This document shows, in pieces, positions 1 to 64,000 of a DNA stretch of 64,000 nucleotides. Numbering within the stretch: position 1 is the first letter of the stretch; each line of letters begins with the position of its first letter. Below the pieces are notes generated by a model. It saw nothing but the letters and a program-made list of their open reading frames with translations. It was not told where the DNA came from and did no database searches. The DNA is from Stutzerimonas stutzeri. Lineage in GTDB: Bacteria; Pseudomonadota; Gammaproteobacteria; Pseudomonadales; Pseudomonadaceae. A program made the position numbers and the translations under genes. The stretch is taken from NCBI RefSeq assembly GCF_013522825.1, contig NZ_JAAMQZ010000004.1, positions 1 to 64,000 on the forward strand, read 5' to 3'.

Positions 1-2
1 CC

Positions 3-1505
3 GTCCTGCTCAAGCAGATGTTGCTGTTGGCGCACGGAAAAGTGGCGCAACTCCAAGAACAAGTTGCTCTGCTGCGCCACAAGTTGTTCTCGCCCAAGTC
101 CGAGCGCAGCCCTGAAGATACCGACTCGCCGCAGTTGGCCATGTTCAACGAGGCCGAAGAGCTGATCGAAGCGCTGTCCGCCGCGCCAGCCGAAGCCGAA
201 GCCGAAGCCGAAGAAATCGTTGCGCCGGTCAAGCGCCGTGGCAAGCGCAAGCCGTTGCCGGCCAACCTGCCGCGTGTCGAGGTCATCCACGACCTGCCCG
301 AGCACGAGCTGACTTGCGCCTGTGGCGCCTGCAAACAGGTCATCGGCGAGGAGACCAGCGAACAGCTGGAGATCATCCCGATGCAGGTGCGGGTCATCCG
401 CCATATCCGCAAGACCTACGCCTGCAAGGCCTGCGAAGCGGCGCCGATCACTGCCGACAAGCCGGCCCAACTGATCGAGAAGAGCCTGGCCAGCCCCAGC
501 GTGTTGGCCATGCTGCTGACCACCAAGTACGCCGACGGCATCCCGCTGTACCGCTTCGAGAAGATGCTCAGCCGCCACGGTATCGACATACCACGCCAGA
601 CCCTGGCGCGCTGGGTGATCCAGTGCGGCGAGCAACTGCAACCGCTGCTCAACCTGCTGCGCGACAAGCTGCTCGAATACCCCGTTTTGCACTGCGACGA
701 AACGCGCCTGCAGGTGCTGCATGAACCGGGACGCGATCCCACCGCGCAGTCCTGGATGTGGGTGCAAAGCGGTGGGCCGCCGGACAAGCCGGTAATCCTC
801 TTCGACTACAGCACCAGCCGCGCGCAGGAGGTGCCGTTGCGCCTGCTCGACGGCTATCGCGGCTACCTGATGACCGACGACTACGCCGGCTACAACGCTG
901 TGGCCGCGCAAGAGGGCATCGAACGTCTGGCCTGCTGGGCGCATGCGCGACGCAAGTTCCTCGAGGCGCAGAAGGTGCAGCCTAAGGGCAAGACCGGCCG
1001 GGCCGACATGGCGCTGAACCTGATCAACAAGCTCTACGGCATCGAGCGCGACCTGAAAGACACCGACGACAGCGAGCGCCTGGCCGCCCGGCAGCAACGC
1101 AGTCAGCCACTGCTCGACCAGCTCAAGGCCTGGCTCGACAAAACCCAGCCGCAGGTCGCCGGGCAGACGGCCCTGGGCAAGGCGGTGAACTACCTGGCCA
1201 GCAACTGGAGCCGCCTGGTGCGCTACGTCGAAGGTGGGCACCTGCCTATCGACAACAACCGCGCCGAGAACGCCATCCGCCCCTTCGTCATCGGCCGCAA
1301 GAACTGGCTGTTCAGCGACACGCCCAAGGGCGCCACGGCCAGCGCGCAGATCTACAGCCTGATCGAAACCGCCAAGGCCAATGGCCAGGAGCCTTACGCC
1401 TGGCTGCGCCACATCCTCGAACGCCTGCCAACAGCACAGAACGTTGAGGACTACGAAGCGCTGCTGCCTTGGAACTGCTCGCCGGCTTCTGCTCCTGCTT
1501 CCTGA
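3..1505 (+). CDS. tnpC: IS66 family transposase (TnpC), 5' end probably outside window
   Basis: This is a DDE-type transposase of the IS66 group. The first in-window ATG is at 18, but the frame is open to the left edge and family members normally have more N-terminal sequence, so the gene is listed as partial. Residues counted from that ATG: coiled N-terminus about 8-25; an Ala/Glu linker about 55-67; a zinc-finger-like region with Cys100, 102, 105, 136 and 139; the catalytic core with Asp227 (CDET), Asp287/288 (TDDYAGY) and Glu417 in the IS66 signature [10 protein letters not shown]. The C-terminal portion is intact and ends at 1505. The accessory genes tnpA and tnpB, if present, would lie to the left. 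Confidence 0.9.
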
Positions 1506-1530
1506 AAATAAATCCCGTCCTGGCGGGCGG

Positions 1531-1548
1531 GGTTTATGGAGCGCTTAC
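1531..1548 (+). repeat. IS66 right terminal inverted repeat
   Basis: Inward-facing sequence GTAAGCGCTCCATAAACC (reverse complement of the top strand) at the element edge, 26 bp past the transposase stop. The matching left repeat is off the window. Confidence 0.65.
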
Positions 1549-1681
1549 AGAGAAAGTGACTCGCCGTGCAAGGCGAAACCTGTCGGTGGGGGCGAGGAAA
1601 GCGTGACGGGGAAGCGCGAGCGGCGCGATGGCTGCCGAAAATAAATCTGTCCCCTTTTCTCCTTCCAAGCTACCTCGTTAT

Positions 1682-3382
1682 TCAAACGAGTAACGAGTCA
1701 ATGTTTGCAAGGACCGTTGCGGTAAGAGGAGGCGATTTAAGCAGGTCGCGTGAAATGTCCGGGTCAGGAATTGCCGTTTTTATGATCAGGTCAAGCCTTT
1801 CGAACCATATCCCGTCATTTGCGGAGAATAGATTGTAGAGCGCCTCGTTTTTCGTCTTGCAGCCAAGTCCTTTATGCTTGATCGCGCAATATTTGGCTGC
1901 GGCCGTCATTAGGTGCCATCTTAGCTTTGAGTACTTGCCGTCAAATCGCTTGTTAGAAGTTAGCATCCTCAGGCGATAATGAATGTAGCAAGCCGTATAG
2001 TAATCCTCCTCTTGCGCGCCAGTTGCGAAAACATCATTCAGAAGCTCGCCAGTAAGTCTATTTGGATATCGACTTGCTAGGTCTGGACGCATCATGGCAA
2101 CTGCAGCATAGCAGCGTGCTGTCTCTCTTACATCGAAAATTCTCACTGGTGCGACATTTTCTGGTCGATATTGACCTTTTCTGCGTTCAAAATAGATTCT
2201 ATTGGCTTCTCCTGCGCCTCTGGCATTGAAGTATTGCTCCAGATCGCGGAGGGCAGATAATGTCGATATGAACTGAGCGTCTTCGACCTTTGATTGTCTG
2301 TTGGTCGCGCGAACAATGTCGTCAATTATTGCTGGTTCGTCGGCCTCAATAAGCTTTACCATTAAGCTTACGGAGTTGTCGACCTGGCTGTCTAATGAGA
2401 TCAATACGTTAGAAGTCTGGCAGCCATTTACAATTTGGAAGTCTCTTATGTAAATTTCTTGGCCGGCGGGTCGAACGCTTGATGCAACGATCGTTACACC
2501 GTTATTCATTAGGCCGAATCTCTGTTTTTTATCTCCGTTGTTCAAGGTTTCGGCAATCTCTGAGTTTACATCTACATCAACGCCTAGGAAGTCTCTGACG
2601 TTTTCTTCAAAGAGCTTCTTGCGTGGAGTGCCGTTTTGGTCCTTAAGAATCGAGTCAATAAAGCTACGTGCTGCTACGGTAGCGACGTAAGCATTGTTGA
2701 TATTTGGCGCGGCGGGAAATGGAGCATATCCAATGGTTGCGAGCTTTGTCTCCATCGGGCCATCAGCCGAAAGCCAAAGGTCATGAATAGTATCTCGGTG
2801 TGCTTTTATTAAAAGGGTTTCGTTAGAGTAGCCCATTTTTTTTAGTGCAGATTCACCAACCTGAAAGGCAGCATTGATTTCCACCGCATCCGTGTCGGGG
2901 GCTGCTGTGAGGAAATAGGCGTGTAAAGCTGGGAGTCCACCTTTGATCCGGCCTATGTTCTCGTATATCTTTGTAAACATACACTTGAAGTCGGCTAGAT
3001 ACTGGCTATGAGGCTGGGCTGGCTCCTCTGATAGATAGTCAACAATGGCAGCAACAAAAGAATCAATTTCCTGTTTCGACCAGCTTGTAGATCTTTTTGC
3101 TTGTGTCAGGATTATTGATACCTGATATTCTCGCCGTGTGCCTTTGAATATTTCATCGAGTTCCTCTGGAGAGAATACAGCGCGATCGTCAAGGAATAGC
3201 AGTGCGCCATCAATGCCTGGGTCTGAGCCTTCATAAACAAGGTCGCTAACTTCAACGCTGTCTCCTGAATATTTGGAGAAAACACAGTAATTAACGAAGG
3301 CTTCGAAGTTTTTAGATTCATCGTACGGCGCGCCGAAGTCTCTGCAGAAGCCGTCGAAGTATGATTTAGTTACAAGATGCAT
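1682..3382 (-). CDS. AIPR-domain protein, putative abortive-infection/phage-defence protein
   Basis: A 566-residue protein with the signatures of the AIPR (abortive infection phage resistance) family: MNNGVTIV at about 292-299 and FQIVNGCQTS at about 315-324. The N-terminal part has a GIDG at about 56-59 (Asp58) and TQAK at about 93-96 (Gln94, Lys96). That resembles the D...QxK active site of Mrr-like PD-(D/E)XK nucleases, although the spacing is long. The start at 3382 has a strong AAGGA site 6-7 bases upstream. Base composition is visibly more A/T-rich than the flanking genes, with frequent A/T third positions. It sits between an IS66 end and nrdB, so it was probably acquired horizontally. 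Family membership is fairly sure; antiphage activity and nuclease activity are inferences. Confidence 0.8.
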   Translation of the reverse strand: MHLVTKSYFDGFCRDFGAPYDESKNFEAFVNYCVFSKYSGDSVEVSDLVYEGSDPGIDGALLFLDDRAVFSPEELDEIFKGTRREYQVSIILTQAKRSTSWSKQEIDSFVAAIVDYLSEEPAQPHSQYLADFKCMFTKIYENIGRIKGGLPALHAYFLTAAPDTDAVEINAAFQVGESALKKMGYSNETLLIKAHRDTIHDLWLSADGPMETKLATIGYAPFPAAPNINNAYVATVAARSFIDSILKDQNGTPRKKLFEENVRDFLGVDVDVNSEIAETLNNGDKKQRFGLMNNGVTIVASSVRPAGQEIYIRDFQIVNGCQTSNVLISLDSQVDNSVSLMVKLIEADEPAIIDDIVRATNRQSKVEDAQFISTLSALRDLEQYFNARGAGEANRIYFERRKGQYRPENVAPVRIFDVRETARCYAAVAMMRPDLASRYPNRLTGELLNDVFATGAQEEDYYTACYIHYRLRMLTSNKRFDGKYSKLRWHLMTAAAKYCAIKHKGLGCKTKNEALYNLFSANDGIWFERLDLIIKTAIPDPDISRDLLKSPPLTATVLANIDSLLV

Positions 3383-3515
3383 GAAAAGTCCTTTTAATTA
3401 TGCTGTTAGTGTGGCGTTGGTAATAGATGGAGTTTGAGCGTGGTTTGTTAACTCATTAGGTGGCCTCGCGTGATGCGAGGCTTAAATGGCTCTGCTGAGT
3501 AATCTCGCAGGTCGA

Positions 3516-3529
3516 TGTGGCGCGCCACA
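3516..3529. other. Perfect 14-bp palindrome downstream of nrdB
   Basis: TGTGGCGCGCCACA lies 20 bases after the nrdB stop, in the 167-bp gap between the core nrdB gene and the AT-rich AIPR gene. It could form a short hairpin at the end of the nrdAB transcript, but no T-run follows, so it is not called a terminator. The rest of the gap holds no recognisable gene. Confidence 0.4.
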
Positions 3530-3549
3530 GATAGCGTTTTGTCATGCTG

Positions 3550-4797
3550 TCAATCCCAGCTCAAAGCCCCACCCGTCTGATACTCAATCACCCGCGTCTC
3601 AAAGAAGTTCTTTTCCTTCTTGAGGTCCATGATCTCGCTCATCCATGGGAACGGGTTGGTGGTGCCCGGATATTCCTCTTTCAAACCAATCTGCGTCAGA
3701 CGCCGGTTGGCGATGAACTTGAGGTAGTCCTCCATCATCGCCGCGTTCATGCCGAGCACGCCGCGGGGCATGGTGTCGCGGGCGTATTCGATTTCCAGTT
3801 GGGTGCCCTGGAGGATCATCTGGGTCGCTTCGTCCTTCATGGCGGCGTCCCAAAGGTGGGGGTTTTCGATCTTGATCTGGTTGATCACGTCGATGCCGAA
3901 GTTCAGGTGCATGGACTCGTCGCGCAGAATGTACTGGAACTGCTCGGCGGTGCCGGTCATCTTGTTGCGGCGGCCCATGGAGAGGATCTGGGTGAAGCCG
4001 CAGTAGAAGAAGATGCCTTCCAGTACGCAGTAGTAGGCGATGAGGTTGCGCAGGAACTCTTTGTCCGTCTCGACGGTGCCGGTCTGGAAGGTCGGGTCGG
4101 AGATGGAGCGGGTGTACTTGAGGCCCCAGGAGGCTTTCTTCGCGACGCTCGGGATCTCGTGGTACATGTTGAAGATCTCGCCTTCATCCATGCCCAGGGA
4201 CTCGATGCAGTACTGGTAGGCGTGGGTGTGGATCGCCTCTTCGAAGGCCTGGCGCAGGATGTACTGGCGGCATTCGGGGTTGGTGATCAGGCGGTACACG
4301 GCCAGCACGAGATTGTTGGCGACCAGGCTGTCGGCAGTGGAGAAGAAGCCGAGGTTGCGCTTGACAATGCGGCGCTCGTCCTCGGAGAGGCCGTCCGGGC
4401 TCTTCCACAGGGCGATGTCGGCGTTCATGTTCACTTCCTGCGGCATCCAGTGGTTGGCGCAACCATCCAGATACTTCTGCCAGGCCCAGTCGTACTTGAA
4501 GGGTACGAGCTGGTTGAGGTCGGCGCGGGCGTTGATCATCTGCTTGTCGCCGACGTGAACGCGGGCGGATTCGCCTTCGAGTTCGGCGAGGCCTTCGCGA
4601 ATGTCGAGCTCGTTGAGCGCCTGCTTGGCGCGGGCGATGGCAGCGGAGTCGTCAGCGGCGACGGCGCGGGCTTCTTCGACGGAGCCGGCGGCTTCGTTGT
4701 CCAGCTTGGCGGTGTTCTGTTGCGCGGGCTGTGCGGTAGCGGCGACCGGCGCGGCAGTGGTGGTTTCTTCTTCGTCGAATTCGTCCCAGCTCAGCAT
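3550..4797 (-). CDS. nrdB: Class Ia ribonucleoside-diphosphate reductase, beta (radical) subunit
   Basis: This is the small subunit of aerobic class Ia ribonucleotide reductase; it carries the diiron-tyrosyl radical used by NrdA to make deoxyribonucleotides. The start at 4797 (MLSWDEF) is chosen because AAGGAG precedes it by about 10 bases; an upstream in-frame start at 4905 would translate intergenic repeat sequence. The product is 415 residues, longer than E. coli NrdB because of an Ala/Glu-rich N-terminal segment of about 60 residues. Likely iron ligands and radical site are Asp156, Glu187, His190, Tyr194 (EAIHTHAY), Glu260, Glu294 and His297. It lies 164 bp downstream of nrdA on the same strand. 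Confidence 0.97.
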
Positions 4798-4815
4798 GGG
4801 GGAGGCTCCTTTCAG

Positions 4816-4961
4816 GAGCAGCTTCAAGCGGCAAGCTTCAAGCTGCAAGGGGGTCGGTGTTGGGGCCGGATCGGGAGTTCGATCCGGCCCGTCGTGACTG
4901 CACACTGCGGCAATCGCTGCTTTTCAGCTGGTCGCTTATGGCTTGCAGCTTGCAGCTGCTG
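4816..4961. repeat. Inverted repeat pair filling the nrdA-nrdB gap
   Basis: The left arm at 4816-4849 and the right arm at 4933-4961 are related to each other as diverged inverted copies of an AAGCTGCAAGC-type motif. They bracket about 80 bp that contains a strong hairpin (separate entry). This resembles short REP-like elements of Pseudomonas rather than a gene. The transcript from nrdA to nrdB must cross it. Confidence 0.55.
4864..4889. other. Strong hairpin between nrdA and nrdB
   Basis: GGCCGGATCG at 4864-4873 pairs perfectly with CGATCCGGCC at 4880-4889 around a 6-base loop. There is no T-tract after it in the nrdB direction, so it looks more like an mRNA-stability or processing hairpin than an intrinsic terminator. 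It could adjust the NrdA:NrdB ratio. Confidence 0.5.
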
Positions 4962-7856
<2,895 letters not shown>

Positions 7857-8025
7857 GGGGTCTCCGGATTCTCTCTGTCTCGATGGCACGTAAGGTTCGT
7901 ACTTGCAATGAATACGCGCCGGCTCGCCGGCGCGGGACAACAAAAGGGAATTTCTCACCTGTCTGGGTGTGGCGAATCGATTGTCCCGAAGGATAGTCAT
8001 CAGTCGTGAAGTTCACAACCTCAAA

Positions 8026-8041
8026 ACACTACATGTAGTGT
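8026..8041. promoter_or_regulatory. NrdR box, proximal to nrdA
   Basis: ACACTACATGTAGTGT is a perfect 16-bp palindrome and matches the NrdR-box consensus (acaCwAtATaTwGtgt type). It lies 170 bp upstream of the nrdA start. NrdR is the nucleotide-sensing repressor of ribonucleotide reductase genes. Confidence 0.9.
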
Positions 8042-8300
8042 GAGCTGGTCCTCGGGTACACCATTTCTGGAATTGAGCACAATCAAGGGCATTGGCGTCG
8101 GGAGCGCAGCCCGAAAGTGGTTTGCCGGGTCTTCGAAAGGAGGATTTGGGCGGAAAGGCCGGGCTAAAATTATTTCGCTTGCTTTTGTCGTCAGTTGTGC
8201 TTGATGGTTCTTCTCAACCCAACATATGGGGTCTTTATCGTCAGGGGCGACACGATAATGCCGGGTTTCGCTTTGTGCAAGGCGCCAGGATTGAACAAGC

Positions 8301-8309
8301 TGTGGATAA
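8301..8309. promoter_or_regulatory. Consensus DnaA box upstream of nrdA
   Basis: TGTGGATAA is the exact complement of the strong DnaA box TTATCCACA. DnaA control of nrdAB is established in E. coli; here the box lies between the two NrdR boxes. A single 9-mer could occur by chance, but its location makes a role plausible. Confidence 0.6.
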
Positions 8310-8427
8310 CATGTGGGTCGTTTGTGGGTTAAAAATCACCGGCCCGCACCACTGCCGGGTTAGCCGCCAACCGGACGAAATGCCCTTCGCCGGCGCCCGG
8401 TTCGCGCTTGGGAGTGTTTCCGGCCAA

Positions 8428-8443
8428 ACACTACATATAGTGT
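8428..8443. promoter_or_regulatory. NrdR box, distal
   Basis: ACACTACATATAGTGT matches the NrdR-box consensus almost perfectly and differs from the proximal box at one base. It is exactly 402 bp from the proximal box and about 145 bp before the divergent response-regulator start. A minus-strand TTGACA (8451-8446) lies immediately next to it, so binding here could block a promoter directed at nrdA. Confidence 0.85.
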
Positions 8444-8587
8444 TTTGTCAAAGTGGGTGGCGTGCTTGCCAAGGCGTTTAAAATGAGGGCTGGCTGGAAA
8501 TGGGCAAGCCCGGTGCGACGGTTGCGGCGCTGCCCTGCGGTGCCGACGTGACGCTACAATGCCGCCGATGCTTCAGGGGGAGGGCGC

Positions 8588-9310
8588 ATGGTGGATCAAG
8601 AGTCGTGGAACATCCTGATTGTCGAAGATGACCAGCGGTTGGCCGAGCTGACCCGGGAGTATCTCGAAGGCAACGGCTTGCAGGTATCGATCGAGGCCGA
8701 TGGTGCCCAAGCGGTCGAACGCATCATCAACGGGCGGCCCGATCTGGTGGTGCTCGACCTGATGCTGCCGGGCGAAGACGGCCTGAGCGTCTGCCGCAAG
8801 GTGCGCGAGCGCTACGAGGGTCCGATCCTGATGCTGACCGCCCGCGCCGACGACCTCGATCAGGTACTGGGCCTGGAAACCGGCGCCGACGATTATGTCT
8901 GCAAGCCGGTGCGTCCCCGGCTGCTGCTGGCGCGGATTCGTGCCCTGTTGCGGCGCCGCGAACATCTTGAAGCGCCAACCACGCACAGCAAGCGGCTGCA
9001 ATATGGTCCGCTGGTGATCGACAGTGCCCTGCGCGAGGCCTGGTTGCGCGGCGAGGGCATCGAACTGACCGGGGCGGAGTTCGACCTGCTCTGGCTGCTG
9101 ACGTCCAATCCGGGGCGGATCATGTCCCGCGAGGAAATCTTTGCCGAACTGCGCGGTATCGAATACGACGGTCAGGATCGCTCCATCGATGTACGCATTT
9201 CGCGCATCCGGCCCCGCATCGGCGACGATCCCGAGCACCCGCGGTTGATCAAGACGGTGCGCGGCAAGGGCTACCTTTTCGTCTCCGAAGCGGCGCAAGC
9301 GCTGCAGTGA
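8588..9310 (+). CDS. OmpR-family response regulator (RstA-like)
   Basis: 240 residues: a receiver domain at about 8-120 with the acidic pair Asp14/Asp15, phosphoacceptor Asp57 (VLDLMLPGEDG), Thr84 and Lys106, followed by a winged-helix OmpR/PhoB DNA-binding domain. The preceding GGGGGAGG gives a good ribosome site. It overlaps the sensor gene by 4 bp, so the two form a co-translated pair. In P. aeruginosa a very similar regulator sits next to nrdA, and homologues are annotated RstA; the signal is not evident from sequence. Confidence 0.93.
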   Translation: MVDQESWNILIVEDDQRLAELTREYLEGNGLQVSIEADGAQAVERIINGRPDLVVLDLMLPGEDGLSVCRKVRERYEGPILMLTARADDLDQVLGLETGADDYVCKPVRPRLLLARIRALLRRREHLEAPTTHSKRLQYGPLVIDSALREAWLRGEGIELTGAEFDLLWLLTSNPGRIMSREEIFAELRGIEYDGQDRSIDVRISRIRPRIGDDPEHPRLIKTVRGKGYLFVSEAAQALQ

Positions 9311-10908
9311 ACTCCATCTTCCTGCGTATCTACGGCGGCATGCTCGCCGTACTGGTGCTGGTCGCGCTGCTGGGCGCGGGCGGTCTGCAGTTGCTCAACG
9401 AGGTACGTGCCGACCGCCATCGGGAGACGCTGGCCAGTGGCACCTTCCGCCTGATGGCGCACAACATGCAGAGCATGACGCCCATCGAGCGGCGCCAGGC
9501 GGCCAACCTCTGGGGCCGTTTGCTGGGCGTGCCATTGCGGGTGCGTACCCTGGATGACGTCAATCTGGAAAGCCGCCTGGAGGCGCGACTGCTGCGTGGG
9601 CAGGTGCTGGTGGAGAAACTGCGCCCGCACAGTACGACCGTCTTTGCGCTGGTCAGCGACACCGACAGGCTGGTGCTGACCGCCGAAGTCGAACAGATCA
9701 GTGAGCAACTGGCGCGTGCAACCATCTATCTGCTGATTGACGAGCTGATCCGCTTTCCCGAAGACGAACAGCCGCAGCGCCTGGCCGAACTCAAGCAGAC
9801 CCACGGTTTCGGCTATGCCCTAGAACTGCTCACGCGCGACAGCGCCAGCCTTGATGACGACCAGCGTCGTCGCCTTGACGAGGGTGATACGGTGATGGCA
9901 CTGGACCGGGGCGGCGAGGCGATTCGCGTATTCGCGGCGGTATCCGGCACCTCCCGGATCATGGCGCTGGGACCGCTGTACCCGTTCAACCCCTATCCGC
10001 CGCACCTGTTGCTGCTGATCGGTGCACTCGGGCTGACGCTGATCGGGCTGACGGTCTATCTGCTGGTGCGCCAGCTGGAACGGCGTCTGCGCGAGGTGGA
10101 AAGTGCCGCCACACGCATCGCCAATGGCAACCTGGCCACGCGCGTGCCGGACGCCGGCACCGATTCGGTGGGGCAGCTGGCGAGGGCCTTCAATGGCATG
10201 GCCGTTCACCTGCAACGACTGCTGGCAGTGCAGCGCGAGATGGTCAGCGCGGTGGCCCACGAGCTGCGCACGCCGGTGGCGCGCCTGCGCTTCGGCCTGG
10301 AGATGACCGCCGAGGCGCAGAATGCCCAGGCGCGGGATAAATACCTGCAGGGCATGGACGCCGATATCGACGACCTCGACCGGCTGGTGGATGAAATGCT
10401 GGTCTATACCCGGCTCGAACGCGGCTCGCCAGCGCTGAATTTCCAGAACATCGACCTGGGCACGCTGGTCGATCAGGTGATCGTCGAGCTGGCGCCGTTG
10501 CGCCCGGATATCCGGATCGAGTGTGGCGTTCGTGTGACGCTCGGTGATGACAGCCAGGTCGAGGCCGAGCCGCATTATCTGCGTCGAGCGTTGATCAATC
10601 TGGTCAGTAACGCCATGCGTCATGCCGAAACGCGGGTGCTGGTGAGCTTTGCACTGGATGTTGAACGGGCGAGTCTGAGCGTCGACGATGACGGGCCGGG
10701 CGTGCCGGAGGCGGATTGGGAGAAGGTATTCACGCCCTTCCTGCGTCTGGACGACAGCCGCACGCGGGCCTCCGGCGGGCATGGGCTGGGGTTGTCCATC
10801 GTGCGGCGGATTGCCTACTGGCACGGTGGCCGCGCGCAGATCAGCCGCAGTGAGCTGGGTGGCGCCTGCTTCAGCCTGGCCTGGCCGCGCAGGCAGGTTG
10901 TCCCGTAG
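9307..10908 (+). CDS. Sensor histidine kinase (RstB-like)
   Basis: 533-residue inner-membrane sensor starting at GTG 9307, overlapping the regulator's TGA (GTGA). Transmembrane helix 1 at about 10-30, a periplasmic sensing region at about 31-230, transmembrane helix 2 at about 233-255, then HAMP, a dimerisation domain with phosphorylated His318 (AHELRTP), and an ATPase domain with the N box (INLVSNAMRHA) and the G2 box (HGLGLSIV). It presumably phosphorylates the upstream regulator at Asp57. The ligand cannot be inferred. Confidence 0.93.
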   Translation: MNSIFLRIYGGMLAVLVLVALLGAGGLQLLNEVRADRHRETLASGTFRLMAHNMQSMTPIERRQAANLWGRLLGVPLRVRTLDDVNLESRLEARLLRGQVLVEKLRPHSTTVFALVSDTDRLVLTAEVEQISEQLARATIYLLIDELIRFPEDEQPQRLAELKQTHGFGYALELLTRDSASLDDDQRRRLDEGDTVMALDRGGEAIRVFAAVSGTSRIMALGPLYPFNPYPPHLLLLIGALGLTLIGLTVYLLVRQLERRLREVESAATRIANGNLATRVPDAGTDSVGQLARAFNGMAVHLQRLLAVQREMVSAVAHELRTPVARLRFGLEMTAEAQNAQARDKYLQGMDADIDDLDRLVDEMLVYTRLERGSPALNFQNIDLGTLVDQVIVELAPLRPDIRIECGVRVTLGDDSQVEAEPHYLRRALINLVSNAMRHAETRVLVSFALDVERASLSVDDDGPGVPEADWEKVFTPFLRLDDSRTRASGGHGLGLSIVRRIAYWHGGRAQISRSELGGACFSLAWPRRQVVP

Positions 10909-11110
10909 GGTCGAATTCATTCGACCGCAGGGGGCACACAGGCCGAACAAGTTTGGCCCTACGGTTTGCTCTTGCTGTAGGGTCGAATTCATTCGATCGC
11001 AGGGGAGCACAGGTCGAACACGTTCGACCCTACGGTTTGCTCTTGCCCTGTAGGGTCGAATTCATTCGACCGCAGGGGGGCGCACAGGCCGAACACGTTC
11101 GGCGTTGCGG
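10905..11110. repeat. Three tandem copies of a GAATTCATTCG palindromic repeat (family A)
   Basis: Copies begin at 10905, 10977 and 11050, a period of 72-73 bp. Each consists of GTAGGGTCGAATTCATTCGA, a short spacer, then CGAAC(A/C)(C/A)GTTCGACCCTACGG, so each folds as a long hairpin with outer GTAGGG/CCCTAC arms. The third copy has a degenerate right arm (GGCGTTGCGG). Related single copies are at 24422, 25409-25508 and 28727. The array fills the convergent gap between the sensor kinase and the phosphopantetheinyl transferase gene; its first bases (GTAG) overlap the kinase stop codon. Confidence 0.85.
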
Positions 11111-11135
11111 TGTGATCCTCTTGCGAAGCGACGGC

Positions 11136-11858
11136 CTATCTCGGGATGCTGACGAGGCTCAGCAGATAATTCTCGAACTGTACGAACTGCCCCTCCAGTT
11201 CGGTGCCGCTTTTCCACTCTTGCGAAAGGTCATTCAACAGACGCAGGCGTGCATGGCCGCTGCTGTCGTGGTGGAGCAACTCGGCTTCCTGGAAATAGAA
11301 GCGCTTGTGCACCAGGGGATAGAGCGCCTTGAACAGGCTTTCCTTGATCGAGAAGGTCAGGGTCACCCGCAGCGCACGCTGCGTGTCATCCAGCGCGGCG
11401 TAGCCTTCCTGCTCGCGGGGGGTGAGGATTTCGCCGACCAGGCGGTCGGCGCGTGCCACCGGCAGCAGCCTTTCCACATCCAGCCCCAGCCCGCGCCACT
11501 GCTCGCTGGGCGCCGCCACCGCCGCCGCCCAGCCGGCACCGTGGGTGATGGAGCCGACCACGCCTGTGGGCCAGCAGGGCGCGCGGTCTTCGCCAATGGC
11601 GGGTATGCCCGCTACGCCGGTGACCCTGCGCAGCGCTTCATGGGCGCAGAGGCGTCCGGCGAGAAATTCGGCCTGGCGCTTGCTCACCGCGTCCGGCATT
11701 GGAATGTCCCAGCGGCTGAAATCCTCGGCCTCCAGCAGGCTTGGGTCGAAACGGGTGCTGAGCAACCGCACGCCGGGCAGGGCGCGTGGCAGGGGCCAGT
11801 GGTCGAGCAGCGGCGAGCAGCAGGCGGGATGGGACGGTTGAGGGCTCATCGGGCTCAT
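11136..11858 (-). CDS. pcpS: 4'-phosphopantetheinyl transferase (PcpS/EntD type)
   Basis: Activates acyl- and peptidyl-carrier proteins by transferring 4'-phosphopantetheine from CoA to a Ser. 240 residues. Diagnostic motifs: GVVGSITHG in the N-terminal half, GLDVE with the magnesium-binding Asp/Glu, and FSIKESLFKALYP, the family's catalytic K-E-S-x-x-K signature. In Pseudomonas a single such enzyme serves fatty-acid and siderophore carrier proteins. The start at 11858 gives an ATGA overlap with the upstream LysR gene; a second ATG three codons in (11849) is an alternative. The open frame extends further upstream, but that part is out-of-frame LysR sequence. Confidence 0.92.
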   Translation of the reverse strand: MSPMSPQPSHPACCSPLLDHWPLPRALPGVRLLSTRFDPSLLEAEDFSRWDIPMPDAVSKRQAEFLAGRLCAHEALRRVTGVAGIPAIGEDRAPCWPTGVVGSITHGAGWAAAVAAPSEQWRGLGLDVERLLPVARADRLVGEILTPREQEGYAALDDTQRALRVTLTFSIKESLFKALYPLVHKRFYFQEAELLHHDSSGHARLRLLNDLSQEWKSGTELEGQFVQFENYLLSLVSIPR

Positions 11859-12775
11859 GTCTCCGAGGCCACGGCGGCTTCGTCGGGGCGGGCGAGGATC
11901 TTCGGGGCGGCTGCGAGAATCTGTCGCGAGAGGTTTTCCATTCTGGGTGATTGCACCTTCCAGGTGTGCCAGTACAGCGAGATGTCCAGCGGCGCAGCGC
12001 CGGCCAGATCGACCAGGGTGCCCTGGGCCAGGGCCTCGTGCAGCAGCAGTTCCGGCACCATGCCGTAACCCAGGCCAAAGCGGATGGCATTGAAGCGCGC
12101 TTCGGTGCCGGGCACGTAGTGGCAGGGATAGGCGCCTTCCGGCAGGCCCAGCTGGCGCAGCAGGAAGGATGAGGTGAGGCGGTCCTTGCGGGTATAGGCG
12201 ACCACCGGGGCCTTGCGCGCCGCGTTGCGGGTCAGGCCAGTGGCGAAGTACTGCTGGCGAAATTCGCTTGAGGCCACCAGGCGATAGCGCATGCTGCCCA
12301 GCGGGCTTGCGCTGCAGCCACGCATGGGTTTGGGTTCGGTGCTGATGCAGCCGATGGCCAGGCCGGTTTCCAGCAGGCTGTAGGTGTGGTCCTGGTCTTC
12401 GACGGTCAGGTCGAGCAGCACGCGCTCGCGCATCAGCACCTCGGCCAGGGCCGGGAAGAACCAAGTACCGAGGCTGTCGGCATTCAGCGCTGCGACCACC
12501 ACCAGCGGTGCGTCGCTGCGCTCGGCCAGGTCGGCCAGCAGATCGGCTTCCAGCAGGGTGGCGCGCTTGAGGTATTGCAGCAGCCGCTGGCCGATCTCGG
12601 TCGGGCGACAGGGACGGCTGCGTACCACCAGGGCGTTGCCCAGGGTGCTTTCCAGGGCGCGCACGCGCTGCGAAATCGCCGGTGGCGTCAGGTGCAGGTG
12701 CACAGCGGCCTGCTCGAAGCTGCCAGTCCTGATGACGGCGCGGAAGGCCTCGGTCTGTCGGGGGTCGAGATGCAC
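11855..12775 (-). CDS. LysR-family regulator, ArgP/IciA-like
   Basis: 306 residues with an N-terminal winged helix-turn-helix (residues about 5-62: GSFEQAAVHLHLTPPAISQRV) and a C-terminal effector-binding domain. It starts at GTG 12775 and overlaps the downstream phosphopantetheinyl transferase start by 4 bp. The pattern resembles ArgP-type regulators, which usually control basic amino-acid exporters. Here the divergent neighbour is instead a TRIC-family membrane channel, with a dyad operator candidate between them. Effector unknown. Confidence 0.88.
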   Translation of the reverse strand: MHLDPRQTEAFRAVIRTGSFEQAAVHLHLTPPAISQRVRALESTLGNALVVRSRPCRPTEIGQRLLQYLKRATLLEADLLADLAERSDAPLVVVAALNADSLGTWFFPALAEVLMRERVLLDLTVEDQDHTYSLLETGLAIGCISTEPKPMRGCSASPLGSMRYRLVASSEFRQQYFATGLTRNAARKAPVVAYTRKDRLTSSFLLRQLGLPEGAYPCHYVPGTEARFNAIRFGLGYGMVPELLLHEALAQGTLVDLAGAAPLDISLYWHTWKVQSPRMENLSRQILAAAPKILARPDEAAVASET

Positions 12776-12791
12776 GGCGCGCTGCTCCGGT

Positions 12792-12824
12792 TAAGTAAAT
12801 ATTTGTATTGCCTAAATTTGCTTA
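12792..12824. promoter_or_regulatory. Candidate LysR operator in the divergent promoter
   Basis: An AT-rich dyad: TAAGTAAAT at 12792-12800 and ATTTGCTTA at 12816-12824, 9-bp arms with one mismatch, in the gap between the divergent LysR and TRIC genes. LysR-type regulators bind such dyads next to their own promoter. It is one of the few AT-rich patches in this GC-rich stretch, so it also contains the likely promoter elements. Confidence 0.6.
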
Positions 12825-12894
12825 GCTACAACAGTTCAGGCGCAGTGTGCCTCATAATCGCGCCGCCTTTCACCCTGCCCGCTCTGGAGTTGCC

Positions 12895-13521
12895 GTGACC
12901 CTGTTGCACACTATCTATCTGATCGCGATCACGGCCGAGGCCATGTCCGGGGCCATCATGGGCATGCGGCGCGGTATGGACCTGTTCGGCATCTGCCTGT
13001 TGGGCACCGTCACCGCGCTTGGCGGCGGCACGGCGCGTGACGTGTTGCTCGGGCACTATCCGGTGGGCTGGATCGCCAATCCCGAGTACCTCAGCTTCAC
13101 CATCGGCGCGGCCATCGTCACCGCCATGATCGCGCGGCATATGCATCACCTGCGTCAGGTGTTTCTGCTGGTCGATGGCCTGGGGCTGGTGGCTTTCACG
13201 GTCATCGGCTGCGGCGTGGCGATGGAAATGGAGGCGCACCCGTCCATCGTGGTGCTGGCCGGGGTGATCACCGGTATCTTCGGCGGTCTGCTGCGCGACA
13301 TCCTCTGCAATCAGGTGCCGCTGGTGCTGCAGCGCGAACTCTATGCCACGGTGGCGCTGTTCACTGGCGTGTTCTACGTGGGCATGCTCTGGCTGGAGGT
13401 CAACAGCTCGGTCGCGACATTACTGGCCTTGGGCAGCGGTTTCCTGTTCCGCGTGCTGGCCATGAGTTTTGGCTGGAAACTGCCGGACTTCAACGGCAAG
13501 GACATTCGCGGCCTGGACTGA
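12895..13521 (+). CDS. TRIC/YadS-family (UPF0126) membrane channel protein
   Basis: 208 residues, about seven hydrophobic helices, with the internal duplication characteristic of the trimeric intracellular cation channel fold: GGGTARD in the first half and GGLLRD in the second. Bacterial members are inner-membrane proteins implicated in monovalent-cation or small-solute flux. The start at GTG 12895 is preferred because TGGAG lies 5-9 bases before it and the protein then has normal family length; an in-frame GTG at 12847 lacks this. Divergent from the LysR gene, so possibly its target. Confidence 0.85.
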   Translation: MTLLHTIYLIAITAEAMSGAIMGMRRGMDLFGICLLGTVTALGGGTARDVLLGHYPVGWIANPEYLSFTIGAAIVTAMIARHMHHLRQVFLLVDGLGLVAFTVIGCGVAMEMEAHPSIVVLAGVITGIFGGLLRDILCNQVPLVLQRELYATVALFTGVFYVGMLWLEVNSSVATLLALGSGFLFRVLAMSFGWKLPDFNGKDIRGLD

Positions 13522-13615
13522 TTCAGCTGACTCCAGCCGTTCGGTCAGGTGACAGGGCAGATTCCCCTTCGTCGAGCCGCTACACTGCCAAGCTGGCAAT
13601 CATGGGAATGGATCC

Positions 13616-16369
13616 ATGCTCAAGGACCTGGGAATAAAGAGTCGTGTAGTGCTGCTGACGTTGCTGCCGGGGACCGCGCTGGCGCTGGTGCTCGGGGCGT
13701 ATTTCTCCTGGATGCAGCTGAGCGAGATGCGTCACCAGCTCGATGAACGCGGCCAGCTGATTGCCACGCAGCTGGCACCGCTGGCCGCGCCGGCCATGGC
13801 GCAGGGCTATGGTCGGCGCCTGCAGCGTATTCTCAACCAGGTGCTCGACCAGCCGGATGTGCGTGCGGTAACGGTGCTTGGTATCGAGCGCAACCTGCTC
13901 GCCCACGCCGGGCCGAACATGGTCACGCCCTCGCCGCCAGCCGACCCCGAAGCCCTGACCCAGGTCAGCAGCCTCGACACCACACGTATTCTGCTGCCGA
14001 TACTGGGCAAGCATCTGAACCTTGCCGGGGACACCCAGAACAGCGATTTGCGACAGATTGGCTGGCTGGAGCTGGAGTTGTCGCACGAGGGTACGCTGTT
14101 GCGTGGCTACCGCAGCATGTTCACCAGCCTGCTGCTGATCGGCGCCGGGCTGGTCATTACCGCAATGCTGGCGCTACGCATGAGCACCGCCATCAGCAAG
14201 CCGCTGCATCGGGTCAAGGTGGCCGTGGCGCAACTTCGGGACGGCCATCTTGAAACCCGCCTGCCGGCATTGGGCAGTCACGAGATGGACGAGCTGGCCG
14301 CCGGCATCAACCGCATGGCCGAGGCCCTGCTCAGCGCTCGCGAGGAATTGCAGCAGAGCATCGATCAGGCCACCGAGGATGTACGGCAGAACCTGGAAAC
14401 CATTGAAATCCAGAACATCGAACTCGATCTGGCGCGCAAGGAAGCCCTGGAGGCGAGCCGGATCAAGTCCGAGTTCCTCGCCAACATGAGCCACGAAATC
14501 CGCACGCCGCTCAACGGCATACTCGGCTTCACTCATCTGTTGCAAAAAAGCGACCTGACGCCGCGTCAGCAGGATTACCTGGCGACCATCGAACAGTCCG
14601 CCGACAGCCTGCTGGGCATCATCAACGAGATTCTCGACTTCTCCAAGATCGAAGCCGGCAAGCTGATACTGGAAAACATACCCTTCAATCTGCGCGACCT
14701 GATCGAGGAAACCCTGACCATCCTCGGCCCGGCGGCGCATGCCAAGCAGCTGGAACTGGTCAGCCTGGTCTATCGCGACACGCCGCTGTCGCTGGTGGGC
14801 GATCCGCAGCGGCTCAAGCAGATATTGACCAACCTGGTCAGCAATGCCATCAAGTTCACCAATGAAGGCACCATCGTGGTTCGCGCCATGGTCGAGGACG
14901 AGCGTGCGGATCGTGCGCAATTGCGCATCAGCGTGCAGGACACCGGCATCGGTTTGACCGATCAGGACCTGCGGGCGCTGTTCCAGGCCTTCAGCCAGGC
15001 GGACAACTCGCTGTCGCGCCAGCCGGGCGGTACCGGCCTGGGGCTGGTGATTTCCAAGCGCCTGGTGGAACAGATGGGTGGTGAGATCGGGGTCGACAGC
15101 ATTCCTGATGAGGGCTCCGAATTCTGGATCAGCCTGAGCCTGCCCAGAGCTCACGACGATATTGAAGACTTGCCGCGTCCGGCCCTGCTGGGGCGTCGGG
15201 TCGCGCTGCTCGAACAGCACCCGCTGGCCCGCGAGGCGCTGCGGCACCAGCTGGAAAGCTGTGGCCTGAAAGTGCTGCCGTTCGACAGTCTGGATCAGTT
15301 GCAGGAAGCGGTAGCCGCGCAGCGAGCAGGCGAACAGCCGGTCGAAGCTGCCGTGCTTGGCGTGACCGGTCGCGAAATTGCGCCTGCGCAACTGCGTCAG
15401 CGCCTGTGGGAGTTCGAAGGGCTCGGCTGCAAGTGCATCGTGCTATGCCCGACCAGCGAGCAGGCGCAGTTTCATGAAGCGCTGCCCGAATCCCACACCC
15501 ATGCCCAGTTGCAGGGCAAGCCTGCCTGCACGCGCAAACTGCAGCGGATACTGCTCGATCTGTTGCATCCGCAGCAGGGCTTGGTCGAATCTCCGCTGGT
15601 GAGTACAAGCCGTCCGCCACGGGTACTCTGTGTCGACGACAACCCCGCCAATCTGCTGCTGCTGGAAACCCTGCTGATCCATATGGGTGGTGAGGCTGAG
15701 GCGGTGAGCAGTGGGCAGGAAGCGCTTGAGGCCGTCAGGCGCAAAACCTTCGACATGGTGTTCATGGATATGCAGATGCCTGGCATGGACGGTCGTCAGG
15801 CCACCGAGGCGATCCGCCAATGGGAGGCCGATAGCGGTCAACCGCCCCTTCCGGTTGTTGCGCTCACCGCACACGCGCTGTCCAGCGAGAAGCGTTCGCT
15901 GCTGCAGAGCGGACTGGATGACTATCTGACCAAGCCGATCAGCGAACGGCAGCTGGCGCAGGTGGTGCTGAAGTGGACCGGCTTGCCATTGCCTCGCAGC
16001 GTTGGTGTTGCGCCTGTCGAGCAGGCACCACCCGAAAACAACCTCAAGGTGCTGGATACAGAAGAGGGTTTGCGCCTGGCGGCGGGCAAGCCTGATCTGG
16101 CGGCAGAAATGATCAGCATGCTGCTGGCTTCTCTGGAGAGTGATCGTCTGTCCATCCGTGAGGCGCGGCTAGGGGATGACCGCCAGGCATTGATCGACCG
16201 TGTGCATCGGCTGCATGGTGCTACGCGCTATTGCGGAGTTCCGCAGCTGCGTGCGGCTTGCGAGCGCAGCGAGATCCTGCTCAAGCAGGATCACCCCAAC
16301 GCCGCCCACGCCCTGGATGAACTGGATATGGCCATTGACCGACTGCAGCAGGAAACCCGGATCGCCTAG
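13616..16369 (+). CDS. gacS: Hybrid sensor histidine kinase GacS
   Basis: 917 residues with GacS/BarA architecture. Transmembrane helix at about 12-32, a periplasmic domain, a second helix at about 168-188, HAMP, a histidine kinase core with His293 ([12 protein letters not shown]), an ATPase domain (SNAIKF, GGTGLGL), a degenerate receiver-like segment at about 525-650, a receiver with phosphoacceptor Asp718 ([12 protein letters not shown]), and a C-terminal Hpt with His867 (HRLHGAT). It should phosphorylate GacA and so drive Rsm small-RNA control of secondary metabolism and lifestyle. gacA and rsm RNAs are not in this window. All phosphorelay residues are intact. Confidence 0.95.
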
Positions 16370-16440
16370 CGCTCAACACGGCATGGGCTGTTCAATCGGG
16401 CGCGGACCTTGGCCCAACCTCCATTCGCGGCTTCAGGGCC

Positions 16441-16633
16441 GTAGGTCGGTCACGCTTCACCGACCCGACAGGTGGGGCCGAGGTGATTCGCCGGATTACG
16501 CCTCGCTTTGTCGGATTAGGCCTTTTGAAACCCGGATTACGCCTTCGGCTAATCCAGGCTACGGTCTGTCTCCCCACACGTAAGGTGATCCCGGACGTAG
16601 TTCGTAGGTCGGGTTACGCTTCACCAACCCGAC
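16441..16633. repeat. Palindromic GTAGGTCGG repeats (family C)
   Basis: Two near-identical hairpins of the form GTAGGTCGG(G/T)..ACGCTTCACC.ACCCGAC occur at 16441-16469 and 16604-16632. Between them are degenerate CGGATTACGCC / GGCTAATCC arms (about 16485-16562). Related copies occur at 48108-48137 and 55650-55797. They occupy the convergent gap between gacS and the ggt gene; no gene was seen in it. Confidence 0.75.
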
Positions 16634-16640
16634 GAGCGGG

Positions 16641-18437
16641 CTATTCCCCCATCACCACGCCTTCGCGGCGTGGGTCGGCGCCGCCGAACCAGCCGCTTTC
16701 CGTGCGCTGGATGGCTTGCAGACCACTGGTCAATGGCGTTTCCGTGACCTTGTGACCGCGTGCTTCAAGCGATTTGACGGTGCTTGCCGGAAAACGACCG
16801 GCCTCCAGCACCGTCGGCCCGTTGAAGCTGCCGAAGTTCGGCAGGTCGATTGCCCGCTGTGCATCCAGCCCCCAGCCATACAGGCCCAGCAGCGTTTTGG
16901 CGGTGAAGTGGATGATCGCCGAGCCGCCGGGTGAACCCACGCTGGCCAGTAGTCGATTATCCTCGGCATCGAAGACCAGCGTCGGGTTCATGCTTGAACG
17001 CGGGCGCTTGTTCGCTTCGACGCGGTTGGCCACGGGCCGGCCTTCGGCATCACGCGGGATGAAGGCGAAATCGGTGAGTTCGTTGTTCAGCAGATAGCCG
17101 CCCGGCAGGCCGGTGCCGCCGTCGTTGAGCAGGCGCGAGCCGAAGGCCTGCTCGATGCTGGCGGTCATCGCCAGCGCATTGCCTTGCGCATCGACGATAC
17201 TGATATGGCTGGTGCCGTACTCGGGCTGTTCGGGTTGCGCGGCGAACGCGATGGGCATCGATCCCGGCTTGCCGGCTTTGGCCGTTTTCATGCTGCGTTC
17301 GCCGATCAGGGCGGCGCGTTGTTGCAGATAGCCGGGTGCGAGCAGGCTGTTCCAGTCACCGCCGGGAGGCGGCACGAAATCCGGGTCGGCCAGGTACTGC
17401 GCGCGGTCGGCATAGGCCAGGCGCGCCGCCTCGGTGTAGCGATGCAGAAAGTCGGCGGATGGCACGCCCTGGTTCAGCGCCGGCAGCGGCGAGAAGTGCT
17501 CCAGCATTCCCAGAATCTGCATCTGGGTGATATGCCCGGAGGAGGGTGGCGGGAAACCGCAGACCCGGTAACGCTGTTGCCAGAGGGTGCAGATGGCGTC
17601 GAGCTGGCGCGGCTCATAGCTGTGCAGATCGCTAAGGGAAAGATGTCCCGGATTGCTTGGATGCTGGCTCACCTGGTCGATCAGCGCTTCGGCGTTGCGT
17701 CCCCCATAGAAGGCTGCGCTGCCTTGCTCGGCAATATCGCGCAGCAGTGCGGCGAGGGCGGGATTGCGCAGGCGGTGACCAACCGGCCATGGCGAGCCAT
17801 CCGCCTGATAGTAGAAGGTGGCGGCCTGCGGGTTGTCGCGCAGTGCCGGGTCCCGTGCGAGCAGGGTGTGCAGGCGCGGACTGATTTCGAAACCGTTTTC
17901 GGCCAGACCGATGGCGCCCTGGAACAGGTCTTTCCAGGGCAGCCGGCCATGTTCCTTGTGGGCCAGTTCAAGCATCTTCAGAACGCCGGGGGTCCCCACC
18001 GAGCGGCCACCCGCCACAGCCTGGAGAAAGCCCATTGGTGTGCCGTCGGCTTTCAGGAACAGATTTTCATCAACGCTTGCCGGTGCCGTTTCGCGGCCAT
18101 CGAAGGCGGCTACCCGCTTGCCATCCCAGTGCAACAGGTAGGCACCGCCGCCAATGCCGCTCGATTGCGGCTCGACCAGGGTCAGCACCATCTGCACGGC
18201 GATGGCAGCGTCCAGGGCACTGCCGCCGGCCTTGAGGATCTCATAACCGGCTTCGGTGGCCAGCGGGTTGGCGGCGGCCACGGCAAAACGTTCGACGGCC
18301 CAGCCGGGCTTGGCGCTATGGCCGCTGGCGGCTTCGGGGGCAATCCGTGCCGTTTCAGAGAGGTGTTCAGGGGCATGGCAGGCGCTTACGGCCATCAACA
18401 GCAGGCTTGAAAGAAGAGCGATGCGTGGGTTGCGCAT
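16641..18437 (-). CDS. ggt: Gamma-glutamyltranspeptidase, predicted lipoprotein
   Basis: 598 residues. Hydrolyses or transfers gamma-glutamyl groups, e.g. from glutathione, in the periplasm. The N-terminus has a short signal sequence and the lipobox AVSAC, so Cys20 is probably lipidated. The proenzyme motif EYGTSHIS places the autocatalytic nucleophile at Thr409, separating large and small subunits. GSRLLNDGGTG and downstream LPNFG-type segments complete the substrate pocket. It lies between gacS and cysM, convergent with gacS; I recall this gene elsewhere in P. aeruginosa, so the block may have been rearranged here. Confidence 0.93.
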   Translation of the reverse strand: MRNPRIALLSSLLLMAVSACHAPEHLSETARIAPEAASGHSAKPGWAVERFAVAAANPLATEAGYEILKAGGSALDAAIAVQMVLTLVEPQSSGIGGGAYLLHWDGKRVAAFDGRETAPASVDENLFLKADGTPMGFLQAVAGGRSVGTPGVLKMLELAHKEHGRLPWKDLFQGAIGLAENGFEISPRLHTLLARDPALRDNPQAATFYYQADGSPWPVGHRLRNPALAALLRDIAEQGSAAFYGGRNAEALIDQVSQHPSNPGHLSLSDLHSYEPRQLDAICTLWQQRYRVCGFPPPSSGHITQMQILGMLEHFSPLPALNQGVPSADFLHRYTEAARLAYADRAQYLADPDFVPPPGGDWNSLLAPGYLQQRAALIGERSMKTAKAGKPGSMPIAFAAQPEQPEYGTSHISIVDAQGNALAMTASIEQAFGSRLLNDGGTGLPGGYLLNNELTDFAFIPRDAEGRPVANRVEANKRPRSSMNPTLVFDAEDNRLLASVGSPGGSAIIHFTAKTLLGLYGWGLDAQRAIDLPNFGSFNGPTVLEAGRFPASTVKSLEARGHKVTETPLTSGLQAIQRTESGWFGGADPRREGVVMGE

Positions 18438-18555
18438 GGAGAGTTACCTGCTGGCGGAAAGGTTAGCCGACAGCTTACAGAAAAGGCGCCGGATGGATCG
18501 TTCCCAGGCATGGGAGCCACAGGACAATCGCGCTATGTGCTCAAAGAGCCGAAAA

Positions 18556-18640
18556 CAGCGCTGGAAAGCTGGAGGCTGAACGACAAGCGACCCAGGTTCG
18601 AGCGCACATGGCGTTTTCCGTCCAGCCTCCAGCGCTTTTA
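18556..18640. repeat. CTGGAGGCTGAACG inverted repeat (family D)
   Basis: Left arm AGCGCTGGAAAGCTGGAGGCTGAACG-like, right arm CGTCCAGCCTCCAGCGCT-like, about 85 bp in all. Further AGCTTGTCGCT-type sequence follows to about 18712. It sits in the 343-bp gap between ggt and cysM, which also must hold both promoters; no gene is apparent there. Relatives are at 23442, 32260 and 42328. Confidence 0.7.
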
Positions 18641-18780
18641 TCGAACGACCATCGCAGATGACGCCATAGCGCGATCACGCTTGTCGCTTTCAGCTTGTCG
18701 CTGTTTTAAAGCGATCTGCCCGTCATCGGTCGATGCCGGTATCATGTGCGCCTTTTCACGCCGTGCGGTTCTACCACGCC

Positions 18781-19683
18781 ATGACTATTCAGTACCCGAC
18801 CATTGCCGATTGCGTCGGCAACACTCCGCTGGTTCGCCTGCAACGCCTGCCCGGTGAAACCAGCAACACCCTGCTGGTCAAGCTCGAAGGCAACAATCCG
18901 GCTGGCTCTGTGAAGGACCGTCCGGCACTGTCGATGATCGCCCGCGCCGAGGCGCGTGGCGACATCAAACCCGGCGACACCCTGATCGAGGCCACCTCCG
19001 GCAATACCGGCATCGCCCTGGCCATGGCGGCGGCGATCAAGGGCTACAAATTCATCCTGATCATGCCGGACAACTCCAGCGCCGAGCGCAAGGCGGCGAT
19101 GACCGCCTATGGCGCCGAGCTGATTCTGGTGAGCAAGGAAGAGGGCATGGAAGGCGCCCGCGATCTGGCGCTGAAGATGCAGGCCGAAGGCCGTGGCAAG
19201 GTGCTCGACCAGTTCGCCAACGGCGATAACCCCGAGGCGCATTACAGCAGCACCGGTCCCGAACTCTGGCAGCAGACCGGCGGCGGCATCACCCATTTCG
19301 TCAGTTCCATGGGCACCACCGGCACCATCATGGGCGTGTCGCGCTACCTCAAGGAGCAGAACCCGCAGGTGCAGATCATCGGCCTGCAGCCGATGGAGGG
19401 CGCGGCGATTCCGGGCATTCGCCGCTGGCCGCAGGAATACCTGCCGAAGATCTACCAGGCCGAGCGCGTGGACCGTGTCGTCGATATGTCCCAAGCCGAG
19501 GCCGAGCAGGTGATGCGCCGTCTGGCGCGCGAGGAAGGCATTTTCTGCGGGGTGTCCTCGGGTGGCGCGGTAGCGGCTGCGCTACGCCTGTCGCAAGAAG
19601 TCGAGAACGCAGTGATCGTCGCCATCATCTGCGACCGGGGCGACCGTTACCTGTCGACCGGCGTCTACGACGAGCCCAAATGA
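18781..19683 (+). CDS. cysM: Cysteine synthase B
   Basis: PLP-dependent O-acetylserine (thiol) lyase, final step of cysteine synthesis; the B isozyme can also use thiosulfate. 300 residues. Lys45 (GSVKDRPAL) forms the Schiff base and TSGNTGIAL binds phosphate/substrate. The start at 18781 (MTIQYP) is chosen by homology; the in-frame start at 18733 adds 16 residues with no family match. No strong ribosome site is visible. First gene of a cysM-rlmD-relA-mazG run that I recall from P. aeruginosa. Confidence 0.95.
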
Positions 19684-19729
19684 GCGGCGCCGTTTTGAAT
19701 CATGCAAGCCTGATCGGCTGGAGCAACTG

Positions 19730-21085
19730 ATGGCCCGACACGGTGGCGGCTTGCGCTTCCAGCCCAGCGGCGGCGAGAAGAAACCGCAGGTCCCGGTGGG
19801 CAAGAAACAGCGCCTGAGCGTCGAGCGCCTGGCCAACGACGGACGCGGTATCGCCTTTGTCGAGGGCCGGACCTGGTTCGTCGAGGGGGCTTTGCCCGGC
19901 GAAAACGTCGAGGCGCGGGTGCTGGCGACACGCAGCAAGGTGGTCGAGGCGCGCAGCGAGCGAGTGCTGACCGCCAGCGAGCAGCGCCGTGCCGAGCCTT
20001 GTGCCCATGCGCGAACCTGCGGCGGCTGCAGCCTGCAGCATCTGTCGGCCAGCGATCAGCTGACGCTCAAGCAGCGCAGCCTCGCCGATCAGTTGTCACG
20101 TCAGGCGGGAATCGAACCGAAGGTCTGGGCGCCCGCGCTGAGCGGTCCCGAGTTTGGCTATCGCCGGCGAGCGCGGCTGGCGGTGCGCTGGAATGCCGGT
20201 TTGCGGCGGCTGGACGTGGGATTTCGTGCCGCTGCCAGTCAGGATATCGTTTCGATCCACGAATGCCTTGTACTGGTACAACCCTTGCAAACACTGTTGC
20301 CGGCGTTGCTGGCGACCCTGCATGCTCTGGACAAGCCCCAGGTGCTGGGCCATGTGGAGTTGTTCAGCGGCTTCGCCGATGCTGTACTGGTTCGCCACAC
20401 GGCGGCGCTGGCGCAGGCGGATCTGCAACGGCTGACGGATTTTGCACGGGAGCAGGGCGTTCAGCTCTGGCTACAGGGCGAAGGCCCGCCGCAACCGCTG
20501 GAAGCGGACCATGCGCTGGGCTATCGCTTGCCCGCATGGGACGTGCAGCTGGACTGGCGTCCGGGCGATTTTGTCCAGGTCAATGCGCCGGTGAACGAGG
20601 CGATGATCGCTCAGGCGCTGGACTGGCTGGCAGCCGAAGCCGGTGAGCGCGTGCTGGATCTGTTCTGCGGGCTGGGCAATTTCGCTCTGCCGCTGGCGCG
20701 CAACGGCGCCGAAGTGGTGGCGGTCGAAGGTGTGCAGGACATGGTCGAGCGCGCCCGCACCAATGCGGTGCGCAACGGCCTGGAGAAGGCGCACTTTTAT
20801 CAGGCGGATCTGTCGAAGCCGCTGGCGGAAGCCGAATGGGCAACGGGCGGGTTTGCCGCGGTACTGCTGGACCCGCCGCGTGACGGTGCGTTCGAGCTGG
20901 TCAGGCAGATATCTACTTTAGGTGCACGGCGTGTGGTCTATGTTTCGTGCAATCCTGCGACGCTGGCGCGGGATGCGGCGGAGCTGGTCCGTCAGGGGTA
21001 TCGACTGGAACGGGCCGGGGTATTGGACATGTTTCCGCAAACGGCGCATGTCGAGGCGATGGCGCTTTTCGTGCGATCCGCGTAG
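19730..21085 (+). CDS. rlmD: 23S rRNA (uracil-1939-C5)-methyltransferase
   Basis: 451 residues. SAM-dependent enzyme making m5U1939 in 23S rRNA. An N-terminal TRAM RNA-binding domain at about 25-85; iron-sulfur cluster cysteines Cys91, Cys97, Cys100 and probably Cys179; the SAM-binding motif [16 protein letters not shown]; and the catalytic Cys407 in [13 protein letters not shown] sits 7-11 bases before the ATG. 46 bp after cysM on the same strand. Confidence 0.95.
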
Positions 21086-21186
21086 CGGGTATTTTCCGGC
21101 AGGCGAACGGCCTGCCAGTTCAACCGACCGATTCCTAGAAAGTCGGCGTATTCGACGCAGATACTGCGTAGAGGGAAGGTAAACAG

Positions 21187-23430
21187 ATGGTTCAGGTCAG
21201 AGCACTTCAGCCGATCAATACCGACGGCAGCATCAATCTCGAAGGCTGGCTCGATCATGTGCTGGACATGGTCCCGGCGCTCGACCGCGACACACTGAGG
21301 AAAGCCTGCGAGTATGCCCGCGAGGCCGAGCAGCAGGCCAACGCGGCACAGAACCTGTGGAGCGAAGGCACGTCCAGTTATCAGACGGGGCTTGAGATTG
21401 CCGAGATTCTCGCCGACCTCAAGCTCGATCAGGAAAGCCTGGTCGCCGCCGTGATCTATCGCGGCGTGCGCGAGGGCAAGATCCAGCTGGCCGATGTCCA
21501 CCGGCAATTCGGGCCGGTGGTCGCCAAGCTCATTGCCGGCGTGCTGCGCATGGCGGCGATCAGCACCAGTCTCAACCCCCGCGAATCCCTGGTGCTCGGC
21601 ACCCAGACCCAAGTGGAAAACCTGCGCAAGATGCTGGTGGCCATGGTCGATGACGTGCGCGTCGCGCTGATCAAGCTGGCCGAGCGCACCTGCGCCATCC
21701 GCGCGGTGAAGAATGCCGATGACGACAAGCGCCACCGTGTCGCCCGTGAGGTGTTCGATATCTACGCGCCGCTGGCCCATCGCCTGGGTATCGGCCATAT
21801 CAAGTGGGAGCTGGAGGACCTATCCTTTCGCTACCTGGAGCCGGAGCAGTACAAGCAGATCGCCCAACTGCTGCACGAGCGGCGCCTGGATCGCGAGCAA
21901 TACATCGAAAGCGTGGTACAGCAACTGCGCGACGAACTGACCGCGGCGGGCATCGAACCCGATATAGATGGCCGTGCCAAACATATCTATTCCATCTGGC
22001 GGAAAATGCAGAAGAAAGGCCTGCAATTCAGCCAGATCTACGACGTTCGCGCGGTGCGCGTGCTGGTGCCCGAAGTGCGCGACTGCTACACCGCGCTGGG
22101 TATCGTGCACACCCTGTGGCGGCACATTCCCAAGGAATTCGACGACTACATCGCCAACCCCAAGGAGAACGGCTACCGCTCGCTGCACACCGCCGTGCTT
22201 GGCCCGGAAGGCAAGGTGCTGGAAGTGCAGATCCGTACCAAGGCCATGCACGAGGAGGCCGAGCTGGGCGTATGCGCCCACTGGCGCTACAAGGGCACCG
22301 ACGTCAATTCCGGTTCTGATCACTACGAGGAAAAGATCGCCTGGTTGCGCCAGGTGCTCGAATGGCACGAGGAACTGGGCGATATCGGTGGCCTGGCCGA
22401 GCAGCTGCGGGTCGATATCGAGCCTGACCGGGTCTATGTCTTCACCCCCGACGGCCACGCCATCGATCTGCCCAAGGGCGCCACGCCGCTGGACTTTGCC
22501 TACCGCGTGCACACCGAGATCGGCCACAACTGCCGTGGCGCCAAGGTCAACGGGCGCATCGTGCCGCTCAACTACAGCCTGCAGACCGGCGAGCAAGTGG
22601 AGATCATCACCAGCAAGCAGGGCTCGCCGAGCCGCGACTGGCTGAACCCCAACCTGGGCTACATCACCAGCTCGCGCTCGCGGGCGAAGATCGTCCACTG
22701 GTTCAAGTTGCAGGCGCGCGACCAGAACGTCGCCGCCGGCAAGGCAATGCTCGAACGTGAACTGGGTCGCCTGGATTTGCCGCCGGTGGATTTCGACAAG
22801 CTGGCGGAAAAGGCCAACCTGAAGATTGCCGAAGACATGTACGCCGCGCTGGGCGCCGGCGACCTGCGCCTGGCCCATCTGGTCAACCTGGCGCAGCAAC
22901 TGGTGGAGCCGGAGCGCGGCTATGACCAGCTTGAGCTGATTCCCCGGCGCTCGGCGCCTCACAAGCCGGGCAAGCGTGGCGACGTGCAGATCCAGGGCGT
23001 CGGCAACCTGCTGACGCAGATGGCCGGCTGCTGCCAGCCGCTGCCGGGCGATCCCATCGTCGGTTACATCACCGTTGGGCGTGGCGTCAGCATCCACCGT
23101 CAGGATTGCGCCTCGGTACTGCAACTGGCTGGCCGCGAGCCGGAGCGGATCATTCAGGTCAGCTGGGGACCGATCCCGGAGAAAACCTATCCGGTGGATA
23201 TCATCATCCGTGCCTACGACCGCTCCGGCCTGCTGCGTGACATTTCGCAGATGCTGCTCAACGAACGGATCAACGTACTGTCGATGAACACCCGCTCCAA
23301 CAAGGAAGACAGCACCGCGCAGATGCAGCTGACCATCGAGATCCCTGGCCTGAACGCTCTGGGCCGCTTGCTGGGGCGGATATCGCAGTTGCCCAATATT
23401 ATCGAGGCCAAGCGGCAAAGGGCCTCGTAG
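21187..23430 (+). CDS. relA: (p)ppGpp synthetase RelA
   Basis: 747 residues. Ribosome-associated stringent-response enzyme that transfers pyrophosphate from ATP to GDP/GTP. Order: a pseudo-hydrolase domain lacking the catalytic His-Asp pair (YRGVREG where SpoT has an HD motif); a synthetase domain with YSIWRKMQKKG and NGYRSLHTAV; a TGS domain (VYVFTPDG); a zinc-finger/CC region (GCCQPLPGD); and a C-terminal ACT domain (IIIRAYDRSGLLRDISQ). So it is synthetase-only. Preceded by GGAAGG. Directly upstream of mazG, a gene pair linking ppGpp and nucleotide clean-up. Confidence 0.96.
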   Translation: MVQVRALQPINTDGSINLEGWLDHVLDMVPALDRDTLRKACEYAREAEQQANAAQNLWSEGTSSYQTGLEIAEILADLKLDQESLVAAVIYRGVREGKIQLADVHRQFGPVVAKLIAGVLRMAAISTSLNPRESLVLGTQTQVENLRKMLVAMVDDVRVALIKLAERTCAIRAVKNADDDKRHRVAREVFDIYAPLAHRLGIGHIKWELEDLSFRYLEPEQYKQIAQLLHERRLDREQYIESVVQQLRDELTAAGIEPDIDGRAKHIYSIWRKMQKKGLQFSQIYDVRAVRVLVPEVRDCYTALGIVHTLWRHIPKEFDDYIANPKENGYRSLHTAVLGPEGKVLEVQIRTKAMHEEAELGVCAHWRYKGTDVNSGSDHYEEKIAWLRQVLEWHEELGDIGGLAEQLRVDIEPDRVYVFTPDGHAIDLPKGATPLDFAYRVHTEIGHNCRGAKVNGRIVPLNYSLQTGEQVEIITSKQGSPSRDWLNPNLGYITSSRSRAKIVHWFKLQARDQNVAAGKAMLERELGRLDLPPVDFDKLAEKANLKIAEDMYAALGAGDLRLAHLVNLAQQLVEPERGYDQLELIPRRSAPHKPGKRGDVQIQGVGNLLTQMAGCCQPLPGDPIVGYITVGRGVSIHRQDCASVLQLAGREPERIIQVSWGPIPEKTYPVDIIIRAYDRSGLLRDISQMLLNERINVLSMNTRSNKEDSTAQMQLTIEIPGLNALGRLLGRISQLPNIIEAKRQRAS

Positions 23431-23441
23431 GTGAAGACGAT

Positions 23442-23546
23442 AAAAGCGCTGGAGGCTTGAAAGCTGGACGATAAAGCGCGACGTTCAGCCTCCAGCCTCC
23501 AGCCTCCAGCCTCCAGCCTCCAGCCTCCAGCCTCCAGCCTCCAGCC
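23442..23546. repeat. Family D repeat with expanded 7-bp tandem array before mazG
   Basis: The left arm (GCGCTGGAGGCTTGAAAGCTGGACG) begins at about 23447. The right arm has expanded into eight complete CAGCCTC units (23486-23541) plus CAGCC (23542-23546). The array ends 10 bp before the mazG ATG, so it lies in the likely leader. Other copies of this family in the window have only one or two units. The minus-strand translation LEAGGWR-repeat is an artefact of the repeat. Confidence 0.9.
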
Positions 23547-23556
23547 GAGAATTCCC

Positions 23557-24378
23557 ATGTACCAACTCAACGATCTCTTGCACCTGATGGCCCGGCTGCG
23601 CGATCCGCAGCATGGCTGTCCCTGGGATCTGCAGCAGGATTACGCCAGCATCGTCCCGCATACGCTGGAAGAGGCCTACGAGGTGGCCGATGCCATCGAA
23701 AGCGGTGATTTCGAGCACCTGCCGGGCGAGCTGGGCGATCTGCTGTTCCAGGTCGTCTACTACAGCCAGCTGGGCCAGGAAGAGGGGCGTTTCGATTTCG
23801 CCACCGTGGTCGATGCGATCACCCGCAAGCTGGTCCGGCGTCATCCGCATGTCTTTCCCGACGGCGACCTGTACGGCTCGTTCGATCTGCCGCGCCTCGA
23901 CGAGGCGGCCATCAAGCAGCGCTGGGAAGAGATCAAGGCCGAGGAACGCGCCGAGAAATCCGCCGCGCCCGAGCAGTTGTCCCTGCTCGATGACGTTCCC
24001 GGCGCGCTGCCGGCATTGAGCCGCGCCGCCAAGCTGCAGAAACGCACGGCCCAGGTCGGTTTCGACTGGCCGGACGCACTGCCGGTGGTCGATAAGGTGC
24101 GCGAGGAACTGGATGAAGTGCTCGTGGCCATGAGCGAGAACGACGCCGAGGCCATGGCCGAGGAGATCGGCGATCTGCTGTTCGTCACCGTCAACCTGGC
24201 GCGGCACCTGAAGGTGGACCCGGAAAATGCCCTGCGCGCGGCCAACCGCAAGTTCGAGCGGCGCTTCCGTTATATCGAGCAGGCCTTGCGGGAAGCGGGG
24301 CGGCCCCTCGACAGCTGCAACCTGGCTGAGCTGGATGAGCTGTGGGAGCAGGCCAAGAAGCAGCTGGACGCTCCGTAG
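23557..24378 (+). CDS. mazG: Nucleoside triphosphate pyrophosphohydrolase MazG
   Basis: 273 residues, two tandem MazG all-alpha NTPase domains: the first with EEAYEVADAIE and ELGDLLFQVVYYSQ, the second with REELDEV and EEIGDLLFVTVN. Both carry the magnesium-binding acidic residues. Hydrolyses (d)NTPs to NMP and PPi, cleaning damaged or non-canonical nucleotides and affecting ppGpp level in E. coli. The ribosome site is weak (GAGA at 23547-23550) and is immediately preceded by a 7-bp tandem repeat, which could make expression variable. Confidence 0.95.
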   Translation: MYQLNDLLHLMARLRDPQHGCPWDLQQDYASIVPHTLEEAYEVADAIESGDFEHLPGELGDLLFQVVYYSQLGQEEGRFDFATVVDAITRKLVRRHPHVFPDGDLYGSFDLPRLDEAAIKQRWEEIKAEERAEKSAAPEQLSLLDDVPGALPALSRAAKLQKRTAQVGFDWPDALPVVDKVREELDEVLVAMSENDAEAMAEEIGDLLFVTVNLARHLKVDPENALRAANRKFERRFRYIEQALREAGRPLDSCNLAELDELWEQAKKQLDAP

Positions 24379-24543
24379 GGTGGATGTCGCTTTTCACATC
24401 CACCACAATCCCTTCATGCCTGTAGGGCCGAATTCATTCGGCCACGGTGCCCCAAAGGTCGAACAAGTTAGGCCCTACGCAGGTCCAGCAGCCACGGGGG
24501 CCGCAGGTAACTGGTGGATGTTGCTTCGCACATCCACGACAAT
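24377..24543. repeat. Mixed family B and A palindromes between mazG and the DUF2058 gene
   Basis: Family B copies: GTAGGGTGGATG..CACATCCACC at 24377-24408 and GGTGGATG..CACATCCACG at about 24511-24537. A family A copy (GTAGGGCCGAATTCATTCGG..GGCCCTAC) occupies 24422-24478. Together they fill nearly all of the 208-bp gap. Confidence 0.75.
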
Positions 24544-24586
24544 CGACCCTTCGCTTAATTTGAATTCACGACAGACGAGCCGAAAC

Positions 24587-25126
24587 ATGAGTCTTTCCCT
24601 TCGCGATCAGCTGCTCAAAGCCGGGCTGGTCAATGAGAAGCAGGTCAAACAGGCCGGCAAGCAGCAAAAGAAACAGCAGCGTCTGGTGCACAAAGGCCAA
24701 GCCGAGAAAGATGACTCGCAGCGCGAGGCGGCGCTCAAGGCGCAGGCCGAGAAGCAGGCGCGCGATCAGGAGCTCAACCGCCAGCAGCAGCAAAAGGCCG
24801 AGCAGAAGGCGCGTACCGCACAGATCAAGCAGCTGATCGAAACCAGCCGCCTGCCCAAGCTGACTACCGAGGATTACTACAACTTCGTCGACGACAAGAA
24901 GGTCAAGCGCCTGTCGGTGAACAAGCTGATGCGCGACAAGCTCTCCAGCGGCTCGCTGGCGATCGTCCGTCACGGCGGTGGTTACGAGGTGATTCCGCGC
25001 GAGGCCGCCTTGAAGATCCAGGAGCGCGACCCGCGCCGGATCGTGCAGCTCAACGTGCAGACCGAAGCGCCGGATGCCGACGACCCCTACGCCGCCTATC
25101 AGATTCCCGACGATCTGATGTGGTGA
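24587..25126 (+). CDS. DUF2058 family nucleoid/RNA-associated-like protein
   Basis: 179 residues. Starts MSLSLRDQLLKAGLV, followed by a very charged coiled-coil at about 20-85 rich in Lys, Gln, Glu and Ala. A conserved C-terminal part (TTEDYYNFVDDKKVKRL...IPREAALKIQERDP) is typical of DUF2058 (YaiL-like) proteins. The start at 24587 follows family homology, though only a weak GAGC ribosome site precedes it; the frame is open much further upstream through repeat DNA. Function unknown; a soluble cytoplasmic protein is expected. Confidence 0.88.
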   Translation: MSLSLRDQLLKAGLVNEKQVKQAGKQQKKQQRLVHKGQAEKDDSQREAALKAQAEKQARDQELNRQQQQKAEQKARTAQIKQLIETSRLPKLTTEDYYNFVDDKKVKRLSVNKLMRDKLSSGSLAIVRHGGGYEVIPREAALKIQERDPRRIVQLNVQTEAPDADDPYAAYQIPDDLMW

Positions 25127-25219
25127 GTCGCCGACGGAAGGAGGGATAGAAAGCGGCCCTCAGCCCTCTACCCATAGACTCGATCGGATCGTCCGATTGC
25201 CGCAGTGGAGACTCACGCT

Positions 25220-25378
25220 ATGGGTAACGAATCCATCCGTCATTACGTATTCGACAGGCTCGACCTGCAAGCCGGCGGTGTACCGGGCGATCCGGAAGAG
25301 CCCGGTGTACCGGACCTGCCCACCGAGCCGGGTGTGCCAACGGTGCCGGATCAGCCGCCACCCGCACCGGTGGCCTGA
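25220..25378 (+). CDS. Small Pro/Gly/Val-rich hypothetical protein (52 aa)
   Basis: ATG at 25220 with GTGGAG 9 bases upstream. Begins MGNESIRHYVFDRLDLQ, then an acidic, proline-rich tail with repeated G-V-P units (GGVPGDPEEPGVPDLP..) ending APVA. Codons use G/C third positions as in neighbouring genes. No transmembrane segment. It is unrecognised; the regular PGVP spacing suggests an extended, unstructured chain. It lies between DUF2058 and a family A repeat. Confidence 0.55.
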   Translation: MGNESIRHYVFDRLDLQAGGVPGDPEEPGVPDLPTEPGVPTVPDQPPPAPVA

Positions 25379-25408
25379 GAAGGACACCAGGCACCTTAGG
25401 CATCGCAT

Positions 25409-25508
25409 CAGGCCGAACGAGTTCGGCCCTACGGTTTGGCAAGCTCCACCCGTAGGGCCGAATTCATTCGGCCAGCCGTTGCCCAAGGGCGGACAGGTTC
25501 AGCCCACG
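25409..25508. repeat. Family A palindromes
   Basis: A right half-copy (CAGGCCGAACGAGTTCGGCC..TACGG) at 25409-25434 is followed by a full copy starting GTAGGGCCGAATTCATTCGG at 25451 and ending in a decayed right arm at about 25508. Lies between the small Pro-rich ORF and the phosphoribosyltransferase stop. Confidence 0.75.
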
Positions 25509-25513
25509 CAGCC

Positions 25514-26203
25514 CTAGTCCGCCGCGGTATTCGCTGCCAGGCCCTCGGCCTGCCGCAGCAGTTCGGTCACTTCCTCGTCGCGGGTCTGGTCGAAATTGGC
25601 GTAATGCCGGCCGACGCCGATGAAGGGCTCGGGCATGGCCAGGCAGATCAGCTCATCCACTTCACCTTGCAGCACTTCGATGACGTCACGTGGACCCACG
25701 GGGGTTGCCAGCACCATTCGCCGTGGGCCGGCCTGGCGCAGGCCCTTGAGCGCTGCCCGCACGGTCGCGCCAGTGGCGATGCCGTCATCGATGACGATCA
25801 CGCAGCGGCCTGCCACCGAAGGTGCCGGACGATCGCCGCAATAATGCTGGCGCCGCCGCTCCAGCTCGGTCAGCTGGCGCTGCATCTCTTCCTCGAACCA
25901 GCTCGGCGGCGGGTTTATCTGCTGCAGCAGCGCCTGGTTGACCACCCATTGCGGATCGGCGCCGTCGATTACCGCGCCCAGCGCCAGTTCCTCATTGCCC
26001 GGCGCGCCGATCTTGCGCACCAGCACCAGATCCAGCGGCGCCTTGAGCAGGCTGGCTACCTCGAAGGCGACCGGCACGCCGCCGCGCGGCAGGGCGAGCA
26101 CCAGCGGCTGTTCGCTCGCCAGGTGGAGGAGGGCTTCGGCCAGTTCCTGACCGGCGTGGACACGGTCGCGGAACAGGCTCGATTCAGGAACGAACATGCG
26201 CAT
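25514..26203 (-). CDS. Phosphoribosyltransferase domain protein
   Basis: 229 residues with the type I phosphoribosyltransferase PRPP-binding loop VIVIDDGIATGATVRAAL, plus LALPRGGVPVA and RKIGAPGNEE near the N-terminus. The substrate cannot be told. The gene starts 3 bp after the stop of the erythromycin-esterase-like gene, with GGAGA inside that gene's end, so the two are translationally coupled. I recall the same two domains fused in one protein in mycobacteria (Rv2030c), which supports a shared function. A second ATG two codons in (26197) is an alternative start. Confidence 0.88.
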   Translation of the reverse strand: MRMFVPESSLFRDRVHAGQELAEALLHLASEQPLVLALPRGGVPVAFEVASLLKAPLDLVLVRKIGAPGNEELALGAVIDGADPQWVVNQALLQQINPPPSWFEEEMQRQLTELERRRQHYCGDRPAPSVAGRCVIVIDDGIATGATVRAALKGLRQAGPRRMVLATPVGPRDVIEVLQGEVDELICLAMPEPFIGVGRHYANFDQTRDEEVTELLRQAEGLAANTAAD

Positions 26204-26206
26204 GGC

Positions 26207-27547
26207 TCATTCTCCGAACGGGTAGGTGTCGGGCACGGTGGTTTCGTCGATACGGCGCGGGCCGATGGGCGTAACTGCCGTGGTCTGTTCCAGCCAGAGC
26301 AGCGCGTCGAACTGCTCGGCCAGGATCGCCTGGAAGTAGTGGCTCTGGCGTTCGGTCTGGGGCCGGTAGATGACGCCGATCGCCCGTTCCAGGCGTGGCC
26401 GCGTCAGTGCCTGGCGCAGCTCGCGATGGTTGTCGCCGCGCCACTCGGTCAGCGAGGCGGGATGGCCGGCCTGCAGGAACAGCTGTTCCCAGCTGTCCGG
26501 TCGGGACGGGCGCACCTGCTTGAGCTGCATGGGCTCGTCCCAGTTGTCTGCGGCGGCGACTTCGCCGCGGTCCGTGGCCATGCCGATCAGCACCGCCTCA
26601 CGGCCGAAGGCGGTGCGACAGAGCTCGCCGATGTTGAACTCGCCGCCCCAGCCCATGGATGTCGCGGCGGCATTGCCGATGTGCGAGTTGTGCGCCCAGA
26701 CCACCGCACGGGCGTCCGCGCCGCGATGCTCCAGCAGCGCGCGCAAGGTGTCGAACATGTGCCGGTCGCGCAGGTTCCAGGACTCGGTGGAGCCGCGATA
26801 CATGGCGCGGTAATAGTGCTCGGCGGCCATCACCACCCGGGCGTTGCGCTCGGCATCGAAGAAGTCACCGTCGTCGCGGCCCATGTATTCCAGGCGCTGT
26901 GCCAGCAGTGCGCTGAGCTGCTCGGTCACCGCCTGCTCGCAGGATGGCTGGCCGAGCATCACGTTGTGGCCATAGCCTGCCGGTTCTTCGTGCCAGGGGC
27001 TCAGACAGCCGTAGCGTCGGCGGGCGGCGCTGGCCGCAGCCGGGTCGACCTGGTCGAGATAGCTCAGCACCTCGCGTATCGAGGCGCCCAGGCTGTAGAC
27101 GTCCAGCCCGCGAAACTCCACACGCCGCTCGGTCGGCAGCGCATCGTTGTGCCGGCGCAACCAGCGGGTGAAGTCCGCCACCTCGCGGTTGCGCCACATC
27201 CAGGCGGGGAAGCGCTTGAAGGAATCCTCGACCCAGGTGGCGGGCTGGCGCTGGCGCACGTGGCGGTCGATCTGTGCGGCGTCCGGCCAGTCCGCTTCGG
27301 CGGCGACGATGTTGAAGCCGTGGCGCTCGATCAGGCGCCGGGTGATGGCGGCGCGGGCGCGATAGAACTCCGAGGTGCCATGGCTGGCCTCACCGATCAG
27401 CACCACGCGGGCATCGGCGAAGCGCTCGAAAGGGTCGGCAAAATGCGGGTCGTCGATCGACGGAAGCGCGATTGCATGGGCACGCAGCAGGGCCACCAGT
27501 TGTTTTTCGCTGACCTCGGCAGAGGCTCTAAGGCGGGGTTCGCTCAT
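26207..27547 (-). CDS. Erythromycin esterase family protein
   Basis: 446 residues. The family signature LIGEASHGTSEFYRAR lies near residue 51, with AAEADWPDA following, and conserved His/Glu residues recur (VWAHNSHIGN). Only some members hydrolyse macrolides; chromosomal ones paired with a phosphoribosyltransferase have unknown substrates, so resistance should not be assumed. GAGGAG precedes the start at 27547. Coupled to the downstream phosphoribosyltransferase and divergent from a small hypothetical gene. Confidence 0.87.
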   Translation of the reverse strand: MSEPRLRASAEVSEKQLVALLRAHAIALPSIDDPHFADPFERFADARVVLIGEASHGTSEFYRARAAITRRLIERHGFNIVAAEADWPDAAQIDRHVRQRQPATWVEDSFKRFPAWMWRNREVADFTRWLRRHNDALPTERRVEFRGLDVYSLGASIREVLSYLDQVDPAAASAARRRYGCLSPWHEEPAGYGHNVMLGQPSCEQAVTEQLSALLAQRLEYMGRDDGDFFDAERNARVVMAAEHYYRAMYRGSTESWNLRDRHMFDTLRALLEHRGADARAVVWAHNSHIGNAAATSMGWGGEFNIGELCRTAFGREAVLIGMATDRGEVAAADNWDEPMQLKQVRPSRPDSWEQLFLQAGHPASLTEWRGDNHRELRQALTRPRLERAIGVIYRPQTERQSHYFQAILAEQFDALLWLEQTTAVTPIGPRRIDETTVPDTYPFGE

Positions 27548-27733
27548 GGCCTCGCTCCTCTCGGTGGGGTGTCTATCAATGACCCAGCCCCACAGGCCCT
27601 GTTCATTCGGCTCGACGGAAGGCCGAAGTAATCCGAACCGCCGAACTGAAAGAGGCGCGCGGGCCTCTAACGGATGGACGTCGATGTCGGCGGGCTTTTC
27701 CGGCCGAAGGCGCTATTTAGAGAGGGGCTGCCC

Positions 27734-27967
27734 ATGACCACCTGGATCATCGCTTATAACAAGGACGGCAATACCGAGACCCTGAAAACCGAGTCCGATC
27801 ACCAGCCGGATATCGACGAGGCGGTCGAACGGGTCACCCAGATGGCCCGGCGCGAATTTGGCGAAGGGGATCTGGATCACGAACATGACCCGGACCTGGA
27901 GGACACGCCGGCCACCCGCCTGGCCGAGCGCTACGGCATCACCATCACGGGGATTTCCCAGGCCTGA
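27734..27967 (+). CDS. Small acidic hypothetical protein (77 aa)
   Basis: Starts MTTWIIAYNKDGN with GAGGGG about 8 bases upstream of the ATG; the frame extends to 27674 without a better start. Acidic, with HEHDPDLED at about 49-57. It has no signal peptide or membrane segment. I do not recognise it. Convergent with the PdeM gene. Confidence 0.7.
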   Translation: MTTWIIAYNKDGNTETLKTESDHQPDIDEAVERVTQMARREFGEGDLDHEHDPDLEDTPATRLAERYGITITGISQA

Positions 27968-27998
27968 GGCGCGACTCGCGACGAAACGGGAACGAACC

Positions 27999-28655
27999 CT
28001 AGCGCACTCTCCAGACGCTGTCCTCGCCCACCACATAGATGCGCTGAGCGTCTTCGGCGCCGACTTCCAGCATGCCGGTGAAGGCGCCGAAGGCGGGCAA
28101 CAGGCTGATTCGCTCGCCGATGCAGAAGCATGGCAGACGCAGGCTTTGCCGACCGCGCCCCTGCAGGCGAAAGGCAGGATGCAGATGGCCGGCCAACACG
28201 TGGTGGCTGGGATGCGGCTCGGGTTCGTGCTGCAGGGCGAAGGGGCCGAGCAGCAGCGGTTCGGGCACGACGCCGATGTCCAGTTCCTTGGGTGGATCGC
28301 CCGCGCGGCGGTCATGGTTGCCGCGTATCAGGGTGATTTCCAGCCACGGATGCCGTTGGCGCCAGGCGAGCAATTGTGCGTGCGTCGCCGGCGTGCGGGA
28401 TTCGGGGGCGTGCAGGAAGTCACCGAGGAATATCAACCGGCGGCTGGGGTACTGCGCCAGCAGTGCGTCGAGGCGTTGCAGGTTGGCCTGGGTGGTGCCT
28501 TGGGGCACCGGCTGGCCGAGCCGGCGATAGGCGGCGGCCTTGCCGAAGTGAATGTCGGCGATCAACAGCGCACGTTCGCCCGGCCAGTAGACGGCCTTGT
28601 CGGCGAGTAGCCAGAGCTCGGTCTGTTCCAGTTCGATGGGGAGGTAGGGGTTCAT
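27999..28655 (-). CDS. pdeM: Ligase-associated DNA-repair metallophosphoesterase PdeM
   Basis: 218 residues with all calcineurin-type metal motifs: LLIADIHFGKA, FLGDFLHAP, LIRGNHD and VLAGHLHPA. This small subgroup is encoded with an ATP-dependent DNA ligase, an exonuclease and an Lhr-like helicase and is thought to act in DNA-damage repair. Here it follows the helicase by 134 bp on the same strand; the ligase and exonuclease lie 16 kb away, beyond the urea cluster. Confidence 0.9.
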   Translation of the reverse strand: MNPYLPIELEQTELWLLADKAVYWPGERALLIADIHFGKAAAYRRLGQPVPQGTTQANLQRLDALLAQYPSRRLIFLGDFLHAPESRTPATHAQLLAWRQRHPWLEITLIRGNHDRRAGDPPKELDIGVVPEPLLLGPFALQHEPEPHPSHHVLAGHLHPAFRLQGRGRQSLRLPCFCIGERISLLPAFGAFTGMLEVGAEDAQRIYVVGEDSVWRVR

Positions 28656-28690
28656 CGTTGTCCCGTAGCGGGCCGTTTTCGTCGCCTATC

Positions 28691-28785
28691 GGGTCGAACC
28701 CGTTCGGTCGATCGTTGCGAGAGGCTGTAGAGCCGAATTTATTCGGCCAGCGGTTGTGCCAGGCCGAACAGGTTCGGCCCTACGG
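28691..28785. repeat. Family A palindromes between helicase and pdeM
   Basis: A full copy GTAGAGCCGAATTTATTCGG..GGTTCGGCCCTACGG at 28727-28785 and a fragment GGTCGAACCCGTTCGG at about 28692-28707. They fill the gap between two genes expected to be co-transcribed. Confidence 0.75.
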
Positions 28786-28789
28786 TCGT

Positions 28790-31399
28790 TCATCTTCGCG
28801 GTCTCGGTGTGCCGTCCTTGCGCGTGCGGGGTTTGCGTTTCGGGCCGGTCTCCTTTTCGACGGCGATGGCGGCGTTCCGTTCGGGCTGATAGCCACCGGG
28901 GCCGGCGGCCTTGTCCAGCTCGGCGACCATGCGCCGGATGCGGTCGGCCAGCTTTTCCGAAGTCAGGCTTTCGCGAAAACGCTCGACCATCAGCGGGAAG
29001 GCCAGCGGGGTGGTGCGTTTGACCTGATGCACGTCCAGCCGGCGCTGCTGCAGGCGCGTCAGGGTCTGTTCCAGCCGCTCCACATCCAGCTCCTGGCGCA
29101 GCACTTCTTCCTCGGCCTGGGTCAGCAGCAGGTTGGCCGGGTCGTACTGGCGGAACACGTCGAAGAACAGCCCGCTGGAAGCCTGCAACTGTCGCGCGCT
29201 CTTCTGCGCACCGGGATAACCGGAAAAGACCAGCCCGGCGATGCGCGCGATCTCGCGAAAGCGCCGGCGCGCCAGCTCGCCGGCATTGAGGCTGGCCAGC
29301 ACGTCGTGCAGCAGGTTGCCTGTGTCGAACAGCGCCGGGGTCAGCCCCTGCAACCAGTCCACTTCGGTGGCCGAGAGCAGTTCCAGGCCATAGTCGTTCA
29401 CCGCGATGGAAAAGGTCAGCGGCTGACGCTGGCCCATGCGCCAGGCGAGCAGGCTGGCCAGGCCGAGGTGCACGTGGCGACCGGCGAAGGGGTAGAGGAA
29501 CAGGTGCCAGCCCTCGCGGGATTTCAGCACCTCGGCCAGCAGCGTGGTCTCGCTGGGCAGCGCCGACCAGTTCATCTGCACCTGCAACAGCGGTTGTACC
29601 AGGCGCATCTCCTGGCTGTCGAAGCGTCCCCGCGCGGCGGCGCCCAGTTGCTCCACCACGGCATCGGCCAGTTCGCTGGAAAGCGGCATGCGCCCGCCGT
29701 TCCAACGCGGCACAGCCGCCTTCTTGCCGCTGGCGCGGTTGACGTAGACGGTCATGTTCTCCACCCGCACCAGCTCCAGCAGGCGTCCGGCGAAGAGGAA
29801 GTTGTCACCCGGCCGCAGGCGCGCGATGAAACCTTCCTCGACGGAGCCCAACGAACGCCCGGTGCCGCCTCGGGCCCAGAATTTCACCGTCAGGCTGGCA
29901 TCGCTGACGATGGTGCCGATGCTCATGCGATGGCGCAGCGCCACGCGTTTGCTCGGCACTTTCCACAGGCCGCTTTCGTCCGGCTCGACGCGTTGATAAT
30001 CCGGGTAGGCTGTCAGCGAATGGCCGCCGTGGCGCACGAACGCCAGCGCCCATTGCCACTGGTCGTCGTCCAGCTGGCGATAGGACCAGGCCTGGCGCAC
30101 TTCGGCGAAGAGTTCTTCGGGGCGGAAACCGCCACCCAGAGCCATGCTGACCAGATGCTGCACCAGCACATCCAGCGGCCTTTGCGGGGCGCTGCGGGCC
30201 TCGATCCGGCGTTCGGCTACCGCCACCTGCGCCGCGGCGGCTTCGATCACTTCCAGGCTGTGGGTGGGCACCAGCGTCACCCGCGAAGTACGCCCCGGCG
30301 CGTGACCGGAACGCCCGGCGCGCTGCATCAAGCGGGCGACGCCCTTGGGCGAGCCGATCTGCAGCACGCGTTCGACCGGCAGGAAATCCACCCCCAGGTC
30401 CAGGCTGGACGTGCAGACCACGGCCTTCAGCGCACCCTGTTTCAGGCCCAGCTCGACCCAGTCGCGCACCTCGCGGGCCAGCGAGCCGTGGTGCAGAGCG
30501 ATCAGCCCGGCCCAATCCGGGCGTGCATCGAGAATCGCCTGATACCAGAGTTCCGACTGCGAGCGGGTGTTGGTGAACACCAGTGAGGTGGCGGCCGATT
30601 CGATCTCCTCGACCACCTGCGGCAGCATGCGCAGGCCCAGGTGCCCGGCCCAGGGAAAGCGTTCGAGGCTGGGAGGCAGCAGGGAGTCGACCTTGAGCGC
30701 CTTGTCGATGCGCCCCTGGATCAACCGCCCCTGTCCTGGGTGCAGCAATACGTCGAGCGCGTGGGGCTGGTTGCCCAGGGTGGCGGACAGGCCCCAGACG
30801 ATCAGCTCCGGTATCCAGCGGCGCAGCCGCGCGAGCGCCAGTTGCAGTTGCACGCCACGCTTGTTGCCCAGCAGCTCGTGCCACTCGTCCACCACCAGCA
30901 TGCGCAGGCTGCCGAAGGCCTGGCGGGCATCGGCGCGGGTCAGCAGCAGCGTCAGGCTTTCCGGCGTGGTGATCAGCGCGCTGGGCAGGCGTCGGCTCTG
31001 GCGTGCGCGTTCGGCACTGCCGGTGTCGCCGGTGCGCAGGCCGACGCTCCAGGCGATGCCGAGATCGTCCAGTGGCGCTTGCAAGGCTCGCGCGGTATCG
31101 GCGGCCAGGGCGCGCATGGGCGTGATCCAGAGGACGCTGAGTGGGGCGGGTTTGTCCGATGGTTTGACAGGTACCTGTGGCTTCTGCTCGGGCAAGCCCG
31201 CCCCTACTAAAGCGAAACGATCGAGCGCGCCGAGCCAGACGGCATAGGTCTTGCCCGAGCCGGTGGTGGCGTGGAGCAGACCGGACTCGCCGTTCTGCAC
31301 GGCTTGCCAGACGTCCCGCTGGAACGCAAAGGGTTGCCAGCCATGGCGGGCGAACCAGGTTTCGGCGAGAGGGCCAGTTTTCAGCGGGGACTGCGTCAT
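28790..31399 (-). CDS. Ligase-associated DNA damage response DEXH-box helicase (Lhr-like)
   Basis: 869 residues. Superfamily 2 helicase: Walker [12 protein letters not shown] near residue 48, the Lhr-type motif [30 protein letters not shown], and motif [13 protein letters not shown], followed by the winged-helix and long Lhr-core C-terminal domain. The Lys/Arg-rich tail may contact nucleic acid. In most genomes it follows the ligase gene directly; here the next upstream gene on its strand is urtE. Confidence 0.92.
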
Positions 31400-31500
31400 G
31401 TGCCATTCCGTCTGGTGGGATCTTGCCTGCCGGACATTCAGGCCCTCGCAGGGCCTGGCCGGCCATGACGGGCCGGTCTTCCGTAAGCACCACCTGGTCT

Positions 31501-31536
31501 GACAGCGCGCGGCGCCGCCTGGCTCGACCGCGCTGT
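31501..31536. other. Imperfect hairpin downstream of urtE
   Basis: GACAGCGCG at 31501-31509 and CGCGCTGTC at 31528-31536 are perfect inverted arms with a GC-rich loop, just after the urtE stop (minus strand). No T-run follows, so it is a weak candidate for ending the urt transcript before the helicase gene. A second inverted pair (AGGCCCTCGCAGGGCCT) is at about 31440-31456. Confidence 0.4.
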
Positions 31537-31537
31537 C

Positions 31538-32236
31538 TCAGATTGCCACCAGCCCTCGCACGCCGTCGGCTTCCATGGTTTCGCCCCGGCCCTGCTGGAC
31601 GATCTCGCCGCGGCTCATCACCAGGTACTGGTCGGCCAGTTCTGCGGCGAAGTCGTAGAACTGCTCGACCAGCAGGATGCTCATGTCGCCGCGGGCTGCG
31701 AGCTTTTTGATCACCACGCCGATTTCCTTGATCACCGAGGGCTGGATGCCTTCGGTGGGTTCGTCGAGGATCAGCAGGCGCGGCTTGCTGGCCAGCGCCC
31801 GGCCAATGGCCAGTTGCTGTTGCTGGCCACCGGAGAGATCGCCACCACGGCGGTGTTTCATTTCGTATAGCACTGGAAAGAGTTCGTAGATGAATTCCGG
31901 TACTTCCCTGGCCTCCCTGGCGCTGAACCGCGACAGACCCATCAGCAGGTTTTCCTCCACGGCCAGACGCGGGAATATTTCCCTTCCCTGGGGCACGTAG
32001 GCGATGCCGGCCTGCACCCGCTGGTGCGGTTTCAGTCCGGTGATCGGCTTGCCTTCCCAGTTCACCGAGCCTTCCCTGGCCGGAATCAGGCCCATCAGGC
32101 ACTTGAGCAGCGTGGTCTTGCCAACCCCGTTGCGCCCGAGCAGGCAGGTGACTTCGCCGATCCTGGCCTCGAACGACAGGCCGCGCAGGATGTGGCTGCC
32201 GCTGTAGTATTGATGCAGATTTTCGACATTGAGCAT
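31538..32236 (-). CDS. urtE: Urea ABC transporter ATP-binding subunit UrtE
   Basis: 232 residues, LivF-like ATPase: Walker A GRNGVGKTTLL, signature LSGGQQQQLAIGRAL, Walker B LLILDEPTEGIQP. It works with UrtD on the inner face of the urea importer. Last gene of the urtABCDE run, 92 bp after urtD across a family D hairpin. Assigned as Urt rather than branched-chain amino-acid type from its place in the complete urtABCDE set beside urease. Confidence 0.95.
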   Translation of the reverse strand: MLNVENLHQYYSGSHILRGLSFEARIGEVTCLLGRNGVGKTTLLKCLMGLIPAREGSVNWEGKPITGLKPHQRVQAGIAYVPQGREIFPRLAVEENLLMGLSRFSAREAREVPEFIYELFPVLYEMKHRRGGDLSGGQQQQLAIGRALASKPRLLILDEPTEGIQPSVIKEIGVVIKKLAARGDMSILLVEQFYDFAAELADQYLVMSRGEIVQQGRGETMEADGVRGLVAI

Positions 32237-32259
32237 GCTTTGAATCCTTATAAGCCACT

Positions 32260-32320
32260 GAAGGCTTGAGGCTGGAGGCTGAACGAAAAGCAGCTTTTCC
32301 GTTCAGCCTCCAGCGCTTTT
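32260..32320. repeat. Family D hairpin between urtD and urtE
   Basis: GCTGGAGGCTGAACG at 32271-32285 and CGTTCAGCCTCCAGC at 32300-32314 are perfect 15-bp inverted arms around AAAAGCAGCTTTTC. This is the cleanest copy of the family. It interrupts an operon, so it may act on the transcript (stability or attenuation). Confidence 0.85.
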
Positions 32321-32328
32321 TCCGGTTT

Positions 32329-33137
<809 letters not shown>

Positions 33138-33141
<4 letters not shown>

Positions 33142-34217
33142 TGTTCTTTCTCCTTGCGCAGCAGCCCGATCACGCCCTTGGGCAGGTACAGGGTGACGAT
33201 GATGAACAGTGCGCCGAGGGCGAACAGCCAGTATTCGGGGAAGGCCACGGTGAACCAGCTCTTCATGCCGTTGACCAGACCGGCGCCCAGCAGCGGCCCG
33301 ATCAGCGTGCCGCGCCCGCCCAGGGCGACCCAGACGGCGGCCTCGATGGATTGCGTCGGTGCCATCTCGCTGGGGTTGATGATCCCGACCTGCGGCACGT
33401 AGAGCGCGCCGGCCAGGCCGCACAACACTGCGCTCAATACCCAGATAAACAACTTGTAGCTGCGCGGGTCGTAGCCGCAGAACATCAGGCGATTTTCCGC
33501 ATCGCGCAGCGCCGTCAGCACCCGGCCGAATTTGCTGCGCGCCAGCCGCCAGCCGAGGTACAGGCTGCCGACGAGCAGGGTGACGGTGGCCAGGAACAGC
33601 GTGGCGCGGGTGGCGGGCGCCGAGATCGAGAAGCCGAGGATGGTCCTGAAATCGGTGAAGCCGTTGTTGCCGCCGAAGCCGGTTTCGTTGCGAAAGAACA
33701 GCAGCATGCCGGCGAAGGTCAGCGCCTGGGTCATGATCGAGAAATACACACCCTTGATCCGCGAGCGGAAGGCGAAGTAACCGAACACGAAGGCCAGCAC
33801 GCCCGGCACCAGCACCACCAGGCACATGGCCCAGAGAAAACTGGAGGTGCCGTACCAGTACCAGGGCAGCTCGTTCCAGGCGAGGAAGCTCATGAATGCC
33901 GGTAGACCATCACCCGCGCTCTGGCGCATCAGGTACATGCCCATGGCATAGCCGCCGAGGGCGAAGAACAGGCCGTGGCCCAGCGACAGCAGCCCGGCGT
34001 AGCCCCAGACCAGATCCAGCGCCAGGGCGACGATGGCGTAGCAGAGGATCTTGCCGACCAGCGTCAGGGTGTAGGCCGAGACATGGAACGCGTGGTCAGC
34101 CGGCAGCAGGTGCAGCAGCGGCATGGCGATCAGGATGGCGAGCACCGTGCCGAGGGCGGCGGCGGTGAGTGTCGGGCCGGCTTTCTGCGCGGCAGTGATC
34201 GTGAGTGGCTGGTTCAA
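33138..34217 (-). CDS. urtC: Urea ABC transporter permease UrtC
   Basis: 359 residues, polytopic LivM-like permease with about nine hydrophobic segments and the conserved LVWGYAGLLSLGHGLFFALGG stretch (split here: LVWGYAGLLSLGH). It starts at TTG 34217, overlapping the urtB TGA by 4 bp (TTGA), a rare start that implies translational coupling to urtB. The end overlaps the urtD start by 4 bp. Confidence 0.95.
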
Positions 34218-35785
34218 TCGATGACCCTCCCCTTGAGGGCGAACAGTCCCTGCGGACGTTTCTGGATGAAGAGGATGATCAGCGCGAGGATGAGGATCTT
34301 GCCCAGCACGGCGCCGATCTGCGGTTCGAGGATCTTGTTGGCGATGCCTAAGCCAAACGCGGCGAAGATGCTGCCGGCCAGTTGGCCGACGCCGCCGAGC
34401 ACCACCACCAGGAAGGAGTCGATGATGTAGCCCTGGCCAAGGTCCGGGCCGACGTTGCCGATCTGGCTCAACGCCACGCCGCCCAGCCCGGCGATCCCCG
34501 AACCCAGTCCGAACGCCATCATGTCGATGCGCCCGGTCGGCACGCCGCAGCAGGCGGCCATGTTGCGGTTCTGGGTGACTGCGCGCACGTTCAGGCCCAG
34601 GCGGGTCCTGTTCAGCAGCAGCCAGGTCAGCAGCACCACGAACAGTGCGAAGCCGATGATCACCATGCGGTTGTAGGGCAGCACCAGGTTCGGCAGCACC
34701 TGCAGCCCGCCGGACAGCCAGGCGGGGTTGGCGACTTCGACGTTCTGCGCGCCGAACACCACCCGCACCAGCTGGATCAGGATCAGGCTGATGCCCCAGG
34801 TCGCCAGCAGGGTTTCCAGCGGGCGGCCATAGAGATGGCGAATCACCGTGCGCTCCAGCGCCATGCCGATCGCGGCGGTGACGAAAAAGGCCACCGGCAG
34901 CGCCACCAGCGGGTAGAACGCCAGCGCTTCCGGGGCGAGCCGCGCCATCAGCACCTGCACCATGTAGGTGGTGTAGGCGCCGAGCATCAGCATCTCGCCG
35001 TGGGCCATGTTGATCACACCCAGCAGGCCGAAGGTGATGGCCAGGCCTAGGGCGGCGAGCAGCAGGATCGAACCCAGCGACAGGCCACTGAAGGCCTGAC
35101 CGAGCAGTTCGCCGATCAGCAGCTTGCGCTTGACCTGAACCAGGCTGGCCTCCGCGGCTTTGAGCACCTCGGCGTCGGTTTCCGCTGCGTCGGCCAGCAG
35201 GTTTTCCAGGCGTACCCGCGCCAGCGGCGCACCGGTTTCTCCGAGCAGGCGCACGGCGGCCAGACGGATCGCCGGGTCGGTCGCGGTCAGTTGCAGATTG
35301 GCCAGTGCCAGGGTCAGGGCTTCGCTCACTGCCGGATCTTCTTCAGCTTCAAGGCGCTCTTCCAGCAGCCTCAGCTGGTCCGGTGTGGCGCTGCGCTGCA
35401 GGCGTTTGGCGGCGCTCAGGCGTTGCGCCGGATCTTCGGCGAACAGCTGGTGGCTGGCCAGCGCGGTATTCAGCAGGCCGCGCAGGCGATTGTTCAGGCG
35501 CAGCTTCTTCAGCGTGCCGACGGGTTCGGCGTCGCCTTGCAGGGCGCGAAAGCCAGTGCTCTCTTCGATGAAGGGGACGTTGTCGGCGTCGATAACCACG
35601 CGGTTGGCGCGCAGCGCTTCGATCAGCGTCAGCCGCTCGGGGGCGGGAGCGGCGGCCCAGGTTTCCAGCAGTTTTGCCTGTTTGGCCGGGCTGGCCTTGG
35701 CGTAATCGGCTGCGTCTCCGGCCTGGGCTGCCCAGGGCAGCGCGAGCAGGAGCAACAGCAATAATCGGTGCAGGGCAGTGTTCAT
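34214..35785 (-). CDS. urtB: Urea ABC transporter permease UrtB
   Basis: 523 residues from ATG 35785; further upstream in-frame codons run through repeat DNA. A cleavable signal peptide (LLLLLLLALPWAAQA) precedes an extracytoplasmic alpha-helical, repeat-like domain of about 200 residues. Then a LivH-like permease with GVINMAHGEMLMLGAY and several membrane helices. The long N-terminal domain is usual for proteobacterial UrtB. Separated from urtA by a 160-bp gap of family B repeats. Confidence 0.94.
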   Translation of the reverse strand: MNTALHRLLLLLLLALPWAAQAGDAADYAKASPAKQAKLLETWAAAPAPERLTLIEALRANRVVIDADNVPFIEESTGFRALQGDAEPVGTLKKLRLNNRLRGLLNTALASHQLFAEDPAQRLSAAKRLQRSATPDQLRLLEERLEAEEDPAVSEALTLALANLQLTATDPAIRLAAVRLLGETGAPLARVRLENLLADAAETDAEVLKAAEASLVQVKRKLLIGELLGQAFSGLSLGSILLLAALGLAITFGLLGVINMAHGEMLMLGAYTTYMVQVLMARLAPEALAFYPLVALPVAFFVTAAIGMALERTVIRHLYGRPLETLLATWGISLILIQLVRVVFGAQNVEVANPAWLSGGLQVLPNLVLPYNRMVIIGFALFVVLLTWLLLNRTRLGLNVRAVTQNRNMAACCGVPTGRIDMMAFGLGSGIAGLGGVALSQIGNVGPDLGQGYIIDSFLVVVLGGVGQLAGSIFAAFGLGIANKILEPQIGAVLGKILILALIILFIQKRPQGLFALKGRVID

Positions 35786-35845
35786 CTGTGTATTTCCCAG
35801 GGGAGGCCGCGTGCTCTCTTGATGGCGCCTGTGGCGACCGACAGG

Positions 35846-35938
35846 TGGATGAGAAAAGCGTCGACTCCGCGTTCCGATCCACCCTACGAAAGCCGAGCGA
35901 ATGTAGGGTGGATGGCGCTTCATCCATCCACCGCAACG
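35846..35938. repeat. Family B GTAGGGTGGATG palindromes between urtA and urtB
   Basis: A hairpin GTAGGGTGGATGGCGCTTCATCCATCCACC lies at about 35902-35932, with an inverted diverged pair AGGTGGATGAG..GATCCACCCTACG at about 35843-35887. They leave little room for an internal promoter. Confidence 0.7.
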
Positions 35939-35945
35939 ATCGCTG

Positions 35946-37214
35946 TCAGTTCGACTTCACCGCGTAATCCGGCTTCTTGTCGTTACCCGGGATATACGGA
36001 CTCCACGGCTGGGCGCGGACCGGGCTTTCGGTCTCCCAGACCACCGAGAACTGGCCGTCTTCCTGTACCTCGCCGATCATCACCGGCTTTTGCAGGTGGT
36101 GGTTGGTCTTGTCCATGGTCAGGGTGTAGCCGCTCGGCGCTGCGAAGGTCTGCCCGGCCAGGGCATCGCGCACCTTGCCGACGTCGGTGCTGCCGGCCTT
36201 CTCGACCGCCTGCGCCCACATGTGGATGCCGACATAGGTGGCTTCCATCGGGTCGTTGGTTACCGCCTTGTCGGCGCCCGGCAGGCCCTTGTCCTTGGCG
36301 TAGGCCTTCCACTTGGCGACGAACTGCTCGTTGACCGGATTCTCCACCGACTGGAAGTAGTTCCAGGCGGCCAGATGACCGACCAGCGGTTTGGTGTCGA
36401 TGCCGCGCAGCTCCTCTTCGCCGACCGAGAAGGCGACCACCGGCACGTCGGTGGCTTCCAGGCCCTGGTTGGCCAGTTCCTTGTAGAAGGGCACGTTGGA
36501 GTCGCCGTTGATGGTCGACACCACCGCTGTCTTGCCGCCAGCGGAGAACTTCTTGATGTTGGCGACGATGGTCTGGTAATCGCTGTGGCCAAAGGGGGTG
36601 TAGACCTCTTCGATGTTCGCTTCCGGCACGCCCTTGCTGATCAGGAAGGCGCGCAGAATCTTGTTGGTGGTGCGCGGATAGACGTAATCGGTGCCCAGCA
36701 GGAAGAAGCGCTCGGCGCTGCCGCCGTCCTCGCTCATCAGGTATTCCACGGCGGGGATGGCCTGTTGGTTCGGCGCGGCGCCGGTGTAGAAGACGTTGGG
36801 CGACAGCTCCTCGCCTTCGTACTGCACCGGGTAGAACAGCAGGCCGTTCAGTTCTTCGTAGACCGGCAGCACGGATTTGCGCGAAACGGAGGTCCAGCAG
36901 CCGAAGGTCACCGCGACCTTGTCCTGGGTCAGCAGCTGACGGCCACGCTCGGCGAACAGCGGCCAGTTCGAGGCGGGATCGACCACCACCGGCTCCAGCT
37001 GCTTGCCGAGCACGCCACCCTTGGCGTTGATCTCGTCGATGGCCATCAGCGCCATGTCTTTCAGGGAGGTTTCCGAAATGGCCATGGTGCCGGACAGCGA
37101 ATGCAGGATGCCGACCTTGATGGTTTCGGCGGCCTGCAGGGTGAAGGGGAACAGGCCGGACAGCATCAGCGCGCTGGCGGCGAGGGTGGACTTCAGTAGA
37201 GGACGGCGTTTCAT
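35946..37214 (-). CDS. urtA: Urea ABC transporter substrate-binding protein UrtA
   Basis: 422 residues from ATG 37214, preceded by AAGGAG. Signal peptide MKRRPLLKSTLAASALMLSG.. (Tat/Sec-like Arg pair), then a periplasmic type I binding protein: VGILHSLSGTMAISETSLKDM, and VVDPASNWPLFAERG, TFGCWTSVSRKSVLPV as in Urt/Fmd-type proteins. Captures urea at high affinity for UrtBCDE. A sigma-54 promoter match lies about 68-83 bp upstream of the start. Confidence 0.95.
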   Translation of the reverse strand: MKRRPLLKSTLAASALMLSGLFPFTLQAAETIKVGILHSLSGTMAISETSLKDMALMAIDEINAKGGVLGKQLEPVVVDPASNWPLFAERGRQLLTQDKVAVTFGCWTSVSRKSVLPVYEELNGLLFYPVQYEGEELSPNVFYTGAAPNQQAIPAVEYLMSEDGGSAERFFLLGTDYVYPRTTNKILRAFLISKGVPEANIEEVYTPFGHSDYQTIVANIKKFSAGGKTAVVSTINGDSNVPFYKELANQGLEATDVPVVAFSVGEEELRGIDTKPLVGHLAAWNYFQSVENPVNEQFVAKWKAYAKDKGLPGADKAVTNDPMEATYVGIHMWAQAVEKAGSTDVGKVRDALAGQTFAAPSGYTLTMDKTNHHLQKPVMIGEVQEDGQFSVVWETESPVRAQPWSPYIPGNDKKPDYAVKSN

Positions 37215-37281
37215 GGTGGGCGGCTCCTTGGCTGTCCATGCGTAACTGTGGGTTGGGTCCATCGGGACGCAAGGAGCAATG

Positions 37282-37297
37282 GCAGCATCCGTGCCAA
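37282..37297 (-). promoter_or_regulatory. Sigma-54 promoter for urtA
   Basis: The minus strand reads TTGGCACGGATGCTGC, keeping the invariant GG (37295-37294) and GC (37283-37282) exactly 10 bases apart and the TGGCACG -24 box. Transcription would start about 12 nt further on, giving a leader of about 55 nt. Confidence 0.75.
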
Positions 37298-37414
37298 TTT
37301 CCTGAAAGCCTTGTGTGGCAGGGCTTTGCGGGCTTTTTTCGGGTCTGCGCCGCGAGGGGCGGCGCGTTGCTGCAGAGCGAAAACGGGGCGGTGTGAAAGG
37401 CTGTGGCAGGGTGC

Positions 37415-37431
37415 TGCACGTTCATGGTGCG
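37415..37431. promoter_or_regulatory. NtrC-like enhancer site upstream of urtA
   Basis: TGCACGTTCATGGTGCG matches the TGCAC-N7-GTGCA NtrC consensus in 9 of the 10 arm bases. It is about 120-130 bp upstream of the sigma-54 promoter, a normal enhancer distance. The gap also holds a short GC-rich hairpin (GCGCCGC/GCGGCGC, about 37348-37366). Confidence 0.6.
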
Positions 37432-37450
37432 AGAGCGGATGCCGCTTCGC

Positions 37451-38023
37451 TCAGCCCGCCAGCAGCCAGGCGCCGGCCAGTGCCGAGGCGATCCCGGCGA
37501 TGCGCACCAGGGGTGCGGCAGCGTCCGGCAGGCTGCGGGCAGCGACATAGCCGGCGGCATGCAGGGCGGTCGTGGCGGCGATGAATCCGGCGGCATAAGC
37601 CCAGGGGCTGGCCAGTTCCGGCAGTTCCAGACCGTGGGCCATGCCGTGACCGAGCGCGAACAATGCGGTCAGGCCGGCTGCCAGCGGCAATGCCGGGCGC
37701 ACCGCCAGCGCCACCAGCAGGCCGAGCGCAAGGACTGAACCGGCGATGCCTGTTTCCATCAATGGCAGCTGAATGCCGGCGAAACCCAGCAGGCCGCCGA
37801 TAAGCATGGTGACAACGAAGCTCAACGGCAGCGCCAGGCGCGCATTGCCCTGCTGTTGAGAGGCCCACAGGCCGACGGCGAGCATGGCCAGCAGATGATC
37901 GAGGCCCAGAATCGGGTGGGCAATGCCGGATATCAGGCCTGAATGGTCGTGTCCCGGATGGGCAAAGGCCAGGGCCGGAGTCAGTAGCAGGGCGCTCATG
38001 GCGAGGGGCAGGCGAAGCTTCAT
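37451..38023 (-). CDS. ureJ: HupE/UreJ family metal transporter
   Basis: 190 residues, about six membrane helices after a signal-like start. Histidine clusters characteristic of the family: HPGHDHSG at the N-terminus, HPILGLDHLLAM, and LGHGMAHGLELP. HupE/UreJ proteins are thought to move nickel or cobalt for urease/hydrogenase. 30 bp downstream of ureG, so part of the urease maturation operon. Confidence 0.92.
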   Translation of the reverse strand: MKLRLPLAMSALLLTPALAFAHPGHDHSGLISGIAHPILGLDHLLAMLAVGLWASQQQGNARLALPLSFVVTMLIGGLLGFAGIQLPLMETGIAGSVLALGLLVALAVRPALPLAAGLTALFALGHGMAHGLELPELASPWAYAAGFIAATTALHAAGYVAARSLPDAAAPLVRIAGIASALAGAWLLAG

Positions 38024-38053
38024 CGATGGATCTCCTTGGTTTGGATTGGGGTG

Positions 38054-38668
38054 TCAGGCTGCGCGGAGCATTCCCTGTTTTTCGATAAAGGCGATGATCT
38101 CGTCGAGGCCCTGGCCAACCTTCTGGTTGCTGAACACGAAGGGCTTGTCGCCGCGCATCTTGCGGGTGTCGCGGTCCATGACCTCCAGCGAGGCCCCGAC
38201 CATCGGCGCCAGGTCGATCTTATTGATCACCAGCAGATCGGATTTGCAGATGCCCGGCCCGCCCTTGCGCGGCAGCTTGTCGCCGGCAGAAACGTCGATG
38301 ACGTAGAGGGTCAGGTCGGACAGTTCCGGGCTGAAGGTGGCCGAGAGGTTGTCGCCGCCGGATTCGACGATGATCAGGTCCAGCCCCGGAAAGCGCCGAT
38401 TGAGCTGCTCCACGGCCTCCAGATTGATCGAGGCGTCTTCGCGGATTGCCGTGTGCGGGCAGCCACCGGTTTCCACGCCGATGATGCGCTCGGGTGCCAG
38501 GGCTTCGTTGCGCACCAGAAACTGGGCGTCTTCTTGGGTGTAGATGTCGTTGGTGACCACGGCCAGGTTGTAGCGCTCGCGCAATGCCAGGCACAGGGCG
38601 AGGGTCAGCGCGGTCTTGCCGGAGCCGACCGGGCCGCCGATGCCGACACGCAGGGGTTGGGTGTTCAT
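38054..38668 (-). CDS. ureG: Urease accessory GTPase UreG
   Basis: 204 residues. SIMIBI GTPase that drives nickel insertion into UreC. P-loop [11 protein letters not shown], the metal-binding Cys-Pro-His in [24 protein letters not shown], and NKIDLAP for guanine. Works with UreD, UreE and UreF, all encoded nearby. Confidence 0.97.
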
Positions 38669-38730
38669 GGTGAGGTCCTCTGTAATGGGAGCGGATGCGT
38701 GGGTCGCGTTCGAGGCGCTGTCTGCCTCGC

Positions 38731-39408
38731 TTATGAACGGAACAGGCGGCTGTACTGGCGCTCATGGGCCATGCTGGCCAGCATCAGGCCGAAGGAAGCG
38801 CTGCCCCAGTGTTCGGGGGCAATCTCGGTCGCGGTGTGCTGGGCTTGCCGCAGTGTCGACAAAAGCCCGGACGTCAGGCGCTGTGCGGCCTGCTGGCCCA
38901 GCGGCAGGGTCTTCATCAGCACCGCCAGCTGGTTCTCCAGCCAGCCCCAGAGCCAGGCCGTGAGCGCATCTTCGGGCGAGATGCCCCAGGCGCGTGCGGC
39001 CAGCGCCCAGCCCAGGGCGAGGCCGGGTTCTTCAATGCGTGCAAACAGGGTGCGGGCAGGCTCGTCCAGTTCCGGCAGATTGCTCAGCAGTTGCTTGAGC
39101 GAGTAGCCCATCTGCCGGCTTTCCTGGCGCAATTCCCGGGTTTCGCGGCTGGCGCGATGGCGGGCGGCCAGACGCTCCAGTTCGGCCCAGTTTTCGGCGG
39201 CGGCTGCCTCGCAATGGGCCAGCAGCAACGGCATCTCGAAACGCGCCAGGTTCAGCAGCATCTGGTCGGCGAGCCAGTTTCCGGCACTGGTCTCGTCCTG
39301 CACGAGGCCCTGTTCCACCGCCATTTCCAGGCCCTGGGAATAGCTGTAGCCGCCGATGGGCAGTTGCGGGCTGGCCAGCCGCAGCAATGCGAACGCCGTG
39401 TGATTCAC
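38731..39408 (-). CDS. ureF: Urease accessory protein UreF
   Basis: 225 residues from GTG 39408, whose GTGA overlaps the ureE stop; an upstream open frame is a shadow of ureE. All-helical protein with [19 protein letters not shown] and ESRQMGYSL. Forms the UreDFG activation complex. The start choice rests on overlap and family length. Confidence 0.95.
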
Positions 39409-39905
39409 CTGCGCGCACCGAACTGATGCAGGCGTGGCGCATAGCTGAACTCGGCTTCGCCGGCATGGGAGTGATGATGGCCGCCGCCGTAGGCGCCATG
39501 CTCCGGCTGAAAGGGGGCTTCGATGGCTTCGACCCGCGCGCCGAGTTGCAGCAGCATGTCCTTGAGTACGTAGTCGTCGAGCAGGCGCAGCCAGCCATCG
39601 CCCACCTGCAGGGCCACATGGCGATTGCCCAGATGGTAGGCCGCCCGCGTCAGCTCGAAGCTGTTGGCGCAGGTCACGTGAAGCAACTTTTCGGCGCGGG
39701 CGCGCACGATAACGATGCGACCGTCCTGGGCCAGCAAGGCTTCGCCATCCTGCAGCGGCGGCTGGCCGCGTTCGAGAAACAGGCCAACCTCTTCGCCAGC
39801 CGTGGAGAAACAGCGCAACCGCGATTTGCTGCGCGCCTCGCAGGTCAGTTCCAGCTCGGCGTCGCCGGTGGCCTGCGCGGTGATACGTTGATGAATGACC
39901 AGCAT
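39405..39905 (-). CDS. ureE: Urease nickel metallochaperone UreE
   Basis: 166 residues from ATG 39905. Peptide-binding N-terminal domain, a nickel-binding C-terminal domain (CANSFELTRAAYHLGNRH) and a His-rich stretch GGGHHHSH at about 141-148. Delivers nickel to UreG. First gene of ureE-F-G-J; separated from ureC by an opposed DksA-like gene, consistent with having its own promoter. Confidence 0.95.
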   Translation of the reverse strand: MLVIHQRITAQATGDAELELTCEARSKSRLRCFSTAGEEVGLFLERGQPPLQDGEALLAQDGRIVIVRARAEKLLHVTCANSFELTRAAYHLGNRHVALQVGDGWLRLLDDYVLKDMLLQLGARVEAIEAPFQPEHGAYGGGHHHSHAGEAEFSYAPRLHQFGARR

Positions 39906-39938
39906 GGGCAGTTCCGCTTGTGTGATGGAACAAGCAGA

Positions 39939-39953
39939 GCAAGGCCCTTGCCA
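39939..39953 (-). promoter_or_regulatory. Sigma-54 promoter for ureE
   Basis: The minus strand reads TGGCAAGGGCCTTGC: GG (39952-39951) and GC (39940-39939) 10 bases apart, with -24 TGGCAAG and -12 TTGC. The expected start is about 23 nt before the ureE ATG. An NtrC-like site upstream is imperfect (TGCGC and GTGCA arms spaced 9 instead of 7 at about 40048-40066). Confidence 0.7.
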
Positions 39954-40200
39954 ACCTTGAGGGCGGAAGCGTCGCGCGGGTTTCTCAGGCGGATGTGCCT
40001 TGAAAGGGGGATCGGCCCGTTTCGTCGTGGTGCGCAGAACGGCTCTGCGCCTCACTTTGGTGCAATGCTTCCCGCCATGTGCAGGTTGTGAGTATCTTCA
40101 ACGCAGCGGCTGGCGACGTGCCCGGCACTGAACGGCCTGTCGCCCCGCGGTTCCAATGTCTTGAATACCCATGGGCTGCCCGAGCAGGCAGGAGGTTGCA

Positions 40201-40467
40201 ATGGCGACTGGTTGGGCGAAGGAAGGTGCGGTGCAGGAACAGATCGACAGCACCATCGATGATGCGGTGCAGCGTGCCCGCAGCAGGCTGGGGCAGGGCG
40301 AAAGCCTGACGCACTGCGAGGAATGCGATGCGAAGATTCCCGAGGCGCGGCGCCAGGCGGTGCCGGGCGTACGGCTCTGCGTGGTGTGCCAGGCCGAGCA
40401 GGATAAGCAGGACGCACAGTTCAGCGGCTATAACCGCCGCGGCAGCAAGGATAGCCAGCTGCGCTGA
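40201..40467 (+). CDS. DksA/TraR-family C4 zinc-finger protein
   Basis: 88 residues from ATG 40201, with AGGAGG about 7 bases upstream. A helical N-terminus, then a zinc finger HCEEC...LCVVC near the middle and a helical tail QAEQDKQDAQF. This short YbiI-like subgroup could bind the RNA polymerase secondary channel like TraR. It is on the plus strand within an otherwise minus-strand urease module, divergent from ureE and convergent with ureC. Confidence 0.87.
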   Translation: MATGWAKEGAVQEQIDSTIDDAVQRARSRLGQGESLTHCEECDAKIPEARRQAVPGVRLCVVCQAEQDKQDAQFSGYNRRGSKDSQLR

Positions 40468-40568
40468 TATCTTTTGCTGTCTGCCGTGGGCATTGAAAGC
40501 GCAGCGATGGGGTCCTGCGTATCTGGACGAATACGCCACGCTCAAGGAGCGTTTCCGAGATACGACCG

Positions 40569-40586
40569 CCGTACCGTGCGGTACGG
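40569..40586. other. Hairpin in the convergent gap of the DksA-like gene and ureC
   Basis: CCGTACC and GGTACGG form a perfect 7-bp stem around GTGC. It could end transcripts from either side, but neither strand has a clear U-run after it. Confidence 0.4.
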
Positions 40587-40604
40587 TTCCTGCGAAGCAG
40601 CCCT

Positions 40605-42305
40605 TCAGAAGAGAAAATAGCGCTGCGCCATCGGCAGCACCTCGACCGGCTCGCACCAGAGCAACTGGCCGTCTGCCCTGACCTGATAATTCTGCGGATC
40701 GACCTCGATGTCCGGGGTGTAGTCGTTGTGGATCAGGTCTTTCTTCTGCACCGAACGACAGCCCTTCACCACGCCGATCTTCTTCTTCAGGCCGAGCTGC
40801 CCGGGCACGCCGGCGTCGAATGCCGCCTGGCTGATGAAGGTGAAGCTCGACGCATGCAGCGAGCCGCCGTAGCTGCCGAACATCGGTCGGTAGTGCACCG
40901 GCTGCGGAGTCGGAATCGAGGCGTTGGCATCACCCATCAAACTGGCGGCGATGACGCCGCCCTTGAGGATCAGCGTGGGCTTGACGCCGAAGAAGGCCGG
41001 GCGCCAGAGCACCAGGTCGGCCCACTTGCCGACTTCGATGGAACCCACTTCGTGGCTGATGCCGTGGGTGATCGCCGGGTTGATGGTGTATTTCGCGATG
41101 TAGCGTTTGACGCGGAAATTGTCATTGCCCGGCCCGTCACCGGGTAAAGCGCCGCGCTGTTTCTTCATCTTGTCGGCGGTCTGCCAGGTGCGGATGATCA
41201 CCTCGCCGACGCGGCCCATGGCCTGGCTGTCGGAACTGATCATGGAGAAGGCGCCGAGGTCGTGCAGGATGTCCTCGGCGGCGATGGTTTCGCGGCGGAT
41301 GCGGCTCTCGGCGAAGGCCACGTCCTCGGCGATGCTCGGGTCCAGATGGTGGCAGACCATGAGCATGTCCAGATGCTCGTCGATGGTGTTGCGGGTAAAG
41401 GGCCGGGTCGGGTTGGTCGAGCTGGGCAGCACGTTGGGCAAGCCGCAGGCCCTGATGATGTCCGGTGCGTGGCCGCCGCCGGCGCCCTCGGTGTGGTAGG
41501 TGTGGATGGTGCGGCCCTTGAATGCGCCGAGGGTGGTTTCGACGAAGCCGGATTCGTTCAAGGTGTCGGTGTGGATCGCCACCTGCACGTCGTACTGGTC
41601 CGCGACTGACAGGCAATTGTCGATGGCGGCCGGGGTGGTGCCCCAGTCTTCGTGCAGCTTGAGTCCGATGGCGCCGGCTTTCACCTGTTCGATCAGCGGC
41701 TCGGGCAGCGAGACATTGCCCTTGCCGGTGAAACCGATGTTCATCGCAAAGGCTTCGGCAGCCAGGAGCATCCGCGCCATGTGCCACGGGCCGGGCGTCA
41801 CGGTGGTGGCACAGGTGCCGGTGGCAGGCCCGGTGCCGCCGCCAATCAGGGTGGTGGTGCCACTCATCAGGGCTTCTTCGATCTGCTGCGGGCAGATGAA
41901 GTGGATGTGCGAATCGATGCCGCCGGCGGTGAGGATCATGCCTTCACCCGCGATGACTTCTGTCGCCGCGCCGATGGCGATGGTCACGTCTGGTTGAATG
42001 TCCGGGTTGCCGGCCTTGCCGATGGCGGCGATGCGCCCGTCCTTGAGGCCCACGTCGGCCTTGACGATGCCCCAGTGATCGATGATCAGCGCATTGGTGA
42101 TCAGCGTATCGACCACCTCGGTTGCGCACAGCTGACTCTGCCCCATGCCGTCGCGGATCACCTTGCCGCCACCGAACTTCACTTCCTCGCCATAGGTGGT
42201 GAAGTCCTTTTCGACCTCGATCCACAGCTCGGTGTCGGCCAGGCGCACCTTGTCGCCAACGGTGGGGCCGAACATGTCGGCGTAGGCCAGACGGGAAATC
42301 TTCAT
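40605..42305 (-). CDS. ureC: Urease subunit alpha
   Basis: 566 residues, the catalytic subunit hydrolysing urea to ammonia and carbamate. Nickel ligands are all present: His133 and His135 (DSHIHF), carbamylated Lys216 (GLKLHEDW), His245 (AIHTD), His271 (TYHTEG) and Asp359 (SSDSQ). The flap residues Cys318 and His319 (MVCHHLD) are also present. Start at 42305 (MKISRLAY) by homology. A family D repeat separates it from ureB. Confidence 0.98.
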
Positions 42306-42327
42306 GCTTTGAGTTCCTTCCAATTCG

Positions 42328-42392
42328 CTGGAGGCTAAAGGCTGGAGGCTGGACGAAAAAGCAGATCATCCGTCCAGCTTCTAGCCTCCAGC
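42328..42392. repeat. Family D repeat between ureB and ureC
   Basis: GCTGGAGGCTGGACG at 42341-42355 faces CGTCCAGCTTCTAGCCTCCA at 42371-42390, with an extra tandem CTGGAGGCT copy at about 42328-42337. An intra-operon hairpin like the one between urtD and urtE. Confidence 0.8.
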
Positions 42393-42408
42393 CGCTCTTG
42401 TCGTCTTT

Positions 42409-42714
42409 TCAGATATTTCCCATCACCCGCCCGGCGAAGCCGAACACCCGGCGCTCTCCGGCCAGCTCGACCAGCTCCACCTCGCGGCTCTGGCCCGGTT
42501 CGAAGCGCACTGCGGTGCCGGCGGGGATGTTCAGGCGCATGCCTCGCGCGGCGGCACGGTCGAAGGCCAGCGCATCGTTGGCCTCGAAGAAGTGGTAGTG
42601 CGAACCGACCTGGATGGGCCGGTCGCCACTGTTGGCCACGGTCAGGCTCAGGCTGCGGCGCCCGGCATTGAGTTCGATCTCGCCATCCTGGATCTGGTAT
42701 TCGCCGGGGATCAT
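42409..42714 (-). CDS. ureB: Urease subunit beta
   Basis: 101 residues, standard length: [46 protein letters not shown]. Structural subunit of the UreABC trimer. ATGA overlap with the acetyltransferase gene upstream. Confidence 0.97.
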
Positions 42715-43235
42715 GGGGCGGACGTCCTGTTCAGGTTCAGTTGCATGAGGGTCAGGTCCAGCCAGCGACCGAATTTGCAGCCGACCTGGCGCATCTGCCC
42801 CACGTGAATGAAGCCGAGCTGCTGATGCATATGCACCGAAGCGCGGTTTTCGCTCTCGATTGCCGCGACCATCACATGTTTGTCCAACCGCCGGGCGCGC
42901 TCGATCAGGGCTTCCATCAGGCTGCGTCCGACGCCGCTGCCGCGCTGGCCGGGGCGCACATAGACGGAATTTTCCACCGTATGGCGAAAGCCGTCGTGCG
43001 GGCGCCAGGGTGCGAAGGAGGCGTAGCCGATCACTTGTTGCCGCTCATCGACGGCAACCAGTACCGGGTAGCCCTGTGCGCGGCGTTCGGCCAGCCAGGC
43101 GCGGCGTTCGTCGAGATCGACAAGCCGGTCGTTCCAGATTGCGGTGCTGTTCTGCACCGCGTCGTTGTAGATCAGCAGGATGCCTTCAAGGTCGGTGTCC
43201 AGGGCGTCACGTAGCTGCACGGTCAAATCCTTCAA
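42711..43235 (-). CDS. GNAT N-acetyltransferase inside the urease operon
   Basis: 174 residues. GNAT fold with the acetyl-CoA loop [18 protein letters not shown] and [13 protein letters not shown]. Resembles the phosphinothricin/methionine-sulfoximine acetyltransferase subgroup, which in several Pseudomonas sits between ureA and ureB. Its role in urea metabolism is not clear; it may detoxify glutamine-synthetase inhibitors. Starts 39 bp after ureA and overlaps ureB by 4 bp. Confidence 0.9.
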
Positions 43236-43274
43236 TGCGGTTGGCGATAGGGCGCAGTAGACATCGACCCGTTT

Positions 43275-43577
43275 TCAGGGAATTGGTTGATGAACGGTGA
43301 CCAGTTTGGTGCCGTCAGGAAAGGTCGCTTCCACCTGGATTTCCGGAATCATCTCCGGTACGCCCTGCATAACCTGTTCGCGGCTGAGCAGGGTGGTCCC
43401 GTAGTGCATCAGCTCGGCGACGGTCTGGCCATCGCGGGCGCCTTCGAGCAGCGCCGCCGAGATATAGGCCACAGCCTCGGGATGGTTGAGTTTCAGGCCA
43501 CGTGCCATACGGCGCTCGGCGACCAGGCCTGCGGTGAAGATCAGCAGCTTGTCCTTCTCTCTGGGTGTGAGGTCCAT
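43275..43577 (-). CDS. ureA: Urease subunit gamma
   Basis: 100 residues, the usual length: [46 protein letters not shown]-like end. GGAGC precedes ATG 43577. 52 bp downstream of ureD. Confidence 0.97.
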
Positions 43578-43629
43578 CGCTTGCTCCATTCGTAGGGTCG
43601 GCAACGGCGAAGCCTTGCCCACCAGGGTG

Positions 43630-44463
43630 TCAGGTATTCCAGATCCGTGGCGGCACGGCCTTGCGTCCCAGCAGTGCCGGGCGCAGCAGGCGCCACAGCT
43701 CGATCAGCCAGGCACGCGCATGCAGGGCTTCGCTGGCCAGGCAGCGCCCGATGATCAGCCCCGGCAACTGACTCAGATCGCCGCGAACCCGGCTCGGCAG
43801 TGTTCGGCAGCGTTCCAGCAGCTCGCCATCGATCTCGCCGCTGGCGATCAGCGTGGCGAATACGGGTTGGCCATCGAGACCAATCGGTGAATCCAGCAGG
43901 CCGTCGTCGCCTGTTATCCGCTGGCATTCGTGCCAGAGCAGCTCGCCGTCACGGCGGATATCCAGTCGCGCCTGAAAATATCCGGCGTCGAAGCGTTCGT
44001 TCGCCGCCGGGCGGCCCAGCGCGACCATGTCCCAGTAGAACAGCCGGGCGTCAGCTTCCAGTTCGATGGCGGTAGTGAGTTCGGCCTGCGCAGCGGAGTA
44101 GACGATGCTTTCCTGGGGCAACCATTCCAGCGTGGCGCCGGCTTCGACATGCAGCCGCACCTGCTGAAACGCCGGGCCAGCGGCGCGGTACCATTTGGCC
44201 GCGCCGGGGCTGGTCAGCTGCGCCCAGGCGTTGGCGCCTACCTGCGCGCTGATATCCAGACGATCCCCGCCGGCAATCCCGCCGGGTGGATGCACGATGA
44301 TGTGCTGGCAGACTTCAGGCCCTTCGGCATACAGATGCTTCTGCACCCGCAGGGGGCCGCTGTGCCGCCGCTGTACCGGGCGCGTCGATTCACCGAAACG
44401 CGCATAACCGAGTTCCAGCTCGGCGTGCCAGTGAGGGGTGAACAGGGGCGTCAGTGCGGTCAT
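43630..44463 (-). CDS. ureD: Urease accessory protein UreD
   Basis: 277 residues. Binds apo-urease and forms the nickel-transfer complex with UreF and UreG. Features: [28 protein letters not shown] and LPQESIVY. First gene of ureD-A-GNAT-B-C, 39 bp after a sigma-54 promoter match. Confidence 0.95.
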
Positions 44464-44501
44464 CGCAAACAGAGTTCTTTGTTAGATGAACCGCTATCTC
44501 A

Positions 44502-44516
44502 GCAATAGTCGTGCCT
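44502..44516 (-). promoter_or_regulatory. Sigma-54 promoter for ureDABC
   Basis: The minus strand reads AGGCACGACTATTGC: invariant GG (44515-44514) and GC (44503-44502) 10 bases apart, with -24 box GGCACG and -12 box TTGC both consensus. Predicted transcription start is about 27 nt upstream of ureD. Confidence 0.8.
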
Positions 44517-44582
44517 TTGGATACTGGATGGTCGCTGCGCCTTGTCGTAATCAGGGCTGTAGGATTTGGGGAGTTAAATGAT

Positions 44583-44599
44583 TGCACCAGGATGGTGCT
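44583..44599. promoter_or_regulatory. NtrC-binding site upstream of ureD
   Basis: TGCACCAGGATGGTGCT is a near-perfect NtrC site (TGCACCA-N3-TGGTGCA), 65-85 bp upstream of the sigma-54 promoter. A further half-site TGGTGCA is at 44633-44639. The rest of the 239-bp gap to the ligase stop holds no gene. Confidence 0.8.
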
Positions 44600-44702
44600 T
44601 GATGCGTGCAGCCTTCCCATCACGCGTCGGAGTGGTGCACTTAGAGCGACCTACGATCGGGGGCGAGTTGTGGCTGTGTTGTAGGACCGTGCCAGAGCAC
44701 TC

Positions 44703-46406
44703 TTATCCTAGCAGTTCCTTGAGCGTCTCCAGCGTATCGGCCTCTTCCACTGGCTTGTCATGACGCCAGCGCAGCATCCGCGGGAATCTCACCGCGATGC
44801 CGCTCTTGTGACGGCTGCTGGCGGCGATGCCTTCGAAGCCCAGCTCGAACACCAGTGTCGGCGTCACGCTGCGCACCGGGCCGAATTTTTCCACGGTGGT
44901 CTTGCGCACGATGGCATCCACCTTGCGCATTTCCTCGTCGGTGAGGCCCGAATAGGCCTTGGCGAAGGGCACCAGCTTGCGTTCGTGATCGCCCGGTTCG
45001 CCGTCCCATACGGCGAAGGTGAAATCGGTATAGAGGCTGGCGCGGCGGCCGTGGCCGCGCTGGGCGTAGATCAGCACGGCATCCACCGAATAGGGATCGA
45101 TCTTCCATTTCCACCAGAGGCCGACATCCTTGGTCCGACCGACGCCATACTGGGCGGCGCGGGCCTTGATCATCATGCCCTCGACGCCCAGGGCGCGGGA
45201 GGTTTCGCGCCGGCGGGCCAGGTCCTGCCAGTCGGAGCCCGTGACCTGCGGCGAAATCATCAGGTGCGGGTTGGGACATTGCGCGACCACCGCTTCGAGC
45301 CGATGCCGGCGCTCGTGGTGCGGGCGTTGCCGCCAGTCTTCGCCCTGCCATTCCAGCAGATCGTAGGCGAGCACGGAGACGGGTGCGTCCTGTAGCACCC
45401 TGGCGCTGAGGTTCTTGCGCCCGATGCGCTGTTGCAGCAGGGCGAAGGGCTGTACGCCGGACTCTGCAGGGGGCGGTGCGGCGGCATCGATTCCCGGCAG
45501 GGCGGCGGGCGGTTGCTCGGGCGGGTGTTTCCAGACCAGGATTTCGCCATCGATCACCGTGCCGTCCGGCAGGCAGCCGGCCAGTTCGCACAGCTCGGGA
45601 AAGCGCTCGCTGACCAGCTCCTCGCCACGCGACCAGATCCAGATCTGCCCGTCACGCTTGACCAGTTGCGCGCGGATGCCGTCCCACTTCCATTCGACCA
45701 GCCAGTTCTCCGCTGCGCCGAGCAGCGTGTCGAACTCCTCCAGAGGCGCCTGCAACGAGTGGGCGAGAAAGAAGGGATAAGGTTGGCCGCCGCGCTGGGC
45801 GTGTTCGTGTTCCGATTCGTCGGCGATCAGCGCCCGGTAGCCTTCGGCGCTGGGGCGATGGGAAAGGTCGGTGTAGCCCACCAGCCGCTGCGCCACCCGT
45901 TTCGGGTCGAGATCGGCCAGCGCGGCCAGGGCACGGGTGACCAGCAGCTTCGAAACCCCGACCCGGAAGGCGCCGGTGATCAGCTTGATGCTGACCATCA
46001 GGCTGAGCCGGTCCAGTTGCGCCCAGAGCTCGGGCAGGCGCGCGGCCTGCTCTTCGGGTGGCAGGCCGCGCAGGGGCAGCAGCCTGTCCTGCAGCCAGAC
46101 GGCCAGGCCTTCATCGGAGCTGTGGCTAACCTCGGGCACCAGCAGGGAAATGGTTTCGGCCAGGTCGCCGACGGCCTGATAGCTTTCCTCGAATAGCCAT
46201 TCGGGCAGTTGCGCGACCTGCATCGCGGTTTCGCGCAGCACGCGCGTCGGGATCAACTGGCGCGGACGGCCACCGGCCAGAAAATACACGGCCCAGGCGG
46301 CGTCCTCGGCTGGCGCTTCGCGAAAATAGTCGCGCATGGCGGCCAGCTTGGCGTTGTTCGAGGTGGTGGCGTCGAGGCGGCTGTAGAGGGTGGCGAAGGC
46401 TTTCAT
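44703..46406 (-). CDS. ATP-dependent DNA ligase (ligase-associated repair cluster)
   Basis: 567 residues. An N-terminal DNA-binding helical domain (about 1-210), the adenylation domain with the AMP-accepting Lys240 (EWKWDGIRAQ), DGEILVW, and DPYSVDAVLIYAQRG in the OB-fold region. Joins nicked DNA using ATP, additional to the NAD-dependent LigA. Its start overlaps the exonuclease stop by 4 bp. The helicase and PdeM usually following it are displaced by the urea module. Confidence 0.93.
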   Translation of the reverse strand: MKAFATLYSRLDATTSNNAKLAAMRDYFREAPAEDAAWAVYFLAGGRPRQLIPTRVLRETAMQVAQLPEWLFEESYQAVGDLAETISLLVPEVSHSSDEGLAVWLQDRLLPLRGLPPEEQAARLPELWAQLDRLSLMVSIKLITGAFRVGVSKLLVTRALAALADLDPKRVAQRLVGYTDLSHRPSAEGYRALIADESEHEHAQRGGQPYPFFLAHSLQAPLEEFDTLLGAAENWLVEWKWDGIRAQLVKRDGQIWIWSRGEELVSERFPELCELAGCLPDGTVIDGEILVWKHPPEQPPAALPGIDAAAPPPAESGVQPFALLQQRIGRKNLSARVLQDAPVSVLAYDLLEWQGEDWRQRPHHERRHRLEAVVAQCPNPHLMISPQVTGSDWQDLARRRETSRALGVEGMMIKARAAQYGVGRTKDVGLWWKWKIDPYSVDAVLIYAQRGHGRRASLYTDFTFAVWDGEPGDHERKLVPFAKAYSGLTDEEMRKVDAIVRKTTVEKFGPVRSVTPTLVFELGFEGIAASSRHKSGIAVRFPRMLRWRHDKPVEEADTLETLKELLG

Positions 46407-47425
46407 GGCGTGCTTTCCGCTTCTGGCTGCGCCACGTCGTCCTCGTCCCCGTACTCGGTCTCGAATGCCTGCGCATCGAGGCCCTGTTCGCGCAAGTAAC
46501 GCACCAGTATCGGTACCGAACCATGGGTGACCATCACCCGTTCGGCGCCGGTCTGCTCGATGGCCCAGAGCAGGCCCGGCCAGTCGGCATGGTCGGACAG
46601 CACGAAGCCGCGATCCACCCCGCGCCGGCGACGGGTGCCGCGCAGCATCATCCAGCCGCTGGCGAAGGCGTCGGCATAGTCGCCGAAGCGACGCATCCAG
46701 GTGCTGCCGCCCGCCGAAGGCGGGGCGAGAATGATCGCCTGTTTCAGGCGCGGATCGCCTTTCTTCAGATCGCCGGCATAGACCGTGGGAGGCAGATACA
46801 CACCGGCCTCACGATAGACGCGGTTCAGTGGCTCGACCGCACCGTGCACCACCACGCTGCCAATGCTTTCGTCGAGACCGTGGAGAATCCGCTGCGCCTT
46901 GCCGAAGGCGTAGCAGAACAGCACGCTGGCGCGCCCTGTAGCGGCATTGGCGCGCCACCAGTCGTTGATGTCGCGGAACACTTCGCTTTGCGCGGGCCAT
47001 TTGTAGATCGGCAGACCGAAGGTCGATTCTGTGATGAAGGTATGGCAGCGCACCGGCTCGAAGGGTGCGCAGGTGCCGTCGGGCTCAACCTTGTAATCGC
47101 CCGAGGCGACCCAGATCTCGCCCTTGTATTCCAGGCGCACCTGGGCCGAGCCGAGCACATGGCCGGCGGGATGGAAGCTGAGCGTTACGCCGTGATGAGT
47201 GATGGTTTCGCCGTAGGCCAGCGTCTGCAGCGGCATGTCGGCGGCGATGCGCGAGCGCAGGATGCCTTCGCTGTCGGCGGCGGCAAGGTAATGCCCCATG
47301 CCCCAGCGCGCATGGTCGCCGTGGGCGTGGGTGATGACGGCACGCTCCACCGGGCGCCAGGGGTCGATGTAGAAATCACCGGACGGGCAATAGAGGCCTT
47401 CGGGGCGGGCGACGACAAGGTCCAT
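46403..47425 (-). CDS. Ligase-associated DNA damage response exonuclease (beta-lactamase fold)
   Basis: 340 residues, beta-CASP/SNM1-like metallo-beta-lactamase: the metal motif HAHGDHARWG near residue 33, SFHPAGHVLGSAQV, the acidic ASGDYK, and VLSDHADWPGL in the C-terminal half. Predicted to process DNA ends before the ligase seals them. First gene of the split repair operon. Confidence 0.92.
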   Translation of the reverse strand: MDLVVARPEGLYCPSGDFYIDPWRPVERAVITHAHGDHARWGMGHYLAAADSEGILRSRIAADMPLQTLAYGETITHHGVTLSFHPAGHVLGSAQVRLEYKGEIWVASGDYKVEPDGTCAPFEPVRCHTFITESTFGLPIYKWPAQSEVFRDINDWWRANAATGRASVLFCYAFGKAQRILHGLDESIGSVVVHGAVEPLNRVYREAGVYLPPTVYAGDLKKGDPRLKQAIILAPPSAGGSTWMRRFGDYADAFASGWMMLRGTRRRRGVDRGFVLSDHADWPGLLWAIEQTGAERVMVTHGSVPILVRYLREQGLDAQAFETEYGDEDDVAQPEAESTP

Positions 47426-47528
47426 GGCTACAGGCAGGTTGAGGGCTTGTAGTCTTGGAACCTGCCGGGACAGCGTGAGTTCGGCGAATCCGTAGGGCGG
47501 AAATTTTTCCGCCGTTGCCCGGTGGCGG

Positions 47529-48080
47529 TCAATCCACCAGCTTCAGATGCGAGGTGTCCGGTGCCGGTGCGTCGCTGGCGCGGCGGCGCTCGCTCATGTC
47601 GCTGCCCACCGGCGCCAGGCTGAACTGCGACAGGTCCAACGCCGGCGGCTGGGCTGAAGGGCGGGCGTCCTGCAGGTCGGCGCCGACGGGGGCGATACCG
47701 AAGTCCGGCGCTTGGACATCGACGAAGGCGGCCATGTATTCATCGCGCGGTGCGACTTTCAATGGCTTGGGCGTTGTGCCGGGCTCATGGGCCGGTGGGG
47801 CGGCAGATGCTTCGACAGGCGGCGGCGCCAGTTCGATTTCCTCGACTTCCACCGGCATGGGCCGCACCTCGGCAACCGCCCCGGCGCGGGCCATGGCCTG
47901 GCGGTATTTCTCGACGCTGTCGTAGTCCAGATCCTGCTTGATGACGATGCGGCGACCGGAAAACAGCAGGGCGATGCGCTGGGCATCGGCCTGGAACAGC
48001 CGCGCCAGATTGGCCTCGACCTGCTCCAGCGTGGCACCGGGCGCCAGCTCCCCGGAAAAGGCGATTTCGTAGCGGCTCAT
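47529..48080 (-). CDS. Hypothetical protein with C-terminal APVG(A/S)D repeats
   Basis: 183 residues from ATG 48080, with an ideal AAAGGAG about 8 bases upstream. The N-terminal domain (about 1-75: YEIAFSGELAPGATLEQVE, FSGRRIVIKQDLD, VEKYRQAMARAGAVAEV) looks globular, of a kind found at the N-terminus of other Pseudomonas proteins, but I cannot name it. A Pro/Glu linker follows, then two repeats FGIAPVGADL and FSLAPVGSDM about 26 residues apart. No membrane segment. Function unknown. Confidence 0.8.
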   Translation of the reverse strand: MSRYEIAFSGELAPGATLEQVEANLARLFQADAQRIALLFSGRRIVIKQDLDYDSVEKYRQAMARAGAVAEVRPMPVEVEEIELAPPPVEASAAPPAHEPGTTPKPLKVAPRDEYMAAFVDVQAPDFGIAPVGADLQDARPSAQPPALDLSQFSLAPVGSDMSERRRASDAPAPDTSHLKLVD

Positions 48081-48107
48081 GGATATCTCCTTTGTACGGG
48101 TAACAGT

Positions 48108-48137
48108 GTAGGTCGGATCACGCTTCACCGATCCGAC
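48108..48137. repeat. Family C palindrome
   Basis: GTAGGTCGGATCACGCTTCA followed by CCGATCCGAC: an 8-bp stem (GTCGGATC/GATCCGAC). Lies between the helicase stop and the hypothetical gene. Confidence 0.75.
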
Positions 48138-48166
48138 GTGCGGAGCCAGCGACATCTACTCTACGC

Positions 48167-50524
48167 TCAAGCTACAATCGGCCCCAGCAGCGTCTCGATA
48201 TCACTTTCCTCCAGCGCCCAGTCCGTACTCGTCGTGCCTTGCAGCACGCTGGCGGCCAGTTCGGCCTTGCGCACTTGCAGTTGCTGGATCTTTTCCTCCA
48301 CCGTGCCACGGGCGATCAGCTTGTAGACGAATACCGGCTTGTCCTGGCCGATGCGGTAGGCGCGGTCGGTGGCCTGGTTCTCCACAGCCGGGTTCCACCA
48401 GGGATCGTAATGGATCACGGTGTCGGCGGCTGTGAGGTTGAGCCCGGTTCCGCCGGCCTTGAGGCTGATCAGGAACACCGGTACCTCGCCGCTCTGGAAG
48501 CGCCGCACCGGGGTGCGACGGTCACGGGTGTCGCCGGTGATCTGTACGTAATCGATGCCGCGCTGCCGCAGGCTTTCCTCGATCAGCGCGAGCATCGAGG
48601 TGAACTGCGAGAAGAGCAGCACCCGGCGCCCTTCGGCCAGCAGTTCCTGCAGCATCTCCAGCAGGCTGTCGAGCTTGCCCGAGCTGCCGCCGCGAACCGC
48701 GCGTGCGCTTTCGCCCTTGACCAGGCGCAGATCGCAACAGACCTGGCGCAGCTTGAGCAGGGCTTCGAGAACGATGATCTGGCTGCGCGCCAGGCCCCTG
48801 CGGTCGATCTCCTCGCGCACCTTGCGATCCATGGCCAGACGCACCGTCTCGTAGAGGTCGCGTTGCGCCGGGCTCAGCTCTACCCAGTGAATGATTTCGT
48901 TCTTCGGCGGCAACTCGTGCGCTACTTCTTCCTTGTGCCGGCGCAGGAGGAAGGGGCGGATGCGCTCGTTCAGGTGCTGCAAGCGCAGCGGGTCGCCATG
49001 CTTTTCGATGGGCGTGCGATAGGTGCGGGTGAACTCCCTGGCGCTGCCTAGCCAGCCGGGCATGAGGAAATGGAACAGCGCCCAGAGTTCGCCCAGGTTG
49101 TTTTCCATGGGGGTGCCGCTCAGGCACAGGCGTTGTCGTGCCTGCAACCGGCTGGCGGCCTGGGCGGCCTTGCTGGTGGCGTTCTTGATGTTCTGCGCCT
49201 CGTCGAGGACCAGCACGTGCAGCGGTTGTTCGACCAGCTGTTCGATATCCCTGGGCAGCAGCGCATAGGTGGTCAGCAGCAGGTCGTAGTTGGCCAGTTC
49301 GTCGAAGTGCTTCTGCCGGTTCGGGCCATGCAGGGTGAGCACGCGCAGGTCGGGGGTGAAGCGCGCCGCCTCGTCCTGCCAGTTGGGAATCAGGCTGGTG
49401 GGCAGCACCACCAGCGCAGGATGATCAAGGCGACCGGCGTTTTTTTCGGTAAGCAGGTGGGCCAGGGTCTGCAGGGTTTTGCCCAGGCCCATGTCGTCGC
49501 CGAGAATGCCGCCCACTTCCAGCTCACGCAGGGTCTGCATCCAGCACTGGCCCTGCAGCTGATAGGGCCGCAATTCGGCGCGCAGCCCCGCGGGTGGCAG
49601 GCAGGGGCGCTGCTGATAGTCGCGCAGGCGCTGGGCGAAATCACGCAGGTGTTCGCCGCCGCGCCATTGCAGGGGTACTGCGTCGAGCTGGGCCAGGCGG
49701 GCGGCATCGGCCTGGCCCAGGCGCAGGCTGTCGCCCAGGGACGGTTGCAGATAGAGATCGCCGAGGGTCGCGAGAATCGGCTTGAGCCGGCCGAAGGGCA
49801 GCAGCACCTGCAGCGGATATTCGCTGTCGCGGCGTTTGAGGCTGATGCGCAGCACTTCGTCGTCGCCGCGCAGGCTCAGTTGTTCCGGGGCCAGCAGCAT
49901 CGGCGTCTTGCGGATCACGTCCAGCAGCACCGGCAACAGGCTGATGCGCTCGCCTTCGACGACGATACCCAGTTCCAGCTCGAACCAGCTGTGTTCCGGC
50001 GATTCCTCGACCTCGGCGTACCACTGTTCGACCTCGCGCAGATCGTAGGCGAACCCCGGCTGGATCAGGATTTCCCAGCCTTCGTCACGCAATATCGGCA
50101 GCTGCACCTGCACGAACTGCAGCCAGGCGCTTTCATTGTGCAGTTCGTACATCTCGGCGGAGTCTTTCGGCAGCGCCAGGCTCTGGCGCAGGGCAGGGCG
50201 CAGCCCCAGGTGCTGCAAGCGCTGACGCAAGGCCTGCTCGGCGGCGGGCTGGCGGGCAATGCTGAGGATTTCCCGCTCACCGGGCTGGCGCAGGCGCTCG
50301 TCGGCCTTGCCCTTGCCGTGGGTCGCGGTGCGGTCGTAGACGAAGCTGAGCCCGGCGCGGTGCTGCTGCTCGCTGATCATCCGCCCGCTGCCAAGGTGGT
50401 AGTTCAGCGACTGATGGCTGCCCAGCGCCAGACGCGGGCGGGGCGCCAGATCATCGATACGCCTTGTCTGCGGGCGGCCCGGTGTGCCGGGCTGTGCCGC
50501 GGCATCCCCGGTGACCGGCTTCAC
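48167..50524 (-). CDS. SNF2-family DEAD/DEAH-box helicase
   Basis: 785 residues from GTG 50524, which overlaps the mfd stop as GTGA; the longer open frame upstream is an mfd shadow. Swi2/Snf2 ATPase: motif I GDDMGLGKTLQTL, motif II VLDEAQNIKN, motif III SGTPMENNLGELW, and C-terminal motifs SQFTSMLALIEESL, KAGGTGLNLTAAD and ATDRAYRIGQ. Such RapA/HepA-like ATPases remodel protein-nucleic acid complexes. Its coupling to mfd suggests a role in transcription or repair. Confidence 0.92.
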   Translation of the reverse strand: MKPVTGDAAAQPGTPGRPQTRRIDDLAPRPRLALGSHQSLNYHLGSGRMISEQQHRAGLSFVYDRTATHGKGKADERLRQPGEREILSIARQPAAEQALRQRLQHLGLRPALRQSLALPKDSAEMYELHNESAWLQFVQVQLPILRDEGWEILIQPGFAYDLREVEQWYAEVEESPEHSWFELELGIVVEGERISLLPVLLDVIRKTPMLLAPEQLSLRGDDEVLRISLKRRDSEYPLQVLLPFGRLKPILATLGDLYLQPSLGDSLRLGQADAARLAQLDAVPLQWRGGEHLRDFAQRLRDYQQRPCLPPAGLRAELRPYQLQGQCWMQTLRELEVGGILGDDMGLGKTLQTLAHLLTEKNAGRLDHPALVVLPTSLIPNWQDEAARFTPDLRVLTLHGPNRQKHFDELANYDLLLTTYALLPRDIEQLVEQPLHVLVLDEAQNIKNATSKAAQAASRLQARQRLCLSGTPMENNLGELWALFHFLMPGWLGSAREFTRTYRTPIEKHGDPLRLQHLNERIRPFLLRRHKEEVAHELPPKNEIIHWVELSPAQRDLYETVRLAMDRKVREEIDRRGLARSQIIVLEALLKLRQVCCDLRLVKGESARAVRGGSSGKLDSLLEMLQELLAEGRRVLLFSQFTSMLALIEESLRQRGIDYVQITGDTRDRRTPVRRFQSGEVPVFLISLKAGGTGLNLTAADTVIHYDPWWNPAVENQATDRAYRIGQDKPVFVYKLIARGTVEEKIQQLQVRKAELAASVLQGTTSTDWALEESDIETLLGPIVA

Positions 50525-53500
50525 GGCTCGGGCGCCGGCGCAAGGCGTTCGAGCAGCGCTTCCAGCGTGTTGAAGCGTTCCTCGGGCCGCTCCATGGGCA
50601 CCTGGAATTTGAACACCGTCGCTCCCTCGAACTTGTAGCGCTTGGGCTGGGACTGGATCAGCTTGATCAGCGCCATCGGGTCCACCGGCGTATCGGCGGC
50701 GAACTCGATGCGCCCGCCCTGCGGGCCGGCGTCGATCTTGGTGATGCCGAGCTTCTCGGCCTGCAGCTTGAGCAGCGTCAGGCGGATCAGGTGCTTGGCC
50801 GGTTCCGGCAGCAGGCCGAAGCGGTCGATCATCTCCACTTGCAGCTCGTTCAGGCCGTCCTGGTCGGCGGCGTTGGCGATGCGCTTGTAGAGGATCAACC
50901 GGGCATGCACGTCCGGTAGATAATCTTCGGGGATCAGCGCCGGAACGCGCAGGTTGATTTCCGGGCCGCCGCCCAGTGGCTGGTCCAGGTTCGGCTGTTC
51001 GCCTTTCTGGATGGCCTTGACCGCGCGTTCGAGCATTTCCATATAAAGGGTGAAACCGACCGCCTGGATCTGCCCGCTCTGGCCGTCGCCGAGCAGCTCG
51101 CCGGCGCCGCGGATTTCCAGGTCGTGGGTAGCCAGCACGAAGCCGGCGCCCAGGTCCTGGGCATTGGCGATGGCCTCCAGGCGCTTTTCCGCGTCCGGCG
51201 TCATCTGCTTGCGCGGCGGGGTGAGCAGGTAGGCGTAGGCCTGGTGGTGGCTGCGCCCGACCCGACCGCGCAGCTGGTGCAGCTGGGCCAGGCCGAACTT
51301 GTCGGCGCGCTCGATGATGATGGTGTTGGCGCTGGGCACGTCGATGCCGGTCTCGATGATGGTCGAGGCCACCAGCACGTTGAAGCGCTTGTGATAGAAG
51401 TCGCCCATCACCTGTTCCAGCTCGCGCTCGCGCATCTGCCCGTGGCCGATGCCGATGCGCGCCTCGGGCACCAGTTCGGCGAGGTCGGCGGCGCATTTCT
51501 CGATGGTTTTCACGTCGTTGTGCAGGTAGTAGACCTGGCCACCGCGCAGCAGCTCGCGCAGCAGCGCTTCCTTGATGGTCGGCTTATTGGCCTCCATGAC
51601 GAAGGTGCGCACCGACAACCGGCGTGCCGGTGGCGTGGCGATGATCGACAGGTCGCGCATGCCCGCCACGGCCATATTCAGCGTTCTGGGAATCGGCGTC
51701 GCCGTGAGGGTGAGGATATCTACCTCGCTGCGCAGCGCCTTGAGCTGCTCCTTCTGGCGTACGCCGAAACGGTGCTCCTCGTCGATGATCACCAGCCCCA
51801 GGTTGGTGAATTTGACGTCCTCCTGCAGCAGCTTGTGGGTGCCGATCAGGATGTCCACCTTGCCCTCGGCCAGTTGGTCCACTGCCGCCTGGATTTCCTT
51901 GGTGGACTTGAAGCGACTCATCACCTCGACCTTCACCGGCCAGTCGGCGAAGCGGTCGCGGAAGCTGTTGTAGTGCTGCTGGGCGAGCAGGGTGGTGGGC
52001 ACCAGCACGGCGACCTGGCGGCCACTGTGGACGGCGATGAAGGCCGCGCGCATGGCCACTTCGGTCTTGCCGAAGCCGACGTCGCCGCAGATCAGCCGGT
52101 CCATGGGCTTGGGCGCGAGCATGTCGGCGCGCACGGCCTCGATGGCTGCCTGTTGGTCCGGGGTTTCCTCGAAGGGGAAGCCGGCGCTGAAGGTGTCGTA
52201 GTCCAGCTGCGGGTCTTGGAAGGCGTAGCCTTCGCGGGCGGCGCGGCGGGCATAGATGTCGAGCAGTTCGGCGGCGACGTCGCGCACCTGCTCGGCGGCC
52301 TTGCGCTTGGCCTTCTGCCAGGTTTCCGAGCCCAGCCGGTGCAGCGGCGCCAGGGCGTCGTCGCTGCCGGTGTAGCGGGCGATCAGGTGCAGGCTGGCCA
52401 CCGGCACGTAGAGCTTGGCTTCCTCGGCGTATTGCAGCTGGAGGAATTCTGCCGACTGGCCTTCGATCTCCAGGGTGATCAGGCCCTGATAGCGACCGAC
52501 GCCGTGGTCGATGTGCACCACCGGCGCGCCTTCGCGCAGTTCGGTGAGGTTCTTGATGACGTTGTCGCCGGCATCGCGGATCTTCTCGCGGCGGCGGCGC
52601 TGCATGATGCGCTGGCCGAACAGCGGGCTTTCGGCGATCAGCGCCAGCTGCGGCTGTTGCAGCAGCAGACCGTCGTCCAGCGGCGCGATGCTGATCGCCA
52701 GGCGTTCCTCGCTCTGCAGGAATGCCGGCCAGCCATCGACTTCCTGTGGACGCAGTTTCAGGCGGGCCAGCAGCTCCAGCAGCACTTCGCGCCGGCCTGC
52801 CGATTCGGCGGTGAACAGCACGCGACCGGGGAATTCATCGAGAAAGCGCCGCAGCGCCCCCAGCGGCTCGCTGGCCTTGGCTTCGATGGCCAGCTCCGGC
52901 AGCACGCTGGCGGGGAAGCGCTCGCGGCCGATGCCGGTTTCCACATCCTCCTGGCTGGCGACCACGCGCGGCCACAACTTGAGACGGGCGAAGCAGTCTT
53001 CGACCGGGACGAACAGGTCGGCGGGCGGCAGCAAAGGGCGCTCGGGATCGACGCGGCGTTCCTCGTAGCGGTTGCGCACATCCTTCCAGAACTGCTCGGC
53101 GGCCTGCTCGATGCCCGGCAGGGAAAACACCTGGGTGTCCTCGGGCAGGTAGTCGAACAGGGTCGAGGTCTCGTCGAAGAACAGCGGCAGGTAGTACTCG
53201 ATGCCCGCCGGGGTGATGCCGGTGGACAGGTCCTGATAGACCGGGCAGCGGCGAAAATCCACGTCGAAGCGTTCACGGAAGCGCGCGCGAAAGCCGGTGA
53301 CCGATTCCTTCTTCAGCGGGAATTCGCGGGCCGGCAGCAGGCGCACGGAATCCACTTTCTCGATGGAGCGCTGGTTCTCCGGGTCGAAGGTACGCAGCGT
53401 CTCGATTTCGTCATCGAACAGGTCGATGCGGTAGGGCAGGGTGCTGCCCATGGGGTAAAGGTCGATCAGCGCGCCGCGCACGGCGAATTCGCCATGTTCG

Positions 53501-53970
53501 TACACCGTATCGACGCAGCGGTAGCCGGCTGCTTCCAGGCGCGAACGCATCTGCTCGACGTCGAGCTTCTGGCCGACGTCCAGCACCAGGCTCGACCCCA
53601 GCAGGAAGCGCTTGGGCGCCAGGCGGTGTAGCGCGGTGGTGATCGGAACTACCAGTACGCCGTGCGTCAGTTCGGGCAACTGGTAGAGCGCCGCGATGCG
53701 CTGGGAAATGATGTCCTGGTGCGGCGAGAACACGTCGTAGGGCAGCGTTTCCCAGTCGGGGAAATGCAGCACCGGCAGCTCGGGGGCGAAGAAGGCGAGT
53801 TCTTCCTTGAGGCGCTCGGCGCTCTGGCTGTCGGCAGTGAGAAGAAGGGTGAAGCACTCTGCGTGGCTGGCCGATTCGGCGATGGCCAGGCTCAGCGCGG
53901 CTCCGGGAAGGTTGCCCCAGGTTTGCTTGCCGCTGGCGGCAGGCATGGGCGGAAGGCGCAATACGGACAC
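50521..53970 (-). CDS. mfd: Transcription-repair coupling factor Mfd
   Basis: 1149 residues. ATP-dependent translocase that removes stalled RNA polymerase at lesions and recruits UvrA. A UvrB-like N-terminal region; an RNA-polymerase interaction domain (VHIDHGVGRYQGL); RecG-like motor motifs GDVGFGKTEVAMRA, IIDEEHRFGV and TATPIPRTLN; and a C-terminal TRCF domain. Full length. Divergent from the GAPDH gene. Confidence 0.97.
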   Translation of the reverse strand: MSVLRLPPMPAASGKQTWGNLPGAALSLAIAESASHAECFTLLLTADSQSAERLKEELAFFAPELPVLHFPDWETLPYDVFSPHQDIISQRIAALYQLPELTHGVLVVPITTALHRLAPKRFLLGSSLVLDVGQKLDVEQMRSRLEAAGYRCVDTVYEHGEFAVRGALIDLYPMGSTLPYRIDLFDDEIETLRTFDPENQRSIEKVDSVRLLPAREFPLKKESVTGFRARFRERFDVDFRRCPVYQDLSTGITPAGIEYYLPLFFDETSTLFDYLPEDTQVFSLPGIEQAAEQFWKDVRNRYEERRVDPERPLLPPADLFVPVEDCFARLKLWPRVVASQEDVETGIGRERFPASVLPELAIEAKASEPLGALRRFLDEFPGRVLFTAESAGRREVLLELLARLKLRPQEVDGWPAFLQSEERLAISIAPLDDGLLLQQPQLALIAESPLFGQRIMQRRRREKIRDAGDNVIKNLTELREGAPVVHIDHGVGRYQGLITLEIEGQSAEFLQLQYAEEAKLYVPVASLHLIARYTGSDDALAPLHRLGSETWQKAKRKAAEQVRDVAAELLDIYARRAAREGYAFQDPQLDYDTFSAGFPFEETPDQQAAIEAVRADMLAPKPMDRLICGDVGFGKTEVAMRAAFIAVHSGRQVAVLVPTTLLAQQHYNSFRDRFADWPVKVEVMSRFKSTKEIQAAVDQLAEGKVDILIGTHKLLQEDVKFTNLGLVIIDEEHRFGVRQKEQLKALRSEVDILTLTATPIPRTLNMAVAGMRDLSIIATPPARRLSVRTFVMEANKPTIKEALLRELLRGGQVYYLHNDVKTIEKCAADLAELVPEARIGIGHGQMRERELEQVMGDFYHKRFNVLVASTIIETGIDVPSANTIIIERADKFGLAQLHQLRGRVGRSHHQAYAYLLTPPRKQMTPDAEKRLEAIANAQDLGAGFVLATHDLEIRGAGELLGDGQSGQIQAVGFTLYMEMLERAVKAIQKGEQPNLDQPLGGGPEINLRVPALIPEDYLPDVHARLILYKRIANAADQDGLNELQVEMIDRFGLLPEPAKHLIRLTLLKLQAEKLGITKIDAGPQGGRIEFAADTPVDPMALIKLIQSQPKRYKFEGATVFKFQVPMERPEERFNTLEALLERLAPAPEP

Positions 53971-54128
53971 GAGTGGACGTGACTCCGGACGGGGAAAAAG
54001 ATCTCCGGGATTGTAACTATCGTGGAGCGCGGCTGTCAGTGTTTCGTCCGTTGCAATTGCCCGAGTTGGGGCGCGACGGCATAATGTAGCCCTTTTTCTC
54101 TGCCCCTACATGTTGGAAGGAACTGCCC

Positions 54129-55580
54129 GTGACTCAGAAGCCCGACCAGTGTCTTGGTGAATGGATTGACCGCGAAGCGCTCGCTGAAGCGATGATTCCG
54201 CTGATTGGCCAGCTGTACCGCAACAACAACGTGGTGACCTCCATCTATGGTCGTGGCCTGATCAATCGCTCGGTGATCGCCATTCTCAAGGCACATCGCT
54301 TCGCTCGCCACCGCCAGGCCGATAAGGCGGAACTGTCCGTCCACGAAACCCACCAGATCCTCACCACCATGACCGACATGAACCTGGGCGCCGCTTCGGT
54401 CGACTTGGGCAAGCTGGTGGGCAAGTTCAAGGCCGAAGGCAATGGCCGTACTCTGGACCAGTTCGTGCGTGACGAGCTGGCCGAGGTCGCGGGCAAGCGC
54501 ACCGCAGCCACCGAGCGCAAGGGCACCGACGTGGTGCTCTACGGTTTTGGCCGTATTGGCCGCTTGCTGGCGCGTATCCTGATCGAGAAGACCGGTGGCG
54601 GCGATGGCCTGCGTCTGCGCGCCATCGTCGTGCGCAAGGGTGCCGAGAACGATCTGGTCAAGCGTGCCAGCCTGCTGCGCCGCGATTCGGTACACGGCCC
54701 GTTCGACGGCACTATCCATATCGATGCCGAGAACAACACTATCACCGCCAACGGCAACCTGATCCAGGTGATCTACTCCAACGATCCGGCCTCGGTGGAC
54801 TACACCCAGTACGGCATCGAGAACGCGCTGCTGGTCGACAATACCGGCAAGTGGCGTGACGCCGAAGGCCTGAGTCAGCACCTCAAGTGCCCAGGCGTTG
54901 CACGCGTGGTGCTGACCGCGCCAGGCAAGGGCGAACTGAAGAACATCGTGCATGGCATCAACCATGGCGACATCACCGCCGATGACAAGATCATCTCCGC
55001 GGCTTCCTGTACTACCAACGCCATCGTGCCGGTGCTCAAGGCGGTCAATGACCAGTACGGCATCGTCAACGGCCACGTGGAAACCGTGCATTCCTACACC
55101 AACGACCAGAACCTGATCGACAACTTCCACAAGGGCAGCCGTCGTGGTCGTAGCGCCGCGCTGAACATGGTCATCACCGAGACTGGCGCCGCCACTGCCG
55201 CGGCCAAGGCGCTGCCGGTGCTCAAGGGCAAGCTGACCGGCAACGCCATTCGTGTGCCAACGCCCAACGTCTCGATGGCGATTCTCAACCTGAACCTGGA
55301 GAAGGCCACCACCCGCGAAGAAATCAACGAGTACCTGCGCCAGATGGCCATGCACTCGGATCTGCAGAAGCAGATAGACTTCGTCAACTCGCAGGAAGTG
55401 GTGTCGACCGACTTCGTCGGCTCGCGCCATGCCGGTGTCGTCGATGCCGAGGCGACCATCAGCTGCGACAACCGTGTCGTGCTGTACGTCTGGTACGACA
55501 ACGAGTTCGGCTACAGCTGCCAGGTCGTGCGCGTCATGGAAGACATGGCCGGGGTCAACCCGCCGGCCTTCCCGCGCTGA
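54129..55580 (+). CDS. Glyceraldehyde-3-phosphate dehydrogenase, long form
   Basis: 483 residues, about 130-150 longer than classical GAPDH. Starts at GTG 54129 with AAGGAA upstream. An N-terminal helical extension of about 130 residues, then the NAD-binding GFGRIGR (139-145) and catalytic Cys294 (ASCTTN). An orthologue sits beside mfd in P. aeruginosa (PA3001, from memory). Probably works in gluconeogenic or NADP-linked carbon flux. Followed by a strong terminator. Confidence 0.93.
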   Translation: MTQKPDQCLGEWIDREALAEAMIPLIGQLYRNNNVVTSIYGRGLINRSVIAILKAHRFARHRQADKAELSVHETHQILTTMTDMNLGAASVDLGKLVGKFKAEGNGRTLDQFVRDELAEVAGKRTAATERKGTDVVLYGFGRIGRLLARILIEKTGGGDGLRLRAIVVRKGAENDLVKRASLLRRDSVHGPFDGTIHIDAENNTITANGNLIQVIYSNDPASVDYTQYGIENALLVDNTGKWRDAEGLSQHLKCPGVARVVLTAPGKGELKNIVHGINHGDITADDKIISAASCTTNAIVPVLKAVNDQYGIVNGHVETVHSYTNDQNLIDNFHKGSRRGRSAALNMVITETGAATAAAKALPVLKGKLTGNAIRVPTPNVSMAILNLNLEKATTREEINEYLRQMAMHSDLQKQIDFVNSQEVVSTDFVGSRHAGVVDAEATISCDNRVVLYVWYDNEFGYSCQVVRVMEDMAGVNPPAFPR

Positions 55581-55598
55581 GTCTGCGCTGAATGAAAA

Positions 55599-55625
55599 AC
55601 GGGAGCTTCGGCTCCCGTTTTTTTT
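55599..55625 (+). terminator. Rho-independent terminator of the GAPDH gene
   Basis: ACGGGAGC-TTCG-GCTCCCGT: an 8-bp perfect stem with a UUCG tetraloop, followed by a run of eight or more T, 18 bp after the stop codon. Confidence 0.95.
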
Positions 55626-55649
55626 AAGCAAAAGCTTCGTGGCTTCAGG

Positions 55650-55797
55650 GGCGTAATCCGGCGAATAACGTTGACTCCGCCCGTCGGGTCGATAAAGCGT
55701 GACCCGACCTACGAAGCCCAGGCATTTGTAGGTCGGATTAGCCGAAGGCGTAATCCGACGGCTTGAAGGCGTAATCCGACGATCCGCAGGCGTAACC
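55650..55797. repeat. Family C repeats after the GAPDH terminator
   Basis: Several diverged GGCGTAATCCG(A)CG and GTAGGTCGG units, including a hairpin GTAGGTCGGATTAGCCGAAG..CGTAATCCGAC at about 55729-55761 and a tail of GGCGTAATCCGACG copies. They fill the convergent gap to dapC. Confidence 0.75.
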
Positions 55798-55798
55798 C

Positions 55799-57007
55799 CT
55801 ACTTTTCGCCATCCAGAGAAAGGACGAACGCGCGAATCCGCTCGGCGGCTTCGATGCACTCGGCCAGCGGCGCGACCAGCGCCAGGCGCACGCGGCCCGC
55901 GCCAGGGTTGAAGCCATCGACTTCGCGCGACAGGTAGGAGCCCGGTACTACGGTCACGTGTTCACGCGCATAAAGTTCGCGGGTAAAGCGCTGGTCGTCG
56001 ATGGGTGTTTTCGGCCACAGGTAGAAGCCGCCATCGGGGCGCTGTACGTCCAGAACCGGTGCGAGGATATCCAGCACGGCAGCGAATTTTTCCCGGTACA
56101 TCCGGCGATTGGCCTGGACGTGGGCTTCGTCGTTCCAGGCGGCGATGCTGGCCAGTTGCGTCGGCACCGACATGGCGCAGCCGTGGTAGGTACGGTAGAG
56201 CAGGAAGGCCTTGAGGATGTGCGCGTCGCCGGCGACGAAGCCCGAGCGCAGGCCCGGCAGGTTGGAGCGTTTGGACAGGCTGTGAAAGACCACGCAGCGG
56301 CTGAAATCGTCGCGTCCCAGGGCCGCGCAGGCGCTCAGCAGGCCGGGTGGAGGCTGGTCTTCGTCGAAATACAGCTCGCTGTAGCACTCGTCTGCGGCGA
56401 TGATGAAATCATGTTCGTCGGCCAGCGCGATCAGCTTCTTCAGCGTCTCCAGCGGCACCAGGGCGCCGGTGGGGTTGCCGGGCGAGCAGAGAAAGAGAAT
56501 CTGGGTGCGCTTCCAGATGTCGTCCGAAACCTGGTCGAAATCCGGGTTGAAGCCGTTCTCCGCCGTGCAGGGCAGGTAATGCGGCGTGGCGCCGGCCAGC
56601 AGCGTGGCGCCTTCGTAGATCTGGTAGAAGGGGTTGGGGCTGAGCACCAGGGCGTCGGGCTGGCGGTTGACCACGGCCTGGGTGAAGGAGAACAGCGCCT
56701 CGCGGGTGCCGTTGACCGGCAGCACATGTTGCGCCGGGTCGATTGCGCCCTGGTTCAGGCCAAAGCGGCGCTCGCACCAGCCGGCGATGGATTCGCGCAG
56801 TGCGGGAATGCCGAGGGTGGTCGGGTACACGGCCAACTGGTCGAGGTTGTCCGCCAGCGCCTGGGCGACGAAGTCTGGTGAGCGATGCTTCGGCTCGCCG
56901 ATGGACAGCGCGATGGAGCGCTTGTCGCCGGGCGGCTGGGCATCGGCAAGCAGGGCGCGGAGTTTTTCGAAGGGGTAGGGCTGCAGCAGGTTCAGGGCGT
57001 CATTCAT
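55799..57007 (-). CDS. dapC: Succinyldiaminopimelate transaminase
   Basis: 402 residues from ATG 57007 (MNDALNLLQPY); the frame is open further upstream into a MITE-like repeat. Fold-type I aminotransferase: NPFYQIYEG, CSPGNPTGALV, and PLP Lys246 in SLSKRSNLPGLRSGF. The close match to DapC suggests the N-succinyl-LL-DAP step of lysine/peptidoglycan synthesis, although assignment among class I aminotransferases is by resemblance. Confidence 0.88.
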   Translation of the reverse strand: MNDALNLLQPYPFEKLRALLADAQPPGDKRSIALSIGEPKHRSPDFVAQALADNLDQLAVYPTTLGIPALRESIAGWCERRFGLNQGAIDPAQHVLPVNGTREALFSFTQAVVNRQPDALVLSPNPFYQIYEGATLLAGATPHYLPCTAENGFNPDFDQVSDDIWKRTQILFLCSPGNPTGALVPLETLKKLIALADEHDFIIAADECYSELYFDEDQPPPGLLSACAALGRDDFSRCVVFHSLSKRSNLPGLRSGFVAGDAHILKAFLLYRTYHGCAMSVPTQLASIAAWNDEAHVQANRRMYREKFAAVLDILAPVLDVQRPDGGFYLWPKTPIDDQRFTRELYAREHVTVVPGSYLSREVDGFNPGAGRVRLALVAPLAECIEAAERIRAFVLSLDGEK

Positions 57008-57045
57008 TGTTGGAGTCTTCGACACGTCGGGAAATAATCTCAAGG

Positions 57046-57182
57046 GTGCTTCTAAAAACGTAGGCGAAGCAGCCAGCGCAAGGCGAAAACAGGCGAAAAA
57101 GCGCAGTTTACAGCTGTAAATGAGCATTTTGAGGTTGTTTTCAACGCAGCGATGGCAACGCAGGTAGTTTTTAGAGGTGCTC
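57046..57182. mobile_element. MITE-like element of about 137 bp
   Basis: The ends are imperfect inverted repeats sharing TCTAAAAAC: left GGTGCTTCTAAAAACGTAGG, right (inverted) GAGCACCTCTAAAAACTACC. Internally there is a perfect 14-bp palindrome TTTACAGCTGTAAA (57108-57121) and GCGCAAGGCGAAAAC. No coding capacity. It abuts the stop of the lipoprotein gene and lies within the dapC promoter region. I recall near-identical sequences scattered in other Pseudomonas genomes. Confidence 0.75.
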
Positions 57183-57183
57183 T

Positions 57184-57852
57184 TCAGTCGTTGCGCGCGC
57201 CGCCATAGTAGGCACAGCCGCGAAGGGTCTGGCCGTCGTCGAGGCGCAGTTCGGCGCTCAGGTGGCTGAGGGCGCCCGAGGCGCTGTCCACGCAGCGCTG
57301 CGGCGCGACCCAGAGATTGAGTCGCTGATTGTCGGCTTCGCTGCTGAAGCTGGCTTGCCCACTGGGCAGTTGCTCTTCGAGATAGGGCAGCGCCAGCGGG
57401 GGATGATCGGGGCGCTCGAACAGCATGCCCTGGCGGGTGATGCTCAGGCTCCAGAAGGGCTCGTTGCCGCTGGCGCGCAGCATCAGGTGCTGGAAGTTGT
57501 CGGCATTGCAGCCGTGGCCTTCGTTCTGCAGGCGATAGACGCGGGTCAGCTGCAGCTGGCCTGTGCCGTCAGCTCTGGAAACCAGTTTGCCGCGCACATC
57601 GGCGAACAGGGCCTGACCGCCGTCGCTCCACAGGGCCTGGGCATCGTCCGACAGGCCTGTTGCGGCGGTATCGACGAGTTCCAGCTGGCGCTGACCCTGG
57701 CAGGTACGCAGCAGGAGCTGGCCCTCGCTGCGGGTGATCTCGCCTTGCAGGCGTTCCGTCGGCTGGAGCGTGGCGCGCTCATTCCAGCCGAGCATCTGAC
57801 AGCCGGCGAAGAGTGGCAGCAAGGCAAACAGCAGAGTGCGATGGCTGATCAT
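57184..57852 (-). CDS. Predicted lipoprotein, COG3650-like
   Basis: 222 residues. Signal sequence with lipobox LFAGC (Cys18). The conserved central part (HLMLRASGNEPFWSLSI) and C-terminal Cys residues (RCVDSASG, LRGCAYYGGARND) resemble periplasmic META/COG3650-type proteins. Last gene of purM-purN-DUF3108-lipoprotein. Function unknown. Confidence 0.8.
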   Translation of the reverse strand: MISHRTLLFALLPLFAGCQMLGWNERATLQPTERLQGEITRSEGQLLLRTCQGQRQLELVDTAATGLSDDAQALWSDGGQALFADVRGKLVSRADGTGQLQLTRVYRLQNEGHGCNADNFQHLMLRASGNEPFWSLSITRQGMLFERPDHPPLALPYLEEQLPSGQASFSSEADNQRLNLWVAPQRCVDSASGALSHLSAELRLDDGQTLRGCAYYGGARND

Positions 57853-57898
57853 GGCGTAGCTCGAGGTAGATGAGCGCCAGCGGGCTGGCGCAGAAGGA

Positions 57899-58609
57899 TC
57901 AGTTGCCCTTTACGGTTTTGCCGCCGACGATGCCGTCTTCGAGCATGATCTGGTATTCCTTGCCGTCCTTTTCCACCTGATGCAGGCGCACCAGCAGATA
58001 GTCCCAGTCGGTGGCGAACCAGAGAATGGTCTGGCGCTTGCTCTGCGTGGGATCGCGCACGCGCTCGACCTTGATCGCATCGACCTGGCCAGCCTTGGTG
58101 CTGACCTGTTCCTCGCCCAGCACGCGGAAGTCGTAGGTTTCGATTTCATCGCCATCGACGACCTGGTAACTCATGCTCCGCTCGCCAGCCGCCACGGCAT
58201 GTTGCAGCGCAATCTGGTAGGTGGACTTGTCCAGCAGCCCACGATTGAGCGGCAGCTTGACCGGATCGCCGCGATCCTCACCGACTACCTGTTTGGCATC
58301 CCAGTCGAAGGTGTGCTTGACCGCCTTGCCCTTGCCCAGACCGCTGCGCTTGAGGCGGTAGCTCTGAGGCAGGAAGGTTTCGCCTTCGAGCGCAAAGGTG
58401 CTGCGCTCGTTGAGACTGGCGACCAGCATGGAGGCTTCGAAATCGAGCCGCCAGTTGCCATCGTCGAGTTTTTCCAGGCTGCGCTGGGCCGTGCCGCTGA
58501 CGGGCACCTGTTTCCAGTCCGCCGTGTAGGTGGCGGAGAAGGGCTTGAGTTCCAGGGCGTGGGCCGGCAGGGCCAGTACGGCAAGAGCGAGCAGCAGGGC
58601 GCGGCGCAT
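57899..58609 (-). CDS. DUF3108 domain periplasmic protein
   Basis: 236 residues with a signal peptide (LLLALAVLALPAHA). The mature part starts LELKPFSATYTADW, with repeated beta-strand pattern and LWFATDWDYLLVRLHQVEKDG near the end, typical of DUF3108. 9 bp after purN, so probably co-transcribed. Function unknown; the fold is expected to be a lipid-binding-like beta structure. Confidence 0.85.
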   Translation of the reverse strand: MRRALLLALAVLALPAHALELKPFSATYTADWKQVPVSGTAQRSLEKLDDGNWRLDFEASMLVASLNERSTFALEGETFLPQSYRLKRSGLGKGKAVKHTFDWDAKQVVGEDRGDPVKLPLNRGLLDKSTYQIALQHAVAAGERSMSYQVVDGDEIETYDFRVLGEEQVSTKAGQVDAIKVERVRDPTQSKRQTILWFATDWDYLLVRLHQVEKDGKEYQIMLEDGIVGGKTVKGN

Positions 58610-58618
58610 TGGAGTCTC

Positions 58619-59266
58619 CTAGATTCTTATCAGGTGGCCGGTGACCGGCAGCGGAACGTCGTCCAGCATCGCGCCCTGGGCTGCGAGACGCAAGCGGCCT
58701 TCGGCGAACCAGCGAACGGCCAGCGGGTAGATGACATGTTCGGCGGCGTGTACCCGGCTGGTCAGGGCGTCGACGCTGTTATCGCTGCCGATGGTGAAGG
58801 CGGCCTGTAGTGCCACGGGGCCACCATCAAGCTCTTCGGTGACGAAGTGCACGCTGCAACCATGCTCACTGTCGCCGGCTTCGAGGGCGCGGCGATGCGT
58901 ATCCAGTCCCTTGTGCCGGGGCAGCAGAGAGGGATGGATATTGAGCAGACGGCCCTGGTAATAGCGCACGAATGCGGGTGTGAGAATGCGCATGAAGCCG
59001 GCCAGCAGCACCAGTTGCGGCGAATACTGGTCGATGATCGCCATCAGCGCGGTATCGAAGGCCTCGCGATCACTGAAGTCCTTGTGCTGCACCACATGGG
59101 CGGGAATACCGGCAGCCTGCGCGCGGTGCAGTCCGAATGCTTCGGCGCGATTGGAGATCACCGCGCGGATGCAGGTAGGGTTTTCGTCACCCAGGCTGTC
59201 GATCAGGGCCTGGAGGTTGCTGCCAGACCCGGAAATCAGTACGACGACATTGCAGGGTGCGCTCAT
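58619..59266 (-). CDS. purN: Phosphoribosylglycinamide formyltransferase
   Basis: 215 residues. Transfers formyl from 10-formyl-THF to GAR in purine synthesis. ISGSGSNLQALI at the N-terminus; catalytic Asn109, His111 (NIHPSLLP) and Asp147 (ELDGGPV). ATG shares one base with the purM stop (TGATG). Confidence 0.97.
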   Translation of the reverse strand: MSAPCNVVVLISGSGSNLQALIDSLGDENPTCIRAVISNRAEAFGLHRAQAAGIPAHVVQHKDFSDREAFDTALMAIIDQYSPQLVLLAGFMRILTPAFVRYYQGRLLNIHPSLLPRHKGLDTHRRALEAGDSEHGCSVHFVTEELDGGPVALQAAFTIGSDNSVDALTSRVHAAEHVIYPLAVRWFAEGRLRLAAQGAMLDDVPLPVTGHLIRI

Positions 59267-60324
59267 CAGCGGTTTTTCAGATTGTTCAGCACGACACGCT
59301 CGGCATCAGCGCCAGCGGTTGCGATCTCGCCGATGACCCAGGGCGACTCGCCGCTTGCGCGCAGGTTACCGAGAACGCTTTCGACCTGTTCCTGCGCCAC
59401 GCAGATGACCATGCCGACGCCGCAGTTGAGCACGCGATGCATCTCGTGCTCGTCGACGTTGCCCTGCTGCTGCAGCCAGTCGAACACTGCCGGACGCTGC
59501 CAGCTGGCGACGTCGATGACCGCCTGGCTGCCCTCGGGCAGGACGCGCGGGATATTGTCCAGCAGACCGCCGCCGGTGATATGGGCCATGGCCTTGACCG
59601 CGCCGGTGTCCTTGATCAGCTTGAGCAGCGGCTTGACGTAGATGCGTGTCGGCGCCATCAGCAGTTCGGTCAGCGGCTTGCCGTCGAGCTGGATCTGCTC
59701 GATATCGGCGCCGGCGACTTCGATGATCTTGCGGATCAGCGAGTAACCATTGGAATGCGGGCCGGAAGAGGGCAGCGCGATCAGTGCATCGCCGGCGGCG
59801 ACTTTCGAGCCATCGATGATTTCGCTCTTTTCCACCACGCCGACGCAGAAGCCGGCCAGGTCGTAGTCTTCGCCCTCGTACATGCCGGGCATTTCGGCGG
59901 TTTCACCGCCGACCAGCGAACAGCCGGCCAGCTCGCAGCCGGCGCCGATGCCGGTGACCACGGTGGCGGCGATATCGACGTTGAGTTTGCCGGTGGCGTA
60001 GTAATCGAGGAAGAACAGCGGCTCGGCACCGCACACCACCAGGTCGTTGACGCACATGGCGACCAGGTCCTGGCCGATGCTGTCGTGACGGTTCAGGTTC
60101 AGCGCCAGGCGCAGCTTGGTGCCCACGCCGTCGGTGCCGGAAACCAGTACCGGCTGCCTGTAGCCGGCGGGAATTTCACAGAGCGCGCCGAAGCCGCCCA
60201 GGCCGCCCATGACTTCAGGGCGCGCGGTGCGCTTGGCGACGCCTTTGATGCGTTCGACCAGCGCTTCGCCCGCATCGATATCGACGCCAGCGTCCTTGTA
60301 GCTGATGGAGGGTTGCTTGCTCAT
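59266..60324 (-). CDS. purM: Phosphoribosylformylglycinamidine cyclo-ligase
   Basis: 352 residues from ATG 60324 ([19 protein letters not shown]); upstream in-frame sequence is intergenic. AIR synthetase: [41 protein letters not shown]. Step before purK/purE in purine synthesis, coupled to purN. Confidence 0.97.
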
Positions 60325-60632
60325 AGAGAATCCGGACCTGTGAAGGGAATGCGGGGCGACCAGGTCGGAACGAGGCTGAGCCTCGACGTGGCGAGGGCGC
60401 CAGACCGGTCTGCGGAAAGCGCGCGATTTTATCAGGCTTGCCGCATAGCGGCCATCCCGCGCATGATTCCTGACCGGTGAAGTTTTGCCTATCCATCGTT
60501 GTTTGTCGCCCAACATGCAGCGCAGCGGTTGCCCTGATTCAGGGGCCTGTTTAAGGTGTGAGCCTGATTCCCGGCGGCCTGATGGGCCGTTGCAACCGGG
60601 CTTTCCCGTCTGCCCAGCCAGCGAGTACTTTC
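60325..60632. other. Divergent purM / DUF2066 intergenic region
   Basis: 308 bp with no gene. It must contain promoters for both sides, e.g. TATCAGG/TTTTATC-type AT patches at about 60426-60436. A compact palindrome CCCTGATTCAGGG lies at 60532-60544. I see no recognisable PurR site. Confidence 0.4.
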
Positions 60633-61730
60633 ATGCGTCTTATTCCCCGTCTTTTGACTCTCTGCTGCGCACTGCTGGCCACTTCTTCAGCCATGGCCGC
60701 GCCGCTTGCCGATCTGTACAAGGTGCGTGAAGCGGTTGCCACGCAGCGCTCGGATGAGCGCGAGCATGCATTGCGCCAGGCATTCGACACATTGCTGCTG
60801 CGCCTGACGGGCGATGCGGATATGCCGAGCGAGGCCGTTGCGCGGCTGCGCCAGGACCCGCAGCAACTGGTCAGCCGATATGTCTATGAAGAAGGTGCGC
60901 TGGTGGTGGACTTCGACCCACTCACGACCGAACGTGCGCTGCGCTCCGCCGGGCTGTCGCTGTGGGGCGCGGAGCGCCCCGGTATTCTGGCCTGGTGGCT
61001 GGTCGAATCGATCGAAGGCTCCCGGCTCGTGGGTGATGCGCAGGAAGGCACCGCCGATCTGCAGGCCGCCGCCCAGCACCGTGGCCTGCCGTTGCGCCTG
61101 CCGCTCGCCGATCTGAGCGAACAGCTTGCCATCACCGCGGAAACCCTGGCCGCGAAAGATCCGCAGGCCCTTCGCGAGCTGTCCGAACGCTACGATGCGG
61201 ATGGCTTGCTGGCCGTGAGGGCGCGCCAGTCCGGCGAGCGCTGGGAGGCGGACTGGATATTCTGGCTGGCCGACAAGCAGACCCAGGGCAAGGCGAATGG
61301 CGATGATCGCGCCGGGCTGGCCGATGCGGTGATGCGGGCGGTCAGCGCATTCCTCGCACCCCACTACCGTGTCGCGCCGGGTGCGACTGCGGAGATCACC
61401 CTTGAGGTGCTGGGCGCCGATGTCGAGCGCTTTGCCGAGCTGGATCGTCTGCTGGAGCCCTTCGGCGCGCGTCTGCTGCGGGTGGAAAGTGACCGGCTGG
61501 TCTATCAGCTCAACGCGAGCCCCGAGCAGTTGCGAGCGCAGCTTGCCCTGGCGCGACTGCGGGAAGTGCCAGCCGACGAGGTTGCAGCCCCGCTGCCGCT
61601 GGATACCGGAGTATCGGCGGATGTCGAAATGCCGCTGGATGCCGAGGCTGCGCTGGCAGAGCCGGATCAGCCTACCGCCGAGCAACCGCAGCAGCCCGAC
61701 GAAGGCGAAGTGCTGCGCTATCGCTGGTGA
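60633..61730 (+). CDS. DUF2066 domain protein, exported
   Basis: 365 residues from ATG 60633, chosen to place the signal peptide (LLTLCCALLATSSAMA) at the N-terminus; an earlier frame start at 60558 is less likely. DUF2066 core at about 25-320, with FDTLLLRLTGD and an acidic Pro/Glu-rich tail. Often encoded before a PerM transporter and hda, as here. Function unknown. Confidence 0.87.
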   Translation: MRLIPRLLTLCCALLATSSAMAAPLADLYKVREAVATQRSDEREHALRQAFDTLLLRLTGDADMPSEAVARLRQDPQQLVSRYVYEEGALVVDFDPLTTERALRSAGLSLWGAERPGILAWWLVESIEGSRLVGDAQEGTADLQAAAQHRGLPLRLPLADLSEQLAITAETLAAKDPQALRELSERYDADGLLAVRARQSGERWEADWIFWLADKQTQGKANGDDRAGLADAVMRAVSAFLAPHYRVAPGATAEITLEVLGADVERFAELDRLLEPFGARLLRVESDRLVYQLNASPEQLRAQLALARLREVPADEVAAPLPLDTGVSADVEMPLDAEAALAEPDQPTAEQPQQPDEGEVLRYRW

Positions 61731-61844
61731 TGGACGTTCACTCTTTGGCCGGCGCATGGCGCGCCGCATTCCGGTGCGCATGCTGGATTCGCGGCTGCAG
61801 CCACCCTGCGGTCCGCGAACATATCTGAACAAGGCACACTGAAG

Positions 61845-62951
61845 ATGACGATTACGCATACCAACCGCTGGCTATGGCTGGCGGCGCTCGTGCTGCTCGG
61901 CTGGCTGGTCTATCGGCTTTCGCCGATTCTTTCGCCGTTTCTGGTGGGCATCCTGCTGGCCTATCTGGGCGACCCGCTGGTGGATCGCCTGGAGCGCCGG
62001 AACCTTTCCCGTACCTGGGGCGTGATCGTGGTGTTCACGCTGTTTACCTTGCTCTGCATGCTGCTGCTATTGGTGCTGCTGCCGATGCTCGGCAAGCAAT
62101 TGATGCATTTGTACGAGCTGGCGCCGCAGGGGCTCGACTGGCTGCAGGTCACGGCGCTGCCCTGGGTGCAGACGCGGTTCGGCCTCGAAGAAGACTTCTG
62201 GCGCTTCGACCAGCTCAAGAGCGCATTCTCAGGCAACCTCGGCAGCACAAAGGATGTGCTGGCGGTGATCCTCAGTCAGGCGACGGCTTCGAGCCTGGCG
62301 CTGCTGGCCTGGCTGGCGAATCTGCTGCTGGTGCCGGTGGTCTGTTTCTATCTGCTGCGTGACTGGGACCTGATCATGGCCAAGTTGCGCGGGCTGCTGC
62401 CGCGCCGGCGCGAGCAGACCATCATGCTGCTGATGCGTGAATGCCATGAGGTGATCGGCGCCTTCCTGCGTGGTCAGTTGCTGGTGATGCTGGCGCTGGC
62501 GGTGGTCTATTCCGCTGGTCTGATGCTGGTCGGTGTCGAGCTGGGGCTGTTGATCGGGGTGCTGGCCGGGCTCGCCAGCATCGTGCCCTACATGGGCTTC
62601 GTGGTCGGCATCGGTGCGGCGATCGTCGCGGTACTGTTCCAGTTCGGTCTCGATCCCTATCCCTTGCTGGGCGTTGTGGCGGTATTCACGGTGGGGCAGA
62701 TGCTCGAAGGCATGTTGCTGACGCCGCTGCTGGTGGGGGATCGGATCGGCCTGCATCCCGTGGCGGTGATCTTTGCGGTGCTGGCCGGCGGGCAGCTGTT
62801 CGGCTTCGCCGGGGTGTTGCTGGCGCTGCCGGTGGCGGCGGTGATCATGGTTCTGCTGCGTCATGTGCATGATCTCTATAAACTCTCCGATTTGTACGCC
62901 GAGCCCGTCGTCGAAGCGCCCGCACCCATCGAGCCGCCAAGTCAGCCATGA
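61845..62951 (+). CDS. AI-2E/PerM family inner-membrane transporter
   Basis: 368 residues with about eight membrane helices and the family segments LSPILSPFLVGILLAYLGDP, GQLLVMLALAVVYSAGLM and AVIFAVLAGGQLFGFAGVLLA (each shortened here). Members move small molecules; this PerM-type subgroup has no defined substrate. Its end overlaps hda by 4 bp (ATGA). Confidence 0.9.
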   Translation: MTITHTNRWLWLAALVLLGWLVYRLSPILSPFLVGILLAYLGDPLVDRLERRNLSRTWGVIVVFTLFTLLCMLLLLVLLPMLGKQLMHLYELAPQGLDWLQVTALPWVQTRFGLEEDFWRFDQLKSAFSGNLGSTKDVLAVILSQATASSLALLAWLANLLLVPVVCFYLLRDWDLIMAKLRGLLPRRREQTIMLLMRECHEVIGAFLRGQLLVMLALAVVYSAGLMLVGVELGLLIGVLAGLASIVPYMGFVVGIGAAIVAVLFQFGLDPYPLLGVVAVFTVGQMLEGMLLTPLLVGDRIGLHPVAVIFAVLAGGQLFGFAGVLLALPVAAVIMVLLRHVHDLYKLSDLYAEPVVEAPAPIEPPSQP

Positions 62952-63652
62952 AACCCATCCAGCTCCCTCTGGGCATCCGTCTTCGTGACGATGCAACCTT
63001 CGCCAACTTCTATCCGGGCGCCAATGCTGCTGCGATGGGCTATGTCGAGCGTGTCTGTTCGCCCGAGGCCGGCTGGTCGGATGAGCTGATCTATCTCTGG
63101 GGCAATCTTGGCGTCGGGCGCAGTCACCTGTTACAGGCTGCCTGCCTGCGTGTCGAACAGCGTGGTGAGCGGGCTGTCTATCTGCCGCTGGCTGAAGTAG
63201 CCGAGTATGGTCCGGCGCTGCTGGATAATCTGGAGCAATGCGAGCTGGTGTGCCTGGATGACCTGGATGCGGTCGCCGCTGACCCGCTTTGGGAAGAGGC
63301 GCTGTTCCATCTGTTCAATCGCCTGCGCGACAGCGGGCGCCGTCTACTGCTCGCGGCAGATGCCTCGCCGCGTGAAATCGCCGTGCAGCTGCCCGATCTC
63401 AAGTCCCGGCTGAGCCTGGCGCTGGTGTTCCAGCTGCAGCAGCTCTCTGATGAGGACAAGCTGCGCGCGCTTCAGTTGCGTGCCTCGCGGCGTGGCCTGA
63501 ACCTGCCGGATGATGTGGGTCGTTTCATCCTCACACGCGGCGCAAGGAGCATGAACGCCCTGTTCGAACTCCTCGACCGCCTCGATCAGGCCTCATTGCA
63601 GGCCCAGCGCAAACTGACCATTCCCTTCCTCAAGGAAACGCTCGGCTGGTAA
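62948..63652 (+). CDS. hda: DnaA regulatory inactivator Hda
   Basis: 234 residues, DnaA-like AAA+ domain only. N-terminal clamp-binding motif QLPLGI (5-10), P-loop WGNLGVGRSHLLQAA with Arg in place of Lys as usual for Hda, Walker B LVCLDDLDAV, sensor/arginine-finger region. With the beta clamp it converts DnaA-ATP to DnaA-ADP after initiation. Confidence 0.95.
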   Translation: MKPIQLPLGIRLRDDATFANFYPGANAAAMGYVERVCSPEAGWSDELIYLWGNLGVGRSHLLQAACLRVEQRGERAVYLPLAEVAEYGPALLDNLEQCELVCLDDLDAVAADPLWEEALFHLFNRLRDSGRRLLLAADASPREIAVQLPDLKSRLSLALVFQLQQLSDEDKLRALQLRASRRGLNLPDDVGRFILTRGARSMNALFELLDRLDQASLQAQRKLTIPFLKETLGW

Positions 63653-63735
63653 ACGCCAAGCCGATCTGAAGGCAGGCTGCTCCACGGGGCGGAGCATTCG
63701 TGGAAGCGACTTCAGGCGCGAAGGGTTGTGCCAGC

Positions 63736-64000
63736 CTATGCGTGGATGGAGAGGCTGCCAGGCATGGGTGCTGTCGTTGCGTTCAGGCTGCTTATGGTCT
63801 GCTCGACCTGTTTCAGGTCTCTCTCTATTTTATTGAGGTCTTTCTGGTCTTCGCGGTCGGGTTTGCGCTGGGCTGCCTTGGCGGCGGCCACCAGGGCCTT
63901 GAGTTCGCGCAGGGTCTCTGCGAGCAGTTTGGCGTCGGAATGGCGTTGGGATTGCCGGCTTCCTGCAGGGCGCTGGGCGTCGAACGAGGTGGGCTGCGGG
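63736..64000 (-). CDS. C-terminal fragment of a minus-strand gene, probably coiled-coil
   Basis: An open frame from the right edge to TAG at 63738-63736, 87 codons visible. It includes KLLAETLRELKALVAAAK, a basic/acidic stretch QRKPDREDQKDLNKIERDLK and ends PGSLSIHA. Heptad-like Leu/Val spacing suggests a coiled coil. There is no start in the window, so the length is unknown. Codon use is like its neighbours. Identity not recognised. Confidence 0.55.
   Translation of the reverse strand, partial: PQPTSFDAQRPAGSRQSQRHSDAKLLAETLRELKALVAAAKAAQRKPDREDQKDLNKIERDLKQVEQTISSLNATTAPMPGSLSIHA

Follow-up and report, generated by a model that had tools for sequence, protein, structure and literature searches.

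A candidate AbiU/AIPR phage-defence gene with a predicted PD-(D/E)XK nuclease domain in a hotspot of variable genes behind nrdB of Stutzerimonas stutzeri

In this work we focused on a gene lying directly behind nrdB in a 64,000-nucleotide stretch of Stutzerimonas stutzeri DNA that was analysed as a whole (hereafter the window). Our main reading, to which we give a probability of roughly 0.6, is that it is a stand-alone AbiU/AIPR phage-defence gene encoding a nucleotide-gated DNA nuclease and belonging to the variable cargo behind nrdB, at its 3' end. A single protein would combine an N-terminal PD-(D/E)XK DNA nuclease, an AIPR domain of ParB/sulfiredoxin fold and a helical tail. The example of SspE and GmrSD/BrxU suggests that its ParB-like domain binds a nucleotide and keeps the nuclease inactive until an infection cue, probably some feature of the infecting DNA or of replication, is sensed. 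The released nuclease would then cut phage DNA or, later, all the DNA of the cell, leading to restriction or suicide. A role in defence as such is very likely. Established here are the intact gene, its family, its conservation, the predicted folds, its horizontal spread and the hotspot in which it lies. AbiU was named long ago and the family is already known; the predicted architecture and the nrdB hotspot were not met in the literature searched.

The open reading frame (1682..3382, minus strand) is intact and encodes 566 amino acids from an ATG start, with a purine-rich AAAAGGA seen by eye 6 bases ahead of it. Pfam AIPR (PF10592) matched residues 258-482 (E 2.9e-42, 145.8 bits against a curated cut-off of 25) and was the sole Pfam family found in the protein, and the PADLOC AbiU model matched it over its full length (residues 2-561 of 566, E 2.3e-112), which bears out the AIPR identity proposed in an earlier note on this DNA. 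No second match to the protein exists in its own genome. A weak PADLOC match to MzaE (NF041935) reached 40.9 bits, short of the equivalog cut-off of 1050. AIPR_N (PF22879) had no match in the own genome, and this profile was also silent in all 14 controls. No Mrr model (PF04471) was among the Pfam matches up to E 1, and PF03235, the GmrSD family, did not match the protein, which carries NGCQT at residues 319-323 in place of the DGQQR motif of GmrSD/BrxU and SspE. No relative of solved structure was found by sequence at E 1.

Homologues were sought in genome contigs; of the 108 relatives obtained, the best 80 were kept. Nine of the 80 loci, with split, truncated or uncertain frames (L004, L005, L009, L013, L014, L052, L054, L059, L068), were left out of the alignment, which comprises 72 proteins and 786 columns at a mean column identity of 34%. 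An AlphaFold model of the full protein obtained with this alignment had a pLDDT of 90.0 and a pTM of 0.80. In the N-terminal domain (residues 1-212; 2747..3382, minus strand) it places, in order, a helix (22-38), strands 59-64 and 67-69, a short helix, strand 88-96, helices 103-117 and 127-141, strand 152-159, a helix, strand 188-194 and a helix reaching to 206.

Foldseek alone returned nothing at E 0.001 or better with either the full model or the model of the AIPR part (best E for the latter 0.23). The Z values reported here come from VIA, a second look at Foldseek's list to which folds missed by Foldseek stay invisible, and they are middling, best values of 7-8 being common, by the tool's own caution, even where there is no clear match. 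The alpha-beta-beta-beta-alpha-beta core of PD-(D/E)XK nucleases was found on the predicted model, the best solved match of residues 3-208 being FokI (Z 8.8 over 144 residues at 3.7 A; also 8.5). Further matches of about the same residues were MspJI (Z 7.5), Avs4 (7.3), the BspD6I small subunit, EcoT38I and HamA (6.7), as well as CdiA-CT, LmuA and Shedu (4.1). The first 20 matches of the full model comprised 12 chains that we take to be PD-(D/E)XK nucleases, four RNA-polymerase chains E (Z 4.7-5.6), presumably Rpb5, the subunit with a nuclease-like fold, and four ParB chains aligned to residues 221-373. The earlier note had proposed an N-terminal nuclease site, a proposal against which an unrelated fold would have counted; the fold obtained is PD-(D/E)XK-like. 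On model and alignment together, residues 1-208 almost certainly carry a PD-(D/E)XK nuclease fold and site. HamA, Avs4 and Shedu share this predicted fold, and the window domain differs from them, as from Mrr, by its fusion to a ParB-like domain.

An N-terminal HEPN domain has been stated for AIPR proteins in the accessible part of PMC3506569, and with such a domain the protein would be an RNase toxin that kills by cutting RNA. Against this, the modelled domain is not all-helical, the five strands given above (59-64, 67-69, 88-96, 152-159, 188-194) lying among its helices, and the structural matches of residues 1-208 are PD-(D/E)XK nucleases. A later HEPN survey names AbiU2, with no occurrence of AIPR in the portion available, so the printed statement may concern that other gene. 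The HEPN assignment of PMC3506569 was rejected on the predicted fold, and we regard an RNase toxin as highly improbable here.

The putative nuclease site agrees with this fold. The GIDG (D58) and QAK (Q94, K96) motifs lie at the positions first proposed for them, and ahead of residue 258 no columns are invariant other than F26, E27, D58 and Q94 (each in 72/72 aligned rows). E27 would be the helix glutamate, D58 the strand aspartate and Q94 the strand glutamine of the Q-x-K variant of PD-(D/E)XK. K96 is kept in 65/72 rows, and in the other seven (L020, L026, L030, L034, L055, L066, L029) the residue is D, E or T. Each of these seven carries lysine at column 105, as do only 3/65 rows with K96. 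This column is the strongest of the 786 (Fisher p 8e-8, uncorrected; runner-up p 6e-4), and in the model position 105 falls in the first turn of the helix that follows strand 88-96. Conserved acidic residues are therefore accompanied by a lysine, at 96 or at 105, in every row. Six of the seven rows form one clade with a support of 1.0 and have Asp or Glu at position 96; L029 was placed outside it, below nodes supported at 0.41 and 0.91. The loss of K96 with gain of K105 thus probably represents two separate events, although this is not certain. This looks like a shift of the catalytic lysine from 96 to 105, and migration of catalytic residues is known in the PD-(D/E)XK superfamily. Since the loss of K96 is matched by K105 in 7/7 rows, it points to kept catalysis, and this swap appears to be the best evidence from sequence that the site is used.

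The same residues bear on the view that the nuclease fold binds DNA or RNA without cutting it and so represses or delays phage transcription. Lactococcal AbiU reportedly delays phage transcription, and the acidic residue at the K96 position in the six-row clade would fit a protein that only binds. Against this stand the invariance of the acidic and Q positions and the lysine at 105 in every row lacking K96, and we consider pure binding unlikely. For a cutting enzyme, which we prefer, the earlier note had suggested a possible Mrr-like site. Three slices of the alignment were compared by hhalign with Mrr, DndB, GmrSD_N and six control families, the Mrr family consisting of six hotspot proteins of one cluster, whose one scanned member was Mrr_cat. 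With the N-terminal slice Mrr was the best of the nine at only 4% probability, its GIDG-type motif aligned over 25 columns; with the whole AIPR part the best of the nine was DndB (2.3%; GmrSD_N 0.1%), and with a shorter AIPR slice the top score fell to a control family (0.3%). The PD-(D/E)XK part of the proposal stands on invariance, lysine swap and predicted fold; because the profile comparison gave no link to Mrr at the level of sequence, we call the site PD-(D/E)XK-like and not demonstrably Mrr.

The AIPR part (residues 213-566), folded alone, reached a pLDDT of 91.9. Its first half (about residues 213-373; 2264..2746, minus strand) contains NNG at 293-295 and DFQIVNGCQ at 314-322, and the ParB/sulfiredoxin fold of the AIPR core was recovered on the predicted model. 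Its first 20 matches in the second look (ParB, PadC, Noc, KorB, sulfiredoxin, SspE, BrxU and Osa) are chains that we all take to be of the ParB/Srx fold; they aligned over 82-116 residues at Z 3.6-6.3, with PadC at 6.3, ParB-CDP at 6.2, sulfiredoxin-ATP at 5.0, SspE at 4.6 and BrxU at 3.8. From these predictions the AIPR domain very probably has a ParB-like fold. NGCQ (319-322) is invariant in the 72-row alignment and recalls the FG/SGCHR motif of sulfiredoxin and the DGQQR motif of GmrS, both found in the accessible part of PMC4619093, with which it may coincide in space. Its cysteine is not general, the AIPR protein of the relative G030 having NGLQ. The C-terminal part (about residues 374-566; 1685..2263, minus strand) is mostly helical, with R400 and R401 invariant, and was assigned no function.

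SspE and BrxU sense DNA modification, and the nuclease domain of SspE is a C-terminal HNH domain. Both proteins have a ParB/Srx part to which the AIPR domain could be aligned (SspE Z 4.6, BrxU Z 3.8), and the window protein shares with SspE and GmrSD/BrxU the presence of sensor and, here predicted, nuclease in a single chain. It differs from them in that its predicted nuclease is PD-(D/E)XK and N-terminal, theirs being HNH and C-terminal; for GmrD the HNH domain is given in the part of PMC4619093 that was available. This resemblance to DNA-modification sensors also favours a type IV-like restriction enzyme that acts directly on modified phage DNA and is no abortive-infection effector, as does the lack of a methylase among the direct neighbours, IS66 and nrdB, the contig ending past IS66. 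The family name rests on abortive infection, which speaks against this, and the type IV-like reading differs from the main one in its last step only; we hold it as a tentative possibility. Naming a putative catalytic site and a sensor fold makes AbiU/AIPR action testable by a few point mutants.

To our knowledge DndB has no nuclease domain. One chain of the DndBCDE-DndI structure aligns with the AIPR part over 252 residues, but at Z 3.2 and 7.5 A, and the profile comparison of that part with DndB was weak (2.3%). The N-terminal domain of DndB is placed in the AbiU1/AIPR family in the part of PMC3506569 at hand. In this way AIPR, DndB, GmrSD and SspE would share one sensor fold and differ in their cutters. 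From the AbiU model itself the window protein shows no difference; the difference lies in the reading of its domains, a nuclease and a ParB-like domain and not HEPN.

AIPR proteins occur across many phyla among the best 80 of 108 homologues. The closest of these (89% identical) lies on an Azotobacter plasmid beside a type I restriction locus, and the next, at 74-84% identity, were found in Duganella, Acidovorax, Shinella and a proteobacterial MAG as well as on plasmids from Burkholderia and E. coli. An AIPR protein from a Lactococcus cremoris plasmid, 24% identical to that of the window, has the GxD...QxK site. Matches were also present in eight phage records, including Fels-2 (31%, full length) and mycobacteriophages (25%). 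The Fels-2 homologue (L270, 3001-4698) is full-length, adjoins the portal gene Q, is annotated as hypothetical and has its site residues intact. Any match to the protein was seen in just 10/194 related genomes, its own included. Judging from this distribution, the AbiU/AIPR gene is mobile cargo. Homologues L004, L005 and L009 are split by a stop or a frame shift, which suggests decay of cargo.

The AIPR-family matches in relatives and in the own genome number 22. GxD...QxK was found in nine of them by script and in two by eye (L242, L245); ten (L225-L234, 594-698 aa) are of another type without the motif, from which the window protein is set apart, and one short ORF also lacks it. The predicted nuclease is not universal in AIPR, since these ten matches and the short ORF are devoid of the motif; it is a feature of the AbiU-like branch. 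No gene family recurs among the neighbours of 11 close homologues, some of whose loci are cut by contig ends. A large ATPase lies directly upstream of the AIPR gene in 14/79 homologue loci (e.g. L038, 4604-7867); the one scanned has AAA and HerA (DUF87) domains, and the eight of these 14 loci seen individually are actinobacterial. The two genes possibly form a two-gene system.

The window opens with the first base of contig C68 in an assembly of 5.0 Mb. Next to the contig end lies an IS66 transposase gene (18..1505, plus strand) whose start is cut, so that this side is readable only to that end; on the other side of the AIPR gene follow nrdB (3550..4905, minus strand) and nrdA (4962..8000, minus strand). 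The gene begins 167 bases past the end of nrdB on the same strand, with 3383..3549 as intergenic region. Its GC content is 0.461, compared with 0.625 for nrdAB and 0.638 for the window. Both the IS66 border and the AT-richness had been pointed out beforehand and are confirmed.

DNA downstream of nrdB was compared for 47 genus relatives, one of 48 with a match (G004) having no usable nrdB region. As first gene we took one of at least 150 residues starting within 1.3 kb and outside four recurrent transposase-type clusters; five relatives (G002, G005, G012, G014, G035) had no usable one, owing to contig ends or to the presence of recurrent transposase-type ORFs only. In the resulting 43 genomes (42 relatives and the window), the first gene belongs to 39 different clusters and has a GC content of 0.47 or lower in 34. 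The other 42 genomes hold first genes of other clusters than the window, one of them, in G030, being a distant AbiU with the GxD...QxK site present. Over the first 3.5 kb downstream of nrdB a mean of 9.5% was alignable to another genome (19 relatives with both sides), compared with 79% upstream of nrdA (lowest genome 54%; 19 relatives and the window); G037 was left out of this two-sided comparison, its upstream stretch being too short. By eye, divergence starts at the nrdB stop codon, terminators included, and nrdB forms the conserved left edge. Short stretches past nrdB recur in groups of genomes, e.g. G002, G016, G021 and G030. Farther on, a LysR-like gene lies within about 12 kb in 27/48 nrdB-downstream regions and an azoreductase-like gene in 23/48, both named by eye and with several regions cut by contig ends. 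The right edge could not be placed in the own genome, whose assembly lacks a close orthologue of the LysR anchor (best match 32% identical) and whose contig ends in IS66.

The position directly after nrdB and on the same strand might suggest a native genus gene with a housekeeping role near nrdAB. Such a gene would hardly be confined to 10/194 genomes, be replaced by other clusters in all 42 other genus genomes with a usable first gene, have a GC content 16 points below that of nrdAB and have its nearest homologues on plasmids from Azotobacter, Burkholderia and E. coli as well as in Duganella and Acidovorax. These counts already contradict a native origin, which we regard as barely conceivable; the gene shows neither synteny nor a native composition in its relatives, in line with the accessory DNA proposed in the earlier note. 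That note's suggestion that the nrdB 3' flank serves as an insertion site is upheld by the 39 different first genes in 43 genomes.

Domain families were scanned in 37/42 relatives (the first genes of G009, G031, G034, G037 and G041 were left out, and for G028, G039 and G045 the scan took the second gene in place of the first). By our reading of the matches, the first or second gene is of a defence type in 26/37 genomes, two of these calls (G036, G046) resting on weak PADLOC matches. The types include a Pycsar cyclase, AGS_C with PycTM, CAP12-TIR, TIR-STAND, SIR2 (two), a retron and other reverse transcriptases (three), Schlafen-NB-ARC, GmrSD_N, two DndB, AbiU, FRG, a dGTPase-like HD protein and AAA_15/AAA_21 ATPases. 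PADLOC matched 13 of the 20 hotspot proteins submitted. In the remaining 11/37 genomes there was no clear defence annotation, the genes corresponding to an IS element, an MFS protein, a solute-binding protein, a response regulator, an ORC-CDC6-like ATPase or to weak or no matches; for this reason new defence systems may be present at the nrdB site. The evidence is strong that the nrdB 3' flank is a real hotspot of variable, mostly defence-type genes, and with 39 different genes in 43 genomes the site is a simple marker for collecting defence genes. Of the proteins seen at this site in other genomes, the two DndB-like ones, the GmrSD_N protein and the second AbiU (L126, L148, L129, L140) are presumably four of ParB/Srx type in one hotspot.

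The arrangement resembles that of cDHS1 and cDHS2 of P. aeruginosa, in which conserved core genes likewise flank variable, defence-rich cargo of lower GC content; their marker genes are MerR/DUF4011 and tmRNA/VOC-LysR-RidA, respectively (PMC10250203, accessible part). nrdB does not occur in the available text of that paper, nor in that of two later hotspot papers (PMC12629846, PMC13379101), of which one adds 11 island hotspots, one of them often with AbiU, and the other two spots. More generally, the literature searched, with its poor coverage of subscription papers, gave no description of nrdB as a defence hotspot, an absence that is no proof, and it named neither a PD-(D/E)XK domain nor a ParB-like fold for AIPR. 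We see about an even chance that all of the following hold: that the AbiU/AIPR proteins with GxD...QxK form a class of nucleotide-gated restriction or suicide nucleases of their own beside GmrSD and SspE, that the HEPN statement in print is wrong and that the nrdB 3' end is an undescribed core defence hotspot of this Pseudomonadaceae genus, in which genes are swapped in directly after the stop codon.

Around the gene itself, predicted promoters and terminators in 1480-3600 were no more numerous than in shuffled sequences, and short repeats in the same region look like chance. Rfam had no match within 1-8200, and blastn at E 0.001 found nothing like the intergenic region 3383-3549 in the DNA behind nrdB of the 47 relatives. 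Between the IS66 transposase and the AIPR gene lies an element of about 110 bp (1549..1659, plus strand). Complete or partial copies of it occur downstream of nrdB in 19/47 relatives, with three copies each in G018, G029, G044 and G046. All 29 hits have the same orientation, and 18 of them lie 60 bases or less past the preceding called ORF, some of these ORFs being perhaps spurious. A dispersed REP was rejected as an explanation of the element. It has one full-length match in its own genome, and exact copies of its 21-base end were located at 41 places in 21/56 genus genomes, mostly away from the nrdB site, so that it is not abundant and not restricted to this site either. A cluster of small transposase-like genes (e.g. 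L135, 3544-4071) was seen beside the cargo in 20/48 nrdB-downstream regions. Its scanned member matched Y1_Tnp (E 0.00025), slightly below the curated cut-off, and this small gene may be linked to the 110-bp element.
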